From Rubripirellula lacrimiformis (lineage in GTDB: Bacteria > Planctomycetota > Planctomycetia > Pirellulales > Pirellulaceae), in NCBI RefSeq assembly GCF_007741535.1, contig NZ_CP036525.1:310001-374000 (forward strand): a DNA stretch of 64,000 nucleotides, given 5' to 3'. Below the pieces are notes generated by a model. The model saw only the letters and a program-made list of their open reading frames with translations. It had not been told where the DNA came from and ran no database searches. The position numbers were made by a program, and so were the translations under genes. Positions 1 through 64,000 of the stretch are shown piece after piece (the first letter of the stretch is position 1; each line of letters starts with the position of its first letter).

Positions 1-324
1 TTGAGCCAAGATCCGCAGCTCTTGGTTGCCGACGATGGCTTGATCGATCAGACCCGCCAACATCGGATCTTCAAAGAATTCGTACCAGCCCATGTGAGCC
101 GAGTTCTCTAGACTGTCGAACTCATTGGAATCCTCGGCGGTCGTCGCCTCGCCTTCCAGGTTGGTGGTCCCGTGGAAACTCTCCGGCCGCGCGGCCGCCG
201 GTGAAGCACGACGTAGCTGGGGAATGGAGCACGCCGGCAGAATCAACAGCAAGCTCGAAACGATTGCACTCGATAGAAGGCGATGGAGTCGCGCTCCGTT
301 TGGGCGATTCACTAATGGGGACAT
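1..324 (-). CDS. RND efflux outer-membrane channel lipoprotein (NodT/OprM family), N-terminal part
   Basis: The first 108 codons of a gene that runs off the left edge. The start ATG at 324-322 has AAGGAA about 7 bases upstream. The N-terminus has a basic n-region, a hydrophobic segment (SSLLLILPAC) and a lipobox with Cys at about residue 32, so the product should be a lipoprotein. Further on, GWYEFFEDPMLAGLIDQAI and NQELRILAQ match the opening of the OMF/TolC-type channel family (typically W..FF.DP.L..LI..A...N.DL). Such channels form the outer-membrane exit duct of tripartite RND pumps. This fits the adaptor and pump genes upstream on the same strand. The family call rests on this short N-terminus and on context. 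Confidence 0.8.
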   Translation of the reverse strand, partial: MSPLVNRPNGARLHRLLSSAIVSSLLLILPACSIPQLRRASPAAARPESFHGTTNLEGEATTAEDSNEFDSLENSAHMGWYEFFEDPMLAGLIDQAIVGNQELRILAQ

Positions 325-762
325 GCGTCTATTCCTTGACGTCCTGGTCCAGGATCTACAGCTCCTGGTGCCGACCACTTCCGTGTGGGTCAAACCTGTC
401 ACTACCGGTCGTTCGTAACCAGGCTGCCCATGATCCGACAAGTCATCCTGACTGGTCGTGTGGAGTGATCGACGGTGGTTGCACTGGTCTCGTATCGCTG
501 GCGGTCGGTGAACCGGTGAAATGAACTTCACCACGCCACTTTCGTCACGCAAACGATCGATTCTGTTCCTCCCATCGTCGGTTCAGCTGGCTAGCCTTTA
601 TCCCTAGCGGCAATAAATATCGCAAAATGCGCATCGCCCGCAGACTGTGCATTTTGACTATTGCGCATGCGGAAACTTGGCGGAAAACTCCGTCAAATGT
701 AGCCGTGGAGGCGAGGACGACCGGGGAATGCTAGCATTGCTGGTCGATTGGGCGCCGCAGGT
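325..762. other. Intergenic gap between pump and channel genes
   Basis: No convincing gene is visible. It separates the RND pump from its outer-membrane channel, all read leftwards, so the channel may have its own promoter here. Around 615-675 there are related, partly inverted words (AAAATGCGCAT, ATTGCGCATGCGG, TGCATTTTGA) that could form a hairpin or an operator. No clear terminator was found. Confidence 0.4.
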
Positions 763-3700
763 TCAGGCTTCGTGCGGGGGCTGGGATCCGTGTGGGAGTG
801 GGGATCCGTGTGGGAGTGGGGATTCGTGGGGAAGTTGGGCGTGGTGTTCGAGTCGCTCGCTGAGCGGTTGGTCGGTGTGGTCTTTCAGCAGTTTCTTGCC
901 GTCGGCTAGCTTCGCGAACATGTAATAGAGTCCCGGAATCACCAGGACGCCGATCAGGGTACCGACCAGCATCCCGCCGGCTGCGGTCGTGCCGATCGTG
1001 CGGTTGCCGATCGCGCCGGCGCCGGTAGCACGGACCAGGGGAATCATTCCCACGATGAACGCGAACGAGGTCATCAGAATCGGACGGAATCGCAATCGTC
1101 CGCCCTCGATGGCCGCATCCATGATCGATAGCCCGTCATGGTGTCGCTGGACGGCAAACTCGATGATCAAAATCGCGTTCTTGCCGAGCAGACCGACCAG
1201 CATGACCAGCCCGATTTGGCAATAAACATCGTTCGACAATCCCATCAACTTCAGCATCCCAAAGGCGCCAAAGATCCCAACCGGCAAGGACGTGATCACA
1301 GCCAGTGGCAACAGGAAACTTTCGTACTGGCCCACCAAAACCATGTACACAAAGATCACCACGATCAAAAAGATATAGACCGCCGTATTCCCCGCGTTGG
1401 CTTCGTCATAAGCCAGTCCTCGCCAATCGATGTCGAACCCGTTGGGCAACGTTTCGGCAGCAACTTCTTTGATCGCCGCAATGGCTTCGCCGCTGCTGTA
1501 ACCTTTGGCCGGTGCGCCTTGGATGGGTGCGGTCGGGTAAAGGTTGTAGCGACTGATTTCGTTCAGCCCCTGCTTCTTGACGATCTTCATGAACGCCGAG
1601 TACGGAACCATTTCGCCGTCTTCGTTCTTGACGAACATATTGTCCAAGTCCTCGGGATACCTCCGGAACTCGGGTGCCGCTTGAACATAGACTTTATAGA
1701 ACTGGCCAAACCGAACGAATCCTTGTTCCCAGGTGCTGCCGACAACGATGGAAAGGTTGTCCATCGCATCGCGAATCGAGACACCTTTCTGCATGGCAAC
1801 ATCGTTGTCGATAACGATTTCGTATTGCGGATAGTTGGCGGCAAAAAACGTAAACAGACCTTTCAGTTCTTTGCGTTTCCCCAAGGCTGCCATGAACTTG
1901 TCGGTTTCTTCGCCCAGCGCGACGTAGTCGCCACTGTTGGTCTTGTCCAACAAGTTCACCGAGAATCCGCCGGCCGCACCGAACCCCGGAACCGCGGGTG
2001 GTTCAAAAAATTCCAGCTTCACGTTGGCGATGTCGGTTCCGCGCTGCTCCAGTTCTTCGATGATCTGTTTCGACGTCAGATCACGATCCGCCCAACTCTT
2101 CAGGTTGATGATGCAGGTTCCGGCATTGGATCCCCGGCCTTCGGTCAACACTTCGTAGCCAGCGATCGATGACACCGACGTGATCTCGTCCATCTCTTCG
2201 CAGATCGCCTGCAGTTCGTGACACTTGGCGTTGGTGTATTCCAGGGTCGATCCCGGAGGCGTCTGTACGATCCCATAGATCATGCCCTGGTCCTCCAGCG
2301 GAATGAATCCAGTGGGAAGCACTTTCGTGACGGCCAGGATGCCATAGACAAATCCGCCGATGACCAACATGGTCAGCAGGCGCCGCGGGACGATCCGCTT
2401 TAGCATCGCTGCGTAACCGCCTGTTACTTTTTCAACCCCGATGTCGAACTGGTGCAGAAACATTCTCAGTGGCCCGCGTTTCTTAGGACCGCCATCGCTA
2501 CCCGAGAAGGTTGCTCGCAGTGTCAGAATCGCCATCAACGTGACAGAGCCGACCATTGCCCACATTCTGTTTTTCGTCAGTTCAAATTGCTCGGACACCA
2601 ATTCGTCAACGAATTCATTGTGCAGCAGATAGTAGGCACCGGCGCCGACGCAAAGACCTAGGACCACCGTCAACAGCCCATGCAGGATGAATGCGGACTT
2701 GCCGGCGTACTTGTCCAGAAATCGATTGACGAATCCGACCAACCCACGCTGTGGGGCATGGTCGTCGTGCGGCTTTAGAATCATCGCGCACAACACGGGT
2801 GTCAGCGTCAGTGCGACCACGCCCGAGATGACGATGGACATCGCCATGGTCAACGCAAACTGGCGATAGAACACGCCGACCGGACCGGTCATGAACGTCA
2901 CCGGGATGAACACGGCTGTCATCACCAAGGTGATCGCAATGATCGCCCCGCTGATTTCGTGCATGACCTCTTGGGTCGCCTTGTACGGGCTTCGATGTTT
3001 GGTGTGCATCTTTTCGTGGACCGCTTCGACCACCACGATCGCGTCGTCGACCACCACCCCGATCGCCAACACCAATGCGAACAGAGTGATCAGGTTGATC
3101 GACATGCCGAACATCAGCATGAAAAAGAATGTCCCGATCAGCGACACCGGAACCGCTAGTGTGGGGATCAAAGTACTGCGGACGTCACCGAGGAACAGAA
3201 AGACGACCAAGGAAACCAGGATGAAGGCTTCGAACAATGTATGCAGCACTTTCTCGATCGACGCGTCCAGGAAGTTCGAAACGTCGTAGGTGACGGCGTA
3301 GTCCATCCCCGGTGGGAAGGACTCTTCTTTGATGTCTTGGATCTTTTCTTTGACCCGTTCGATCACGTCCGCGGCGTTGGATCCGGGGGTCTGTTTCAGC
3401 ACGATCGCAGCCGATGGCAATCCGTCGATGTCCGAGTACAGGTCATAAAAAGATGAACCGAGTGAAACGTTCGCGACATCGCCGAGACGCAGGATCTGGC
3501 CTTCGGAATTGGCCCGCAAGATGATCTTGCTGTATTCTTCCGGCGTCTTGTAGCGTCCCACCCAAGTCAGCACGTATTCCAGCGTTTGGGAAGTGGTGCC
3601 GGTTGCCTGGCCCAAGCGTCCGGGCGATCCGATCATGCTCTGGTCGTTCAAGGCTTCCATGACGTCTTCTGCGTCCAGTTCGTAGGCACGCATGCGGTCC

Positions 3701-4272
3701 AGTTTCAGTTCGACTCGCATGGCGTACGAACGGTTGCCCAAAATGCTGGCTCGACCGACGCCGGGAATCCGTTTGATCTCGTTCAGCACGTTGACGGTGG
3801 CGTAGTTGTATAAAAAGTTTTGATCCATCTCGGGATCGTTGCTGAAGATGTTCACGTACATCAGCATGCTGGTCATGTTCTGCATCACGATGATGCCCTC
3901 CCGCTCGACGATCGGCGGCAGGTTGTTCTTGACCATCTGGACTCGGTTGTTGACGTTCATCACGGCAACGTTGGGGTCCGTGCCGGGTTCGAAAACGATT
4001 TGGATCGTTCCTTCACCTGCACTGGTCGCGTCGCCCATCATGTATCGCATGTTGGGGACACCGTTGATGGCTTGTTCCAGAATCACCATCGTCGAATCGA
4101 TCAAGATTTTGGCACTGGCTCCCGGATACGAAACCGAGACACGCACGCTGGGCGGTGCGACGGTGGGGAACTGTGAAATGGGCAGCGTGCTGATCGCCAA
4201 TCCGCCCATGAACAGGATCAGCAGCGACAGAACGATGGCCAGTGCTGGCCGGTGCAGGATTTTCGCGAACAT
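763..4272 (-). CDS. RND efflux pump permease, HAE1 (AcrB/MexB) family
   Basis: Inner-membrane, proton-driven drug/solute exporter of a tripartite efflux system. The N-terminus (MFAKILHRPALAIVLSLLIL, then TLPISQFPTVAPPSV) is characteristic of the AcrB/HAE1 family, and VYPGASA-like and NNRVQ-type porter motifs follow. The first membrane block contains GVVVDDAIVVVEAV (TM4 region with the Asp pair used in proton relay) and the second contains GLLGKNAILIIEFA. At 1169 residues it is about 120 longer than usual. The excess comes from an insertion after the first transmembrane bundle (roughly residues 560-630, itself with a hydrophobic segment) and a His/Pro-rich C-terminal tail made of SPLPHG-type repeats encoded by an 18-bp direct repeat at about 780-830. 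The adaptor gene lies 128 bp upstream. Confidence 0.95.
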   Translation of the reverse strand: MFAKILHRPALAIVLSLLILFMGGLAISTLPISQFPTVAPPSVRVSVSYPGASAKILIDSTMVILEQAINGVPNMRYMMGDATSAGEGTIQIVFEPGTDPNVAVMNVNNRVQMVKNNLPPIVEREGIIVMQNMTSMLMYVNIFSNDPEMDQNFLYNYATVNVLNEIKRIPGVGRASILGNRSYAMRVELKLDRMRAYELDAEDVMEALNDQSMIGSPGRLGQATGTTSQTLEYVLTWVGRYKTPEEYSKIILRANSEGQILRLGDVANVSLGSSFYDLYSDIDGLPSAAIVLKQTPGSNAADVIERVKEKIQDIKEESFPPGMDYAVTYDVSNFLDASIEKVLHTLFEAFILVSLVVFLFLGDVRSTLIPTLAVPVSLIGTFFFMLMFGMSINLITLFALVLAIGVVVDDAIVVVEAVHEKMHTKHRSPYKATQEVMHEISGAIIAITLVMTAVFIPVTFMTGPVGVFYRQFALTMAMSIVISGVVALTLTPVLCAMILKPHDDHAPQRGLVGFVNRFLDKYAGKSAFILHGLLTVVLGLCVGAGAYYLLHNEFVDELVSEQFELTKNRMWAMVGSVTLMAILTLRATFSGSDGGPKKRGPLRMFLHQFDIGVEKVTGGYAAMLKRIVPRRLLTMLVIGGFVYGILAVTKVLPTGFIPLEDQGMIYGIVQTPPGSTLEYTNAKCHELQAICEEMDEITSVSSIAGYEVLTEGRGSNAGTCIINLKSWADRDLTSKQIIEELEQRGTDIANVKLEFFEPPAVPGFGAAGGFSVNLLDKTNSGDYVALGEETDKFMAALGKRKELKGLFTFFAANYPQYEIVIDNDVAMQKGVSIRDAMDNLSIVVGSTWEQGFVRFGQFYKVYVQAAPEFRRYPEDLDNMFVKNEDGEMVPYSAFMKIVKKQGLNEISRYNLYPTAPIQGAPAKGYSSGEAIAAIKEVAAETLPNGFDIDWRGLAYDEANAGNTAVYIFLIVVIFVYMVLVGQYESFLLPLAVITSLPVGIFGAFGMLKLMGLSNDVYCQIGLVMLVGLLGKNAILIIEFAVQRHHDGLSIMDAAIEGGRLRFRPILMTSFAFIVGMIPLVRATGAGAIGNRTIGTTAAGGMLVGTLIGVLVIPGLYYMFAKLADGKKLLKDHTDQPLSERLEHHAQLPHESPLPHGSPLPHGSQPPHEA

Positions 4273-4400
4273 GGATCAGATCGACGCTTGGGCGGGTACG
4301 GATTTTGATGGGTCGAACGACACCTGGATGATGTGGTTCGCGTATGCCAGCGGTGCTGGCCGCAGGTTTTGCTGCGGAATCGCGGTCGCTTCGATCAGCG

Positions 4401-5654
4401 TTATTCCGCGTGGTACTTCAGGTGGGCAAGCACGTCCTGGGGCGCTTCGTATTCGTATTCCACTTTCTCGCCGTCACGTACCTGACGAATACCTTCGAGC
4501 ACGATTTTGTCGCTCGGATGAAGACCTTCTTTGATCAGGAAAATGTCGTCCTGTTCGCTCTGGATGACGATCTCGCGTTGATGCACGATGTTGTCATCGT
4601 CGACGACGTAAGCGTATTTCTTGGCCAGGATTTCGAAGGTCGCTCGCTGCGGAATCACCACGGCGCCTTTCGCGACGCGGCTAAGCAGCACGGTGCCGGT
4701 CTGGCCATGTCGCAGCAGACGCTGCGGGTTTGGGAAGTCGCCGCGAAATGCGATGTTCCCGGTTTCGTTATTGAAATCTGCTTCGACCGCACCGATCTTG
4801 CCGGCATAGGGAAACTTGTTCCCGTCGGCCAGCATCAGTTCGACTTTGACATCGTCCTTGTTCGGGTCCGCTTCGTAGGCCAGGTATCGGGCTTCGGGGA
4901 CATTGAAATAGACCCACATCGTGCTGTTGTCCGACAACGTCGTCAGCACGTCACCTTCGGCGATCAGGCTTCCCAGTTGTTCGTGTTGTTTGTCGACAAT
5001 GCCACCGAACGGTGCTTTGATGGTGGCAAAGTCCAGTTCGGCCTGGGTCAGTTTGACTTGGGCTAGAACCTTCGCAAGTTTCGCGTTGGCTAGGGCGACT
5101 TCGGGTTGCGAAACGATGTTCTGCTGAAACAGTTTTTGAGTGTTTTGAAGTTCGATTTGTGCCAACTGCGCCTCGGCCAACTCCGCATCCAGCCTGGCTT
5201 GATAGAGCGTGGGTAGGATCTGGAAGATCACATCGCCCTTGTTGACCGTTTGTCCTTCCTGGACCGCGATTTTTTCGAGGTATCCGCCCTCCAACGCACG
5301 AACTTCGATGTGTCGCCATGAATGGATTTGGCTGACGTAGGGTTGGGTGGTGACAACATCCTTGGCCAACGGGTTGGTGACGACAATCTTGTGCAACGCG
5401 TGTTCGCCACTCTCGTGCGCTGCGCCTTCATGTTGGCTACCGGCATGCTCACCACCGTCATGACCGTGGTCGCCGTGCGCCTCGGCACTGTGTTCGCCAT
5501 CGCCATGCTTTGGATCGCCGTGTTGTGCAATCTCATGTGCTTCGGCGGTGCTGCTGAAATACTGTTCTTTCAGCACGGACGCCTGATCACATGCGGGCAA
5601 CAGAACGGAACCGATCAGAACGATGACCAGCGTTGGTAGCGGTAGGGGTTTCAT
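4401..5654 (-). CDS. RND efflux periplasmic adaptor lipoprotein with His-rich linker
   Basis: Membrane fusion protein that bridges the pump and the outer-membrane channel. The signal peptide ends in the lipobox LLPAC (Cys about 22). From about residue 37 to 88 there is a histidine-rich stretch (about 12 His, with GDHGHDGGEH and GEHALH). The conserved adaptor core follows: a lipoyl/barrel-sandwich half (EGGYLEKIAVQEGQTVNKGD), a helical hairpin (residues about 150-200), the second lipoyl half (ATIKAPFGGIVD) and beta-barrel/membrane-proximal domains. It is first in the leftward RND gene set. The His-rich linker resembles metal-binding stretches in heavy-metal efflux adaptors, but the pump itself is HAE1-like, so a metal substrate is only a possibility. 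Confidence 0.92.
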   Translation of the reverse strand: MKPLPLPTLVIVLIGSVLLPACDQASVLKEQYFSSTAEAHEIAQHGDPKHGDGEHSAEAHGDHGHDGGEHAGSQHEGAAHESGEHALHKIVVTNPLAKDVVTTQPYVSQIHSWRHIEVRALEGGYLEKIAVQEGQTVNKGDVIFQILPTLYQARLDAELAEAQLAQIELQNTQKLFQQNIVSQPEVALANAKLAKVLAQVKLTQAELDFATIKAPFGGIVDKQHEQLGSLIAEGDVLTTLSDNSTMWVYFNVPEARYLAYEADPNKDDVKVELMLADGNKFPYAGKIGAVEADFNNETGNIAFRGDFPNPQRLLRHGQTGTVLLSRVAKGAVVIPQRATFEILAKKYAYVVDDDNIVHQREIVIQSEQDDIFLIKEGLHPSDKIVLEGIRQVRDGEKVEYEYEAPQDVLAHLKYHAE

Positions 5655-5894
5655 GATGTGACTGCTTCTCTATTGGGACTGTGGCAACCGTGGCGTGGCC
5701 GCAGTGATGGTTGACTCGAAAGTGCTTGCTGATTTCCGTGGCACCGTTTACCGCCGCGGAAGATGGAGTGGATGCTAGGCCTGCAAGGAATTGCGTGGTC
5801 GGCAAAAATTTGCGTGCTCCGGTTTCCGTTGTTTCTGAAACGAAGACGCCCTGGGAATCGCTGCTGGGCCGGGGAATCAAAAGGAAAACTCGCT

Positions 5895-5933
5895 GATTTC
5901 GCTTGGCGGATCGTGGATACGCCAAGCGAAATC
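5895..5933. repeat. Perfect 14-bp inverted repeat
   Basis: Arms GATTTCGCTTGGCG (5895-5908) and CGCCAAGCGAAATC (5920-5933) are exact complements around an 11-base loop. The element lies about 240 bases upstream of the RND adaptor start. It could be a dyad operator for an efflux regulator or a factor-independent hairpin. There is no T tract on either side, which argues against a simple intrinsic terminator. No regulator gene is adjacent. Confidence 0.55.
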
Positions 5934-6183
5934 TCCATTGCGTTGGGTGCAAACGCAAAACGCGGGCCAAGCACGTTTGCACAGCCGCGATAGGACGCGA
6001 CACAACGACGTCACAACGACGTCGGGCAGCAGTTGGTTGGGCACGCGTAAACCCAGTTCAGGGCTATGGTTGGCGGCGCTGTCCGGCCGCCATCCAGCGG
6101 CGGCAATAGAGGCCTACAAAGAATTTTTAGCCGCAGCGTTTCTGTTCGCGGCGGGCCCGACCGAAGTCTGCAGACTTTGGCCG

Positions 6184-6243
6184 CCCCCCCCCCCCGGCCC
6201 CCGACCCCCGGCCCCGGTCACCGGACCCCGGCCCCGGTCACCG
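6184..6243. repeat. C12 homopolymer plus GC-rich direct repeats
   Basis: Twelve C in a row (6184-6195) are followed by C-rich words and two copies of GGCCCCGGTCACCG (6210-6223 and 6230-6243). This is non-coding as far as can be seen. Such tracts are prone to length change by slippage and to sequencing error. Confidence 0.7.
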
Positions 6244-6369
6244 ACCATCGGTATGGATTGATGGAACCTGACTCTGGCCCCTCGGCTCCGATCGCTGCCC
6301 AATGGCACCGGTCGGCCAAGGCTACCGTCAGTAGGCCATCGACGCTTTGCGGCTAGAAAACGGGAAGTT

Positions 6370-6414
6370 GATCGACCGATCGACCGATCGACCGATCGGC
6401 TGATCGGCTGATCG
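6370..6414. repeat. Tandem 8-bp repeat (GATCGACC / GATCGGCT)
   Basis: Three copies of GATCGACC are followed by copies of the variant GATCGGCT. The unit is rich in GATC and CGATCG, so the block is locally palindromic. It lies about 95 bases beyond the stop of the kinase gene. Confidence 0.75.
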
Positions 6415-6509
6415 TGGCGATGACCTGTTAGAGCTACCCCGTCGATGGCATCAGTATTCCGGCACCCGGTACCTGCCGTCGCCCGGCACGAATCGTTTCC
6501 GAGGGAACG

Positions 6510-8846
6510 TTAGGGCGATGGATCGACTTCGGTGGTGCCGTAAAACTTTCTTGCCGCGGGGTGGAAGGCTAGGCCTTGCCATTCGGCGGCGCGTCGTCGG
6601 GGGATCAGACCCAAGCACGGTTCGGGCGGAAGGTACAACGCATGCAGAACCTCGGTCACCAATTCGGACGGCGTGTCGTGCCGGGCGGCAAGGAATGCGG
6701 TGGTGCCCAATGTCGGGACGCCGGTCGGGGGGAGTTGGATCCCGGGATGGTCGCTGGTTTCGATCGTCATGGGCCGCAGCGTCGGGTGCTGCAACGCGAT
6801 TTGAATCCCCTGCGGGACCGGGATCAAACGCCATCGTCCACTGTCAAGCAACTGTGTCACGATGGGGCTGCCACGGCCGATGCAGATCATTGCCACATCG
6901 GGTGCTTGCGGGTCGTCCAATTTTTCCCACGCCATCACAACCCGACGAACCGTTTCGTTGTTTAGGTTCAGTGAATCGAACACCAGTTCTGCGGTCGCGC
7001 GCGAACCACTGCCTTGCGCACCCACCGCGACGGGGTGCCCCGCGATGTCGTCTAGCGAGACGATGACGGATTCGGTTTTTGCTAGGACGTATAGGACTTC
7101 ATAGAACAGCGGAGCGACAACACACAGCTGGTCTCCGTTGATGGCAGTGGCTTGCAGCGGAGCCAGGTCGACCTGGTAATTCAAGAGTTGCGTCCGATTG
7201 TCCAGCGAGCCGTTGCTGGACACGATCTCGGTCTGGACCGCGTGTTTGGCCATGATCCGCTGGGCCAATTCGGTGGAAAGATTCGAATAGATGCCATTGG
7301 TCAATCCGCCGGCGATGCGAATCGATGGTGGCATCGCTTGTTTGTGCTGATTCCAAAGGGTGGCCAGTCCGGCGGCGAAGATAGGCGAGATCAGCAACAG
7401 CAACAGCATCCCGGCTTGGAACCGCCGATGTTGATCCGAGGAATGAAGCATGCGACGTCCGCTAAGCGCAGCGACCAGGGGCACGCCTTCGAGCCAATGC
7501 CAAGCCTTGATCGCGATCGATCTTGGACGGGCCATGATCGGGCGTCCGTCCAGGAACGCATCCAGTTCATCCGCTAGGGCCGCTGCCGACTCGTATCGTT
7601 TGCTGGGTTGCTTTTCCAAGCACTTCGCAATGATCGTTTGCAGGTCGTACGGAGCATCGGGACGTAGCGAGCGGACGGGCGGTGCAGGTTCATGAATGAC
7701 TTTGACCAAAGTTTGCATGATCGTGTCGGCCACGATCGGCGGTCGTCCGGTCAGTGCTGCGAACAGGATCGCACCGAGCGCGTACACATCGCTTTGTTGA
7801 TCCGCATGCTCGCTTTCGCCCTGGGCCTGTTCGGGGGCCATGTAGTGCGGCGTACCAATCGCATCGCCGCTGCCGGTAACACTGCTGTCGTTGTCCATGT
7901 GTTTGGCCAGGCCAAAGTCGGTCACTAGGACTTGGTCCGATTCGTTGATCAACACGTTGGCCGGTTTCAGGTCGCGGTGCAGGACTCCTTTTTCGTGCGC
8001 ATGGTGAATCGCGCGAGCGACATCTCGCACGTATCGGGCCGCGTCGCGAATCGACAGTGTTTCGCCGTTGATCTTCTTTTGTAGGTCGGTTCCGCGAACG
8101 AACTCCATCGAAAAAAAGTGGTGTCCCGCTCGTTGTCCGAACTGGTGAACCGAAACGATGCCGGGGTGGTGAAGTCGGGCGGCGGCTTGGGCTTCGGTGT
8201 AGAACCGTTTGACCTCGCCTTCACCGGCAAGGATCCCACTGCGGATCATTTTGACCGCGACCAATCGATCGAGTTCACGTTGTTTGGCTCGGTAGACGAT
8301 CCCCATCCCGCCGCGACCGATGACTTCCAGCAACAGGTAATCGCCCAGGTCAAAGGGCAGGGTGGGGCCGGGGTCGCCTTTTTGCCGGTTGGACATCGGC
8401 AGAGTGACGGCCGGGTCGTCGCCCGATTCGCCGGGGCCGGGGGTGTGCAACGCGACCGTTTCGTCGTCGCCCGCGAATCCTTGCGGCGGCAGATCCAGGG
8501 TGGGCCGGGTCTGAGTCGGCTGGCGATGGGGCGTGGCCGTGCCGACAGAAAAATCGTACGACGGGTCGTGGACCGACTTGGGGGATTGGATATTGCCCAT
8601 CGTCATCTGGCCGATCAGGTCGGCCGCATCGATCAGTTCTTTCAGCTGTGCCGAAATCTCGGGGTATTGGGCCAAGAAGTCTTCGCGGCTGTCCAGTTGG
8701 CCTTCGTCACATCCACGCAGGTACGCGGCAAAGGCCGTGTCGACGGGATCGGCAGCCACGGCGTCCGCGCCCTGGGAATCGGGCACCGCGGCGTTGGACG
8801 CAGCATCGGGATTCGGCGGTTTGTCGGATTTCGGCTGATCAGCCAT
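6510..8846 (-). CDS. Membrane Ser/Thr protein kinase fused to a TAXI-type substrate-binding domain
   Basis: Residues 36-80 resemble the short helical region that often precedes planctomycete kinases. The Hanks-type kinase domain spans about 170-430: glycine loop GRGGMG (178-183), Lys199 in VAVKMI, catalytic HRDLKPAN (Asp291), DFGLAK (310-315) and GTPHYMAPEQA (331-341). All key residues are present, so it should be active. A single transmembrane helix lies at about 477-497. The remainder (about 508-750) looks like a TAXI/TRAP periplasmic ligand-binding protein: AGGLTNGIYSNLSTELA, then VGAQGSGSRATAELVFDSL. This suggests a receptor kinase that senses a small ligand outside the membrane. The ECF sigma factor gene is 105 bp upstream on the same strand, a pairing common in planctomycetes. 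Confidence 0.9.
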   Translation of the reverse strand: MADQPKSDKPPNPDAASNAAVPDSQGADAVAADPVDTAFAAYLRGCDEGQLDSREDFLAQYPEISAQLKELIDAADLIGQMTMGNIQSPKSVHDPSYDFSVGTATPHRQPTQTRPTLDLPPQGFAGDDETVALHTPGPGESGDDPAVTLPMSNRQKGDPGPTLPFDLGDYLLLEVIGRGGMGIVYRAKQRELDRLVAVKMIRSGILAGEGEVKRFYTEAQAAARLHHPGIVSVHQFGQRAGHHFFSMEFVRGTDLQKKINGETLSIRDAARYVRDVARAIHHAHEKGVLHRDLKPANVLINESDQVLVTDFGLAKHMDNDSSVTGSGDAIGTPHYMAPEQAQGESEHADQQSDVYALGAILFAALTGRPPIVADTIMQTLVKVIHEPAPPVRSLRPDAPYDLQTIIAKCLEKQPSKRYESAAALADELDAFLDGRPIMARPRSIAIKAWHWLEGVPLVAALSGRRMLHSSDQHRRFQAGMLLLLLISPIFAAGLATLWNQHKQAMPPSIRIAGGLTNGIYSNLSTELAQRIMAKHAVQTEIVSSNGSLDNRTQLLNYQVDLAPLQATAINGDQLCVVAPLFYEVLYVLAKTESVIVSLDDIAGHPVAVGAQGSGSRATAELVFDSLNLNNETVRRVVMAWEKLDDPQAPDVAMICIGRGSPIVTQLLDSGRWRLIPVPQGIQIALQHPTLRPMTIETSDHPGIQLPPTGVPTLGTTAFLAARHDTPSELVTEVLHALYLPPEPCLGLIPRRRAAEWQGLAFHPAARKFYGTTEVDPSP

Positions 8847-8951
8847 CGGTTTGGGCTTTGCGGCAATCGGGGTGGTTCAAAGCAATAGGCCAAAGACGGG
8901 GGCGGACGAGGCGCGGGCCGTGGTGAATCGGTCGTTGGGTTTCCTGGAAAC

Positions 8952-9659
8952 CTAAAACCATGGGCAGTCATCAGCGGTCAAAAGGGTCCGCAGTTTCTGG
9001 AGTCCTCGTTTCAGCAGACCCGCGACAGCCGTGTCGGATTTGCCCATGCGTTCGACGATTTCCGCTAGCGGCAGTCCTTCCATGTACCGCAGCCGGATCG
9101 CTTCGGCCTGCGTTTCGGGCAGCTGGTGCAGGGCTTCGACCAGGGCCAAGACAGCTTCGCTGCGGATGGCGACGCCGCTGGGGCTGGTCGTGCTGCCGGG
9201 TAGTTGTCCTAGCCAACCGGCGCCCGAGTCCTGGTTGGGCGAAGCGGGAGCAACATGCACCTCTCGTTTCAGCGACCGTTTCTGAGTCGTCACGTGCCGG
9301 GTCACGGCGGTGGCGACGTTGTTCTTCAACATTCCTCGTAACCAGCCCGCGAACTCGGCTGGCGTTTCGCCGCGAAATCCAGGCAGGTCCCGTTTCGCTT
9401 CCAGAAAAGTCAGCTGCACGATGTCGGACGGATCGACACGCCGGCGAAGTCGCTCGGACAGGTATCGATGCGCAAGCATGATCAGATACCCGCGGTACTG
9501 TTCCAGCAGCCGACCGAGGGCTTCGTTGTCACCTCGTTTGGAGGCGATGACCAATTGTGTCGTTGACAGATTGCCGTCCACGATCGCGATTCTTACCAGA
9601 GAGAAAACGGGGCAGGCTGACGGTGACACGCTTTCCGTTGGCCGCCGAGGCCGGTCCAT
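8952..9659 (-). CDS. ECF-type RNA polymerase sigma-70 factor
   Basis: At 235 residues it is close to the size of planctomycete ECF sigma factors. Region 2 is visible as YLIMLAHRYLSERL and DPSDIVQLTFLEA (core binding and -10 recognition). Region 4 is LPETQAEAIRLRYMEGLPL then a helix-turn-helix (AEIVERMGKSDTAVAGLLKR) for -35 recognition. The linker (about 130-165) is long and Ser/Gly-rich. No anti-sigma gene is adjacent. The downstream kinase may modulate it, as proposed for sigma/kinase pairs, but that is inference. The first 20 or so residues are not family-like, so the true start may be slightly internal. Confidence 0.9.
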   Translation of the reverse strand: MDRPRRPTESVSPSACPVFSLVRIAIVDGNLSTTQLVIASKRGDNEALGRLLEQYRGYLIMLAHRYLSERLRRRVDPSDIVQLTFLEAKRDLPGFRGETPAEFAGWLRGMLKNNVATAVTRHVTTQKRSLKREVHVAPASPNQDSGAGWLGQLPGSTTSPSGVAIRSEAVLALVEALHQLPETQAEAIRLRYMEGLPLAEIVERMGKSDTAVAGLLKRGLQKLRTLLTADDCPWF

Positions 9660-9878
9660 GCCTACAATGATCGATGTTTCGAATCATTGCCGGTGATTCA
9701 AGCCTGCGCAAACGCAGGGACAGCCTACAATCTAGTCGATCACGCTGGCCGGTGACGGCCCGGAACATCGATCGGGCAGGAATACAGGACAGTCCGGCAT
9801 GGATTCCCGGCGGCCGCTATATTCATTCCTCGATGCGAGTCAATGGAAATGTCTCCAAGCTGCTTCAAAGGAAAACGG

Positions 9879-10730
9879 ATGCTCACGCACTCAAACACAC
9901 GGAATTTTCACACTTTGGTACTCAGGATTCAGATGGGGGGCGCCAAATCGGTCGCCCTGGCAGTCACCGTGCTTGCATTGAGCGTCTGCGCCGGCTGCGG
10001 CGGCAGCAGCAGTTCGGGCAGCGGTTCCGATGCTCCACCCCCAGCGGGCGATTTGGCAGGATCCACGACCCCAGCTCCCGCCGCCGATCCCGGTGACGGT
10101 GCCGAGGTGGCGGAGATTGTCGAAGCGCCCGGTGGAATTGAATTTCCAGCGGACGTCAGCCCGGCCGGCCAACCGGAATCGTCCAATTCAGCACCCGCCC
10201 CGGGCGGCTTCGAAATGCCCGCCGACGTCAGCCCCAATAGCCAATCATCGACCGGCCCTGCGTCACCGGCAGGTGGATCGCCCGAAGTGCAATATGCGAC
10301 TTGGGACGAAGTCCGATCGCGAGTATCGACCAGCGGCAAGATCACCGTGGTCGATCTGTGGTCGCTGTCTTGTGAACCTTGCTTGAAAGAGTTCCCTGAA
10401 CTGGTGCGACTGCATCAGGAGACCGGCGGGAAAATTCAGTGTGTTGCTGTCAATCTGGATTTCGATGGCCGCAAGAGCCGGCCTCCCGAACATTACTTGG
10501 ACCAAGTGACGACCTTCTTGGCCAGCGTCGGTGGCGGCGGTTTTCCCGCCTACATCTGCAGCACCCCCAGTGACGATGTGTATGCGGCGGCCGATATCGA
10601 TTCGATCCCTTCCGTGCTGATCTTTGATGCCGACGGCAAACAGATCCAAAAGTTTGTCGACGCTGGCGATACGCTGGGGTTCACCTACCAGAAAGACATC
10701 CTGCCGCTATTGGAAAAGATTTCCGGCTAA
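9879..10730 (+). CDS. Thioredoxin-fold (TlpA-like) lipoprotein
   Basis: The start ATG at 9879 is preceded by AAAGGAAAA at good spacing and is preferred to an in-frame ATG 36 bases upstream. The signal peptide ends with the lipobox SVCAGC, followed by a Gly/Ser- and Pro/Ala-rich linker that contains two similar segments (PGGIEFPADVSP and PGGFEMPADVSP). The C-terminal half is a thioredoxin fold: VVDLWSLSCEPCLKEFPEL carries the CxxC redox site (CEPC), and SIPSVLIFDADG carries the conserved cis-Pro region. It probably acts as a membrane-anchored thiol:disulfide reductase outside the cytoplasm. It is monocistronic, divergent from the sigma factor and convergent with the glycosyltransferase. Confidence 0.9.
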   Translation: MLTHSNTRNFHTLVLRIQMGGAKSVALAVTVLALSVCAGCGGSSSSGSGSDAPPPAGDLAGSTTPAPAADPGDGAEVAEIVEAPGGIEFPADVSPAGQPESSNSAPAPGGFEMPADVSPNSQSSTGPASPAGGSPEVQYATWDEVRSRVSTSGKITVVDLWSLSCEPCLKEFPELVRLHQETGGKIQCVAVNLDFDGRKSRPPEHYLDQVTTFLASVGGGGFPAYICSTPSDDVYAAADIDSIPSVLIFDADGKQIQKFVDAGDTLGFTYQKDILPLLEKISG

Positions 10731-10796
10731 ACGCCTCGAAACTGTCGGGATCCTGCTTTCGATGCGCTGCATTCATCGGAAACGCCGGAAAACATT

Positions 10797-10978
10797 TCGT
10801 AGCGAAAGTTGCCAAAACTTTCGGTGATCCCAGATCCATCGGCCGAAACCGTTGGCGGTCTGTTGATTTAGTCGAGCTTGCAACGGCAATGGTAAGCCGC
10901 TGGCCGTGAGGCCATGGGCATTGGGCATTGGGCATTGGGGGGACTCCCGGCCGCTCACGCGATCACGGCCGACGGAAT
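10797..10978 (+). repeat. Dispersed intergenic repeat, copy A
   Basis: It aligns along its length with the segment at 42332-42490. Shared words in order are GTAGCGAA, ACTTTCGGTGAT, CCGAAACC, TTGGCGGT, CGGCAATGGTA, GAGGCCA and TCCCGGCCGCTCACGCG. This copy has a small extra tandem GGGCATT block (about 10916-10936) and ends in a GGCCG...CGGCC hairpin. It fills most of the gap between the converging TlpA-like and glycosyltransferase genes, so it may also act as a terminator region. Confidence 0.8.
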
Positions 10979-11082
10979 CGGCAAACCGTTGGCCAGGTCC
11001 GCTGCGGAGACCAGCCCAAGAAACGCTTGCGGAATCGGGAGACGGGGAGTGGCTCCGGTGCATTGCCGAGTACCAGCGGAAT

Positions 11083-12357
11083 TTATCGGCTAGCTGTATG
11101 GATCGACGCCGCGTCCACCAAGATCGATTCGATTCGGCGGATGGTGGTGCTGACATCGTGGCATCGATCGATCAAACGATGAGCCGCGGCGACCCGTTCG
11201 GCGGCCGCCGCCGGATCGGCGATGAAGGTTGCGATGGCCTGGGCGAGCGAAGCGGGAGATTTGGCTTCTGCCCATTGGATCGTCGGTTCGTCCTGTTCCA
11301 ATTCGATCGTGCCGCCGCTGCGAGTGGCGATGACGGGCGTTCCCAGGGCCATCGATTCCAGCACCACGTTGGGCATGCCTTCGAAGTGCGACGGCAGTAC
11401 CAATCCGTCGGCCGCCGCGATCCAAGGTGCTGGATTGGGAACCCGCCCGATGAATTCGATTTGGTGCCGCCGCGGTGCAGCCGACCACAGGGATTCCAGT
11501 TGTGAACGAAGCGGGCCATCGCCGATCAACTGCAATCGGATCGTCGGAAGTTGATCGGGCGTCCGGGATTCCAGATCGATCATCGCATCCAACAGATCGC
11601 GATGTCCCTTTTCGGTGGTCATTCGTCCTACGCAAACCAGCGAAATGACTGACGACGCCGCGTCGCCCGATCCCGAATCGACCGATGGTGCGTTGGATGA
11701 CGCGGTTGGTGCGGGGGTCGATGCGGCCCGAACAGCGCTGCAATCGACCGGGTTGGGGATGACTTCGATGGTTTGGTTTCGGATTCTGTAATATCGCTGT
11801 GCCGATTGGCCGGCTTGGCGGCTGACGGCGATGATCCGAAAAGCGTTTCGATAGGCGGTGGCCAGTCGCCGCCGTTTGGCGGCGACGAAGCGGGTTTCGA
11901 CCAGTGGCAGCGCGTGGTCCGGTGGGCTGACAATCGTCGAGACTCGCGGGATTCCGATCGACCGTGCAGCCGGGCCGGCGATCATCGACATATGGAACGT
12001 GCGATCATAGATCACGTCGATCGATTGATCGCGCAGCACAGATTTTAGATGACGAACCTGCCGGCGAAACTCTCGGCCGGGAAAATACATTCCCCGGTTC
12101 GGCTTGGCATCGTCAAGCGAATGGATGACCACGTCGCCCGGGACTTGGTCCAGCAGGTCGCCGGTTCGTTCTAGCAGGTACAGGTGCGGTGTGAATCGCG
12201 CGCGGTCGAGGTGCCGCAGCATCAGCAGGGTTTGTTGTTCGCTTCCGCCGCCTCGCATGGAACTGATCATCAGCATCACGCGAATGGGTTGGCGGGGGAC
12301 GTCGCCCGGTTTTGCTTCGCCGGCGCCGCGCGTGTTGTCATGGGGTTGGTCGTTCAC
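11083..12357 (-). CDS. Glycosyltransferase family 4 (GT-B fold)
   Basis: The proposed start is GTG at 12357-12355, which overlaps the stop of the upstream gene as GTGA and gives 424 residues. A longer frame to 12441 would overlap the upstream gene by 88 bases. The N-terminal Rossmann domain starts with VMLMISSMRGGGSEQQTLLM (glycine-rich acceptor loop). The C-terminal domain has SLVCVGRMTTEKGHRDLLDA, then IEFIGRVPN and the sugar-nucleotide site HFEGMPNVVLESMALGTPVI with the E-x7-E pattern typical of retaining GT4 enzymes. It likely transfers a sugar in surface polysaccharide or glycan synthesis. Donor and acceptor cannot be told. Translational coupling ties it to the EEP protein. Confidence 0.9.
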   Translation of the reverse strand: MNDQPHDNTRGAGEAKPGDVPRQPIRVMLMISSMRGGGSEQQTLLMLRHLDRARFTPHLYLLERTGDLLDQVPGDVVIHSLDDAKPNRGMYFPGREFRRQVRHLKSVLRDQSIDVIYDRTFHMSMIAGPAARSIGIPRVSTIVSPPDHALPLVETRFVAAKRRRLATAYRNAFRIIAVSRQAGQSAQRYYRIRNQTIEVIPNPVDCSAVRAASTPAPTASSNAPSVDSGSGDAASSVISLVCVGRMTTEKGHRDLLDAMIDLESRTPDQLPTIRLQLIGDGPLRSQLESLWSAAPRRHQIEFIGRVPNPAPWIAAADGLVLPSHFEGMPNVVLESMALGTPVIATRSGGTIELEQDEPTIQWAEAKSPASLAQAIATFIADPAAAAERVAAAHRLIDRCHDVSTTIRRIESILVDAASIHTASR

Positions 12358-13592
12358 TGGGGACGCTCGACTTCGACCCACACCATGCGGTGGTCGCTGG
12401 CGGTGACCCAAGCATGACGGGGATCGGTCGGGGGCGGCCAAAAGACCGCGGCGTGACGAACCACAAAATCGCGACTGGGCAACAGATAATCGATTCGCAT
12501 GTTTCCGCTGCGTCCAAAACTGGCCGTGTCCAGATCGGGAACTCCCCGCGCCGGACTTCGCAGCCGAGATCCTCCCGCAGCTTGGCGGCCACCTTCGCTT
12601 GGTGGTTGAGGATCCATCAATCGTGGGTTGTCCAGCAGTGCAACGATGGCGTCACTGCGGCTGTCACCATCGACCGGGTCACTGTTCAAATCGCCTGCGA
12701 TGAAAAACGTTTCCGACTTGGGCAATCCGCCACGGCGACCCTGGTCGTCGACCAGAAAGTCGGCGGTGGGGTTCTGGGTGTATTCATTCCAGAACTGGAT
12801 TTCATCATGATTGCGGCATCCATTGCGGTCCTCTGGTCCATCAAACACCGGCGGCGTTGGATGGCAAGCCAGCACATGGATAACGCGATCGCCAACACGC
12901 ACGGGGACGTCGATATGGTTCTTGCTAGACAATCGCAATTGGTTCCAAATGGCGTCGTCGTGGAACGGTGCTCGGGTGCTGGGGACGATCGGTCGAAGGG
13001 CGCCGGGCAGGTCTCGCCAAAGCAGATTCCCAAAGGTTCGGATCTTGTCGAATTCGATCGGGAATCGGCTGAACACCGCCATCGAATACTGGCCTGGGTA
13101 AACACCAAATCCCCACGCGTCCCCAGGGCCGGTGGTCTTTCCGTCGCCATCCAAATCCAATCGAGAGGGAATCCCCGTGTTGCTAGGCGCCGAATAAACG
13201 TAGGGATAGAGGATCGGTTTCCGGTCGTCCTGGCCTACCGCAAAGAAACGCTGTGCCAAAAGTTTTGCGGTTGCTGAATCGGAATCGTGATCGATTTCGT
13301 TGATCAGCAGGATGTCGGGGCGGACAGTTTGCACGATCGCCGCGATCTTGGACGCTTGCGAATCGATTCCATCGGCAAGCCGTTGATGGATCTGACCTGA
13401 TTCTTTCCCGTATAGCGAAGCATTGTAGGTCGCCAACCGAATCGGGCTATCATTCGTCTCGCCATCGGTGCTTCGTTCGTCACCGGATGCGAACGTTTCG
13501 TCGGCCATCGCTAGGTTGGCCATTGACCCCGCGAACAAAAACGCAACCGACAGGATCAGGCGAACAATGCGACTGGTTTTCGTGGTGGTCAT
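12354..13592 (-). CDS. Exported endonuclease/exonuclease/phosphatase (EEP) family protein
   Basis: The start is taken at 13592 because it gives a clean signal peptide (TSRIVRLILSVAFLFAGSMA, cleaved near ANLAMA); an upstream in-frame start at 13637 exists. EEP fold markers: RLATYNASLYG (metal-binding Asn), DILLINEIDHD (Glu), FIAGDLNSDPVDGD (GDxN with Asp and Asn), RIDYLLPS and TASDHRMVWVEV (catalytic SDH). All the residues expected for a metal-dependent phosphodiesterase are present. The substrate (nucleic acid, sphingolipid or phosphoinositide type) cannot be assigned. It precedes and overlaps the glycosyltransferase by 4 bases. Confidence 0.88.
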   Translation of the reverse strand: MTTTKTSRIVRLILSVAFLFAGSMANLAMADETFASGDERSTDGETNDSPIRLATYNASLYGKESGQIHQRLADGIDSQASKIAAIVQTVRPDILLINEIDHDSDSATAKLLAQRFFAVGQDDRKPILYPYVYSAPSNTGIPSRLDLDGDGKTTGPGDAWGFGVYPGQYSMAVFSRFPIEFDKIRTFGNLLWRDLPGALRPIVPSTRAPFHDDAIWNQLRLSSKNHIDVPVRVGDRVIHVLACHPTPPVFDGPEDRNGCRNHDEIQFWNEYTQNPTADFLVDDQGRRGGLPKSETFFIAGDLNSDPVDGDSRSDAIVALLDNPRLMDPQPPSEGGRQAAGGSRLRSPARGVPDLDTASFGRSGNMRIDYLLPSRDFVVRHAAVFWPPPTDPRHAWVTASDHRMVWVEVERPQ

Positions 13593-13716
13593 ATCGGATC
13601 GAAGGCGAATGGAACGCGTTGGACAAGAAAGCTTCAACCGGGGTTGTCGGCTGCATCGACGTGGATGAAGTTAGCAGCACAGTTTAACCATTTTTTCCGG
13701 CAACGGATTTGCACCC

Positions 13717-15522
13717 ATGATCGACGTAGCTTCTCTTTCGCCGACCCGACTGCATCCAATTTTGGGGGGCCGGTTGATTGCCAGTGATCGAGCACGTTTT
13801 TGTGTTTGGTCACCCACCTGTGATACGGTCGCAGTGTACCTGCCCGATTCCGATCGTCAGGTCCCGATGCAGCGGACGAGCGGCGGTTACCATGTCGCAG
13901 AGATTGCCGATGTGAAAGCCGGACAACGCTACTTCTATCGTTTCGACGGTGGTCCCGACCGTCCCGACCCTGCATCACGTTACCAGCCCGACGGAGTTCA
14001 CGGTCCCAGTGCGCTGGTCGATGATGCATTGGATTGGTCCGACCAACGGTGGGCCATGCCGGCCCGTGAAGATTGGGTGATTTATGAGTTGCACGTCGGC
14101 GCATTCACAAGCCAGGGCACGTTTGCCGCAGCCATCGACCGGCTTGATGAACTGGTCGAACTTGGCATCAATGTGATCGAGTTGATGCCGGTGGCTGATG
14201 CCGCAGGCCGATGGAATTGGGGCTACGACGGCGTCAACCTGTTTGCCCCCAATCGCAACTATGGTCCACCCCACGACCTGCGCCGCTTGGTCGATGCTGC
14301 CCACCAACGGGGAATCGGGGTCATCTTGGATGTTGTCTACAACCACCTTGGACCCGAAGGCAACTACTTGGGCCAATCAGGGCCGTACCTTTCGGATCGG
14401 CACCAAACGGTGTGGGGATCGGCGCCGAACTTTGACGACGCAGTGCATGCCACCGAACTGAGACGGTTCTTTGTTGCCAATGCGATCTATTGGTTGGACG
14501 AGTTTCATATCGATGGATTGCGAGTCGATGCGATCCACTGCATGGAAGACGATAGCGACCAGCACGTTGTGATCGAGATCAGCAATGCCATTCGTCGTTG
14601 GTCTGCTGAAAACGTTCGGCATTCGTTCTTGATCGCCGAATCCAACGTCTATGACGAAACCATGTTGGTGCCGACTGACCAAGGTGGCTGCGGATTTGAT
14701 GCGCAGTGGAGCGATGATTTTCTGCACAGTTTCTTTGCCGTTGTCCGACCGGGCGAAAAACTGTGTCATCGCAGCTATCAACCCAAGACGGACCTGGACC
14801 AAGTTCTGCGGATGGGATACGTCTACGCGGGGACATTGGTGGATCAACGGGGGCGTTGCCAGATTGGCCCGCGTGTCGATACCAGCGGGTTGATCTACAA
14901 CATTCAGAACCACGACTTCGTCGGCAATCATCCGTTGGGCAAGCGACTGCATCAGTTGACTTCGCTGGAAACGCAGGCCGCCGCGGCAACGCTGTTGATC
15001 CTGTCGCCCGGGATTCCCATGTTGTTCATGGGGGAAGAATTTGCCTGCGAACAACCCTTTGGGTTCTTTGTCGATTTTGGTGACGCGGAACTTCGAGAAT
15101 CTGTCATCGCGGGGCGTCGCCGTGAATATCCACAACACGATTGGTCGGGCGGTGCGTCGCCGGTCGACGAGGCAGCCTTTCATCAGGCCAAGATCGGCCC
15201 GGCCAGTGCTGGCAATTCAGTGATGCGAAATTGGTATCGATCGTTGATCGCCGAAAGACGTGCGTGGATCAGCCGCGGATTGATCGGCAGCGATCGCGTT
15301 TCGATCGAATCCGACCTGGACCAGGGGCTGTTCGTGTTGCGTTACCAAAACGATCTGGAATCCGCGATGGTGGCGGTGCGATTGTGCGATGATCCGACGG
15401 CAACCGACGCGATCGTATTCCAATCCGATGGCCAGTTGGTTTTGGATTCACGTGGCCTGCCGGACGACGGACAATTGTTGCCCAATCACGCGAAGGTGTT
15501 CGTGAAGTCCGAAACCGCCTAG
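13717..15522 (+). CDS. treZ: Malto-oligosyltrehalose trehalohydrolase
   Basis: GH13 enzyme that releases trehalose from maltooligosyl trehalose, the second step of the TreY-TreZ route. An N-terminal CBM48-like domain (ARFCVWSPTCDTVAVYL) precedes the barrel. GH13 regions: GIGVILDVVYNHLGPEGNYL, DGLRVDAIHCM (nucleophile Asp), HSFLIAESN (acid/base Glu) and IQNHDFVGNHPLGKRL (the QNHD.VGN form typical of TreZ). Also IYELHVGAFTSQGTF and LFMGEEFACEQPFGFFVDF. The length, 601 residues, is normal. No treY or other trehalose/glycogen genes are in the window. Its stop codon overlaps that of the converging desaturase within CTAG. Confidence 0.95.
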   Translation: MIDVASLSPTRLHPILGGRLIASDRARFCVWSPTCDTVAVYLPDSDRQVPMQRTSGGYHVAEIADVKAGQRYFYRFDGGPDRPDPASRYQPDGVHGPSALVDDALDWSDQRWAMPAREDWVIYELHVGAFTSQGTFAAAIDRLDELVELGINVIELMPVADAAGRWNWGYDGVNLFAPNRNYGPPHDLRRLVDAAHQRGIGVILDVVYNHLGPEGNYLGQSGPYLSDRHQTVWGSAPNFDDAVHATELRRFFVANAIYWLDEFHIDGLRVDAIHCMEDDSDQHVVIEISNAIRRWSAENVRHSFLIAESNVYDETMLVPTDQGGCGFDAQWSDDFLHSFFAVVRPGEKLCHRSYQPKTDLDQVLRMGYVYAGTLVDQRGRCQIGPRVDTSGLIYNIQNHDFVGNHPLGKRLHQLTSLETQAAAATLLILSPGIPMLFMGEEFACEQPFGFFVDFGDAELRESVIAGRRREYPQHDWSGGASPVDEAAFHQAKIGPASAGNSVMRNWYRSLIAERRAWISRGLIGSDRVSIESDLDQGLFVLRYQNDLESAMVAVRLCDDPTATDAIVFQSDGQLVLDSRGLPDDGQLLPNHAKVFVKSETA

Positions 15523-16661
15523 CGGGCTTGCGGCGATCGGTTCGCGGTGGATGCCAGCGCCGGTTGCGACTTCGATTCGCGGGCAGATGGTCGATTGCCC
15601 GGTTGTTCGCTGGCACGCTTCCAAAGAGCGATGATCTCGCTGGTCAAACTGGTCGCGATGGTTTGGTGATAAATCGAATCCGGGGGCAGGCCTTCGACTA
15701 GCCGAGCGTGCGCTTTGCCCAGGTTGTGGTAGGGCAGCCGAGGAAACAAATGGTGCAACGCGTGGTAGCGTGTGCCAACCGGTCCCCACAACTCGCTGAC
15801 CCACGGCGAATAGGGATAGTTGACCGTGTCTAGCAACTGTTCTTCGAAGGTCATCTCGCCTTCTTCGTTCGTCCACCGATGAGCACCCAACGTGCGGACT
15901 TCGTTCATGACCAGCAGGCCTTGGGCGACGCCGTAAGCGACGATCCAGAACGGGTTGAACCACTGGCCGGTCAGAAACCAGTGTCCGGACAACAAGACGA
16001 CGCACCAAACGAAACAACACGCCTCTTGCAAGACGACCGTTCGCATCAGCTTGGGCGACGCATCGGTGCGTTCGTAGCTGGGGTCCACCAACATCGTTGA
16101 CGCATGCCGGTGGACCCATTGGCGGGCGCCGGGGATCAACCAGCACACCGGGCTGATCAAAAGGAACCTCGCGATGCCTAGGAACGGAATCACCAACGCC
16201 TGAGCAACGAAGCCGACGATCAGCCAACGACTTTGGTGGCTCAGCGCCAAATACTCTCCGTCGTGCTCGGTCCCATAGTGTTTGCGTCGATGGTGATCCA
16301 CGTGCGGATAATACAGAAACGACGGCACCAAAAAAGGAATGCCGCACAACAGATTCCAGACCACTCGAAAACCGGTGTATCCGTGCTTGGGCAGGTGGAC
16401 CAGTTCGTGGATGAACATCAACGCCCGCATGTACATCACGATTGTGATGACGTAACACAGCCCCGACGCCAGCCAAGCCCACCACGCATCTGGGAACCGC
16501 TGGGGAATCGCCAGAATCAATTGAATCGCGACGTGACCGATCAGGACCGAGACCAGAAAATCAGTCCAGTAGATCCACGGATTGGGTTGGTTCAAATCGC
16601 CAATCAGCGAACGAGCCTGAGAGAACGAAAAGTTTGATCGCGGTAGACCTTTGGAAGTCAT
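15519..16661 (-). CDS. Membrane fatty acid desaturase
   Basis: Di-iron membrane desaturase/hydroxylase family. The start at 16661 (380 residues) is preferred; the frame extends 105 bases further upstream without family features. Several hydrophobic segments and three histidine clusters are visible: HELVH with HLPKH, HVDHHRRKHYG and, near the C-terminus, HALHHLFPRLPYHNL. These bind the di-iron centre that introduces a double bond or hydroxyl into an acyl chain. LGAHRW in the second half is a further conserved His. The substrate and bond position are unknown. The C-terminal 35 residues are polar and variable. Confidence 0.9.
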   Translation of the reverse strand: MTSKGLPRSNFSFSQARSLIGDLNQPNPWIYWTDFLVSVLIGHVAIQLILAIPQRFPDAWWAWLASGLCYVITIVMYMRALMFIHELVHLPKHGYTGFRVVWNLLCGIPFLVPSFLYYPHVDHHRRKHYGTEHDGEYLALSHQSRWLIVGFVAQALVIPFLGIARFLLISPVCWLIPGARQWVHRHASTMLVDPSYERTDASPKLMRTVVLQEACCFVWCVVLLSGHWFLTGQWFNPFWIVAYGVAQGLLVMNEVRTLGAHRWTNEEGEMTFEEQLLDTVNYPYSPWVSELWGPVGTRYHALHHLFPRLPYHNLGKAHARLVEGLPPDSIYHQTIATSLTSEIIALWKRASEQPGNRPSARESKSQPALASTANRSPQAR

Positions 16662-16996
16662 GGCATCATGAAAGCAATAGAAAGGGGCGGGCAAACGTCC
16701 TGGGGTGACGCAGTTGAGGGGCTTGGGATCAACGGTCCAGCATCGGCTAGATTCGGTGCCGGTCAACGTCGTCTGCGTTGATGGCGACCCGGTTCAACCA
16801 GCATGCCGCACCTTGCGGGCACAGGCCCACTATGGGGGTTATCGGAATCACGGTCCAGTTTCTGGAATCGACTTGGTTGCTGATCACAGTAATTGCGAGT
16901 CCAATTTTAAAGGCTCTGTCAAAATGGCGAGCCGAAATTTTGTCGATCGCGGCAAGTCTTGGATCCCTGTTCGAACCACTAACCGTACAAAAGTTC
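16662..16996. other. Divergent intergenic region
   Basis: The gap between the desaturase (left) and the flavoprotein (right), read in opposite directions, so it should hold both promoters. No motif stands out. An open frame from 16778 continues into the flavoprotein, but its translation upstream of 16997 has no family features. Confidence 0.4.
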
Positions 16997-18250
16997 ATGC
17001 GAATCGTCGTGATTGGCGCCGGTGCGGCCGGTTTGATTGCCGCCGCCGAAGCGTGCCGCCGCGGCGCCGACGTCGTGTTGTTAGAGAAAAATACGAAAAC
17101 AGGCGTCAAAATTTTGATGTCGGGCGGCACCCGCTGCAACATCACTCACGACACCGACGCACGAGGAATCTGCCAGGCGTTCGGGCACGCCAAGCGATTT
17201 TTGCAGCCCAGTGTTGGTGCGTTCCCGCCCCCCGACGTGGTCGCGATGTTCAACCAGGCTGGCGTCGCCACTAAGGTCGAATCGACGGGGAAGGTCTTTC
17301 CGGAAAGCAATCGTGCGATTCAGGTCCGCGACGCACTGCACCAGATGGCGATCGACGCGGGAGTGAAGTTGCGATTGCAGGCGGCCGTCACCAATGTCAC
17401 CCGATCGGCAACCGATGCCGACGGGCAAAACGAGTGGACCGTTCACACGGAAACCGATTCCATCGAAGCGGACCGAGTGATCGTTACGGCGGGCGGAAAA
17501 AGCTGGCCCGGTTGCGGTACCACCGGGGATGCCTATCAGTGGTTGTCGGCGCTGGGGCATTCGATCGTTTCTCCGCGACCGGCGTTGGTGCCCTTGGTCG
17601 GTGGCACGCCGTGGATGCATCAATTGTCCGGGATCACCCTAGACGACTGCATCGCCACCGTTCGGCCGGCCGGGGGAAAGCGAAAACAGGTCGCGATCGC
17701 CCGACGATCATCCTGGTTGTTCACTCACTTTGGATTCTCGGGACCTGCGGCGATGGACGTCAGCGGCGTGATGACCGCGGCCGGATCGATGAAGCAATCC
17801 AGTTTAGAATTGGATCTGTTGCCCGAGGTCGATGATGACACTTTGGAGTCGACGTTTTCGGACCGCCAATCCGATGGCGGACGGCGACGGGTGGCGGCCG
17901 TGTTGTCACAGTGGTTGCCCAACCGTTTGGCCGATGCCTTGGTCCTGCATGCCGGGGCCGATCGCAGCGTCGCCGAGCTGCCCGCTGCGACACGTCGCCA
18001 ACTGATCGACAGTATCAAGCGATTGCCGTTGCCCGTGTCGGGGACTCGTGGCTTCGCGAAGGCGGAAGTGACGGCCGGCGGCGTTTCGCTGAAAGAAGTG
18101 AATCCCAAGACGATGGAAAGTCGGATCTGTCCGGGTCTGTTCATTGCCGGCGAAGTTTTAGATGTTGACGGTTGGATCGGCGGCTACAACTTTCAAGCCG
18201 CGTTCGCGACCGGAAGAGCAGCCGCGATCGCCGCCGCTGGGGATGGGTAG
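16997..18250 (+). CDS. NAD(P)/FAD-dependent oxidoreductase, HI0933/BaiN family
   Basis: The start ATG at 16997 places the FAD-binding Rossmann motif at the very N-terminus (MRIVVIGAGAAGLIAAAEA ending in VVLLEKN), as usual for the family. The signature TGVKILMSGGTRCNITH follows, then VIVTAGGKSWPGCGTTGDAY and the C-terminal FAD motif FIAGEVLDVDGWIGGYNFQ. At 417 residues the length is typical. These are soluble flavoproteins; BaiN acts on bile-acid intermediates, but most members have no known substrate. It precedes the cyclase gene by 48 bases and may share its transcript. Confidence 0.93.
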   Translation: MRIVVIGAGAAGLIAAAEACRRGADVVLLEKNTKTGVKILMSGGTRCNITHDTDARGICQAFGHAKRFLQPSVGAFPPPDVVAMFNQAGVATKVESTGKVFPESNRAIQVRDALHQMAIDAGVKLRLQAAVTNVTRSATDADGQNEWTVHTETDSIEADRVIVTAGGKSWPGCGTTGDAYQWLSALGHSIVSPRPALVPLVGGTPWMHQLSGITLDDCIATVRPAGGKRKQVAIARRSSWLFTHFGFSGPAAMDVSGVMTAAGSMKQSSLELDLLPEVDDDTLESTFSDRQSDGGRRRVAAVLSQWLPNRLADALVLHAGADRSVAELPAATRRQLIDSIKRLPLPVSGTRGFAKAEVTAGGVSLKEVNPKTMESRICPGLFIAGEVLDVDGWIGGYNFQAAFATGRAAAIAAAGDG

Positions 18251-18298
18251 TCAGCCTGTTCCGCCACGAATCTTCAATCGCACCTTCATCCACCTGTT

Positions 18299-20113
18299 GT
18301 GCCAATGCCTGATCTGATTGCCCAAGGCCCGACCAGCGACCAGCGATGGCGACACGAACTGCCCAGCCCAACGGCCGGTGGCGAAACGGTGATCGGCCGA
18401 TCCGGTGCCGATTGGGATGTTCCGTGGGATTCACAGATTTCTCGCAGCCATGTCCGCATCCGATCGCTTTCCGACGATCGGATCGAAGTGCAAGTGATCA
18501 CCGGTGCGCAGAATCCGGTTTTCCATCAGGGACGACAGACGGATCGATTCACGTTGGTGGCGGGCGACCATTTTGTGATCGGTCAGACGACGTTCACGTT
18601 AGCCAATCGGCCGGGGACGTCCGGGGCACCAGTGGCCGTTTCGCCAACCGACGCCGGTGACGTCACCGAACACTCGTTCGATCACATGCTGTTGCGGCGA
18701 CGACACTTTCGTGACGCGGCATCCCGAATTGAGATGCTAAGCCGCTTGCCGGATCTGATCACCGGCAGCCATGGCGACGACGAATTGCTGGTCCGGGTGA
18801 CGGGCGTCCTGTTGCAGTCCACACCGTCGGCATCGGCGGTCGCCATCGTCGCGGCTCACCAGCCGGTGGGGGACGAGAGTCCCGAAATCGATATTTTGCA
18901 CTACGACACGCGAACATTCGCGCGTGGTGAAACGCCGGTCAGTACGCGTTTGGTCCATTCAGCGATCTCGCGGCGAGAAAGCGTGCTGCACCTCTGGTCG
19001 TCGCACCAAAGCGGGGCGGTCGCGTTCACGGCTAGCGACGAAGTTGACTGGGCGTTCTGTGTTCCGCTGCGCAGCGAGGCCTGTCCCGGATGGGCGTTGT
19101 ATGTCAGCGGTCAGTTGATCGCTGACGGTCCGGCCAATTTGAACGAATCGATGCGTGCGGCCCCAGATGACCTGGAAGACGATGTCAAGTTTGCCGAGTT
19201 GGTGGGGACCACGATCGCAAACCTAAGACAAAGTCGTCGCCTGCAACGTCGCCAAGCCGAACTAAGACACTTCTTTGCACCGGTGGTGATGGAAGCCATG
19301 GCTGGTCGCGATCCCGACGAAGTGCTGAAGCCTCGCGAAGCGGACCTTTCGGTCATGTTCTGTGACCTGCGCGGGTTCTCGCGGCGGAGCGAACAGGATT
19401 CGCATGACCTGTTGGAACTGTTGGCCCGTGTAAGTGATGCGTTGGGCGTGATGACGCGGCACATCCTGGACACCGACGGCGTGATCGGCGATTTCCATGG
19501 TGACGCCGCGATGGGATTCTGGGGCTGGCCACTGAAACAAGAGGACAGCGCCATTCGAGCGGCGACCGCGGCGGCTCAGATCCGCAGCGATTATCGACGT
19601 GATTCCGATTCCGGCGGATTCCGTTGTGGGATTGGGATCGCTAGCGGTCGTGCGGTGGCCGGTCGAATCGGTACCGTCGATCAAGTGAAGGTGACGGCGT
19701 TCGGACCGGTGGTCAATTTGTCGGCGCGATTGGAGGGCATCACGAAAGCCTTTGGCGCCGAAATCGTGATCGATTCGGCAACCGCCCAGGCGATCCGCCA
19801 AGCATCCCCGGTCGATCTTCGGACACGTCGCTTGGCACGCGTTCGGCCGGCCGGGTTCCAGACTCCCGTGGATATCTACGAACTGCTGGATCCCTACGAC
19901 GATTCGCAGCCCTCGTTGAGCGAAGAACATATCCAGATCTATGAAGACAGTTTGGACCGTCTGAACGAAGGACTGTGGGACGAGGCCTACGAAATGCTGC
20001 ATTCGTTGCCAGCCTGGGATCGACCCAAGGACGCATTGTTGGCAACGATTCTGAGGCACAATCGTATTCCGCCCGATGGATGGGAGGGTATCATCGACAT
20101 GCCCAAGCTGTAG
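18299..20113 (+). CDS. FHA-GAF class III adenylate/guanylate cyclase
   Basis: The start is either GTG 18299 or ATG 18305. Residues about 25-105 form an FHA phosphothreonine-binding domain (ETVIGRSG ... SRSHVRIRS). A GAF-like sensory region follows at about 140-310, and then a short helix leading into the catalytic domain (about 340-540): LSVMFCDLRGFSRRSE with the first metal Asp, DGVIGDFHGDAAMGFWGWP with the second, and GIASGRAVAGRIGT. It probably makes cAMP or cGMP. The nucleotide-specifying residues are not assigned. The FHA domain suggests control by a Ser/Thr kinase, of which the window encodes one. The C-terminus has a short TPR-like tail. Confidence 0.9.
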   Translation: MPMPDLIAQGPTSDQRWRHELPSPTAGGETVIGRSGADWDVPWDSQISRSHVRIRSLSDDRIEVQVITGAQNPVFHQGRQTDRFTLVAGDHFVIGQTTFTLANRPGTSGAPVAVSPTDAGDVTEHSFDHMLLRRRHFRDAASRIEMLSRLPDLITGSHGDDELLVRVTGVLLQSTPSASAVAIVAAHQPVGDESPEIDILHYDTRTFARGETPVSTRLVHSAISRRESVLHLWSSHQSGAVAFTASDEVDWAFCVPLRSEACPGWALYVSGQLIADGPANLNESMRAAPDDLEDDVKFAELVGTTIANLRQSRRLQRRQAELRHFFAPVVMEAMAGRDPDEVLKPREADLSVMFCDLRGFSRRSEQDSHDLLELLARVSDALGVMTRHILDTDGVIGDFHGDAAMGFWGWPLKQEDSAIRAATAAAQIRSDYRRDSDSGGFRCGIGIASGRAVAGRIGTVDQVKVTAFGPVVNLSARLEGITKAFGAEIVIDSATAQAIRQASPVDLRTRRLARVRPAGFQTPVDIYELLDPYDDSQPSLSEEHIQIYEDSLDRLNEGLWDEAYEMLHSLPAWDRPKDALLATILRHNRIPPDGWEGIIDMPKL

Positions 20114-20185
20114 TGCGGATCGAAGCCCTTTCGTTCCCGCTCGGTTTCCTTCCTTTTCGCTTTGTTTTGACTGCTCCACCGATTC

Positions 20186-20995
20186 GTGTCGCGACCCTCA
20201 CGTACTCCGCCGCCTGTTTCTTCATTGCCGGAACCGCTGCGCCCAGTGGATAACGAATCGGATCAACAACCCGACACTTCGCGGATCAGTGAACCGCCCG
20301 ATCCCCAGTCTTTTTCCGGCACGCCTCGGCGTTTGGTCCGGCTGAAGCTGACTCCGGTCATTTGGGTCATGATCGCTGGCGTGGCGATGTTGGGCGTTCG
20401 GGAAAGGCTGCGAGATCGACCCTCGGCAACCGTGCTGAACTACATCGGGGATGGTCGCTGGGTTCCGATTCGCCATCGCGAACCGATCCAGCAGTTCGAA
20501 TTGTTGGGTGTGCAGGTGCGGCTGCCCGACGGATGGGAACTGTTGTCCAGAACGTCCAACGACCGTGAACTGCGGCCCACGTTTGTCCACCAATCCAGCG
20601 GTTCGATCGTTCAACTGTTTCCGGCTGTCGGCCCGGATCCAATGGCCAGGGACCAAGCCTCGGATTCTGAATCACCACAGGGGCCGGACTCTGCCAAAGA
20701 TTCGTCGCCGCCGGACCAGCCGAAGTCGCCTGTCTTGGCATCCGATTCAGCGGTCACCGTTGCGTCGTCGCCGAAGGTGCGTTGGACCGCGTTTAGCCAG
20801 CGGATGCATGTCGAGATCGCTGATACCGTCGGTGGCACGCTGCCGTTGACTTGGAATCAAGTGGATCCGCGCCGAATCGGGCGCTGGACCGACGGGCGGG
20901 TTCAGGTCGGGATGATCGCAATCTCGCCCCCTACCAAGTCGTCGATCAAGTCCGAAATCGACCAATTCTGTGACAGCATCACCAGCTTGCCCTGA
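20186..20995 (+). CDS. Single-pass membrane protein of unknown function
   Basis: The start GTG at 20186 is uncertain; a GTG at 20246 is an alternative. After a proline-rich cytoplasmic N-terminus comes one hydrophobic helix (LTPVIWVMIAGVAMLG, about residues 55-70). The outer part contains a segment like those handling exported lipoprotein-type domains (FELLGVQVRLPDGWELLSR), a low-complexity Ser/Pro/Asp stretch and a C-terminal domain ending in IDQFCDSITSLP. No known family is recognised. It lies 72 bases after the cyclase gene on the same strand. Confidence 0.7.
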   Translation: MSRPSRTPPPVSSLPEPLRPVDNESDQQPDTSRISEPPDPQSFSGTPRRLVRLKLTPVIWVMIAGVAMLGVRERLRDRPSATVLNYIGDGRWVPIRHREPIQQFELLGVQVRLPDGWELLSRTSNDRELRPTFVHQSSGSIVQLFPAVGPDPMARDQASDSESPQGPDSAKDSSPPDQPKSPVLASDSAVTVASSPKVRWTAFSQRMHVEIADTVGGTLPLTWNQVDPRRIGRWTDGRVQVGMIAISPPTKSSIKSEIDQFCDSITSLP

Positions 20996-21284
20996 CGGTC
21001 GCGCCCGACCGGTGACCGTGTGGGGCGCATCGCATTGTCCCATTCCCGTCAGCGTTGAATCCGGGGCCCGTGAACGTTAAATCCGGGTTCAGCAGTGCAT
21101 CCGGGATAAAAGGGCATCCGGCATCAAGCGGCATAAGCCTCCAAATTCGCGGTGTTCGCATGCGATGGTGATTTTCCGCTCTCTGCCCACTCTGCGAACC
21201 GGCGGATAAGACTAGAATGTCCGCTAGGTTGCCCAACGTGTGCAATCCGATTCTCTTGACTGATCCACGCATTCCTGGTTTTCA

Positions 21285-23183
21285 ATGCATCGCGTCGGCC
21301 CACTTCTTGCACCTACATTCTTTGCGTTGGCAGCTACTTTCGTCGGGGCACCGAGCGTCTTGCAGGCTCAGTGGTCCGCGTCGGAACGTGACCAACTTGC
21401 GCAGCAAATGGACGATGCCGCCGCCAATGTCGATCCGGACAAGTTTCCGGGATTGGACGAGGCCAGTCAAAACGTGTCGGCCAGCATGGCCAAGGCCGAG
21501 GAATTTTTGGTCCGTCAAACCGATGCGGAAAACGCGGCCGCGTGGCTGCAGTACCTCGATTTTGGCCCGCTGCGTGACATCCTTGGTACCGAGGATTCCG
21601 CCGTTGCCGCCGCTCGCGAGGCAATCGACATGCGTTACCGTCTGGTGGGGACGACGCCCGGTTTGGAACTGACCGTGCTAAGGAATCTTAGATCCGACCT
21701 TGAGCAATTGATCGAAGCGGTGCGGCTGCGTGATCCGGATCGCGCGAAGGACCTGGTCGCCAAGCAGATGACAGCGATCGCTGAAAAGATTCGCGAAATG
21801 GACGACAGCCCGTCGGCCGATGATGTATCGACTTTGGGGGCCGTGATCGGCCTGCTGAAGTCGTCGGGGCAAGCGGATGATGTGGTCCAGTCGGTTCGCA
21901 ACCGATTCGGCCGACCCAACATGGCGGTGCTGGTGGGCGAATCGACCGTCCAGTCGTTGGTCAACCGAGCCGTCGATCAAACTCGACCAGTCCGCGATTG
22001 CATCCTTGGCACCCGCATCGTCGGGAACGCCTCGTTGAACGGTTTTGTAACCGCAGACCTGGTCCCAGCACTGGGGGAATTCCAGATTCAAGTTGCGTTG
22101 ACCGGGTGCGTGTCCAGCATCAACACCGGCTACAACGGTCCGGTTGTGCTGCGAACCTCGGGTGTCGGAAGCGTTTATGTCAGTCGTGTGTTGCACATCC
22201 GCGAATCGGGTGTGGCTGCCGATCCGGCGATGGTGCAGGCATCACTTCGCACCAACATCGATGCAATCGAGCACCGGATGCGTCTGGTACGCCGAATCGC
22301 TCGCAAAAAGGCCGCCGAACAGAAGCCGGGGGCCGACCGCATTGCCGTCGAAAAACTTCGCACGCAAGTCGGTGCCCAGTTTGTGAAAGAAACTGACCAA
22401 GCGTCCGCGATAACCGCGCCCGACGTATTGGCAAAGGTCCGGCCAATCCTGAAACGGTTGTCCTTGGACGAACCGACCCGCACATTGGGATCCACCGATC
22501 AGGAACTGTTCATTGATTCCACGCTGCGAAGAAGCGATCAGTTGGCATCCGTGGTTTCGCGGCCGTTCATCAGCAACGCCTTTGACGCGGCGGTTCAAAT
22601 TCACGAATCGGCGATCGACAATGCGGTGATGCCCATGTTGGCCGGTCGAACGCTTCGCGAGGGAGAGTTGGCCGGATTCGTCGAAAACACTGGTTTGAAA
22701 ATCGACCCCAAGCCGGTTGCCGCGACCGAGGACGAAAGTGCCGAAGATGACGATGAAGAACCCTTCGAGATCACCTTTGCACGTCTTCGCCCGGTCATCT
22801 TCGAAGCCCGAGACCAGACCCTGCGAGTCGGAGTCCGGGGGACACGTTTCGCCCAAGGAAGTCGTGAACTGAAGCGAACGATGGAGATCACCGCCGTCTA
22901 CGAACCGGCTCGTACCGAAGATGGCACGATGTTGCTGCTACGCAAAGACGATGTCGAGGTTACCTTCCCCGGTTCGGGAAACCGATTGTCGGTTAGTCAG
23001 GCCGGTTTGAAGCGGACGATCCAGAACAAGTTCGCAAAAGTGTTTCCCGAAGTCCTGCTGGACCGCACGCTGACCGTCCCTGCGACTGTCGAAATGGAAG
23101 CACTTCGTGGGCGTTCCTATCGGCCCGAAGTCATCGATGCCAAAGACGGTTGGTTGTCCATCGGCGTCGCCGCGATCAACTAA
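21285..23183 (+). CDS. Secreted protein of unknown function
   Basis: 632 residues with a signal peptide (LLAPTFFALAATFVGAPSV, cleavage near LQAQW). No recognised domain. The first third is helical and Ala/Glu-rich. The middle contains INTGYNGPVVLRTSGVGSVY and a run of charged helices (IEHRMRLVRRIARKKAAEQK). An acidic cluster (EDESAEDDDEE) is at about 485. The C-terminus looks like a beta-rich domain (LRVGVRGTRFAQGSRELK ... DGWLSIGVAAIN). Composition and codon use match the neighbours, so it is a genuine gene, probably a lineage-specific periplasmic or surface protein. Confidence 0.8.
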   Translation: MHRVGPLLAPTFFALAATFVGAPSVLQAQWSASERDQLAQQMDDAAANVDPDKFPGLDEASQNVSASMAKAEEFLVRQTDAENAAAWLQYLDFGPLRDILGTEDSAVAAAREAIDMRYRLVGTTPGLELTVLRNLRSDLEQLIEAVRLRDPDRAKDLVAKQMTAIAEKIREMDDSPSADDVSTLGAVIGLLKSSGQADDVVQSVRNRFGRPNMAVLVGESTVQSLVNRAVDQTRPVRDCILGTRIVGNASLNGFVTADLVPALGEFQIQVALTGCVSSINTGYNGPVVLRTSGVGSVYVSRVLHIRESGVAADPAMVQASLRTNIDAIEHRMRLVRRIARKKAAEQKPGADRIAVEKLRTQVGAQFVKETDQASAITAPDVLAKVRPILKRLSLDEPTRTLGSTDQELFIDSTLRRSDQLASVVSRPFISNAFDAAVQIHESAIDNAVMPMLAGRTLREGELAGFVENTGLKIDPKPVAATEDESAEDDDEEPFEITFARLRPVIFEARDQTLRVGVRGTRFAQGSRELKRTMEITAVYEPARTEDGTMLLLRKDDVEVTFPGSGNRLSVSQAGLKRTIQNKFAKVFPEVLLDRTLTVPATVEMEALRGRSYRPEVIDAKDGWLSIGVAAIN

Positions 23184-23339
23184 TCGCACATCGTCGCTTT
23201 GCACCATTCGCCCCTACCACGTAGCCCAGGATTCCAGCCTGGTCGTCACGTCTCCCCGTCGGGACCGTCTGGCCGAGTTGGGCATGGCCCAGGACGAGAT
23301 CAGGTGGCCGGTGCATCCGGTAGATGGTCCAGGGCCTGA

Positions 23340-23480
23340 TCCCAGGTCGCGAAATCTTTCAAGCACATCGGAGCCTGCAAGTTCTTTTGCAAGCCGCAGC
23401 ACCGCAGGATCATGGAAATTGACCACGTCGCATGCTCTTAGAAAGTCATTGGGATCAGCAAGCATCGCGGCCGGCTGATT
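23340..23480 (-). pseudogene. Possible relic of a protein-coding gene
   Basis: On the minus strand the sequence reads LADPNDFLRACDVVNFHDPA then VLRLAKELAGSDVLE before losing protein-like character. This resembles the first conserved segment of transglutaminase-like domain proteins (a 'visual' DxxHPAV..LA.EL pattern), but the catalytic part is absent. A second frame gives LKDFATWDQALDHLPDAPAT followed by a stop, which could be the end of the same or another gene. The upstream side runs straight into repeat copy C. The assignment is weak and rests on pattern recognition only. Confidence 0.25.
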
Positions 23481-23565
23481 GTGTGAGCCGCGACGCGTGA
23501 GCGGCCGGGAATTTCCCATTGCCTCATCACTGCGTTGAACGTTCGACAAATCAGCGGCCCGACAG
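23471..23565 (-). repeat. Dispersed intergenic repeat, copy C (short, diverged)
   Basis: The reverse complement contains TTCCCGGCCGCTCACGCG followed by TCGCGGCT, identical to copy B over 26 bases. Before it are weaker matches (TTTGTCGA, GAGGC). The core GCCGC...GCGGC can form a hairpin. It is in the inverse orientation to copies A and B, again between converging genes. Confidence 0.65.
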
Positions 23566-23769
23566 CCACGGTTGCTAGGTTCAACCGAGGTGCTGCCCAA
23601 TCCTTCCTGTCGTCCTGCTTCGCAGCAGCTTAGGAAAGATGGTGGATCACCGCCACGAAGCAATAGGTTGGTTCTACATTCAGTGGAATTGTACCCATGC
23701 CCGTCTCCAAAGTGCACCGGAAATCACGCTGCAACTAGCGTCATGGATCATTAGGCAACGGTTGTCGCG

Positions 23770-24093
23770 TTAAAGTTGGCCAAGCGGAAGCAAGAAGTTC
23801 GCGAGCATCAGCAAGCATGCCGCCACCATGAAAATCCAGGCGATCGTATAGATGCGAAGGCGGTAGAGAACAGGCATCAGGATGATGGTGGCACTCAAAA
23901 CGCAGAGCCAGAAAATCGCGTAGGTTCTGGCGGTCGCAATGGCAGCCGACGGCCAATCGGATCGCAATGCATCAACGTTGCGGAAGACGCCAGCCAAGAA
24001 ACAGCAAAGGAATGTGGTCGCCGCTATGAAAGCACGCAGACCAAACTGCGGCTTCGCGTTCATTTGGTTACGGTCGACTGTTCGCGTCACCAT
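23770..24093 (-). CDS. Small membrane protein of unknown function
   Basis: Up to 107 residues with three hydrophobic segments. The stretch KPQFGLRAFIAATTFLCCFL resembles the short (R)PQFSLR-type membrane leader seen in many planctomycete hypothetical proteins. The start may be ATG 24093, which overlaps the upstream gene's stop as ATGGTGA, or the internal ATG at 24063. The overlap suggests translational coupling with the next entry. No function can be assigned. Confidence 0.6.
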   Translation of the reverse strand: MVTRTVDRNQMNAKPQFGLRAFIAATTFLCCFLAGVFRNVDALRSDWPSAAIATARTYAIFWLCVLSATIILMPVLYRLRIYTIAWIFMVAACLLMLANFLLPLGQL

Positions 24094-24500
24094 CCCATTG
24101 CCACAAAATAGACGTGTCCATCGTGGAATGCCGCCATCGCATAGTAGTCGCCGTCGTGTTCAAACCGGGCGCCGACAAGTGACCTAGGTGGCGTCCACCA
24201 AGTTGCGTCACATGCGGTCCACGAAATCGGAAGACTTTCGTCGTCAGCGCCGTAGGTGCGAGTGAGGTCAAGGCGTTTGGCGAACGCGTCAAAGTCCGAT
24301 TCGTTGATGCGTGCCCGCAGACAGCGCTGAAAGTCGGAACCGAATCGGGAATCCTGGTAGTGCTCCTGGACGCCCGTCGCGGTCCATGGCAAGGCGCGTC
24401 GCGCCCGCGACAGCATGATGAAACGCCCGCTGCATACCAACAGCATGATGAAGAGGCAAACCAAACATCCGATTGTTATGCGTTTCAATTTTGTCCGCAC
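24087..24500 (-). CDS. Small membrane-anchored protein of unknown function
   Basis: 137 residues. The N-terminus has basic residues and one hydrophobic helix (IGCLVCLFIMLLVCSG). The rest is soluble and ends in a beta-like segment (FEHDGDYYAMAAFHDGHVYF). No family is recognised. Its stop overlaps the start of the downstream small membrane protein, so the two probably form a pair. Coding is supported by the overlap, the membrane topology and the lack of competing frames. Confidence 0.6.
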   Translation of the reverse strand: MRTKLKRITIGCLVCLFIMLLVCSGRFIMLSRARRALPWTATGVQEHYQDSRFGSDFQRCLRARINESDFDAFAKRLDLTRTYGADDESLPISWTACDATWWTPPRSLVGARFEHDGDYYAMAAFHDGHVYFVAMGW

Positions 24501-25042
24501 AACCGAGAGGGTTTACGTCCCGTCTGAAACATCAGCAAACGGTTTGAACGGTTGGTCAGTTTACCGAGCCGACGAGGCCAGATCAAACAGCGAAGGTATT
24601 CCTGTCGACTTGTTCTGCAAAATCTAGGTGGTCCACAGGGAAGCAATCGATGGATACTGCATCGTCGATCCAACCAAGCTGTGTTCGATACCGCCCAAAC
24701 GGCGAGCATCAAGAGCGGCCCAGGGAGAGCTGCCCAGACGGGTTTGGAGCCCAGCGACCATCAACGATCGACATCTTTCGAATCCAAAAGGCGGGTCCAG
24801 CACTGGGATGTGACCTTCTGGAACGGCACTCGACGTTTCGCTTTTTACAGTGCGACGGATTTCGCCGTCTGTTTCAAGTAGAATTCGACCTGGAAGAACG
24901 GACTCAGGCTGCGGTGGCGTGGATCACGCAGATCCTACCGCTCGGCACCGGTTGATTCAGGCCACGCCATCGACGCAGCCGTTTCGTGCCTTTCAGAAAT
25001 CCACCTCGCTAGCTTGCCGAAGGGCCACGCCGGGGTGATTGG
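24501..25042. other. Gene-poor gap
   Basis: Lies between the divergent small membrane pair and the NlpC/P60 gene. Short open frames exist on both strands (for example 24552-24881 plus) but none has a plausible composition, start or family resemblance. Base composition is slightly lower in GC than in the neighbouring genes. It presumably contains promoters for both flanking units. Confidence 0.4.
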
Positions 25043-26266
25043 ATGTGCCATCCCATTCGCGGAAGAACCTTGATGATCCTGCTGCTGTTGCTCGCTTGTT
25101 CGTTTGCTACCGAATCGACGCCTACCGTTTCCGAACTGAATGGTCTGTTGGAATCGGTGCGCCAAACGCATGCACCGGATACTCGCATCGAATTGTGGGA
25201 TGTTCATGTCCATGAAGCACAAGGGACTTGGCAGGTGCGAGGAAACCTGTCCAGCCAGGAAGCGATGGATGCTGTTCAGCGGGCGCTTCAGAAGCGGTAT
25301 CCAGATGTCGACAATCAGCTGGTCCTGCTTCCCGAAGACCAGACCGGATCGTTGGTCAATGCGTTGGTCAACAATTCGGTGATCCATTTGCGCCGAGAAC
25401 CCAGCAGCACCAAAGAACTTGTGACTCAGGCTTTGCTGGGCACGCCTGTCCGGATTCTGAAAACAGAGAGCGGCAAGAGTCTGATCCAAGTTCCCGACGG
25501 ATACCTCGGCTGGGTGAACGCTGCGGAGCTGCATCGTGTTGATCAGGCGGAACTGGACGCCTATAGGGATGCAGAGAAAGTCATTTATACGGTCCAGTCG
25601 GGACGGTCCTACAGTGACCCGGATGTGAACTCGATTCCGATGTCCGACCTGGTCATCGGGAACATGGTTTGCAAGGTTTCAGAGGAGTCTGGGTTCACCC
25701 AGATCCGTTACCCCGATGGGCGTCTGGGGTGGGTGGATAGCGGCGATCTTCTTCCGGCAGTTGCGGTCTTTCATCAACAGACGATGAAGGAACGTCTTGT
25801 TCAAACAGCCCTGAAGTTTCATGGAATTCCTTATCTGTGGGGCGGAACCTCGTCCAAAAACATCGATTGCAGCGGACTGATATGCAACGTCTATTTCATG
25901 AACGGGATCCAGTTGCCAAGGGACGCAAACATGCAGGCCCAAGTCGGCCGGGAACTGACGACCGACTTTGTCGCGGACGCGTTGCAGCCAGGTGATCTGC
26001 TATTCTTTGGCAGGAAGGCAGCGGGGAAAGTGAAACAGAAGGTAAGCCATGTGGCGATGTACATCGGTGATGGGCAATACATTCATTCAGCCGGTTATCG
26101 GGAACGCGTCAGCATCAATAGCATGGACAGCACCCAAGCCAATTTCATCGAGAGCTACCCCGCGATATTCGTGAAAGCTGTCCGGATCGTTGGCGAACCG
26201 CATGATGGTTTTCGGCCCATCCCAGAGAATGCCTTTTACAAAGAAATCATCGGGAGCACAGAATGA
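25043..26266 (+). CDS. Exported NlpC/P60 cell-wall peptidase with SH3-like domains (YkfC-like)
   Basis: The start at 25043 gives a basic n-region, hydrophobic core and lipobox-like LLLAC, suggesting a lipoprotein. ATG 25073, with GGAAG upstream, is the alternative. Two bacterial SH3-like segments (LGTPVRILKTESGKSLIQVP ending GYLGWV; IGNMVCKVSEESGF ending RLGWVD) precede the C40 catalytic domain. The catalytic Cys276 lies in NIDCSGLICN, with His336 in VSHVAMYIGDG and His348 in YIHSAG. By analogy with YkfC it should cut the gamma-D-Glu to diamino-acid bond in muropeptides. Its stop overlaps the next gene's start (ATGA), and that gene is a dipeptide epimerase, matching the ykf peptide-salvage logic. 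Confidence 0.9.
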   Translation: MCHPIRGRTLMILLLLLACSFATESTPTVSELNGLLESVRQTHAPDTRIELWDVHVHEAQGTWQVRGNLSSQEAMDAVQRALQKRYPDVDNQLVLLPEDQTGSLVNALVNNSVIHLRREPSSTKELVTQALLGTPVRILKTESGKSLIQVPDGYLGWVNAAELHRVDQAELDAYRDAEKVIYTVQSGRSYSDPDVNSIPMSDLVIGNMVCKVSEESGFTQIRYPDGRLGWVDSGDLLPAVAVFHQQTMKERLVQTALKFHGIPYLWGGTSSKNIDCSGLICNVYFMNGIQLPRDANMQAQVGRELTTDFVADALQPGDLLFFGRKAAGKVKQKVSHVAMYIGDGQYIHSAGYRERVSINSMDSTQANFIESYPAIFVKAVRIVGEPHDGFRPIPENAFYKEIIGSTE

Positions 26267-27420
26267 AGAATCAACGACGAGTCTTTCTGAAAGGCTTAGC
26301 AACGGCTTCCTTGGCGACCGCACTTCCGTGGACCAAGTGCGCTGCAAAAGAAAAGGACGCGTCCCCCGCGATGGTGCCGGCGGTGATCGGTAGCGGGAAA
26401 ATGAAGCTCAGCTTCCGGCCCTATGAACTGCAGCTAGAACACACCTTTACCGTCGCTGGAAACTCCCGGGACACCACTCCCGTGGTGCTTGTGGAGATTC
26501 AGTACGAGGGACACACCGGCTATGGCGAAGCATCGATGCCTCCCTACTTGGGCGAGTCCCAGGAGTCGGTGATCCGATTTCTTCGCAAGGTGAAGTTGGA
26601 CCAGTTCAAGGACCCCTTTCTGTTGGATGACATTCTGGCGTACGTCGATTCGCTGGACGAAGGCAACCGAGCGGCGAAGGCCTGTGTCGACATTGCCCTG
26701 CATGATCTGATTGGCAAGTTGGTCGACAAGCCGCTTCACAAATTGTGGGGAATCAATCCGGCGAACACACCAATGACCTCCTTTACCATCGGGATCGACA
26801 CCCCGGAAATGGTCAAGAAAAAGACAGCAGAGGCTGCCCGATTCAAGGTGTTGAAGGTCAAGTTGGGCGGAGGGAATGACCGGGAAATGATCCAGTCCGT
26901 GCGTTCGGTGACGGACGTGCCCATCTATGTGGATGTGAACCAGGGCTGGAGCGATAAGCATCAGGCATTGGACATGGTGCACTGGTTGGCAGAACAGGGC
27001 ACTGAGTTTGTGGAGCAGCCGCTCCCCAAAACTGCGGTCGCCGATTTGACTTGGTTGACAGCCAACAGCCCCCTACCCATCATCGCCGACGAAGCCTTTC
27101 AGCGGCTAGGCGACATCGCTGCTTTCCAGGGCGTCTACTCCGGCATCAATATCAAACTGATGAAGAGCACAGGGCTGCGCGAGGCTCAGAAGATGATCAC
27201 CGTCGCCCGAGCACTGGACATGAAGGTGATGATTGGATGCATGACAGAGACCTCCTGCGCCGTATCGGCAGCCGCACAATTGTCGCCGCTGGTGGACTGG
27301 GCCGACCTGGATGGGAACCTGCTGATCACCAATGATCTCTACGAAGGAGTGGAGGTGATCGAGGGTAAGTTGACGCTGAACGATTTGCCCGGCATTGGAA
27401 TCCGAAAACGCGACGTCTGA
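26263..27420 (+). CDS. L-Ala-D/L-Glu (dipeptide) epimerase with Tat signal
   Basis: Enolase superfamily, muconate-lactonizing subgroup. KVK at 198-200 and Lys298 (INIKLMK) are the two acid/base lysines. Asp224 (VDVNQGW), Glu251 (FVEQPLP) and Asp276 (IADEAF) are the Mg ligands. The capping domain precedes (about 47-170). The N-terminus QRRVFLKGLATASLATALP is a twin-arginine signal, unlike the cytoplasmic E. coli and Bacillus enzymes, so the folded protein should act outside the cytoplasm. It probably converts L-Ala-D-Glu released from peptidoglycan into L-Ala-L-Glu. It is translationally coupled to the NlpC/P60 gene. Confidence 0.9.
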   Translation: MKNQRRVFLKGLATASLATALPWTKCAAKEKDASPAMVPAVIGSGKMKLSFRPYELQLEHTFTVAGNSRDTTPVVLVEIQYEGHTGYGEASMPPYLGESQESVIRFLRKVKLDQFKDPFLLDDILAYVDSLDEGNRAAKACVDIALHDLIGKLVDKPLHKLWGINPANTPMTSFTIGIDTPEMVKKKTAEAARFKVLKVKLGGGNDREMIQSVRSVTDVPIYVDVNQGWSDKHQALDMVHWLAEQGTEFVEQPLPKTAVADLTWLTANSPLPIIADEAFQRLGDIAAFQGVYSGINIKLMKSTGLREAQKMITVARALDMKVMIGCMTETSCAVSAAAQLSPLVDWADLDGNLLITNDLYEGVEVIEGKLTLNDLPGIGIRKRDV

Positions 27421-27471
27421 TTCAAGCCGCTTCGATGCTAGTCGCCAACAAACAGCCAAGCATTGGGATCT

Positions 27472-29195
27472 TCACCAGATGATCCGTTTTGGCGATAGCC
27501 ACAGTTCCCACATCGATATTCAAAAACTTAAACTCGAACTCGAACTTAAACTCGAACTTCCTCCCCGTTTCAAAAACCACGCACCCACCATCCCGCGTGT
27601 TTTGGGTGTGGAGGAAAAGTTCGAGTTCGAGTTTGAGTTCGAGTTTAAGTTCGGTGCAGGAACAAGCAGACAGCCCGGATTCTTCCACTTGATGAGCCGC
27701 TTGGCGATAGCCACAGTTCCTACATCGATATTCAAAAACTTAAACTTAAACTCGAACTCGAACTCGAACTTTCCCCTCCCGTCCCAACAGCCACGCACCC
27801 ACCATCCCGCGTGTTTTGGGTGTGGAGGAAAAGTTCGAGTTCGAGTTTGAGTTCGAGTTTAAGTTGGGTGCAGGAACAAGCAGACAGCCCGGATTCTTCC
27901 ACTTGATGAGCCGCTTGGCGATAGCCACAGTTCCTACATCGATATTCAAAAACTTAAACTCGAACTCGAACTTCCTCCCCGTTTCAACAACCACGCACCC
28001 ACCATCCCGCGTGTTTTGGGTGTGGAGGAAAAGTTCGAGTTCGAGTTTAAGTTCGAGTTTAAGTTCGGTGCAGGAACAAGCAGACAGCCCGGATTCTTCC
28101 ACTTGATGAGCCGCTTGGCGATAGCCACGGTTCCTACATCGATATTCAAAAACTTAAACTCGAACTCGAACTTAAACTCGAACTTTCCCCTCCCGTCGCA
28201 ACAACCACGCACCCACCATCCCGCGTGTTTTTGGTGTGGAGGAAAAGTTCGAGTTCGAGTTTAAGTTCGAGTTTAAGTTCGGTGCAGGAACAAGCAGACA
28301 GCCCGGATTCTTTCACCAGATGAGCCGCTTGGCGATAGCCACGGTTCCTGCTTCGATATTCAAAAACTTAAACTCGAACTCGAACTCGAACTCGAACTCA
28401 AACTCGAACTTCCTCCCCGTCGCAACAACCACGCACCCAAAATCCCGCGTGTTTTGGGTGTGGAGAAAGAGTTCGAGTTCGAGTTTGAGTTCGAGTTTAA
28501 GTTCGGTGCAGGAACAAGCAGACAGCCCGGATTCTTCCACTTGGCGATAGCCACAGTTCCTACATCGATATTCAAAAACTTAAACTCGAACTCGAACTCG
28601 AGCTCGAACTTTCCCCTCCCGTCGCAACAACCACGCACCCACCATCCCGCGTGTTTTGGGTGTGGAGGAAAAGTTCGAGTTCGAGTTTGAGTTCGAGTTT
28701 AAGTTCGGTGCAGGAACAAGCAGACAGCCCGGATTCTTTCACCAGATGAGCCGCTTGGCGATAGCCACGGTTCCTGCTTCGATATTCAAAAACTTAAACT
28801 CGAACTCGAACTTAAACTCGAACTTCCTCCCCGTCGCAACAACCACGCGCCCACCATCCCGCGTGTTTTGGGTGTGGAGGAAAAGTTCGAGTTCGAGTTT
28901 AAGTTCGGTGCAGGAACAAGCAGACAGCCCGGATTCTTCCACTTGATGAGCCGCTTGGCGATAGCCACGGTTCCTACATCGATATTCAAAAACTTAAACT
29001 CGAACTCGAACTTAAACTCGAACTTCCTCTCCGTTTCAAAAACCACGCACCCACCATCCCGCGTGTTTTGGGTGTGGAGGAAAAGTTCGAGTTCGAGTTT
29101 AAGTTCGAGTTTAAGTTCGGTGCAGGAACAAGCAGACAGCCCTGATTCTTTCACCAGATGAGCCGCTTGGCGATAGCCACGGTTCCTACACTCAA
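27472..29195. repeat. Hairpin repeat array 1 (eight units, period 200-214 bp)
   Basis: GGCGATAGCC recurs at 27491, 27703, 27917, 28117, 28331, 28543, 28757, 28957 and 29169, so the periods are 212, 214, 200, 214, 212, 214, 200 and 212. Each unit has a left arm of hexamers (AACTTAAACTCGAACTCGAA type), a middle part with CCTCC and CCACGCACCCA facing TGGGTGTGG and GGAGG, and a complementary right arm (TTCGAGTTCGAGTTTAAGTT type). Farther out, GTTCCTGC faces GCAGGAAC. Each unit can therefore fold into one long imperfect hairpin. Differences between units are mainly hexamer number. The period is not a multiple of three and no frame stays open. It fills the gap between the converging epimerase and beta-propeller genes. 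Confidence 0.92.
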
Positions 29196-29222
29196 CCGGG
29201 GCTATCGCCCCGCCGGCTCATG
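29158..29222. terminator. Capping hairpin at the end of array 1
   Basis: ATGAGCCG and GGCGATAGCC at the end of the last repeat are faced by GGCTATCGCC (from about 29200) and CGGCTCAT (about 29214-29221). A stem of about 18 pairs with a small internal asymmetry can form. There is no T tract. The right arm (CCGGGGCTATCGCC) is the same phrase found at every unit boundary of array 2. It may end transcription coming from either side. Confidence 0.5.
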
Positions 29223-29323
29223 GCGCTATCGCCAAATCATTCCTGCCTGATGGACGACAATCTTTCGGAATTCAAATCGCAATCCATCCCTTATCCAATG
29301 CACTTTGCGCTCCTGACGGATTT

Positions 29324-30805
29324 CTATTCGTCATCGAATTGAAACGAATACAGATCAGCGTCCTTGATGACGAATCGCAGCCGAATCGGTTTTCCGCACA
29401 GCGGTGTGACGTCGCTACCGTGCTTCCAGGTGACCACGCGGTCGATTTCGTTTCCGATCTGTTCCACCGTTTCGGATAGAGCGAAGCCGGGAATCGGTTC
29501 TCCGGAAGCGTCTTGAATCTCCACACGGACACTGCCGGCAGCCGACGTTCCAAAGTTAATCGATAGTTCATGACCGGAAAACGTCAGCGGTTTCGTCAAT
29601 AGTTCGCCGCCGCTATACGGGGCCTGAGCCGACGCGAACCCGTCCAGTCGCATTGAGTATCGGTGCAGGTGTGAGGTGGGTTGTGCATAGTCCTGGTTCA
29701 GATAGACCGACATCTCCGTCGAACCTGTCTGCACGATGTTGAGCGCCGGATAATTGGTTCTCGAAACCCAGTTTTGTGCACCGATTCCTGGGCGAACGAA
29801 TCCACCTAGGAATGTTCGATCATAGAACGGCCCGCCGCGCGAGGTCATCAAGACGGCATCGGAAGTGTCTTTGAAGTACTGCGGTGAAACGTTGATCGCG
29901 TCGGCCTGTGCGTCGGACAGCACTTGCCGCCCCGGCATGAAGCGAGCGGCAACCGAGACGTACAAATGCGGAGCACGGAAATAGGGATGCGTTTGATTGG
30001 TATAGAGATGTTCGATGGGAGCCTCGCCGCCATCGTGCCGGTATTCCATCAACGTGGGTTCGGACCAGTTCAAGAAGTCATCGCTGGTCGATCGGCAGAT
30101 GCGGCGAATCCCGCCTTCGAAGACGCGGAAGTAACACAGGTACTTGTGTTCAGACGCGGACCAAAACGCAACGTTCTGAGAATCGAACATGTAGTTGTAC
30201 GGAACACTCTCTGTGGCGATCACCGGTTCCTCCTGCAACTTTTTCCAGTGAATGCCATCGGGTGAAACCATCGCGATCAGACCGCTGGTCATCGTCCCGC
30301 CGATCGCTTTGAACCGTTCCTGGGCAGGTACTTCGGGACGTGAATCGAGCATGGGGCTGAAGTTGTGGGTCACCGGCGCAGCGTCGGCCAAGACGATGTT
30401 GTTTTTTGTACTGCCCTGGAACTCATAGAGATTCAATTCGGGTTTCGTCCACTGGATGCCGTCTTTGGATTCGGCATAGCAGTACGTTTCGCCGGGATTG
30501 CCATCGACGCCAACTTTCGGGCTGCCGCGGTAATACAGTCGATACAGATCACCGTCCTTGATCACGGTGGCGTATCCGCAGAACAACCCTTCCCACGGCT
30601 GATCGAACTGCAAGGCCACGCCTTCATCACGCGGGCGATTGAGCACCAGGCGAATGTTTTGGAGGTTGTCGATCAGCAGACGATCGACGATCAGTTCACG
30701 ACGACTGCTAATATCGATCACGTCATCGCTGGCACGCAACGGTGAAATGGAGCTGAACGTCAAGGAAGGCAGTAACAGGCAGACCGCAACAGCGAAGACA
30801 CGCAT
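29324..30805 (-). CDS. Exported five-bladed beta-propeller, glycoside-hydrolase-like protein
   Basis: The start at 30805 is chosen because it gives a signal peptide (MRVFAVAVCLLLPSLTFSS, cleavage near LRASDD). The frame continues upstream without family features. The sequence shows the repeated blade pattern of GH32/GH43/GH68-type propellers: YRLYYRGSPKVG, YCYAESKDGIQWTKPELNLY, GLIAMVSPDGIHWKKL and CRSTSDDFLNWSEPTLMEY. A small C-terminal beta-sandwich (VRVEIQDASGEPIPGF ... GKPIRLRFVIKDADLYSFQF) follows. Members are common in planctomycetes and annotated as hypothetical. A carbohydrate-active or sugar-binding role is likely, but catalytic residues cannot be assigned. Confidence 0.8.
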   Translation of the reverse strand: MRVFAVAVCLLLPSLTFSSISPLRASDDVIDISSRRELIVDRLLIDNLQNIRLVLNRPRDEGVALQFDQPWEGLFCGYATVIKDGDLYRLYYRGSPKVGVDGNPGETYCYAESKDGIQWTKPELNLYEFQGSTKNNIVLADAAPVTHNFSPMLDSRPEVPAQERFKAIGGTMTSGLIAMVSPDGIHWKKLQEEPVIATESVPYNYMFDSQNVAFWSASEHKYLCYFRVFEGGIRRICRSTSDDFLNWSEPTLMEYRHDGGEAPIEHLYTNQTHPYFRAPHLYVSVAARFMPGRQVLSDAQADAINVSPQYFKDTSDAVLMTSRGGPFYDRTFLGGFVRPGIGAQNWVSRTNYPALNIVQTGSTEMSVYLNQDYAQPTSHLHRYSMRLDGFASAQAPYSGGELLTKPLTFSGHELSINFGTSAAGSVRVEIQDASGEPIPGFALSETVEQIGNEIDRVVTWKHGSDVTPLCGKPIRLRFVIKDADLYSFQFDDE

Positions 30806-31052
30806 TTTGTAAGGAACCTCGTTTGGGATTTTTACCCACAGCATAGCTCTTCCTCCCGACGCGTATCGTGCTGTGACGCAACGATCCTCGTCGTCTTTGG
30901 GGGCCTTGGCTTCACCGCGACATCCTGGCTTCAAAAAATGCGAGTCAGCGGTCTGATACTGACCTAGGTTTTAGATAAGCGGACGGTCCGGCGGTCCGAT
31001 TTGCCTTTCCCCCATTTGTTTGTGTCGGTCATCCGGATTGCAACGGCGTTTG

Positions 31053-32117
31053 ATGAAAATGTCTCCTACACTTCCTCGCTACCTGATGCGTTGGAATCAC
31101 CGCGAAGAACTGCCTCGGGCGGGCGACGTCGTCACGACGGATCACCGTTTGGGCGAACTATCGGTATTCACAGATCTGGGGTTGGCGTCGATCATTGATC
31201 GCTATCCCAGATCGGCGATCGAGATCACCATGACGGGAACCGATCCGTCGCACCCTAGCGAACTGCAATACTGCGATCCAGGGACACGAAGCGGACTGGA
31301 TTTGATTCAGATACTGCGCGGCGGGCAACTGGTGTTGACCCTGAAAGACGCGCACCGACACGTCCCGTTTTTGGGGTCGATGACGGACCGTTTGATCGAT
31401 GAATACAGCGAGTGTCGACATCTGGGTGCGACCAAGTCACATCAATGTGATGTGCAAATTCGGTCCCCTGATACACAAGCGTACCTGTCGATCGGTTCGC
31501 GTCCGAGCATCCGTTGGCAGGTCCGCGGTAGCCAGCAAATACGAAAATATCCGTTCCTTGGGACGGCCATCGATCCCAACGCGATCGGACGAAAACTGTA
31601 CCGATCCGGTGACCGATCGGTGTCGTGCTACTTTGAACCGGCCATGGATGACTGCTGTGACCTGATTGATTTGGACGCGGGACAGATGTTTGCGGTGTCA
31701 CCGCATCAGCCCAGTCGATCGATTGTCGGCGATTCGCTGAGCGTTTCGATCACGACTCGCTACGTCGACGAAACTTGGCTGCGGAATCGATCGATGGTTG
31801 CCGGACACGACATCCTGCGGCAGTTCATGGACACAAAATTGTCGATCGCTGAAGACGGCACGATCGATCAACACGGGGTTGGCGCTTGGTGCAAACGAGG
31901 GATGGGGCGATTGGCAAGTGCTTGTCGTTGTCTGACCGACGAACGCCATGACCAAGCCCAAGCCGTTGATCCGACGTTCCGTTTGGATCCCGTTTCGTCT
32001 CGCTGCATCACACCAACGGATGCAACGCGGCCGATCCATTCCCAGGACGGCAGCACGCCCGTTCCCTACGTTCCCTTTATGCCTTGTCCGACCACGCTTT
32101 ATGCGACGGAGACCTAA
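31053..32117 (+). CDS. Cupin-like (possible JmjC-type) protein
   Basis: 354 residues from ATG 31053; an upstream in-frame start at 31020 is less likely. The region DLIDLDAGQMFAVSPHQPSR then SIVGDSLSVSITTRYVDE resembles the second half of a cupin/JmjC barrel, where G.....P...PH.V.N...LS.S is typical. An earlier ITMTGTDPSHPSELQYCDPG and SIRWQVRGSQQIRKYP fit the first half. A clear HxD...H iron triad was not found, so catalytic activity is uncertain. One base separates it from the tetraheme cytochrome gene, so they are probably co-transcribed. Confidence 0.6.
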   Translation: MKMSPTLPRYLMRWNHREELPRAGDVVTTDHRLGELSVFTDLGLASIIDRYPRSAIEITMTGTDPSHPSELQYCDPGTRSGLDLIQILRGGQLVLTLKDAHRHVPFLGSMTDRLIDEYSECRHLGATKSHQCDVQIRSPDTQAYLSIGSRPSIRWQVRGSQQIRKYPFLGTAIDPNAIGRKLYRSGDRSVSCYFEPAMDDCCDLIDLDAGQMFAVSPHQPSRSIVGDSLSVSITTRYVDETWLRNRSMVAGHDILRQFMDTKLSIAEDGTIDQHGVGAWCKRGMGRLASACRCLTDERHDQAQAVDPTFRLDPVSSRCITPTDATRPIHSQDGSTPVPYVPFMPCPTTLYATET

Positions 32118-32118
32118 A

Positions 32119-33156
32119 ATGTTGAAACCGTATTTCTGTACCTTGGCGACGTTTGTCATTGTTCTTGCAATGGCATCGGATGTAGTCGCAAAGACGTTTT
32201 CGGCTTCGGCGGACTCGTCGCCTGCGATTGCCGCACCGCCTGATCCCGCATCCGTGTTGGGGAATGAATCTTGCGTGAAGTGTCACGCATCCGAAATTCA
32301 AGTCTGGAAAAACACTCCGCACGCAAAAACCTTCGACGAACTGCATCGCCGTCCCGAAGCCAAGCAGATCGCATCCAAGCTGGGACTCCAATCGATCAAG
32401 AACGAAGGGCGATGTGTGGCGTGCCACTACACGCAACAGGCCCAGCCCGGTGGCAGTCCGCATGTGATGGCAGGCGTGTCATGCGAATCGTGTCACGGCG
32501 CGGCGAAGCATTGGGTTGATGTGCATCAAGACTATGGTGGCGAAGGAATCACGCGGCTTAGCGAAACGCCGGAACATCGGATGGCGCGAATCGCCAAATC
32601 TGTCTCTGCCGGAATGCGCAATCCCGCCAACGTGTACGCCGTTGCCCAAAGCTGCCTGCGTTGTCACACCACCGCCGATGAACAGTTGGTGAACGTTGGT
32701 GGTCACTCGCCGGGTAGTCTGGATTTTGAATTTGTATCTTGGAGCCAGGGAACCATTCGGCACAACTTTGTCCGCTCCGATGGCAAGTCGAATGACGTCA
32801 GCGATCCCAAACGGATTCGCGTGATGTTTGTGGCCGGGATGATCGCGGAACTAGAATCCAGCCTTCGGGCGACGGCCGTCGCGACCGAAAAAGCGACTTA
32901 CGGGGTCACCGTTGCCAAGCGAGGTGCTCGTGCAGGCGCCCGATTGAAAAGCGTGGCCGCGAAGATCAATTCGCCGACATTGGACCAGGTCGTCGCGGTA
33001 TTCGCGGGAGTCACTTTGAAGCTGAACAATAAGGCCGAATTGATCCAGGCAGCCGATCGCGTCGCCGAACTGGGGTACCGATTCGCCGAGATCACCGACG
33101 GGGCGACCCTGGAATCTCTGGACACCTTCATTCCGTCGGCGAAGCGATACAAGTAG
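32119..33156 (+). CDS. Exported tetraheme cytochrome c (cytochrome c554-like)
   Basis: ATG 32119, with GGAGA upstream, follows the previous stop by one base. A signal peptide (about residues 1-24, ending DVVAK) targets the periplasm. Four CxxCH haem sites are seen: CVKCH (52-56), CVACH (99-103), CESCH (122-126) and CLRCH (179-183). Extra His residues (NTPHAKTF, SPHVM, GGHSPG) are candidate distal ligands. The layout matches the cytochrome c554/c' family of periplasmic electron carriers. The C-terminal 150 residues form a helical domain without haem. The redox partner is not evident from neighbours. Confidence 0.93.
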   Translation: MLKPYFCTLATFVIVLAMASDVVAKTFSASADSSPAIAAPPDPASVLGNESCVKCHASEIQVWKNTPHAKTFDELHRRPEAKQIASKLGLQSIKNEGRCVACHYTQQAQPGGSPHVMAGVSCESCHGAAKHWVDVHQDYGGEGITRLSETPEHRMARIAKSVSAGMRNPANVYAVAQSCLRCHTTADEQLVNVGGHSPGSLDFEFVSWSQGTIRHNFVRSDGKSNDVSDPKRIRVMFVAGMIAELESSLRATAVATEKATYGVTVAKRGARAGARLKSVAAKINSPTLDQVVAVFAGVTLKLNNKAELIQAADRVAELGYRFAEITDGATLESLDTFIPSAKRYK

Positions 33157-33340
33157 GTCGCTGGGTTGGGGCCCCGCATGCTGACACCGGCGGATTCCCC
33201 CGGTGGGTGCCGTGGGGTTGCGATCTGGGGGGCTTTTTGCGGGGTTCTAGGAAGATTTGTATTCCAGGCTGCGGCAATTCATACTGAATGTCTGATTTGT
33301 CGCGTCTTGTCTCTCGCCTTCCGGTGCGTCCTTGCTTTCC

Positions 33341-36300
33341 ATGCCCAACTGCGCCCGCCGTCCAGGCCTCTGTGCGCCTTTGATTTTCGCGTTCTTGGTC
33401 GGGATTCCGGCCGTGACGTCGATGAATGTGGCGGCCGATGATGTCGTCGTCACCACTGCCGACGGCAAGACCGTCCGCATGCAGCGTCCAAGCGGCGCAC
33501 CCGGGAAACCGCCGGCCAAACCACCGGGGGGCGATGCCGCCACGCCCGAAGGCAAAGATGGCAAGCCGGCCGATGCCGAGGGCAAAAAGAAAGACGGTGA
33601 CGCGGGATCGGCGCCAAAGGTCATTCGCCGCGATTCAACCTTGGACGACAAATCCGATCCCGACGAATTCAACACGATGGTCGGCGAAGACGGCAAAGTC
33701 GCCTTTGAATTTCGCAATCAGCCATGGGTCGGGTTGGTCCAGTGGTTGGCCGATATTTCCGAAGTGCCATTAGATTGGTTGGAACTGCCGGGCGACCGAG
33801 TCAACATGCGATCGCCGGGACGTTACACCGTCGCCGAGACGCGTGATCTGTTCAATCGCTATTTGTTGGCACGCGGCTACACGCTGCTGGAGATCGACGG
33901 TGGGCTAACCGTCGCCAAAACCGAGAGCATCAACCCGGCCATCGTGCCGCGGGTTTCGCCTAAGAACCTGCCTGATCTTCCGATGCATTCGTTTGTGCGT
34001 ACGTCGCTGGATGTCGGGTGGTTGTCGGCCGAAAAACTATCCGAAGAATTGAAGCCGATGATCAGCAGCAACGGTCGATTGACCGCGCTGACGACCACCA
34101 ATCGGATCGAAGCGATGGATGCCGCGGTCAATCTGCAGCAGGTCTACGAACTGCTGACGCGGGAGTTGGACAATGTGTCGCGTGAGTCGCTGGCGCCCGA
34201 GTTCAAACTGCGGTACTTGCCGGCCGAAGAAGCCAAATTGATGCTGGAACAGTTCTTGGGCGTCGAGAAAAAGAAAGCGGTGCCGTTAACGCCCCAGCAG
34301 ATCCAGATGATGGCTCAGCAGCGGGGCAACAACCAAGGTGCACCGCCGGCGGAGAAGAAGGACGACGTTTCGATCGTTGCCAACGTGCGACAGAACTCCG
34401 TCATCATCCGCGCGCCCGCCGATCGAATCGCAATTGCCACCGAGTTCATCCGACGCGTCGATGTCCCCCGCGATGACATGATGTCCCTTGCAGACGTCAA
34501 GTCACGAGTTCAAGTGTTCCGGACGGAGTCGCTGGATCCTGAGAAACTGGTCGAGATCGTCAGCGAGATGAACGTTCTAGAACCGACGACGCGGATCCGT
34601 GTCGACAAAGACAACGATGCGCTGATCGTGTCCGGTTCGGCGGCCGACCGATTCATCATCACGTCATTGTTGGAACGGCTAGACGGTACTGGCCGCAAGT
34701 TCGAAGTGATGCCGCTGCGCCGTTTGGACCCGGCCGAAGTGGCAGAATCGATCGCGTTCTTGATGGGCCAAAAAGATGACGAAGACGATCAACAAAGCAA
34801 TCGTCGGTCTTCGTATTACTACGGCTACTTTGGCGGCGGCAATGACGACGCCAAGAAAGAGAAAGACGAATTTCGTGTTTCCGCCAACGCTAGGAATCGC
34901 CAGATCCTGTTGTGGGCGAATGAGCGTGAAATGGCCGAGGTCCGATCGCTGTTGGTGAAGCTGGGGGAACTTCCACCAGCGGGCGGGAATCCTCAGACGG
35001 TTCGCCTGATGGATGCGTCGGCGACGCCGGAAACGTTCGAGTACCTGCAGCGACTTCGTCAGCAGTGGAGTCGTTTGTCGCCGAATCCTTTGGAAATCCC
35101 TGGCGAAGACCAGTTTGCCGATCCGAACGAAAGGCCCGAGGACGACGCGGATGCAGATGCAGGTGATGACACCGATGATGACGAACCGGGGCAAGATGAT
35201 GACGACCCATCGTCGACTGAACCATCGTCATCGGAACCATCGTCACCAGAACCATCGACCCGGCCTGTTGCCGAAGACGGTTCGGTGGCCAGCGCCCAGC
35301 CAACGTCGCCGAATCAGATGACGATGGTTCAGGTGTTGGATGATGCCGATCCTTCGGACCAAAATGTTCCGCCGATTCGGTCGTCAAAAGATTTCGATCG
35401 CCGATTTCCTCAGCCGGGGGTTGCTAGCACCGGCACCGAATCCAAGACTGCGAAGCCAACGCCCGGGACACCAGCGCCGATTCGAATCGAACTGGATGCG
35501 CAGGGCAATCTGGTCTTGGTCAGCCCCGATACCGAGGCACTCGATCGGCTGGAAAACTTGATGCTTCAGATCGCACCTCCCAAGCGGCCCTACCGTGTTT
35601 TCCATATTCATCATGCATCGGCATCTTGGATGCGTTTGAATTTAGAGGAATACTTCGAGGACTTGGAGGAAGACGACGATTCCGAATCGGACCGGTTCTA
35701 TCGATACTTTTGGGGCAGCGGTGATGAGGACAAAGACGACGGTCCGTCCGGTCTAGGGAAGGGCAACAAGCTGCGATTCGTCGACGATATCGATACCAAT
35801 ACGTTGGTTGTCACCGGAGCCAGTGGCGAGCAGTTGCGGACGATCACTGAACTGATTGAACTTTGGGATGTGATGGAACCTGTCAACAAACGCAAAGCTC
35901 GGTTCACTCGATTGGTCGCTGTGAAGTATGGAAAGGCCGACAAGTTTGCGGAAACCGTCAAAGAGGCGTATCGTGATTTGCTAAGCAGCAATGACAAGAC
36001 GTTTGTCGGTGGCAAAGGTGGCGGCCAAGGAGGCGGTGCAGCGGATAAGGCGGGTGTATCGAAGAGTCGAGGCGGGTCCGGCAGCGAGCTGCAGAACGCC
36101 GAAAGTGGTCGTGATGGCGGTGGCGCCGATTTTTCCTTCAAGGGAAAACTGTCGCTTGGCGTCGACACGGTTGGCAACACGATTTTGGTCAGCGCCGAAG
36201 GTGAACCGTTGTTGGAATTGGTCGCCGAGATGATCGACCAGCTTGACCAGGCTGCGATGCCCCAAGGTGAAGTCAAGGTGGTCGAGCTTTCGGGCGGGAT

Positions 36301-36460
36301 CAACGGTGACCGGCTGAAGGCTGCGTTGCAGGCCCTGGGCACGACCTCTGGCGCGGATTCGGATATCAGTTCGCCAGCAACGGGCAGCCCGAACCAGGGT
36401 GGACGGAGCCCAGGCGGACGTGGACGCCCAAGCGGCGGCGGTGATGATTCATCGCAATGA
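33341..36460 (+). CDS. Large exported protein with secretin N-type repeats
   Basis: The start ATG 33341 is preferred to the TTG at 33332 and gives a signal peptide (LCAPLIFAFLVGIPAVTSMN). Lys/Pro/Ala-rich low complexity follows (about 45-95). There is then a secretin N0-like fold (VAFEFRNQPWVGLVQWLADI, NMRSPGRYTVAETRDLF) and several Secretin_N/NolW-type modules, each with NSVIIRAPADRI-, DALIVSGSAAD-, NTLVVTGASGE- or NTILVSAEGEPLLELV-like strands. An acidic, Ser/Pro-rich stretch of about 60 residues sits near 600-655. The beta-barrel domain of true secretins is not visible. Such barrel-less proteins are common in planctomycetes; an envelope scaffold or secretion-linked role is possible. Confidence 0.85.
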   Translation: MPNCARRPGLCAPLIFAFLVGIPAVTSMNVAADDVVVTTADGKTVRMQRPSGAPGKPPAKPPGGDAATPEGKDGKPADAEGKKKDGDAGSAPKVIRRDSTLDDKSDPDEFNTMVGEDGKVAFEFRNQPWVGLVQWLADISEVPLDWLELPGDRVNMRSPGRYTVAETRDLFNRYLLARGYTLLEIDGGLTVAKTESINPAIVPRVSPKNLPDLPMHSFVRTSLDVGWLSAEKLSEELKPMISSNGRLTALTTTNRIEAMDAAVNLQQVYELLTRELDNVSRESLAPEFKLRYLPAEEAKLMLEQFLGVEKKKAVPLTPQQIQMMAQQRGNNQGAPPAEKKDDVSIVANVRQNSVIIRAPADRIAIATEFIRRVDVPRDDMMSLADVKSRVQVFRTESLDPEKLVEIVSEMNVLEPTTRIRVDKDNDALIVSGSAADRFIITSLLERLDGTGRKFEVMPLRRLDPAEVAESIAFLMGQKDDEDDQQSNRRSSYYYGYFGGGNDDAKKEKDEFRVSANARNRQILLWANEREMAEVRSLLVKLGELPPAGGNPQTVRLMDASATPETFEYLQRLRQQWSRLSPNPLEIPGEDQFADPNERPEDDADADAGDDTDDDEPGQDDDDPSSTEPSSSEPSSPEPSTRPVAEDGSVASAQPTSPNQMTMVQVLDDADPSDQNVPPIRSSKDFDRRFPQPGVASTGTESKTAKPTPGTPAPIRIELDAQGNLVLVSPDTEALDRLENLMLQIAPPKRPYRVFHIHHASASWMRLNLEEYFEDLEEDDDSESDRFYRYFWGSGDEDKDDGPSGLGKGNKLRFVDDIDTNTLVVTGASGEQLRTITELIELWDVMEPVNKRKARFTRLVAVKYGKADKFAETVKEAYRDLLSSNDKTFVGGKGGGQGGGAADKAGVSKSRGGSGSELQNAESGRDGGGADFSFKGKLSLGVDTVGNTILVSAEGEPLLELVAEMIDQLDQAAMPQGEVKVVELSGGINGDRLKAALQALGTTSGADSDISSPATGSPNQGGRSPGGRGRPSGGGDDSSQ

Positions 36461-36600
36461 CCAGGATGCGAGAATAGTTTTGGTGTGAACTGTCATTCGG
36501 CGCCGCATCGGTCCTGACGGTCTGCCGCACAAGTGTGCTAAACTGCGTGCCGTATCCGACCGCTGTCTTGCTTCCCTTACTTTCATGGCGATTGCCATCG

Positions 36601-39330
36601 ATGCATCATTCGCTTTCGCATCGTTGGGCTCGTCTGGTTACCCGGCATTGGTGGTTGATCCTGCTGGGTTGGGTCTTCGTCGCCATCACATTGCGTTTGG
36701 CTGCACCGCCGTGGAATGACGTCGCATACGATGGCGACTTCGACTATCTGCCGGCCCAGATGAGCAGTGTGGCGGGGGGCAAACTGCTTGACCAAGCCTT
36801 CCCAGGGGAACGGTCGCGAAGTCAGATTGTGTTGGTGCTGGCACGCCAATCGGAATCGATGCACAAGAACGACCAGATCGTTGGTCTGGATCTGTTGCGG
36901 CGTCTTTACCACCGACTTGGCGAAGTCAGTTGGCAGCGAGCCATCGAAAACGGCTACCAACAAGGGATGCCCGCCGAAGACGATCCCGCCGCCCCTTGGG
37001 TGACGTTGGCGCTGGAAGCGTTTGGGCATTCGATCGAAGCGGACAAACGATTTTATGAGTCGATCGCCGATTCGGTGCCGGACGATGCACCCACGTTAAC
37101 ACAGCCTCGCATGGCGATCGCGTACTGGGATCGTGGCAGGTTGCTGGAAACGATTGGGGATTCCGACGAAGCGGTCGAAAAGGACTTCGAAGCCGCGTTG
37201 GTGCTGATGCCGCGCCTGCCCACCGAAGCGGTGCCCATTGATCAGCGGCCGTTGGTCGGATGGAAGCCGATGTTGGACGTGCTGTCTTGGGACGACCGGG
37301 TGATCGGGTCACGTCTTCGCAAAGATGGTGCCCGGCTTGCTGTCATGCAACTGTCCAGCGAACTTGCAGCCACTGGAAACATCGCGACGATCGAAGCGGT
37401 GGACACACTGATCGACGATGTGTTGGCCTACAGCGGGCATTTGACCGAACCCGGGCTAGAACTGTTGATGACCGGTTCGGCCGCCATCGGTGGCGAGACC
37501 TTGATGGCTGCTCGCGATGCGATTCGCTATACCGAGTGGATCACGGTGGTCATGATCCTGTTGATTTTGGCTGCCGTTTACCGGGCACCTTTGTTGGTGG
37601 CTGTTCCGATGATTTCCATCGGTTTTGCGGTATTGGTTTCCACGTCGTTGGTCGCCTTGTTGACCGGATGGTCCATCAACCAAACGGTTCCGCGGCTGGA
37701 CATGCGGATCTTTACGACCAGCCGAATCTTTATCGTTGTGATCCTGTTTGGGGCTGGGACGGACTACTGTCTGTTTCTGATCGCGCGGCTGCGTGAAGAA
37801 GCCGCCAAAGCACCTTGGGTGGTCGCTTGCCGAAACGCACTGTCCGGTGTGATGGGTGCATTGTTCGGTAGCGCCATGACGACCGTCGTGGGCTTGGGCA
37901 TGCTGTGGATCGCAAGTTTCGGCAAGTTTCATTACACCGGACCGATCATCGCGATTTGTTTGTTGGTCGGTTTGTTGGTCTGCACCACGTTGACGCCCGC
38001 GTTGCTTCGGATGATCGGCCCGGTTGCCTTTTGGCCATCGAAAGTGACCACCGAAACGCCCAAAAATCTGTCGCTGTTTGGCGACCCCAAAGGCGATTCA
38101 AGCTCGGGCGGGATCTGGAGTTGGATCGCGCTGATGCTGACCCGGCGTCCGATGGCGACGCTGGTGTTGGGATTGTTGGTGTTGGGGGTACCGGCGGTCT
38201 ATGGGTTCCGAAACGAAGATGCGGTGACCTACGACTTTAGCAGCCAGTTGAATCATTCGGCAAAGAGTCGTCAGGGGCTGCGAGCCCTTTCCCAGCACTT
38301 TGACATCGGCGAAATCAACCCGGTCACGGTCCTGATCGTCCAAAAGGACGAGACGCCACGAAAGGAGTTCGAGAAGCAGATCAAGTCGCTTGCCAAGTCG
38401 ATCTATTCGATCGATGGCATGCTGACGGTCCGAACCTCGGATGACCCGCTGGGCGATTTTCCGCCCGATCGCGATATGGGGTTGCTGACCAGCGATGCCT
38501 GGAAGCGGCGTGCGCTGCGGAATCATCGCGTCGCCAAACGATACTTTTTCTCGTCGCGGCCGGAGCTAGAAAACCGGTTGGCTCGACTGGACGTGGTGGT
38601 CGACGGAGATCCGTTTTCGATCGAAACGGCCCAGCTTGTCAGCGGGTTGGGCGATACTCTTCACGCGATGTCTGCCGACCCGGAATCGGTCATCGGTGGC
38701 GCCGAGGTGCTGCTGGCTGGGACGACGCCGTCGATCATTGACCTGCGAAGCGTCACGCTAAGCGACAATCGCCGGATCAAAATTGCAGTCGTGTTGGCCG
38801 TGTTCGCGGTGCTGGTCTTGGTGATTCGCCGGTTGGGGCTGTGTTTGTATTTGATCGCAACGGTGTTGATCAGTTACTACGCGACGCTCGGTTTGACGCT
38901 AGTGTTTTTCAAAGCGGCCTATGGAGCGGACTTTGTCGGCTTGGATTGGAAGTTGCCACTGTTCTTGTTCGTGATTTTGGTTGCCGTTGGACAGGACTAC
39001 AACGTTTACCTGGTCACCCGGATTGTCGAAGAACAGCGAAAGCTGGGTTGGTTGGCGGCGCTTCGTCGCGCGGTATCGCGTACCGGCGGGATCATCACGG
39101 CCTGCGGGCTGGTGATGGCGGCAACGTTCTTTAGCATGACCGCATCAGCATGGTTCCCACCGCTGGCGCGATTCTTCAATCCGTCGATGGTCAGCGATGG
39201 CACATCGCTGCGTGGGATTGTCGAACTGGGGTTTGCACTCGGTCTAGGCGTTCTGATCGACACGTTTTACGTGCGAACGATTTTGGTGCCAAGTTTTGTC
39301 GCCGCGATGGGCAAACGCGGCAGTCGATAA
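36601..39330 (+). CDS. MMPL/RND-superfamily membrane transporter
   Basis: 909 residues from ATG 36601; a GTG 66 bases upstream is less likely. The plan is a two-fold repeat of one transmembrane helix, a large outer domain and a five-helix bundle. The N-terminal half has HWWLILLGWVFVAITLRLA, the TM4 motif ILFGAGTDYCLFLIARLREE and YTEWITVVMILLILAAVY. The C-terminal half has the matching VILVAVGQDYNVYLVTRIVE. The GxxxDY pair is the MMPL hallmark for proton coupling. Likely cargo is lipid or hopanoid-type molecules. The first outer domain contains a TPR-like insertion (YESIADSVPDD ... ALVLMPRLP). No adaptor protein gene is adjacent. Confidence 0.93.
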   Translation: MHHSLSHRWARLVTRHWWLILLGWVFVAITLRLAAPPWNDVAYDGDFDYLPAQMSSVAGGKLLDQAFPGERSRSQIVLVLARQSESMHKNDQIVGLDLLRRLYHRLGEVSWQRAIENGYQQGMPAEDDPAAPWVTLALEAFGHSIEADKRFYESIADSVPDDAPTLTQPRMAIAYWDRGRLLETIGDSDEAVEKDFEAALVLMPRLPTEAVPIDQRPLVGWKPMLDVLSWDDRVIGSRLRKDGARLAVMQLSSELAATGNIATIEAVDTLIDDVLAYSGHLTEPGLELLMTGSAAIGGETLMAARDAIRYTEWITVVMILLILAAVYRAPLLVAVPMISIGFAVLVSTSLVALLTGWSINQTVPRLDMRIFTTSRIFIVVILFGAGTDYCLFLIARLREEAAKAPWVVACRNALSGVMGALFGSAMTTVVGLGMLWIASFGKFHYTGPIIAICLLVGLLVCTTLTPALLRMIGPVAFWPSKVTTETPKNLSLFGDPKGDSSSGGIWSWIALMLTRRPMATLVLGLLVLGVPAVYGFRNEDAVTYDFSSQLNHSAKSRQGLRALSQHFDIGEINPVTVLIVQKDETPRKEFEKQIKSLAKSIYSIDGMLTVRTSDDPLGDFPPDRDMGLLTSDAWKRRALRNHRVAKRYFFSSRPELENRLARLDVVVDGDPFSIETAQLVSGLGDTLHAMSADPESVIGGAEVLLAGTTPSIIDLRSVTLSDNRRIKIAVVLAVFAVLVLVIRRLGLCLYLIATVLISYYATLGLTLVFFKAAYGADFVGLDWKLPLFLFVILVAVGQDYNVYLVTRIVEEQRKLGWLAALRRAVSRTGGIITACGLVMAATFFSMTASAWFPPLARFFNPSMVSDGTSLRGIVELGFALGLGVLIDTFYVRTILVPSFVAAMGKRGSR

Positions 39331-39387
39331 GCTTGGCTGAAACGCCAAGCCGCATCCATTTCCCGTCGTGGATTTTGCCGAAAATCC
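39331..39387. terminator. Two small hairpins in a convergent gap
   Basis: GCTTGGC (39331-39337) faces GCCAAGC (39344-39350) directly after the MMPL stop. GGATTTT (39370-39376) faces AAAATCC (39381-39387). The second has U-rich or A-rich arms on both strands and could serve either direction. It lies between the converging MMPL and hemerythrin-like genes. Confidence 0.5.
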
Positions 39388-39422
39388 CCTCTGCTGATTT
39401 TGGCGAATCCTGCGCCGATGTT

Positions 39423-39929
39423 TCAGTCGCCGCCGCCGATGTCGTCGTCCATGGCTTCGACGATCAGTTTGATTTCGGCTTCTTCGTGCGTTTCGAAGGA
39501 TCGTTGGAACCGATGCAGACGCGACAAGAACGTCGTTACTTTTTCGATCTGATCGGCTTCGATTTCTTGCGCCTTGTCGGCGATCGCCCGGATCTCTTCG
39601 AACAGGCGAGGATGGTCACCACGCAGTTGTACCGCAGTCATGCTCAGTTGCGGTGCCGTTTCGATCGCCTCTTCGAAATACCCGAACGCTTCTTCGAGCG
39701 AAAAGTGAAGGGCAAGCTGATCGCGTAGGTCCGCTAGCAGCGAACGTATTTCGATCCAATGGTTCGCTGCGACCTGAGGGAGTTCCGTGATCGGTTTGAT
39801 CCGATCGATCAACGCCTTCAATTCGCGGTTGTCGTCTTTGATGTCGCGAAGGAAGGCTGCGTTGATAGAAAGACGCCGCGTGCCGTCCTTGGCGATCGTC
39901 TTGGCAGCACTCGATTGTGGTTGGTCCAT
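39423..39929 (-). CDS. Hemerythrin-like (HHE) domain protein
   Basis: 168 residues, all helical. The pattern of metal-type residues fits the HHE fold: an early helix with NRELKALIDRI, then LALHFSLEEAFGYFEE (HxxxE), LRGDHPRLFEEI (second His with Glu) and RSFETHEEAEIKLIVEAMDDD (HE plus a late Asp). These are expected to bind a di-iron or other metal site in sensing, storage or protection. Some canonical His positions are replaced by Glu or Asp, so oxygen binding is not assured. It lies 219 bases upstream of epmA on the same strand, with no clear operon link. Confidence 0.75.
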   Translation of the reverse strand: MDQPQSSAAKTIAKDGTRRLSINAAFLRDIKDDNRELKALIDRIKPITELPQVAANHWIEIRSLLADLRDQLALHFSLEEAFGYFEEAIETAPQLSMTAVQLRGDHPRLFEEIRAIADKAQEIEADQIEKVTTFLSRLHRFQRSFETHEEAEIKLIVEAMDDDIGGGD

Positions 39930-40148
39930 GAGTCGATCCTTGATGCTAGTGGTGTCTCCATTGTAGCTTCAACAACCCGGCCAGGGGAAACATACAGGGG
40001 CGATCGAAACCACTTGATTTTCAAAATGGGGGGGATGGCGATGAGTGGCGATTTCGAGCGGATTCGAAATTGGGCCGCCGAGACACGTTCGCTGTGATTG
40101 GCAGCGGCGGCGATGGCGATTCGGTCCAAGTCGTGGGATTGGTCTCGG

Positions 40149-41120
40149 CTAGGCTTGACCGATTTTGAACGGCAAAACTCGCTGCAGCGATGTTTCGCCT
40201 GCACGAATCATCAGCAGCCGATCGACCCCCATCGCGACTCCTGCACATTTCGGCAGCCCGATTCGCATCGCTTCCACCAACGATGATTCGACTCGCAGCG
40301 GTGTCCGCCCGGATGCGATACGCAGCTGATTGGACTGCTGGGCACGCTGGACCAGCACGTCGGCGTCGGTCAGTTCGTCGTAGCCATTGGCCAGTTCGAT
40401 GCCGCCGACAATCAGTTCAAAGCGTGCAGCGCACTGTGGATCATCTTTCGCTTGACGGGCGAGGGCGGCTTGTGAAATCGGATAGTTTTTGATGATCAAC
40501 GGCCGGTCGAGCCCCAGTTTGGGTTGGATCAAATTCGATAGCACCACATCCAACATCATGTCGCGATCGCCCGCGATCGACGCGGCCAAGTCGGTGTCGA
40601 TCGGCTGCACGTGTCTTGCAAGATCGTCTGTCGATACAAGGATCGGATCAAACCCTAGAAACTCACTAAACACGGTGCGATAGTTTTTGACGTCGTAGCC
40701 GTCGCTGCCCAGCACGGTCGACGCCAATTGGCCCAGGGTGCGGATGCAGTCGTCGATGTCAGCGCCCACTTCATACCATTCCAGCATCGAAAATTCGACG
40801 TTGTGATGGTCGCCCGATTCGCCGCCGCGAAACACTGGCACGATGGCGTAGATCGATGGGGCGCCGGCCGCCAACATGCGTTTCATCGCTAGTTCAGGCG
40901 ACGTTTGCAAGAACATCTGTAGCGGCAGGTCTTCGGCGATCTGCAATTGTTCCGACGCGATCGCGATGGGGTCGATGTAGGCGTCGATCACACAGTCGCG
41001 AGACAGGCAGGGTGGTTGGACTTCCAGGAACCCACGTCCGTCAAAGAAGGACCGCAGATCGCGTAGCAGTTCGGCACGCTGACGAATCATTTCCACACAG
41101 GGCAGGGAAGGGTGGGTCAT
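40149..41120 (-). CDS. epmA: EF-P lysine lysyltransferase (GenX/PoxA family)
   Basis: A lysyl-tRNA synthetase paralogue without the anticodon-binding domain. It attaches (R)-beta-lysine to elongation factor P, which helps ribosomes through proline stretches. From ATG 41120 it is 323 residues, the usual length; the frame extends upstream into the divergent neighbour and that part is not conserved. Class II motifs: motif 1 FLEVQPPCLS, motif 2 PVFRGGESGDHHNVEFSMLEW and motif 3 GLPKCAGVAMGVDRLLMI. FLQTSPELAMKRMLAAG is typical of the family. epmB and efp are not in the window. It is divergent from the ThiF-like gene, 124 bases apart. Confidence 0.93.
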   Translation of the reverse strand: MTHPSLPCVEMIRQRAELLRDLRSFFDGRGFLEVQPPCLSRDCVIDAYIDPIAIASEQLQIAEDLPLQMFLQTSPELAMKRMLAAGAPSIYAIVPVFRGGESGDHHNVEFSMLEWYEVGADIDDCIRTLGQLASTVLGSDGYDVKNYRTVFSEFLGFDPILVSTDDLARHVQPIDTDLAASIAGDRDMMLDVVLSNLIQPKLGLDRPLIIKNYPISQAALARQAKDDPQCAARFELIVGGIELANGYDELTDADVLVQRAQQSNQLRIASGRTPLRVESSLVEAMRIGLPKCAGVAMGVDRLLMIRAGETSLQRVLPFKIGQA

Positions 41121-41244
41121 CGTTGGACTCAAACCATGATAAAACGGTGTGCGGAAGTAGGGTGTTGCGATGGTTCGTTCAACATGCCTAGAAACGCTCT
41201 GTTTGCCCATCCCCGACGGATCGCTTTTCTCCCAGCCGATCGAC

Positions 41245-42291
41245 ATGACTGATTCACCCGAAAACCGATACGCTCGCCAGATTCAGTTTGCCCCGATTGG
41301 TGCCGACGGGCATGCGGGCATCGCCGGGGCTCGTGTCGCGGTTTTGGGATGTGGTGCTTTGGGCACGGTCGCGGCCGAGATTTTAGCACGGGCCGGTGTG
41401 GGAACGCTGCGTCTGATCGATCGCGATGTGGTTGAATGGACCAACCTGCAGCGGCAAGCCCTGTACACCGAAGCCGATGCCCGGCAGGGCCGTTCCAAGT
41501 CTGCCGCTGCGACCGACCGAATCGCCGCGATCAATCAAGATGTCACCGTCGATCCGGTGGTCGCGGATGTATCGTCCAAGAACATCGCCAGCATCATCGG
41601 CAATGTGGATCTGGTGGTCGATGCTGCCGACAACTTTGCGTTGCGTTTTCTGCTGAACGACTGGTCGTTGTCGACCGAGACCCCGTGGGTGCATGGTGGT
41701 TGTGTAGGGGCGTCTGGTCAGGTGCGGTTGTTTACCGGTCAGGGACGCCCGTGTTTCCGCTGTGTGGTTCCCGAGCCGCCGCCCGCATCAGCGGTCGACA
41801 CCTGTGACACCGCCGGTGTATTGGGGGCAGCGACGCATCTGATTGCCAGTCTGCAAGCGGCCGAAGCCATCAAGTGGATCTCGGGCAATCGCCAAGCTGT
41901 CCGGACGTCGATGTTGTCGATCGATTTGTGGAACAATCGAATTCGCGAAATCGAACTGACCGACGAACTATCGATCGGGTGCATCGCCTGCGACCGGCGT
42001 GACTATCAGTTTTTGGAAGGTGAACGCGGAAGCGTCGACGAATCAGCCGCTGTGTTGTGCGGCCGAGATGCGGTTCAGATCAGCCGTGCTTGGCCCGGCA
42101 ACGTCGATTTCGATGCCATCGCAGCAAGATGGAACGGTCTGGGGCGAATCCAGATGACTCCGTTCTTTGCACGGTTGTTTCCTGACGATCAACACACGAT
42201 CACGCTATTCGGCGACGGCCGTGTCGTGGTCGGCGGCACGGATCAAATCAGCGAAGCCCGCGGGCTGTGCGACCGTTACATCGGCGGCTAG
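41245..42291 (+). CDS. ThiF/MoeB/HesA-family adenylyltransferase (E1-like)
   Basis: The start ATG 41245 gives 348 residues and begins with the family opening (NRYARQIQFAPIGADG). The ATP-binding Rossmann motif is VAVLGCGALGTVAAEILARAG, written here only in part as VLGCGALGTVAA, with RLIDRDVVEWTNLQRQALY containing the Asp and Arg used in adenylation. VVDAADNFALRFLLND follows. CFRC and CIAC provide four zinc-binding cysteines. It should activate the C-terminus of a ubiquitin-like sulfur carrier (ThiS or MoaD type) as an acyl-adenylate. No carrier is adjacent, so the pathway (thiamine or molybdopterin) is not decided. The C-terminal 80 residues carry an extra domain with HTITLFGDGRVVVGGTD, typical of ThiF/MoeB-linked small domains. 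Confidence 0.88.
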   Translation: MTDSPENRYARQIQFAPIGADGHAGIAGARVAVLGCGALGTVAAEILARAGVGTLRLIDRDVVEWTNLQRQALYTEADARQGRSKSAAATDRIAAINQDVTVDPVVADVSSKNIASIIGNVDLVVDAADNFALRFLLNDWSLSTETPWVHGGCVGASGQVRLFTGQGRPCFRCVVPEPPPASAVDTCDTAGVLGAATHLIASLQAAEAIKWISGNRQAVRTSMLSIDLWNNRIREIELTDELSIGCIACDRRDYQFLEGERGSVDESAAVLCGRDAVQISRAWPGNVDFDAIAARWNGLGRIQMTPFFARLFPDDQHTITLFGDGRVVVGGTDQISEARGLCDRYIGG

Positions 42292-42331
42292 TTCTGTAGC
42301 CCCGGCCGGAAACGCAAACCACCGAGTCTTC

Positions 42332-42490
42332 CCGTAGCGAACGTGGCCAAGACTTTCGGTGATGTCCCGTTGCCCGAAACCCTTGGCGGTTTGTCGATTA
42401 AGCCGTTCGTTCAGCGGCAATGGTACGCCGTTGGCCGCGAGGCCACAGGCATCGGGGGGATTCCCGGCCGCTCACGCGTCGCGGCTTACT
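42332..42490 (+). repeat. Dispersed intergenic repeat, copy B
   Basis: Same orientation as copy A, with matches from GTAGCGAA through ACTTTCGGTGAT, CCGAAACC, TTGGCGGT, CGGCAATGGTA and GGGGGGA to TCCCGGCCGCTCACGCG, and then the TCGCGGCT shared with copy C. It lies between the converging ThiF-like and clpC genes and is followed by the clpC terminator. Confidence 0.8.
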
Positions 42491-42535
42491 CAATCGACAG
42501 CCCGCCGGCGAGTTTTGTTGCGGTTAATGGCGCAC

Positions 42536-42570
42536 AAAAAAAGCCGCGACCAGGTTTCCTGGTCGCGGCT
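42536..42570 (-). terminator. Intrinsic terminator of clpC
   Basis: A perfect 13-bp stem (AGCCGCGACCAGG at 42542-42554 and CCTGGTCGCGGCT at 42558-42570) with a 3-base loop. Read on the minus strand it is followed by seven T (42542-42536). It starts 27 bases after the clpC stop. This is the only textbook rho-independent terminator noticed in the window. Confidence 0.9.
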
Positions 42571-42597
42571 AGATTCATGAGGTGCGATGGCTAGCGA

Positions 42598-45240
42598 TCA
42601 GGACTTTTCGCCCGATGCTTCGCCTTCGCCAGCGCCGGCGCTGACGGTTTCTTCGGACTCGGATAGTCCGCGGCTTTCGCCAGCGAAATCCAATCGAATC
42701 ACCTTGCACTTGCTGCCGCTGCTGTCGATCAAACGACCCGTCTTTTCGTCGGTCGTCAGATCCTTCTCTTCGACTCGTTCACCGGCTTCGTTTTCGATGA
42801 TGCCGCTGACGACGATCGTGTCCATTCCTTCGAAGGCACCGCGGAGCAGTTCTTCGCTCAACGGATCTTCGATGAACTGTTCGATCGCACGACGCAGTGG
42901 TCTTGCACCGTAGTCCAGGTTGCTGCCCTTCTTGATCAGCAGTTCCTTCGACGCATCGGTCAGTTCCAGGTTCAGGCCACGGTCGATCAAACGTTCGCGA
43001 ACCTTCGACAGTTCGAAATCGATGACGCCCTTGAGGTCTTCCTTGGTCAGGTGGCGGAAGATGATCGTATCGTCCAAACGGTTCAAGAATTCCGGTCGGA
43101 AGACGCGTTCGATCTGGTCCATCACACGGGCCTTCATCGAATCGTAGCTGGCGTCGCCATCAGGTTTTTGGAAACCAAAGGACGATTCGTTCTTGATCGC
43201 TTCGGCACCGGCATTGGTGGTCATGATCAAGATCGTGTTTCGGAAGTCGATGTTCCGGCCGAACGAGTCGGTCAAACGTCCTTCTTCCATCACCTGCAAC
43301 AACATGTTGAAGACGTCGGGGTGAGCCTTTTCGATTTCGTCGAACAGCACAACCGCGTAGGGACGACGACGAATCTTTTCGGTCAGCTGACCGCCTTCTT
43401 CGTATCCGACGAATCCGGGCGGTGCACCGATCAAACGGCTAACGTTGTGCTTTTCCATGTATTCGGACATGTCGATGTGCACAAGCGCATCGGCGTCACC
43501 GAACATGTATTCAGCAAGCGCTTTGGCCAGCAACGTTTTACCAACACCGGTTGGCCCAGCGAAGATGAACGATCCGGTTGGACGCTTGGGGTCCTTCAGG
43601 CCACTGCGGCTACGGCGGACGGCCTTGCTGATCGCGGTAACGGCAGCGTCTTGGCTGACCACACGTTTGTGCAGTTCTTCTTCCATCTTCATCAGACGAA
43701 GCGAATCTTCGGTCGACAATCGGGTCAACGGAATGCCGGTCATCTTGCTGACCACTTCCGCGATGATTTCTTCGTCGACGACACCATCGGTCTGTTGACT
43801 CTTTTCACGCCACTCTTGCGTGATCTGGTCTTTCTTCTTGCGAAGTTTTTCGGCCTGATCGCGAAGGTTGGCAGCCTTTTCAAAGTCTTGGTTGGCGACC
43901 GCGTCTTCCTTTTCCTTGTTCAGCTTTTCGACTTCTTCGTCGATTTCTTTCAAGTCTGGTGGACGGGTCATCGTGCGCAATCGCACCCGTGCACCGGCTT
44001 CGTCGATCACGTCGATCGCTTTATCGGGCAGGCAACGGGCGGTGATGTAACGCTCGCTCATTTCGACCGCAGCAACGACTGCGTCATCGGTGAACTGAAC
44101 GCGGTGGTGTTCTTCGTAACGACCGCGTAGTCCCTTCAGGATGGCGATCGTTTCGGTCTTGCCGGTCGGTTCGACGATGATTTCTTGGAACCGCCGTGCC
44201 AGCGCGTTGTCCTTTTCGATGTACTTACGGTACTCGTCCAAGGTCGTGGCCCCGATGCACTGGATTTCACCTCGTGCCAGGGCTGGCTTCAGCACGTTGG
44301 CGGCATCGATGGCGCCTTCGGCACCACCGGCTCCCACCAAGGTATGCAGTTCGTCAATGAACAGGATCGTGTTCTTGACGCGGCGAACTTCGGTCATGAC
44401 CGCTTTGATGCGTTCTTCGAATTGGCCGCGGTACTTGGTACCGGCGACCATCATCGCCAAGTCCAAAACCACGATCCGCTTTTCGGCCAAGATTTCAGGC
44501 ACTTCGCCTTCGATCACCTTTTGGGCAAAGCCTTCGACGATGGCGGTCTTGCCAACACCGGCTTCACCGAGCAGGACGGGGTTGTTCTTGGTACGGCGAC
44601 ACAGGATCTGAATCGCGCGTTCGATTTCTCGCTCGCGTCCGATGACAGGATCCAGTTCACCCTTCTTGGCCAATTCGGTCAGGTCACGCCCGAACGAATC
44701 CAGAGCAGGAGTTTTGCTTTTGCCGCTCTTGGACGACGAACCGCTCGATTCGCCACTGTCCCCGGTGCGTCCGCCACGTTCGCCGACTTCGGCGCCCTCG
44801 AGCCCATGTCCCAATAGGTTCAAGACTTCTTCGCGGACGTCTTCCAGTTTCAGACCAAGGTTCATCAGCACCTGAGCTGCGACGCCCTCCTGTTCACGCA
44901 GCAGACCCAACAGAATGTGTTCGGTGCCGACATAGCTGTGATTCAGGTTGCGAGCCTCTTCCATCGAATACTCGATGACTTTCTTGGCACGCGGGGTCTG
45001 TGGCAGTTTGCCAACGGTCACCATTTCAGGGCCGCTTTGAACCAGCTTCTCTACCTCTAGCCGGATCTTGCGAAGATCGACTTCCAAGTTCTTCAAGACG
45101 TTCGCGGCAACGCCGCTGCCTTCCTTCACCAGTCCGAGCAAGATGTGTTCGGTGCCGATATACTCGTGGTTAAAGCGTTGAGCCTCTTGATTGGCCAACT
45201 GCATGACCTTGCGAGCTCGGTCTGTAAATCGTTCGTACAT
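42598..45240 (-). CDS. clpC: ATP-dependent Clp protease ATP-binding subunit ClpC
   Basis: Hsp100 AAA+ unfoldase that feeds proteins to ClpP. Two Clp-N repeats are present ([16 protein letters not shown] and [16 protein letters not shown], residues 1-145), then a Gly/Ser-rich linker. D1 has Walker A GEAGVGKT at 225-232 and Walker B ILFIDELH. The middle region carries a UVR-type helix ([17 protein letters not shown]), which marks ClpC. D2 has Walker A GPTGVGKT, pore loop GFVGYEEGG and the sensor TTNAGAE. At 880 residues the length is slightly above normal, due to a C-terminal Glu/Ser-rich tail. It is monocistronic with its own terminator. No CtsR site or CIRCE element was seen upstream. Confidence 0.97.
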
Positions 45241-45699
45241 ATTTATTCTCTATACCCAGGTGGTATCCCGTGCGACGTCAGAGCGGGCAACTCTAAACGC
45301 TTCACTGCTGGTATCGGTAACCCGAATTTGCCCCATTGAAATTTTGCCCCGATACTGATGATCGCGACGAATTACGCATCCATGGAAAAGCTGGTTTGGC
45401 AAACCCAGTCGGGTGCTGTCAATCTGGCGAAACTGCCCAGGAATCTTTCACGAAGCAAACCGCACGCCATTGCATTCTTAATTCAGCCGTTTCGAACTGA
45501 TTTCAGTCTGTAAGCGACCGATCTTTCCGCATCCATATTGATTCTATCGGTTGACGCGAAAATCGGGGATAGGAGCTTTTCGTCAGAACGTCCCCGAATT
45601 GCAGTTTTCCAAATCAAAAATGGAAAAATTTCGACCGTTGTTGGCGACTAACGGCCACGGATCGACGTTCGCCGACCCTCATCATAGCCCCATCGCTCG
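45241..45699. other. Upstream region of clpC
   Basis: Between clpC and the next gene (both read leftwards), so it holds the clpC promoter and the end of the TPR gene transcript. TTTTCCA (45605-45611) faces TGGAAAA (45621-45627), a 7-bp dyad with a 9-base spacer in an A/T-rich patch, about 365 bases from the clpC start. No recognisable heat-shock operator. Confidence 0.4.
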
Positions 45700-46353
45700 T
45701 TACGCGGCCCGCCGAACGGGCTCTGTCAGATCGGCAGGCGATGGAGTTGCCGTCTCAGCCGAAGATTCTGTCTCGGCCTTTGTCTCATTCTCGGAACCCG
45801 TTTCTGGCTCTGTTTCGCTAGCATTGCTGGCTTCCATCGCCGCCGCTAACCGCTTCGCTTCGGCTCGGATTTCCAGGAACCATCGGTCGGATACTTCTAG
45901 CCGACGAATCTCGTCGAGCAGCATCTCTGCAGATTCCAAGCGTCCGGTATGACGATAGACGCCTGACAATAGCAGCAATGCCGGTGGGTCCCGTGTTTCA
46001 ATGGCTAGCACTTGATTGAGCAGCGTTTCGGCTTCGCTGTAATTGGCTTGCAAGAACGCTTGGTGGGCCTCGACGAAACGATCGGGTTCGTCGGTGACAC
46101 TGCGTGGTGCCACGATGGAAGGCAGTTCGCGGACGCTGCGGACAACCGTGAATCCCCAAGCGACCACGCCGATCCAGAACGCCATCGATACCAATCCGCC
46201 CGACATCCATTCAGGATAGATGTATCCGGTCACCAAGACTGCGTTCAGGGCCAGCGCAAACCCAATCGCTAGCGGCAGGGCCGATAGTCGGCCCCTCCAC
46301 CACAATTCGGCCATCCCAGGCCACAGGCAGGTTAGGTAATGCTGGAATTCCAT
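45700..46353 (-). CDS. Membrane protein with TPR-like domain
   Basis: 217 residues. Two hydrophobic helices (LPLAIGFALALNAVLVTGYIY and the following MAFWIGVVAWGFTVV region, about 25-70) anchor the protein. The rest contains a pair of TPR-like helices (AHQAFLQANYSEAETLLNQV then PPALLLLSGVYRHTGRLESA), which usually mediate protein contacts. The C-terminal tail is Glu/Ser/Thr-rich low complexity. The exact family is not recognised. It is divergent from the lipoprotein gene at 46675. Confidence 0.7.
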   Translation of the reverse strand: MEFQHYLTCLWPGMAELWWRGRLSALPLAIGFALALNAVLVTGYIYPEWMSGGLVSMAFWIGVVAWGFTVVRSVRELPSIVAPRSVTDEPDRFVEAHQAFLQANYSEAETLLNQVLAIETRDPPALLLLSGVYRHTGRLESAEMLLDEIRRLEVSDRWFLEIRAEAKRLAAAMEASNASETEPETGSENETKAETESSAETATPSPADLTEPVRRAA

Positions 46354-46674
46354 GCCCCTACATGTACCGCCGCAGTGAAACTCGAAGCAAGGGGATTGTT
46401 GACAGGGTTCGTCGTTGATTTGCTTTCATTGCCAGCATTCGGCCTCGAATTTGTTCTGGGCGACATGCAGGTGTTCACGCTGTGGGATGGCCAAAAGCAC
46501 CGAATCGAAAGCAGATCCGGCTTGGCTTTCGTCCCGGTGGCGAATCTGCACCGCCATCGAACATCGAATAAAATGATGGGATATGGGCTTTCGTTTTTTT
46601 CGCCAACCGTCCGATCGTCGCGGGGATTCGCCTTGGGTCGATGCCGCGGTGACCGCCACAATTCCACAGGTCTC
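46354..46674. other. Divergent intergenic region
   Basis: Between the TPR membrane protein (left) and a lipoprotein (right). An open frame runs through it in the lipoprotein's frame, but the translation lacks protein-like character. No motif stands out. It should contain both promoters. Confidence 0.35.
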
Positions 46675-48138
46675 ATGATGGTCACGATTCGGATCCTTGC
46701 AGCGGCTTGGTTGATCAGCGTCACCGGATGCGCCGAAAACGTTTATCGGGTGGAATTGAAACCGGATGGTGACCGCATTCACCGGACGCTGTCGATCGTA
46801 CTGGGGGCGCAGCCGGCGACCGCGGTCGATCCCGAGATGGATCCAGACGTCCAGGCGGAGCCCAACGGTAGTCAAATCCAGACGCACACCGACGCCTCAG
46901 CGGCGATCAACCGTGCCGATGCCGTCGACCCCGAATCAGAGCCGGCCGACGAGATGCTGCGAATCGGCAAGCTGTACGCCGCGACTCGCCAGGTAGTCGA
47001 CGGATCCGATCGGCCTTCTCTGCCCAAGCACGTTGACGACGCGACCGCTTTTGATGGTTGGTTCGGACGCCAGATGCCAGCTGATGTCGGCGGTGCGGGG
47101 ACCTACGATCGCTTTGAAACGTCGCTCGGTTCCGTGTCGATCTATAGCGAACGGTTCCGCGGTCAGGACAATATCGATCAGTTGCTGGTCGACCGGGCCG
47201 ACAGCATCAATGCGATCATCGAATTGACGATGGACTGGATCGATTTCGAGGTGCGTGATGTTGATCAGGCAAAGCGGTTGAAAGATTTCGTTGATGGTCA
47301 GCTGCGTCATGATCTTTCCAACGTGACCCACTATCTATGGCTCGCATCGACCGCCGAAGATGAGAAAACCAGCCATTCGCATCTGTTTCGCGCCGGTCAG
47401 TATCTTGCCGAACGTGACTATTTTGCGATCAGCGATTTGCCAGTGATGGTTCGGCAGGTCAGCGGTGGTCAACCAAATGTGGTCGCTCGGATGATTCGCA
47501 AATCGATCCAGCGCCGGATCCAACGAATCGATTCGTCGCCGCCGCCCGCCGCTCTATCGCGATTGGACGATCTACCGGCAGTCGAGAAATCCTTGCGAAC
47601 CTTTTTGCGAGGCACGGACCATTTTCAATCGATCGTGGCACGTTACCGCAACGAAGGAAAACCAGTGACGGACGATTCGCCCGATCCGATGGAAGTGTTG
47701 TCCGAACCCGTATTCCGTATTGCCATGCCATTTCTGGCGTCATCGCCTGATCGCATCGAAGTCACGCTGCACACGCCGCAGGCTCCCTTGGCGACCAACG
47801 GAAACTGGGACGCGGAATCCAGTACGGTCCGTTGGTCGTCTCGGTTGCAATCGTTAACGCTGCCGACCTATACCTTCGCTGCGTGGTGCCAGCCCAATGA
47901 CGAGGCACAGATCAAGCACTTCGGTCGTGTTTGGTTGACCGATGAATCGCTGGCCGACTATGCACGTTGGTACCACGGTTTGACCGATGACGAACGATCC
48001 GAGTGGGATGGGATGATCACGTCGCTAGAACCGGGCGATGAACTGTCGAGAACATTGGCATCCTTTGCGTTCAGCGAATCACCCAAATTGGCCGAGGAAG
48101 TCACGGCGGGATGGATCAAGTCGTTGTCGGCGCCGTGA
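46675..48138 (+). CDS. Lipoprotein of unknown function
   Basis: The start is one of the tandem ATG codons at 46675/46678, just before a signal peptide (ILAAAWLISVTGC) with a lipobox Cys at about residue 18. The mature protein is about 470 residues, with no known domain. Notable segments are DGWFGRQMPADVGGAGTYDR, INAIIELTMDWIDFEV and SYLWLASTAEDEKTSH-like helices; YHGLTDDERSEWDGMITSL is near the C-terminus. Sequence style suggests a planctomycete-specific periplasmic protein. It is monocistronic and convergent with the next gene. Confidence 0.75.
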   Translation: MMVTIRILAAAWLISVTGCAENVYRVELKPDGDRIHRTLSIVLGAQPATAVDPEMDPDVQAEPNGSQIQTHTDASAAINRADAVDPESEPADEMLRIGKLYAATRQVVDGSDRPSLPKHVDDATAFDGWFGRQMPADVGGAGTYDRFETSLGSVSIYSERFRGQDNIDQLLVDRADSINAIIELTMDWIDFEVRDVDQAKRLKDFVDGQLRHDLSNVTHYLWLASTAEDEKTSHSHLFRAGQYLAERDYFAISDLPVMVRQVSGGQPNVVARMIRKSIQRRIQRIDSSPPPAALSRLDDLPAVEKSLRTFLRGTDHFQSIVARYRNEGKPVTDDSPDPMEVLSEPVFRIAMPFLASSPDRIEVTLHTPQAPLATNGNWDAESSTVRWSSRLQSLTLPTYTFAAWCQPNDEAQIKHFGRVWLTDESLADYARWYHGLTDDERSEWDGMITSLEPGDELSRTLASFAFSESPKLAEEVTAGWIKSLSAP

Positions 48139-48158
48139 CCGAAGATTTTGTAACGGGA

Positions 48159-48196
48159 TTCGCCAGAATTCCCTGCCGCAATGGAGTTCTGGCGAA
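48159..48196. terminator. Hairpin in a convergent gap
   Basis: TTCGCCAGAA (48159-48168) faces TTCTGGCGAA (48187-48196) as a perfect 10-bp stem. The stem can be extended inward by a few pairs (TTCC with GGAG, one wobble). It lies 20 bases after the lipoprotein stop and about 40 bases from the converging membrane-protein stop, so it could act on both strands. Confidence 0.6.
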
Positions 48197-48235
48197 GCCC
48201 ACGACGTCAGGAAATCGACGTCCCGAAACCCGTGG

Positions 48236-48643
48236 TCATTCGTCCTGATCAAACATCAGTTTGACCGACGGACGCAGCAGAACGATCAGCGTCAGCACAC
48301 CCAACACGGTTCCAAACGGCATGAACGCGCATTCGATGCCTGCCACCACGACACAGAAGGTATGCCGTCGACGGGCCGACAACCAGCGGCCGGCAAGCGC
48401 GATTGCGACCGCCAACGCCAGTCCGATCAGCATGATCATCGCGGGAATGACGATGAAGAACCAACCGAAAATGGCCGGTGGAGCTTGGTTTGGATTCTGG
48501 CCGTCAAATGCACCGGAAACGATCGCGATGCCAATCGCGATATGAATCATAGGGAACAACGAAATCAACGTGACAATTCCAGCGACGACGTAGTGAAAGA
48601 TCGCCAGCAGATTTAGGTGTTCGGTATCTTGGTCGGTAGTCAT
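48236..48643 (-). CDS. Small integral membrane protein of unknown function
   Basis: 135 residues with four hydrophobic segments (FHYVVAGIVTLISLFPMIHI, IFGWFFIVIPAMIMLIGLAL and two more towards the C-terminus), split by a short polar loop (FDGQNPNQAPP) and a basic turn (RRRH). Such small four-helix proteins are frequent in planctomycetes and of unknown role. It starts 15 bases after the helicase gene on the same strand, so the two are probably co-transcribed. Confidence 0.75.
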   Translation of the reverse strand: MTTDQDTEHLNLLAIFHYVVAGIVTLISLFPMIHIAIGIAIVSGAFDGQNPNQAPPAIFGWFFIVIPAMIMLIGLALAVAIALAGRWLSARRRHTFCVVVAGIECAFMPFGTVLGVLTLIVLLRPSVKLMFDQDE

Positions 48644-48658
48644 GCGTCGCTTGCGATC

Positions 48659-50608
48659 TCAGGTATCAAATTCCCACACCGAACGGTAGGCACCTGCGTC
48701 ATCAAAGTACTGTAGCATCGCGGCATAGAACGGGTTTTGCCCCAGCGTGGCGCTATCGCCGATGACGATTAGTTTTCGTTTGGCACGCGTCAGGGCGACA
48801 TTCGTTCGGCGCGTGTCTGCCAGGAATCCGATTTCGCCGATCTGGTTGCTGCGGGTCATGCTGATCAGAACCACTTCTTTTTCACGTCCTTGGAACCCGT
48901 CCACGGTGTCGATCTCAAGCTCCGGTGCATCCAGGCGGTTGCGGATCAGGCGGACTTGCGCCGCATACGGCGCGATGACCGCAATTTGGTTCGCACACAC
49001 GCCCGATTCGAACAGATCGCGGACCAGTTGGACCACTAGGTGCGCTTCCTTGGGATTGCGTTTGCTTTCACCATCGGGTTCTAGTTCTTCGTCGTATTCG
49101 GCTCCCGCGGTGTCAATGAATGCCAGCGTCGACTCGGTCATCGGCAGGGTATCGACGCCTTTTAGGTCACAGAGTCGATGGGATTTGACCGATGCATCGG
49201 CGATCAGAGTGCCGTCGTAAAACGTATCGGACGAAAACCGCATGATCGATTCGTTCATCCGGTATTGGACGGTCAGTCGGCGAAAGACGTCCTCGCCATC
49301 CCGTTGGACCATTCGCTGCATCAGCGATTCGCGCAGTCCCGCGGTGGCGGCCTCGGCGGACAGGACGGTGGGCGGCAATTGTTGGTGGTCGCCACCCAGG
49401 ATCAAGCGGTCGGCACGCAGCACGGCCTGCCAGATGCTGGGCAGTGTACTTTGACAGGCTTCGTCCATCACCACGGTGTCGAACTCGCGATCCCCTAGCA
49501 GGTCATCGTCGACAGTGGTGGTCGTGCATACGACGTCGGCGCGATCCAGCACGCCGCGGATGATCGATCGTTCGAGTCCGCGGATCTGGCCACGCAATTG
49601 GCCGGCTTCGGCCATGATTTCGCGTCGGTTGCGGTGCCCATCTTTGCCACGGAAATCTTTGGACGCGGCCTTCATCAGTTGTTGCACTTCACGCCGCATG
49701 TCGCGGATGACATCGGTCGACGGATCGGCATCGACCAGTTCATCGAGGGTATGGCCACGCAGCGCTTCGAACACGCGGGCAGGGTGTCCGACACGCAGGA
49801 CGTGCGGCATCATCGTGACCAAACGTTCCAGCAAATTGTCGACCGCGGTGTTGCTCGACGCACACGCCAGTACACGGTCGCCACGCGATACGGCTTGGTA
49901 AATGATCTCGGCCAACGTGGTCGTCTTTCCAGTGCCCGGCGGGCCATGGATGATCGCGACGTCGCGCGCCGACAACGCAAATCGAACCGCGTCTTGTTGG
50001 GGTGGGTTCAGTTGGGTCAGGAACTTGATCTCGCCTGGATCGTTGAACCGCAGCGGACGTGTTCCCATCAGCACGTCACGCAGATTTTTGGACCGCCCGG
50101 TCGCTGTCCTGGCGCGAGCCATCGCGGCCAGTTGGCGGCGGCGAGTGGTTTCGTCGGGTGACAGGTCAATTCGAAAGTGATCGCCCTCGGGCCACTGGTC
50201 GGTCGCGATCTGGATCAGGTGAGGTTTGCGGCGGCTGACGACACCGGGCACGCCCTTGTCGGCTGGGTTGTCGTCATCGGAAACCACGACCGGCGAACCG
50301 ACTTTCAATCGATTGTTGGGCAGGGGTTGTTCGCCTGGCTTGGCGAAATCAAGGATCAAACGACCCGCCAGCCCCGTGTTGTGATCTTGCAGCGACATTC
50401 GAACCAACGTTTCGCCGGTTCGTTCGACGTGCGTTTGATTGCGAATTTGCCTGCGGCGGGCCAATCGTTCACGCTCCGCTTCGGCCTCCCGTTCCAGCCA
50501 ATCGGCTAGGGTGTCAAAGTACGCATCCACCGTGGTCGCCTGATCCAACGTGGGCGGCCGTTTCTTGACGGCGCGAGACTGGCGTTCTTGGCGAGAGCCG
50601 GCGGGCAT
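48659..50608 (-). CDS. Superfamily 1 DNA/RNA helicase, UPF1/IGHMBP2-like
   Basis: The start at 50608 is chosen because the upstream part of the frame overlaps the divergent neighbour and is not conserved. After a coiled, Arg-rich N-terminus and a beta-barrel domain (about 60-180), the helicase motifs are: Q motif LNPPQQDAVRFAL, motif I IHGPPGTGKTTTL, motif Ia CASSNTAVDNLLERL, motif II VVMDEACQ, motif III LGGDHQQLPP, motif IV-V LTVQYRMNESI and VDGFQGREKEVVLISMTRSN, and motif VI RRTNVALTRAKRKLIVIGD. A 5'-3' helicase acting on RNA or DNA is expected; the role in bacteria is unclear. Confidence 0.92.
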   Translation of the reverse strand: MPAGSRQERQSRAVKKRPPTLDQATTVDAYFDTLADWLEREAEAERERLARRRQIRNQTHVERTGETLVRMSLQDHNTGLAGRLILDFAKPGEQPLPNNRLKVGSPVVVSDDDNPADKGVPGVVSRRKPHLIQIATDQWPEGDHFRIDLSPDETTRRRQLAAMARARTATGRSKNLRDVLMGTRPLRFNDPGEIKFLTQLNPPQQDAVRFALSARDVAIIHGPPGTGKTTTLAEIIYQAVSRGDRVLACASSNTAVDNLLERLVTMMPHVLRVGHPARVFEALRGHTLDELVDADPSTDVIRDMRREVQQLMKAASKDFRGKDGHRNRREIMAEAGQLRGQIRGLERSIIRGVLDRADVVCTTTTVDDDLLGDREFDTVVMDEACQSTLPSIWQAVLRADRLILGGDHQQLPPTVLSAEAATAGLRESLMQRMVQRDGEDVFRRLTVQYRMNESIMRFSSDTFYDGTLIADASVKSHRLCDLKGVDTLPMTESTLAFIDTAGAEYDEELEPDGESKRNPKEAHLVVQLVRDLFESGVCANQIAVIAPYAAQVRLIRNRLDAPELEIDTVDGFQGREKEVVLISMTRSNQIGEIGFLADTRRTNVALTRAKRKLIVIGDSATLGQNPFYAAMLQYFDDAGAYRSVWEFDT

Positions 50609-50655
50609 GCGACCACGACTAAAAAATGAGAATGGAACCGGGAAAGGAATCGTTG

Positions 50656-50970
50656 ATGATCCACATCTTAGCCGTTTTGGCCGTTTGGACACTCCTAGCC
50701 AGTTTGATTGCATCGGCGCTGTATGCAAAAGACAAACGGGCCGCACGTTTGGATCAACGTCGTACCCCCGAGCAAACGTTGTTGCTGTGGTGTGTCTTGG
50801 GCGGTTGGCCAGGGGCCTGGATCACGGGACAGAAACTGCGTCACAAGACCTACAAGATGTCGTACCGTATCAAGTTTGCGGTCTGTGTCGTCGTCCACAT
50901 CGCTGCAGTGGCCACCATTTTGTGGAGCTGGTATGCCGGATGGGCGGAAATGATACCGACGAATCCTTGA
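50656..50970 (+). CDS. DUF1294 membrane protein
   Basis: About 104 residues from ATG 50656, which has GGAAAGGAA upstream. Two or three hydrophobic segments (MIHILAVLAVWTLLASLIAS and the C-terminal VVVHIAAVATILWSWY) flank the family core YAKDKRAARLDQRRTPEQTL, with LLLWCVLGGWPGAWITGQ and RHKTYK. This is the DUF1294 pattern, a small membrane family of unknown function often linked with cold-shock-type domains. It is divergent from the helicase. Confidence 0.88.
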   Translation: MIHILAVLAVWTLLASLIASALYAKDKRAARLDQRRTPEQTLLLWCVLGGWPGAWITGQKLRHKTYKMSYRIKFAVCVVVHIAAVATILWSWYAGWAEMIPTNP

Positions 50971-51080
50971 TAGACGTCGGGGAATCACATCATTGTTGCT
51001 GAAAAATGTTTGGTGCTTCCCCCCCCGAATGTTACGATCAGGTGGCATTTTTTACACCGGGTTCGTTTTCGGGGGGCATC

Positions 51081-51251
51081 ATGCACCGATTTCAAGACTG
51101 TGTGGCGTGGTTCAGCATCGTTTCTGCGTTGATATTCGTCGGATGTGACGATCCGGGGCCGTCCCAGGTCCAAGAGACGTCGCAGTACAGTTTCGACGAC
51201 ATGGCAGCGATGGCAGCCGAGGAAACGACGCTTTCTGAAGCTGAGGAGTGA
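51081..51251 (+). CDS. Small lipoprotein paired with DUF1559 protein
   Basis: 56 residues from ATG 51081, preceded by GGGGGG. The signal peptide ends in the lipobox ALIFVGC, and the mature part is a short acidic tail (DDPGPSQVQET ... EETTLSEAEE). Short lipoproteins of this type next to DUF1559 genes are common in planctomycetes. Its stop lies 6 bases before the DUF1559 start, and its end supplies the GAGGAG ribosome site for that gene, so the two are likely one operon. Confidence 0.7.
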   Translation: MHRFQDCVAWFSIVSALIFVGCDDPGPSQVQETSQYSFDDMAAMAAEETTLSEAEE

Positions 51252-51257
51252 GCCGTG

Positions 51258-52475
51258 ATGGGGGCACTTCGACGAGGCTTTACGTTGGTGGAACTGTTGG
51301 TGGTGATCGCCATCATCGGGGTTCTGGTGGGATTGTTGTTGCCAGCGGTGCAGTCGGCGCGTGAAGCGGCCCGCCGGATGAAGTGCAGCAACAATGTTAA
51401 ACAGATCGGTTTGGGAGTGCACAACTACCATTCGACCTACCAACAACTGCCGATCCATGGTTTTGGTCCAACCCGTGAATGGAACAATTCGGCAGGCGCC
51501 GCTGATCGTTATGACGGGACCGGATTCACACGGATCGAACTGAGTTATCTGGTGGGGCTGTTGCCGTTCATCGAACAGCAGGCGATGTGGTCGATGATCA
51601 GCAGCCCGCTGAACGAAGCCGATGGGGATGTGTGGCCAGCCTTTGGTCCGCGTGCGACTCAGGGCCGATATCCACCCTGGGCGACCGATATCCCCACCTA
51701 CCGCTGTCCCAGTGATCCCGGTTTTGGCGTTCCCTCGTTAGGGAGAACCAACTTTGCAGCCTGCATCGGCGACGGTTTCTATGACGCCGAAAACGGAGTG
51801 ACGATCTGGAACACGGGCCGCAATCGCTGGGAGTATCAAACTGACGTTCGCCAAATGCAACGCGCCCGGTGTGGGCTTCGTGGCGTGTTCGTGCCCCGTG
51901 CGTCGATGAAGTTTCGGGACATCATCGATGGCATGTCCCAGACGATCTGTGTCGGTGAAATCGCAACCGATTTGGGCGACCGTGACATCCGGACTCATTC
52001 GTCGACCAATAACGGCGGGACCATCACGGTGTTGGACAATCCGAAGACCTGCGCCGATGCGGGGCAGATCGATCGGCGACGACCGCGGTATTGGGATCCC
52101 GACTACACCATCGCCGGGCAACCGATCAGTCGCCGTGGTTACCGGTGGGCCATCTTTCATTCGCTGCAGTCACAGTTCAACACCATTCTGCCGCCCAACA
52201 GCGAAGTCTGTCTGGCCGGTCACGTGGACACTCGCGGCGTTGTTCCACCCAGCAGTCGGCATCCGGGCGGGTGTCACATCTTAATGTGCGATGGTGCGGT
52301 GAAGTTCATCACCGATTCCATCGAAGCGGGCAATCCAAGAACCCCCTGTGTGTATTGCCGTGCGCTGGCATCCAACACCAACAGTGCGACAGGCCCCGGA
52401 TCGAAGAGTCCGTATGGATTGTGGGGAGCACTGGGAACACGGGCATCGCGCGAAGTCATTGACGCCGAGTTCTAA
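51258..52475 (+). CDS. DUF1559 pseudopilin-like protein
   Basis: The start ATG 51258 is preferred to the in-frame GTG 51255. The N-terminus [20 protein letters not shown] is a type IV prepilin/pseudopilin methylation and cleavage signal followed by its helix. [20 protein letters not shown] and GVHNYH are the DUF1559 (SBP_bac_10) opening. The C-terminus has [20 protein letters not shown], the H-x9-DG motif of the family. It is expected to be exported and processed by a prepilin peptidase. Large paralogue families of this type are a hallmark of Planctomycetes. Its stop is followed almost directly by hairpin array 2. Confidence 0.95.
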
Positions 52476-52489
52476 GCAGGTAGGCAGGA

Positions 52490-54915
52490 ATGAAGCGGGC
52501 GAATCCTGGCTACCAGTTTATTCCTGCACCGAACTTGAACTTGAACTCGAACTTGAACTTGAACTCGAACTTGAACTTGAACTCGAACTTCTTCTCCACA
52601 CCTGGAACACGCGGGGACGCACCTCCGCTAGCGTCAGCATGTGTGATGTCAATTGAACGGCCGGCTTGGGTGGGACGATGTTGTACGGGGAAGGAAGTTC
52701 GAGTTCGAGTTTAAGTTCGAGTTTAAGTTTTTGGACTCGGTATTTGGTCTGCAGGAATGAGCCATTTGTCGTTTGGATGCTAGGACCGGTCTGGTCCCGC
52801 AAAAACCGGGGCTATCGCCCGACGGCTCATGAAACGGACGAATCCTGGCTGCCAGCTTATTCCTGCACCGAACTTGAACTTGAACTTCTTCTCCACACCG
52901 ACAACACGCGGGGACGCACCTCCGCTGGCGTCAGAATGTGTGATGTCAATCGAACGGTCGGCTTGGGTGGGGCGATGTTGTGCCGGGAAGGAAGTTCGAG
53001 TTCGAGTTCGAGTTCGAGTTTAAGTTCGAGTTTAAGTTTTTGGACTCGGTATTTGGTCCGCAGGAATGAGCCATTCGTCGTTTGGGTGCTAGGGCCGGTT
53101 TGGTCCCACAAAAACCGGGGCTATCGTCCGACGGCTCATGAAGTGGGCGAATCCTGGCTGCCAGCATATTCCTGCACCGAACTTGAACTCGAACTTGAAC
53201 TCGAACTCGAACTTCTTCTCCACACCGACAACACGCGGGGACGCACCTCCGCTGGCGTCAGCATGTGTGATGTCAATCGAACGGGCGGCCTGGGTGGGGC
53301 GATGTTGTGCGGGGAAGAAAGTTCGAGTTTAAGTTCGAGTTTAAGTTTTTGGACTCGGTATTTGGTCCGCAGGAATGAGCCATTCGTCGTTTGGGTGCTA
53401 GGGCCGGTTTGGTCCCGCAAAAACCGGGGCTATCGCCCGACGGCTCATGAAACGGACGAATCCTGGCTACTAGTCTATTCCTGCACCGAACTTGAACTTG
53501 AACTCGAACTCGAACTCGAACTTGAACTCGAACTTCTTCTCCACACCGACAACATGCGGGGACGCACCTCCGCTAGCGTCAGCATGTGTGATGTCAATCG
53601 AACGGCCGGCTTGGGTGGGGCGATGTTGTACGGGGAAGGAAGTTCGAGTTTAAGTTCGAGTTCGAGTTTAAGTTTTTGGACTCGGTATTAGGTCTGCAGG
53701 AATGAGCCATTCGTCGTTTGGATGCTAGGACCGGTTTGGTCCCGCAAAAACCGGGGCTATCGCCCGACGGCTCATGAAGTGGGCGAATCCTGGCTACCAG
53801 CTTGTTCCTGCACCGAACTTGAACTCGAACTTGAACTCGAACTTCTTCTCCACACCTGGAACACGCGGGGACGCACCTCCGCTGGCGTCAGCATGTGTGA
53901 TGTCAATCGAACGGGCGGCCTGGGTGGGGCGATGTTGTGCGGGGAAGGAAGTTCGAGTTCGAGTTTAAGTTTTTGGACTCGGTATTTGGTCCGCAGGAAT
54001 GAGCCATTCGTCGTTTGGGTGCTAGGGCCGGTTTGGTCCCGCAAAAACCGGGGCTATCGTCCGACGGCTCATGAAGTGGGCGAATCCTGGCTGCCAGCTT
54101 ATTCCTGCACCGAACTTGAACTCGAACTCGAACTTGAACTCGAACTTCTTCTCCACACCTGGAACACGCGGGGACGCACCTCCGCTGGCGTCAGCATGTG
54201 TGATGTCAATCGAACGGGCGGCCTGGGTGGGGCGATGTTGTGCGGGGAAGGAAGTTCGAGTTCGAGTTTAAGTTTTTGGACTCGGTATTTGGTCCGCAGG
54301 AATGAGCCATTTGTCGTTTGGATGCTAGGACCGGTTTGGTCCCGCAAGAACCGGGGCTATCGTCCGACGGCTCATGAAGTGGGCGAATCCTGGCTGCCAG
54401 CTTATTCCTGCACCGAACTTGAACTCGAACTTGAACTCGAACTCGAACTTCTTCTCCACACCGACAACATGCGGGGACGCACCTCCGCTAGCGTCAGCAT
54501 GTGTGCTGTCAATCGAACGGCCGGCTTGGGTGGGTCGATGTTGTACGGGGAAGGAAGTTCGAGTTTAAGTTCGAGTTCGAGTTTAAGTTTTTGGACTCGG
54601 TATTAGGTCTGCAGGAATGAGCCATTCGTCGATTGGATGCCAGGGCCGGTTTGGTCTCGCAAGAACCGGGGCTATCGCCCGACGGCTCATGAAGTGGGCG
54701 AATCCTGGCTACCAGCTTATTCCTGCACCGAACTTGAACTCGAACTTGAACTCGAACTCGAACTTCTTCTCCACACCGACAACATGCGGGGACGCACCTC
54801 CGCTAGCGTCAGCATGCTTGCTGTCACTTGAACGGTCGGCTTGGGTGGGGCGATGTTGTGCCGGGAAGGAAGTTCGAGTTTAAGTTCGAGTTCGAGTTTA
54901 AGTTTTTGGACTCCG
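52490..54915. repeat. Hairpin repeat array 2 (eight units, period 297+6n bp)
   Basis: GAATCCTGGC recurs at 52501, 52840, 53149, 53458, 53785, 54082, 54385 and 54700, so the periods are 339, 309, 309, 327, 297, 303 and 315. All equal 297 plus a multiple of six. Each unit has CCGGGGCTATCG, GACGGCTCATGAA, TTCCTGCACCGAA, a left hexamer arm (CTTGAA/CTCGAA runs), a central part (CTTCTCCACAC ... ACGCGGGGACGCACCTCCGC), a right arm (GTTCGAGTTCGAGTTTAAGT type), TTTTTGGACTCGGTATT and GCAGGAATGAGCC. The arms pair to give long hairpins. The last unit is cut after the right arm. It fills the gap between the converging DUF1559 and VWA genes. Array 1 on the opposite strand is the same family. Confidence 0.92.
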
Positions 54916-54983
54916 AAAGACTCCTGATTGGCGATCCTTCGGTTGGCGATGGTTTCACCAGAACCGACGGGATCGACAGCCCG

Positions 54984-56198
54984 CTATTGGTATCCGTCGG
55001 TGGGGATCGGAAAGTCTTCTAGCCGTGTGTCGCCCAGTTCGGATTCCAGGATCTGGTTGAGTGACGTAAGTCTGTTTCGATCGTATTGGCTTTGCAGTTC
55101 GTCTGCGACCAGCGGGCGGATCAGGTATTCGGCAAACGCCAGCTCGCCGTCGCGAATCAGGTTGTGCGCGAAACGAAGTCGGTCTGGCCCGGGCCGGCTG
55201 GATTGATCGACCTTGCCTAAGATCAATTTGAATCGGTCAAAGTCGATCGGTTTCAGGTCGCTGGTGGGGACGTACCGGAAAGTGCCACCGGATAGTTGCG
55301 AAATCTGTTGCACGTCTTCTTTGGAAAACGGATTTTCAAAGGCAAACGTGTGCACCGGAATCTGTTTCTCCACAAACATCATTTCGATTCCGTGTTCCAT
55401 GGACGTCGAAAACCCATTGCCATGTTCGTCGACCCAACCGCTGTCGGCACGGAATTCTTGCGGTTGGTTGAAGTCGCCGTCAGTCAGCAGGAACACGGCG
55501 TCGGGATTCAGGTGGCTGGCCAGCGATAGGGCGCGTCGCGGATCGGTTCCTGGGCCAAGTGTGGCGTTGACGATCCAATCGCGTAGTTCGGCGACATGAT
55601 TTCCCTCGGCAATCCGATAGCGAGCGTTGCTTGCGTAATACATCGGTGCCGTTGCCCACGAGAACAAGATCACGCTGTACCGTTGTCGCTCATCTAGCTC
55701 TTTGACCGATCGCAACAGTTCATTGCAGGCGCGACGATACCTCCCCTTGTTGCGCGCCTTCATGCTGTAGGAATTGTCCAGGATGAAAACAAAATGGTCG
55801 CCGCTGGCACGTGCCCCGAAAAATTCGATTTCATCGGCCGGCTTGGCGATGGCTCCAGTGGGTTGTGCATTGGCCGCCAGCGTGCCCATCCGTGGGTTCA
55901 CTGGATCGATCTCGGGCAATGGTTCTAGCACTCGAGGTTTGATCACTGGTAATTCGACGGGGGGCGGTTCAGGCGGTGCGATCTCGACAGGCGGACCAAT
56001 CGGCGCTTCGACCTGAGTGGCGATTTCGTTGGTCATCACCAGCGAGATCGACGGGCTGGAAACCGTCGTATGGATCATCAACGCCAACACGGCCAACAGG
56101 ATCGAGTGAACCACAATGGACACACCGAGCGATCGCCACGAGCGACGGGAATCTCCATCGCATAGTGGTTTTTCGACAACGGGTGGCAGCGGTTGCAT
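54984..56198 (-). CDS. Membrane-anchored VWA-domain protein with TonB-like N-terminus
   Basis: 404 residues. One transmembrane helix (SLGVSIVVHSILLAVLALMI, about 23-42) is preceded by a short cytoplasmic end and followed by a Pro-rich periplasmic linker (EIAPPEPPPVELPVIKP), the layout seen in TonB and in similar anchored proteins. The VWA domain follows (about 132-330): MIDAS DNSYS with Asp141, Thr in GPGTDPRRAL and Asp in FLLTDGDF, so metal-dependent ligand binding looks intact. The C-terminal 70 residues are helical. No AAA+ partner gene is adjacent. Confidence 0.88.
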   Translation of the reverse strand: MQPLPPVVEKPLCDGDSRRSWRSLGVSIVVHSILLAVLALMIHTTVSSPSISLVMTNEIATQVEAPIGPPVEIAPPEPPPVELPVIKPRVLEPLPEIDPVNPRMGTLAANAQPTGAIAKPADEIEFFGARASGDHFVFILDNSYSMKARNKGRYRRACNELLRSVKELDERQRYSVILFSWATAPMYYASNARYRIAEGNHVAELRDWIVNATLGPGTDPRRALSLASHLNPDAVFLLTDGDFNQPQEFRADSGWVDEHGNGFSTSMEHGIEMMFVEKQIPVHTFAFENPFSKEDVQQISQLSGGTFRYVPTSDLKPIDFDRFKLILGKVDQSSRPGPDRLRFAHNLIRDGELAFAEYLIRPLVADELQSQYDRNRLTSLNQILESELGDTRLEDFPIPTDGYQ

Positions 56199-56241
56199 GG
56201 GCGGGGGTGTCAGAGGTCGATCAGGCGATCAGTCGCCATGT

Positions 56242-57330
56242 TCAGTGTACCGGTAATGGCGACGGTCGAGCTTGGCGGATCCATGATTGTGTCCGACTCC
56301 ACTGGTCGGATTCCATGTCCTGTGATTCGATCGCGAACTGAAATTTGGAATCGACGTCGACCAAAATCTTTTCGTCATTCAGGTCCACTCGAACGAGGTC
56401 CGTCCAGAGGAAAATGGTCGAAAAATAGGGTGAATGAAATTGCCCGCCATCCGGCGTGAACCATCCCCATTGGGCAATTTGCAGGGGCATCACGGTGGTG
56501 CGATTGCGTTTGGCGGCGAAATGGGACACCACCCCCGCCGCGGTGGCGACCCCCAAGGTGATCAGCGTGAACTTGGTTGCCTGATAGAGCATGACCGCCA
56601 TCGCAGCGGCGGATGCGATGTAAATGGGATGATGGAGGGGCAGTGAGACGGTTTCCATGGGGACGGTGCCGCGGAAAGTGATCGCGCCGGCGGGCATTCC
56701 GCCCCAGTCCTCCGGGACCGCGAATATCGGTGGTTGCTGGCACGCGTTTTGAAGTTGGCGGACGATGGTTTTCAGGTGGGCGGGGGCGATCGCATCCAGC
56801 GCCGATGCCGGGACCACCAGAAAGTGTTGTGGGCTGTGCTTCCAGTTCAAACGCATTCCGTGCCGACTCACATAAACAGGCAGGAATGCGGACCATGAAA
56901 TTTCACGGCATTGTTCGACCGCTGGACCGATATAGTGCAGTCCAAAACCGTCCAGTCGTCCGTGAATGACGCCCACCAGTTCCGGATGGTGTTTCAGAAG
57001 TCGTTTGGTGCGTGAACGCCGTCCTAGCCAGCTGAACGCGAACCAGGCAATGGCGATAAGGAAACCCTGGAGCAGCAGCATCGGAATCAGATCGGCAAGG
57101 CTTTTGGCAGCGAAAACGATGAATGATCCGATGCCGATGAACATCGGGACGCAAACCAGCCCCACAACGTATCGCAGCACGACCACCGGAATCGGAACAT
57201 GGATCAGTTTCGACACGTCGTCGATGGTCGTCTGCCCATCGATCTGGATCGTTGTGTCGTCGTCCGAATTGGAGGCGTCACTGGGATCGGTCGGCCGCGG
57301 CGGTTGATATGGATTGTTCGACAGAGGCAT
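56242..57330 (-). CDS. Membrane protein of unknown function
   Basis: 362 residues. The N-terminus (NNPYQPPRPTDPSD) is the short NPYQPP-type leader common in planctomycete membrane proteins. Two helices (VVVLRYVVGLVCVPMFIGIG and IPMLLLQGFLIAIAWFAFSW) lie at about 48-105, and a second pair (YIASAAAMAVMLY and FTLITLGVATAAGVVSHFAA) at about 245-290. The soluble parts (YVSRHGMRLNWKHSPQHFLV and the end FQFAIESQDMESDQWSRTQS) are reminiscent of YcxB-like or PH-like bacterial domains, but this is not certain. It is co-directional with the VWA gene, 43 bases apart, and follows hrpA by 22 bases. Confidence 0.7.
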   Translation of the reverse strand: MPLSNNPYQPPRPTDPSDASNSDDDTTIQIDGQTTIDDVSKLIHVPIPVVVLRYVVGLVCVPMFIGIGSFIVFAAKSLADLIPMLLLQGFLIAIAWFAFSWLGRRSRTKRLLKHHPELVGVIHGRLDGFGLHYIGPAVEQCREISWSAFLPVYVSRHGMRLNWKHSPQHFLVVPASALDAIAPAHLKTIVRQLQNACQQPPIFAVPEDWGGMPAGAITFRGTVPMETVSLPLHHPIYIASAAAMAVMLYQATKFTLITLGVATAAGVVSHFAAKRNRTTVMPLQIAQWGWFTPDGGQFHSPYFSTIFLWTDLVRVDLNDEKILVDVDSKFQFAIESQDMESDQWSRTQSWIRQARPSPLPVH

Positions 57331-57352
57331 GCGTCGGCGTTGGCCCGGTTAG

Positions 57353-60300
57353 TTAAGAACGCGTTTCGAGAAGCTTTTCGCAACGTTTCGGAGACACTTT
57401 CGTGGACGTTCCTAGCGGTTGGGCAAACAGGCTGACGCGCAGTTCTTCGATCAGCCAACGAAATTCCGATTCGGTATGATCCGCCGGTTCGTAGGTCGTC
57501 AGTCCATCGAGCCAGCGTTTCCATAGCTCTTGGACCAGCTTGCGAGATTCGTCATCCCGCGGTCCCGACCCGCTGCGTAATTTGTCGATCCGGTAGGCGA
57601 TGGCTTTGAAGTATCGCGGATAGTGTTTTAGCCATGCCCAGGGAACCTGACGCATGAACCCATCGAATACAAGCCATTGCACCTGAAGTTTGGCATCGCC
57701 GATCGATGGCGAGAATCGTCCGCTCTTGCCAACCGATTCGATTTCTTTGCGAGCGTCGAAGTAGGCGTCAGCAAGGTTGCCCACCCACCCGGCAATTTCG
57801 ATCGTGGCTTGTGCGATCCGGCGTGAACGTTCCTTCCGTCGGGCTTCGAATTCTTCGGCCGTGCGGATCACCGACTGGCCTTCCACGAACGCGACGCGGG
57901 CTAGTAGGTCGATCATCGCGTCTTCCATATCGCCAGCCGATACGACGCCCGAGAGCTTGATCTTGGCTTGGTCTAGCCCAGGCAACCAACGCACCTGGGA
58001 TCGAAGTTCTTTGCGTTCCGCGATGGAAAACAACCGCACACAGGCACCACGAATGGCCGCGTCGGCCGTGTTTGCATCGGCGAATAACGATGTTTTGACG
58101 TCTTTGCCAGTGTCGACCAGGCCGGGGTACTGAGCCACATGTACGCCGCCTCGGACGCGTACCACTTCACGTGGCAGTCGTTCCAAGTCGAACGATGTCA
58201 TCCCATCGCGTGTCCACTCGTCGTCGATTTCTGCGGCAGCATTGGGTTGTGCGGACTTCGAATCACCGACACGTGCGACCAACGGTGATACTTGGCGACC
58301 TTCGGCAATCGTTTCGCCTTCGTCGTCGACCACGGTGACCAAGAACTGCAAATGCGGGTCTAGTTTTTCGTCCTGGAAATCAAACGGCGAAACCGGCACT
58401 TCGGCATGGCGTGTCATCGCCGCGCAAACGGCTGGCAAAAATGGAACCTGTCCATAGTCGTCGGCCAATTCGTCGATGATCTTGCTGGCCACGTCCGCCG
58501 CCGGGACCAGGTTGCGGCGAATCCGTTTGGGCAGTGATTTGATCATGCCGACGATCTTGGTGTGCAGCAGTCCGGGGACCAGCCAACCGAGTCGATCGTC
58601 ACTGATCTGCGATAGGGCCGCCTGGTGGACTTTCAGGCTCACACCGTCGCGTTCCGATCCCGGTTCGAATCGGTAATCCAACGGCAGGCGTGAATTGCCA
58701 ATCGTCAGTTCGTCGGGAAAGTCGTTTTGAGTGATCGTGTTGGTTTGCGTTTCGATCAGATCATCGGGACGCATGTACAAGGATGCCGAATCGTCGTCGG
58801 CCGGTGGGTCGGCCAACCACTGGGACACACCGGCGGAATCGCGGATCGATTTGGTCCATGCGGGTGGCTCGATCGATCGGTCCAGTTTTTCCAATCGACC
58901 GCGGTCGCAGACATCGGCTGGCAACCTAGCCTGATAGAACGCGGCCACGATGTAGTCATCGATCACCATATCGCGGCGGCGAGTTTTGGCCGCCAGGGCT
59001 GCGATCGATTCCTGAAGCGTGCGATTGTGACGAACGAATTTGGCCGTGGTCGTCAGTTCGGATTCGGCCAGTCCGCGGTCGATCAACAAATCCCGGGCCG
59101 TCGATGGATCGATCGGCGACAGCGGAACACGGCGACGGGTCACGATTGGCAAACCGAACAAGGTTTGGTTCTGGTAACAGAACGCTGCCCCAGACTTGCC
59201 GCTCCAATGCGGGTCGTGATGCGACCGTTTCATCAGGTGGGCGGCGACGGTTTCGATCCAACCGGGTTGGATCTGGGCGACGGTTCGCGCAAAGGTCTTG
59301 GCAGTTTCGACCAGTTCGCCCGATACGATCCATTTGGGTTTGGTGGCGAACACGCCGCTGCCTGGCCACAGGAACAATTTCAATCCGCCGGCGCCGGTGT
59401 ATTCGTTCTTGTCGCCGGCCATCGCGACGCCAGACAACAGACCTGCCAACAGAGATTGGTGGATCGCCGCGTAATGATTGTCTGTCACCAACTTGGCGTC
59501 GTCTTCGTCAAAGCGGATCTTGCCAACGCGGTGCTTGGGTTTTCCTTTTTCGGCAAGCGTCGTTGCCGTCATCTCGCGAAGTTGGCGATACACGTCGGAC
59601 CATTCACGCATCCGCGTGGGCGACAGGAATTGTTTTCGCAGGACGCGGATCAGTTTGTTCTTGCTGTGTTCTTCGCGAGCCGATTCGTAGTACCGCCACA
59701 GTCGCAGATAGGACAGGAAGTCGCTGCGGGCGTCGGTGAAGATGGCGTGCGCCTCGTCGGCAGCCTGTTGCTTCTCCGGTGGACGGTCACGCGGATCTGG
59801 TATTTCCAAAGCCGCCGCGATCGGCAGGATCTCCGCCAGCACCCCGTTTTCGTGAGCCGCCAAGATGATTCGTCCGACACGTGGGTCGACCGGCATCCGG
59901 CCCAATTTCCAACCGATGTCGGTGACTTCATGCCGGTCGTCGATCGCACCCAATTCGGTCAGCGTACGCAGCCCCTCGCGGATCGCCTCGGGGCGAGGCG
60001 GATCCAGCAGCGGGAAAGCTTCCAATTTGCCCAATCGCAGAGTCTTCATCTGCAGGATGACCGAGGCCAGATTCGTACGCCGGATTTCGGGTGTGGTATA
60101 GGATTCGCGGTTTTCGTAGTCGTCCGCCGAATACAGTCGAATGCAAACACCCGGCCCGACACGACCACAACGCCCGGCGCGTTGATCGGCGCTGGCCCGA
60201 CTGACCGGTTCGATCGGCAAACGTTGGACCTTGCTGCGCACGCTGTAGCGGCTGATCCGTGCGGTGCCGGCATCGATCACGAATCGGATTCCGGGAACGG

Positions 60301-61513
60301 TCAGCGAGCTTTCGGCAACGTTGGTGGCAAAGATGATCCGCCGTTTGTTGCCCGACGGATTGAAGATGCGTTGTTGTTCGGATTGGGGCAGACGCGCGTA
60401 CAGCGGCAGCAGGTCCACACGGCCGGTCGCGCCCATGCGTTTGTAGTGACCTGTCACGCGATGCGAGACTTCGCGGATATCACGTTCGGTCGGCAGGAAG
60501 ACCAGCATGTCGCCGTGCCCATTCCGGTTGGCGACTTCGATTCCTTCGATGACATGCCGGGCGATGTCGTAACCGCGAACGTTTTCGCTGGTGACGTCAT
60601 CCCATGGCAGATATTTGATCTCGACCGGATACCCACGACCTTCGACGTTGACGATCGGGGCCGGGTTGTCCTCGGTGCCAAAGTGCGTTGCGAATCGCTG
60701 GGCATCGATCGTCGCCGACGTGATGATGATCTTCAGGTCGGGCCGCTTGGTTTGCAGATTGCGAAGGTAGCCCATCAAGAAATCGATATTCAACGAACGT
60801 TCGTGCGCTTCGTCGATGATCACCACGTCATAGGCATCCAGGAACTTGTCCGACTGAGTCTCGGCCAGCAGGATCCCATCGGTCATCAGTTTGACCAGAG
60901 TTTCGGTGGTCGTATGGTCCCCGAATCGGACTTGGTAACCGACCACCTTTCCCAACGGCGTATCCAGTTCCTCGGCCAACCGTGATGCGATGCTACGCGC
61001 GGCCAGTCGTCGTGGCTGCGTATGGCCAATCATGCCCGTTCGACCCAGGCCGGCTTCGAGACAGAACTTGGGCAACTGGGTGCTTTTGCCGCTGCCGGTT
61101 TCGCCACAGACGACGATCACTTGGTTTTCACGAATCAGCGAAACCAGTTCCTCGCGATGCGCGGTGATCGGAAGTTCGGCCGGATACTCGATCCGCGGGT
61201 TGGCGGCTTGCCGGGCTGCCAGCTGATCCGCTGCCTTGGCGGCCTGTTTGGCATAGTCTTCGGGCGACAGCCGTTTCTTGGCACGGCGAAGTCGGGCCGC
61301 ATCGATCCGCATGACCTGACCGGCAATCGCCGGTTGCCCGGTTGCCTGTCCCCCAACGACCGGTGCGTCTGCATCCGGTCCCCCCCCTGCGGACGCGGCC
61401 GCGGCTGCTGCATTTGCCGACGGCGCCGCGGGACCTTCTGTTTCCCGCTTTGGCTGCTGGGAAGAATCGGGGACCGGTCCGGTCAGGGAAGGTGAGGTTG
61501 GTTTGGATTTCAT
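57353..61513 (-). CDS. hrpA: ATP-dependent RNA helicase HrpA (DEAH box)
   Basis: The start ATG 61513 is preferred to the TTG three codons upstream; 1386 residues, near the usual 1300. After an Ala/Pro-rich N-terminus (1-70) the motifs are: VVVCGETGSGKSTQLPKF (Walker A about 137-144), GHTQPRRLAARSIA (Ia), VVIIDEAHERSLNIDF (DEAH about 234-237), IITSATIDAQRF (III), ATNVAESSLTVPG (V) and SRASADQRAGRCGRVGPG (VI). The winged-helix, ratchet and OB-fold regions follow, then the long HrpA-specific C-terminal part (DUF3418). It is a 3'-5' RNA helicase implicated in rescuing stalled, collided ribosomes in E. coli. Confidence 0.96.
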   Translation of the reverse strand: MKSKPTSPSLTGPVPDSSQQPKRETEGPAAPSANAAAAAASAGGGPDADAPVVGGQATGQPAIAGQVMRIDAARLRRAKKRLSPEDYAKQAAKAADQLAARQAANPRIEYPAELPITAHREELVSLIRENQVIVVCGETGSGKSTQLPKFCLEAGLGRTGMIGHTQPRRLAARSIASRLAEELDTPLGKVVGYQVRFGDHTTTETLVKLMTDGILLAETQSDKFLDAYDVVIIDEAHERSLNIDFLMGYLRNLQTKRPDLKIIITSATIDAQRFATHFGTEDNPAPIVNVEGRGYPVEIKYLPWDDVTSENVRGYDIARHVIEGIEVANRNGHGDMLVFLPTERDIREVSHRVTGHYKRMGATGRVDLLPLYARLPQSEQQRIFNPSGNKRRIIFATNVAESSLTVPGIRFVIDAGTARISRYSVRSKVQRLPIEPVSRASADQRAGRCGRVGPGVCIRLYSADDYENRESYTTPEIRRTNLASVILQMKTLRLGKLEAFPLLDPPRPEAIREGLRTLTELGAIDDRHEVTDIGWKLGRMPVDPRVGRIILAAHENGVLAEILPIAAALEIPDPRDRPPEKQQAADEAHAIFTDARSDFLSYLRLWRYYESAREEHSKNKLIRVLRKQFLSPTRMREWSDVYRQLREMTATTLAEKGKPKHRVGKIRFDEDDAKLVTDNHYAAIHQSLLAGLLSGVAMAGDKNEYTGAGGLKLFLWPGSGVFATKPKWIVSGELVETAKTFARTVAQIQPGWIETVAAHLMKRSHHDPHWSGKSGAAFCYQNQTLFGLPIVTRRRVPLSPIDPSTARDLLIDRGLAESELTTTAKFVRHNRTLQESIAALAAKTRRRDMVIDDYIVAAFYQARLPADVCDRGRLEKLDRSIEPPAWTKSIRDSAGVSQWLADPPADDDSASLYMRPDDLIETQTNTITQNDFPDELTIGNSRLPLDYRFEPGSERDGVSLKVHQAALSQISDDRLGWLVPGLLHTKIVGMIKSLPKRIRRNLVPAADVASKIIDELADDYGQVPFLPAVCAAMTRHAEVPVSPFDFQDEKLDPHLQFLVTVVDDEGETIAEGRQVSPLVARVGDSKSAQPNAAAEIDDEWTRDGMTSFDLERLPREVVRVRGGVHVAQYPGLVDTGKDVKTSLFADANTADAAIRGACVRLFSIAERKELRSQVRWLPGLDQAKIKLSGVVSAGDMEDAMIDLLARVAFVEGQSVIRTAEEFEARRKERSRRIAQATIEIAGWVGNLADAYFDARKEIESVGKSGRFSPSIGDAKLQVQWLVFDGFMRQVPWAWLKHYPRYFKAIAYRIDKLRSGSGPRDDESRKLVQELWKRWLDGLTTYEPADHTESEFRWLIEELRVSLFAQPLGTSTKVSPKRCEKLLETRS

Positions 61514-61586
61514 GAGATGCAAGTTATCAGAACGCGAGAAACATCCCTAGCGATGAAACATCGACCCGCCGACGATCGTCCGCTGG

Positions 61587-63392
61587 TTAGCTGAGCGGCC
61601 AGACGATTGGGATCACGGTCATCGCAACGACGAACACGATCAGGCTAAGCGGCATCCCAAATTTCAGGTAATCCGACACGCGATAGCCGCCGACGCCGTA
61701 AACCATCATGTTGGTTTGGTACCCAAACGGGGTCAGAAAGCTTGCGGACGCGGCGATCATCACCGCCATGATCATCGGGGCGGGATCGCAACCCAGTCCG
61801 GCAGCTGCGCTATTGGCGATATGGAACATCAGCATCGCCGCCGCGTTGTTGGTGATCAGTTCGGTGCAGAACATGGTCGCCAGGTAAAGCGCCGCCAATG
61901 TTAGCAGTGGGTTGCCGCCCGCCAGATTCAACAGCCCGCTCGCGATGCCGGCCGCTGCCCCGCTTTGGTGCATCGCTGAACCGATGCCGATCGCCGCACC
62001 GATGACGATCAGGATTGACCAGTCGATGCTGCGGCGGGCTTCCGAGGTCGTGCAGCAACGCAGCGCGATCATCGCGATGGCGGCGACCAGCGAAGCGGTC
62101 AAAATCTGCTGCGTCATGGCGGCGACGGCGACCATCACTAGCACCACGGCGATCGCGTGCCAGGCGCGTTCCGGACGCCGGATGGCACCCTGTTGAACGG
62201 TGCTGACCAGGAAGAAATCGCGTGACTCGCCGCGTCGGTGCAAGAACGAAGGCGAGGCTTCTAGCAGCAGGACATCGCCGGTTTCCAGACGTACATCGCC
62301 TAGTTTTCCGGTCAATCGCTTATCACCCCGTGCGACCGCGACGACGGCAGCGTTGTAGTGCGAGCGAAACTTTCCTTCGCGGATCGTTTTGCCCAGCAGA
62401 CCGCAGCGAGGGCTGACGACGGCTTCGACCAGCGTCCGCTGCCAGGCGGGAATCTGTAATTTGCGGGCCTGGTCGTCGGATGTCGTCAGGCCGCGGATCT
62501 TCCGCAGGTCGACCACGCTATCCAAAGCACCCACCAAGATCAGCACGTCGTTGCCACGCAGCGTTTCGGTGGGTTTGGCCGCCGCGATCGTGCCGTCTTC
62601 GCGTTGGATTTCGGCGATGTAAAGTCCAGGCAGGTGACGCAGCCCGGCGTCTTCGATCGTTCGTCCGGCCAACGGGCCGCCGGCTTCGACCTGAACCTCG
62701 ACGGTGTACTGCCTTGGGTCATCCGACACACTGATGGCCCCGCGCCGATCGGGCAACAACCAACGCGACGCCACGATCATGTAGATCAGTCCAATGACCG
62801 TTGCCGGGATACCGATCGCGGCTGGCGCAAAGAAGCTTAGCGGTGTGATGTCGGCGCCAGCGGCAATCTCCTTGGCATTCAAGTCGGCGATCAACAGGTT
62901 GGTGCTGGTGCCCATCAACGTGCACATACCACCCAGGATCGCGGCGTAACTAAGCGGCAGCAGCAACCGGCTGCTGCTGGTACCGATTCGTTTGGCCAGG
63001 TCGCTGACCACGGGCATCAGCGCCACGACCACCGGGGTGTTGTTCAGGAACCCGCTCATCAAAGCGACCGGAATCAACAATCGGCTTTGGGCACCCGTCA
63101 GGGTTTTGGCACGGTTCAGAAACCAGCCGGTGGCTAGTTCGGTGCCTCCGGTGAATTCCAGCCCCGTCACGACCGCAAACAGAAACGCGATCGTGATCAG
63201 ACCTTGATTGCCAAAGCCGGCCACCGCTGCTTCCGGTGACGGAAGCAACGGGGTGCCGGTGATGCTTTGGGCAACGACAAGGATGGCAAGGCAGCCCACG
63301 GCTAACAAGTCGGTCGCGGCGACGCGCATTGCCAACGTGATCAGCAGCGTCAACGCGACCGCAATTGCAAGCCAAGGTTCCCAAGTTCCCAT
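61587..63392 (-). CDS. SLC13/DASS-type anion permease with two TrkA-C domains
   Basis: 601 residues. The N-terminal transmembrane half contains LMSGFLNNTPVVVALMPVV (first SNT-like motif, here NNT) and GTSTNLLIADLN. The C-terminal half contains MFCTELITNNAAAMLMF (second one) and SFLTPFGYQTNMMVYGVGGY. Between them are two RCK_C/TrkA-C domains: GGPLAGRTIEDAGLRHLPGL with VLILVGALDSVVDLR, and GLLGKTIREGKFRSHYNAAV with GDVLLLEASPSFLHR. This is the layout of sulfate or citrate/divalent-anion carriers (SdcS/CysQ-linked type). The substrate cannot be decided from sequence. It starts 6 bases after the sodium:solute symporter. Confidence 0.9.
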   Translation of the reverse strand: MGTWEPWLAIAVALTLLITLAMRVAATDLLAVGCLAILVVAQSITGTPLLPSPEAAVAGFGNQGLITIAFLFAVVTGLEFTGGTELATGWFLNRAKTLTGAQSRLLIPVALMSGFLNNTPVVVALMPVVSDLAKRIGTSSSRLLLPLSYAAILGGMCTLMGTSTNLLIADLNAKEIAAGADITPLSFFAPAAIGIPATVIGLIYMIVASRWLLPDRRGAISVSDDPRQYTVEVQVEAGGPLAGRTIEDAGLRHLPGLYIAEIQREDGTIAAAKPTETLRGNDVLILVGALDSVVDLRKIRGLTTSDDQARKLQIPAWQRTLVEAVVSPRCGLLGKTIREGKFRSHYNAAVVAVARGDKRLTGKLGDVRLETGDVLLLEASPSFLHRRGESRDFFLVSTVQQGAIRRPERAWHAIAVVLVMVAVAAMTQQILTASLVAAIAMIALRCCTTSEARRSIDWSILIVIGAAIGIGSAMHQSGAAAGIASGLLNLAGGNPLLTLAALYLATMFCTELITNNAAAMLMFHIANSAAAGLGCDPAPMIMAVMIAASASFLTPFGYQTNMMVYGVGGYRVSDYLKFGMPLSLIVFVVAMTVIPIVWPLS

Positions 63393-63398
63393 CAGTGT

Positions 63399-64000
63399 CT
63401 ATTTGGCCTCGGGAAAGAACTTGGCCAAGGTTGCCTGACTCGGTTTGGGCGTCATCAACGATACAACCACGGTTGCTGCAAACGATGCAAAGAACATCGT
63501 TGCAACTGGCATCGTATGAATCTCCCGTCCACCCAGTGTGAAGTCGACTGACCAGTTGTCGATCGCTCCGAACTCGGACGCGCGGAACAATGCGAACCAA
63601 ACCACCGCAGCGGTGATCACACCGGCATAGGCTCCCCATTTGGAAAGGCCTCGCCAATAGACCGCCAACAGCACCAACGGGAACAGACTGCTAAATCCGC
63701 TGAAGCACCAAATGCCCAGTTGGAACACGCGTGTCTGTGCGATGTCCGTCAGGCTAAGTGCGTAGGTCACTGCGACGACGGCGATGATAAACAATCGCGA
63801 AATCGTAATGATCTGCTTGTCGCTGAACTTATCTTTGCCCGAGTAATGGACCACGATATCGGTCGTGAACATCGTTCCGATGCAAAGAAACTGGCTGTCC
63901 AAACTGGACATGATTGCGGCCAGGATGCCTGCCAACAGGAATCCGCCTAGGACGTCACCGGACAGCGACTTGACCATGAACCCGAGCACTTTGTTGGGGT
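63399..64000 (-). CDS. Sodium:solute symporter family protein, C-terminal part
   Basis: The 5' end lies beyond the right edge, so only the last 200 residues are seen. The recognisable SSS core is GGFLLAGILAAIMSSLDSQF, where the SSLDS motif lines the sodium-binding helix, followed by TTDIVVHYSGKD and the TM9-type segment SRLFIIAVVAVTYALSLTDI. Hydrophobic segments continue to a cytoplasmic tail (KPSQATLAKFFPEAK). Members move sugars, amino acids, organic acids or ions with Na+. It precedes the SLC13 permease by 6 bases, so the two transporters probably share an operon. Confidence 0.9.
   Translation of the reverse strand, partial: PNKVLGFMVKSLSGDVLGGFLLAGILAAIMSSLDSQFLCIGTMFTTDIVVHYSGKDKFSDKQIITISRLFIIAVVAVTYALSLTDIAQTRVFQLGIWCFSGFSSLFPLVLLAVYWRGLSKWGAYAGVITAAVVWFALFRASEFGAIDNWSVDFTLGGREIHTMPVATMFFASFAATVVVSLMTPKPSQATLAKFFPEAK

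Follow-up and report, generated by a model that had tools for sequence, protein, structure and literature searches.

Array 1, a run of eight tandem hairpins at 27472-29195 of the 64,000-nucleotide stretch of Rubripirellula lacrimiformis DNA that was analysed here (the window), is probably, at a rough 60%, a tandemly amplified and gene-less relative of a dispersed mobile cassette that carries an IVP gene, i.e. a non-autonomous, MITE-like form with a six-base repeat word. This reading is built on the observed architecture of the array, on the frequent occurrence of complementary arms beside PF05635 genes, on a matched site that is filled in some genomes and empty in others, and on the presence of gene-less tandem copies in two genomes.

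A full cassette would consist of a left short-repeat arm, a PF05635 (S23/IVP) gene and a complementary right arm, and should as a whole be able to fold so that its gene is looped out from a stem, similar to the intervening sequence (IVS) of 23S rRNA but outside rRNA. In a minimal copy, a T-arm would be followed, after a spacer of 21-35 nt, by an A-arm. The AACTYR-type hairpins of R. lacrimiformis, without an IVP gene among the matches listed, could represent such gene-less forms, and the array may have grown via tandem duplication of a hairpin together with half of a REP-like palindrome. For the mode of movement and for a possible function of the array, we infer the following. The IVP would help the cassette to move, perhaps via binding of its folded RNA in a manner likened to Avd, a distant relative of IVP that binds RNA, and gene-less copies would use the IVP in trans. 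Convergent gene ends may then be the safest place for insertions to persist, the harm being least there.

Structure and surroundings of the array

Repeat finding and arm mapping resolved array 1 into eight head-to-tail units of 200-214 bp each at 27489-29190 (TRF: period 214, 8.1 copies, 88% matches) and, together with folding, confirmed the eight tandem large imperfect hairpins that a first-pass annotation had described. Each unit is composed of an A-arm of AACTYR repeats, a loop of about 60 nt with a stem of its own and a T-arm of AGTTYR repeats. The arms are runs of the hexamers CTYRAA and TTYRAG, mostly 34 nt in length, and the units vary by whole hexamers; the exact runs are separated by 59-73 nt, where the 73 nt relates to unit 6, in which one hexamer is mutated. 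The hairpins, each starting with its A-arm, are located at 27525-27651 (unit 1; A-arm 27525-27558, loop 59 nt, T-arm 27618-27651), 27737-27865 (unit 2; A-arm 27737-27770, T-arm 27832-27865), 27951-28065 (unit 3; A-arm 27951-27972, T-arm 28032-28065), 28151-28279 (unit 4; A-arm 28151-28184, T-arm 28246-28279), 28365-28503 (unit 5; A-arm 28365-28410, the longest arm of the array, T-arm 28470-28503), 28577-28705 (unit 6; A-arm from 28577, including the mutated hexamer, T-arm 28672-28705), 28791-28905 (unit 7; A-arm 28791-28824, T-arm 28884-28905) and 28991-29117 (unit 8; A-arm 28991-29024, T-arm 29084-29117). The unit periods are 212, 214, 200, 214, 212, 214 and 200, as had been annotated before, followed by a last unit of about 200 rather than 212. 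The inner stem words annotated at the same time, CCACGCACCCA and TGGGTGTGG, were found in the array as well.

Folding of the units and of their reverse complements, which had been proposed as a check, was carried out for units 1 and 4. On both strands very stable RNA folds of -62 to -69 kcal/mol were obtained (z-scores of -11.0, -7.9, -8.6 and -7.6), and in each of the four tests 0 of 200 shuffles was equally good. Moreover, a consensus stem is common to all eight units. The array is not a chance pattern. The units are 84-98% alike in pairwise comparison, and it is from this likeness that a tandem duplication of the unit is deduced. The earlier suggestion that a block of 212-214-200 was itself duplicated appears doubtful, as the identity between unit i and unit i+4 is 0.91, 0.94, 0.93 and 0.90, versus 0.977 for the best pair, formed by units 4 and 6.

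A coding origin of the array was rejected: the ORFs that cross the repeats are read-outs of the hexamers and the gene caller placed no gene there. A conserved structured RNA is not supported either. The compensatory changes between the arms, the lack of which would speak against the hairpin description by the terms of the first-pass annotation, were hardly seen within the array (1 of 42 pairs, with an unfavourable covariation term), there was no excess of them across loci at the two variable positions per hexamer, and Rfam gave no match in the window or in seven further loci. In fact, the arms of the same hairpin show fewer Watson-Crick matches than shuffled partners do, both for 31 T-A pairs (33.9% versus 47.3%) and for 33 A-T pairs (47.5% versus 56.9%). 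The mismatched hexamer cells are often G-U in one strand; no significance is drawn from this, because there are two arm flavours, each perhaps of single origin.

The left neighbour of array 1 is a gene of the enolase superfamily (MR_MLE) at 26263-27420 on the forward strand, which ends 105 bp before the first arm, and the right neighbour is a convergent ORF of 536 amino acids at 29324-30934 on the reverse strand, with a weak GH32-like match below the cut-off. Within the array, the segment of 85 nt that leads from a T-arm to the next A-arm (27652-27736, forward strand) contains half of a REP-like palindrome (GAGCCGCTTGGCGATAGCC) and recurs between the units. At the end of the array, a terminal REP-like half is followed by its other half (29141-29243), and this site is seen in hexamer-less form in Rhodopirellula maiorica SM1. 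There, the epimerase is 88% identical to the left-neighbour epimerase of array 1 and a similar palindrome is found downstream of its gene, with no hexamer arm in the fetched locus, which suggests that the REP-like palindrome was probably the place where the hexamer hairpins arrived or expanded in the lineage of array 1. For target-site duplication, this single hexamer-less site was compared for one hexamer locus and gave no clean ends.

The left-neighbour gene itself is dipeptide-epimerase-like, and after R. maiorica (88%) its relatives include MAGs of Bacteroidales with 81-83% amino-acid identity. Judged from these sequences it is a candidate for gene transfer.

PF05635 genes between complementary arms

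A direct connection between the hexamer arms and a protein was found in a congener (G021), in which a PF05635 four-helix-bundle gene (75.5 bits; it also matches TIGR02436) is flanked by an AACTYR hairpin on either side, with the T-arm first, then the gene and then the A-arm. Gene-less tandem T-A hairpins occur elsewhere in this congener, in the form of two 97-nt copies that are 98% alike. The initial impression that the array resembles no repeat class was incomplete in this respect, and the related statement, that no protein or mobile-element gene explains it, holds for the absence of a called gene in the array but not for the link with PF05635. The direct AACTYR-PF05635 link consists of one locus in one draft genome, which counts against the cassette reading. 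It likewise counts against this reading that in R. lacrimiformis no IVP gene was found near the hexamer arms among the matches listed, where the shortest distance between a PF05635 gene and a hexamer arm is 139.9 kb. The genome has two PF05635 genes, both of them between heptamer arms of the ATTGCAA type. The ATTGCAA-type heptamers also form tandem hairpin arrays of the same plan in this genome, at 2094075-2096753 (L296), 5721942-5723242 (L297) and 2536091-2538350 (L298). Taken together with the hexamer arrays, one genome thus has two words with one architecture.

The association between PF05635 genes and complementary arms appears to be common among the relatives. PF05635 matches numbered 117, distributed over 31 of 60 genomes (R. 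lacrimiformis included), and the flanks were analysed for 71 of these (2 from R. lacrimiformis and 69 from relatives), comprising the automatic loci and the higher-scoring rest; one locus (L207) had too little flank and was excluded, and the weaker matches beyond these fell outside the set. The arm score was taken from an alignment between the 250 nt before each gene and the reverse-complemented 250 nt after it, and shuffled flanks, ordinary genes of R. lacrimiformis and mock genes served as controls. A score of at least 16 was obtained for 41 of the 71 genes and of at least 13 for 50 (median 18), versus 19 and 53, respectively, out of 1402 shuffled partners of the same flanks (median 9). The score reached 16 in 0 of 123 ordinary genes and in 1 of 185 mock genes; of these two controls, the mock one alone is affected by 14 IVP loci that were in the wrong orientation. 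The 30 genes with a score below 16, which count against the cassette reading, include 21 below 13, which have no arms by this test.

The arms of the 41 positive cassettes have a best period of 7 in 67 of 82 cases, versus an expectation of 8.6 for shuffled arms, and in 37 of the 41 G outnumbers C in the left arm. The repeat word varies between cassettes, and the congener cassette (L168) scored 12 (left) and 6 (right) in the arm-period test. Array 1 has the complementary degenerate short-repeat arms of the IVP cassettes, a class defined here, but a period of 6 instead of 7; this difference from the mostly heptameric arms of the cassettes counts against the cassette reading. It also has the terminal inverted repeats with a long stem that characterize the IVS of 23S rRNA. 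An S23/IVP ORF, as found in the latter, is absent from array 1, and the congener locus with the same arm type has one. A location in 23S (or 16S) rRNA was rejected, since array 1 is intergenic between protein genes and the window has no Rfam match.

Filled and empty sites and plasmid cassettes

A comparison of the gspE-gspF junction in 18 genomes revealed a cassette in 3 congeners and only a short spacer in 11 genomes, including R. lacrimiformis, whereas the junction was not read in 4. These filled and empty sites support the mobility of the cassette. Among 70 other PF05635 proteins, the two nearest to the copy at this junction in G021 are the copies at the same site (67-68% amino-acid identity), which are 93% alike to each other. 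The G021 cassette has a word of the TTAGCGA type and the other two have one of the CAGGTTA type. The finding of the nearest proteins at the same site with different words implies that either the repeat word was replaced in arms that remained complementary, or the site was occupied on two separate occasions. Alternatively, the complementary arms may serve as entry sites for IVP genes and not be the ends of the cassettes themselves.

A tblastn search of plasmids for IVP genes, which reached beyond the phylum, yielded 30 records, mostly from cyanobacteria, and 18 of these (16 cyanobacterial and 2 others) were analysed; outside the set were apparent duplicates (H5, H8, H18), H21 and weak or partial records (H23-H30). 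The arm score was at least 16 in 9 of the 18 and at least 13 in 11, and below 13 in 7. The corresponding numbers were 13 and 40 out of 683 for shuffled controls and 2 and 4 out of 152 for mock genes. In the 11 loci with a score of at least 13, 16 of the 22 arms had a best period of 7 and the other 6 a best period of 8. The positives include one alphaproteobacterial and one gemmatimonad plasmid.

Several of the cyanobacterial plasmid IVP genes (L279, L280, L285, L287) were seen between operon genes such as cas6/cas4 and cmr2/cmr3, and between ribonucleotide reductase subunit genes. In addition, two four-helix-bundle genes are counted among 24 genes unique to one cyanobacterial strain in a genome paper (PMC8700078).

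Dispersed hexamer hairpins and their possible origins

The hexamer arms are not restricted to array 1. The window contains a second array (52530-54905), located between convergent genes, whose eight units measure about 303 bp and carry arms of this kind too. The search of the genome and of relatives that had been proposed for the arm model showed that the element recurs in the genome and in one congener. In the genome of R. lacrimiformis, a single contig of 8.54 Mb, a 28-nt arm pattern gave 385 and 348 matches on the two strands (733, overlaps counted), versus 36 and 28 for the reversed pattern, a control that is partly confounded since one hexamer variant reads the same when reversed. The pattern was present in 3 of 117 genomes, namely R. 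lacrimiformis, one of the 21 congeners (38 matches) and one genome of another genus (1 match), many of the relatives being draft assemblies that may lack repeats.

Among the matches listed, 49 stretches and the window were inspected as hexamer loci, with 54 arm clusters. In many of these clusters, 21-35 nt of spacer separate a T-arm from the A-arm that follows it, and the others are arrays or single arms. Similar elements elsewhere, the absence of which would have weighed against the first-pass annotation, are represented by 53 other clusters and by the congener. Two further observations were made in these and related loci. A third fold-back class (CCCTCTCCCCC...GGGGGAGAGGG) is interleaved with hexamer or heptamer repeats in L038 (6052800-6053300 of the R. 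lacrimiformis genome), L298, L299 and L304. At 6620256-6621767 of the same genome (L043), a hexamer hairpin is interrupted by about 1.5 kb of inserted DNA, which has inverted ends (ACCGCTAAATTAGCG-like) and a called gene of 328 amino acids.

The genomic context of the clusters is biased. Out of 53 clusters among the matches listed (one of the 54 could not be classed), 27 lie between convergent genes, 18 between tandem and 8 between divergent genes. For comparison, the remaining gaps of these loci with a length of 100 bp or above, as derived by subtraction, are convergent in 15 out of 131 cases (Fisher p 3.6e-8). All gene calls are those of a codon-usage caller and not a standard annotation. 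Moreover, the five arrays with at least 10 arms among the matches listed are all between convergent genes. Together with the high stability of the RNA stems that the folded units form on either strand, this bias argues for hairpins selected as bidirectional transcription barriers between convergent genes, of which copies have spread by insulating their neighbours. The location of array 1 between convergent genes indeed fits the role of terminator or insulator that the first-pass annotation had put forward. Nevertheless, we regard such a barrier as unlikely. Array 1 has no surplus of terminator-like motifs (a stem followed by a T-run), with 2 found versus 2.8 expected, and base-pair covariation is not supported either within the array or across loci. 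In addition, 26 of the 53 clusters among the matches listed are not convergent, including the 8 divergent ones, and the 15 clusters of the heptamer type, 3 of which are beside IVP genes, comprise 9 tandem, 4 convergent and 2 divergent cases.

The simplicity of the arms, which reach 184 nt of plain hexamer repeats among the matches listed, and the variation of the units by whole hexamers are what would be expected from a neutral satellite, i.e. a chance inverted repeat that was expanded by slippage and unequal exchange without a mobile element. Such an origin is decidedly improbable, as there are more than 50 dispersed clusters that share a recurring 34-nt word and, by eye, a recurring spacer, which requires dispersal and not local slippage alone. 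Neither does a satellite agree with the finding that 0 of the 54 clusters among the matches listed are contained in a called gene.

The half palindrome of the GATA type in the units of array 1 is REP-like, and 32 of 38 such palindromes in the fetched loci are within 300 bp of a hexamer arm, in loci that were chosen for their hexamers. Movement as REP/REPIN-type elements by a RAYT (Y1 transposase) is disfavoured, however, and has very little probability: R. lacrimiformis has five Y1_Tnp matches (4 over the cut-off), and in the roughly 1.5 kb on each side of these neither type of arm (hexamer or heptamer) nor the palindrome is present. Finally, long repeats are a known assembly risk, but nothing points to an assembly or sequencing artefact, and one is very unlikely given the single 8.54-Mb contig, the divergence of the units, the related hairpins in another genome and the arms that recur at 53 other clusters among the matches listed.

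Implications for short-repeat elements

The derivation of array 1 from an IVP cassette can be extended to a broader proposal, which we put forward only tentatively and would ourselves sooner doubt than accept. The S23/IVP proteins may be the partner of a whole class of fold-back elements, in which many of the 6- and 7-base repeats of cyanobacteria, Xanthomonas and other bacteria would be arms or footprints of cassettes, the IVS of rRNA would be those elements whose landing site was rRNA, and array 1 and its like would be gene-less copies served by the IVP in trans. Short tandem repeats of 6 or 7 bases have been known for decades in these organisms, among them the STRRs, the heptameric short repeats of cyanobacteria. 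The heptameric repeats are without an agreed origin and the mobility of the 23S rRNA IVS is unsettled. No report that joins PF05635 genes with short-repeat arms was found in the open-access PMC literature, and S23p proteins are described as being without known function in the Coxiella study (PMC4990558). If the association holds more widely, the function of S23p, the origin of the heptamers and the mobility of the IVS become one question with one testable partner protein. Long tandem hairpin arrays would, if it is true, gain an origin other than regulation.

Comparison with known systems

The elements of the REP/REPIN-RAYT system resemble the hexamer hairpins in being dispersed intergenic palindromes, some of which are close together in opposite orientation, but they have short tagged stems, at least in the sections of the source considered (PMC3733652), whereas the arms described here are long and of low complexity and have no RAYT linked to them. 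A weak profile similarity to the DGR accessory protein Avd was seen for one of three IVPs that were scanned, that of cassette L182 (NF033474, 29.5 bits; bAvd, 22.7 bits; both below the cut-off), and the two others gave no Avd match at an E-value of 0.01. The L182 protein matched the solved structures 2GSC (XCC0516) and 2RLD.

The TAACTGA repeats of the Beggiatoaceae are likewise intergenic heptamers with a patchy distribution between lineages, and a mobile TAACTGA-binding protein has been raised as a possibility. They differ in being direct rather than inverted repeats, with one inverted exception, and S23 is unmentioned in the passages available (PMC4679880). The heptamers GGGAATC and GGGGA(C/T)T of Xanthomonas and Nostoc have in common with array 1 that they are intergenic, degenerate repeats of short period, as are the cyanobacterial STRRs; the arms of the IVP cassettes are mostly heptamers too, whereas the word of array 1 has a period of 6. 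According to the accessible parts of the study concerned (PMC4692102), inverted pairs number 70 in Xcc and 75 in Xac, no general association with mobile elements was observed and S23 proteins go unmentioned. For Nostoc the same parts describe only few inverted pairs, which weakens the broad reading of the S23/IVP proteins, and none of the repeats on plasmids.

The closest parallel is with the IVS of Coxiella. Array 1 differs from it in being located outside rRNA, gene-less and tandem, with a hexamer word. In the Coxiella study (PMC4990558), the IVS is called a selfish element, with inverted ends that form a 28-bp stem, an S23p ORF and excision by RNase III; an early proposal of IVS mobility is cited, and tandem heptamers GACAGAT, varying in number between strains, are found just upstream of the ORF. 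The likeness to the array and the cassettes accordingly comprises the terminal inverted repeats with a long stem, the S23p ORF inside, the short tandem repeats and the sporadic distribution.
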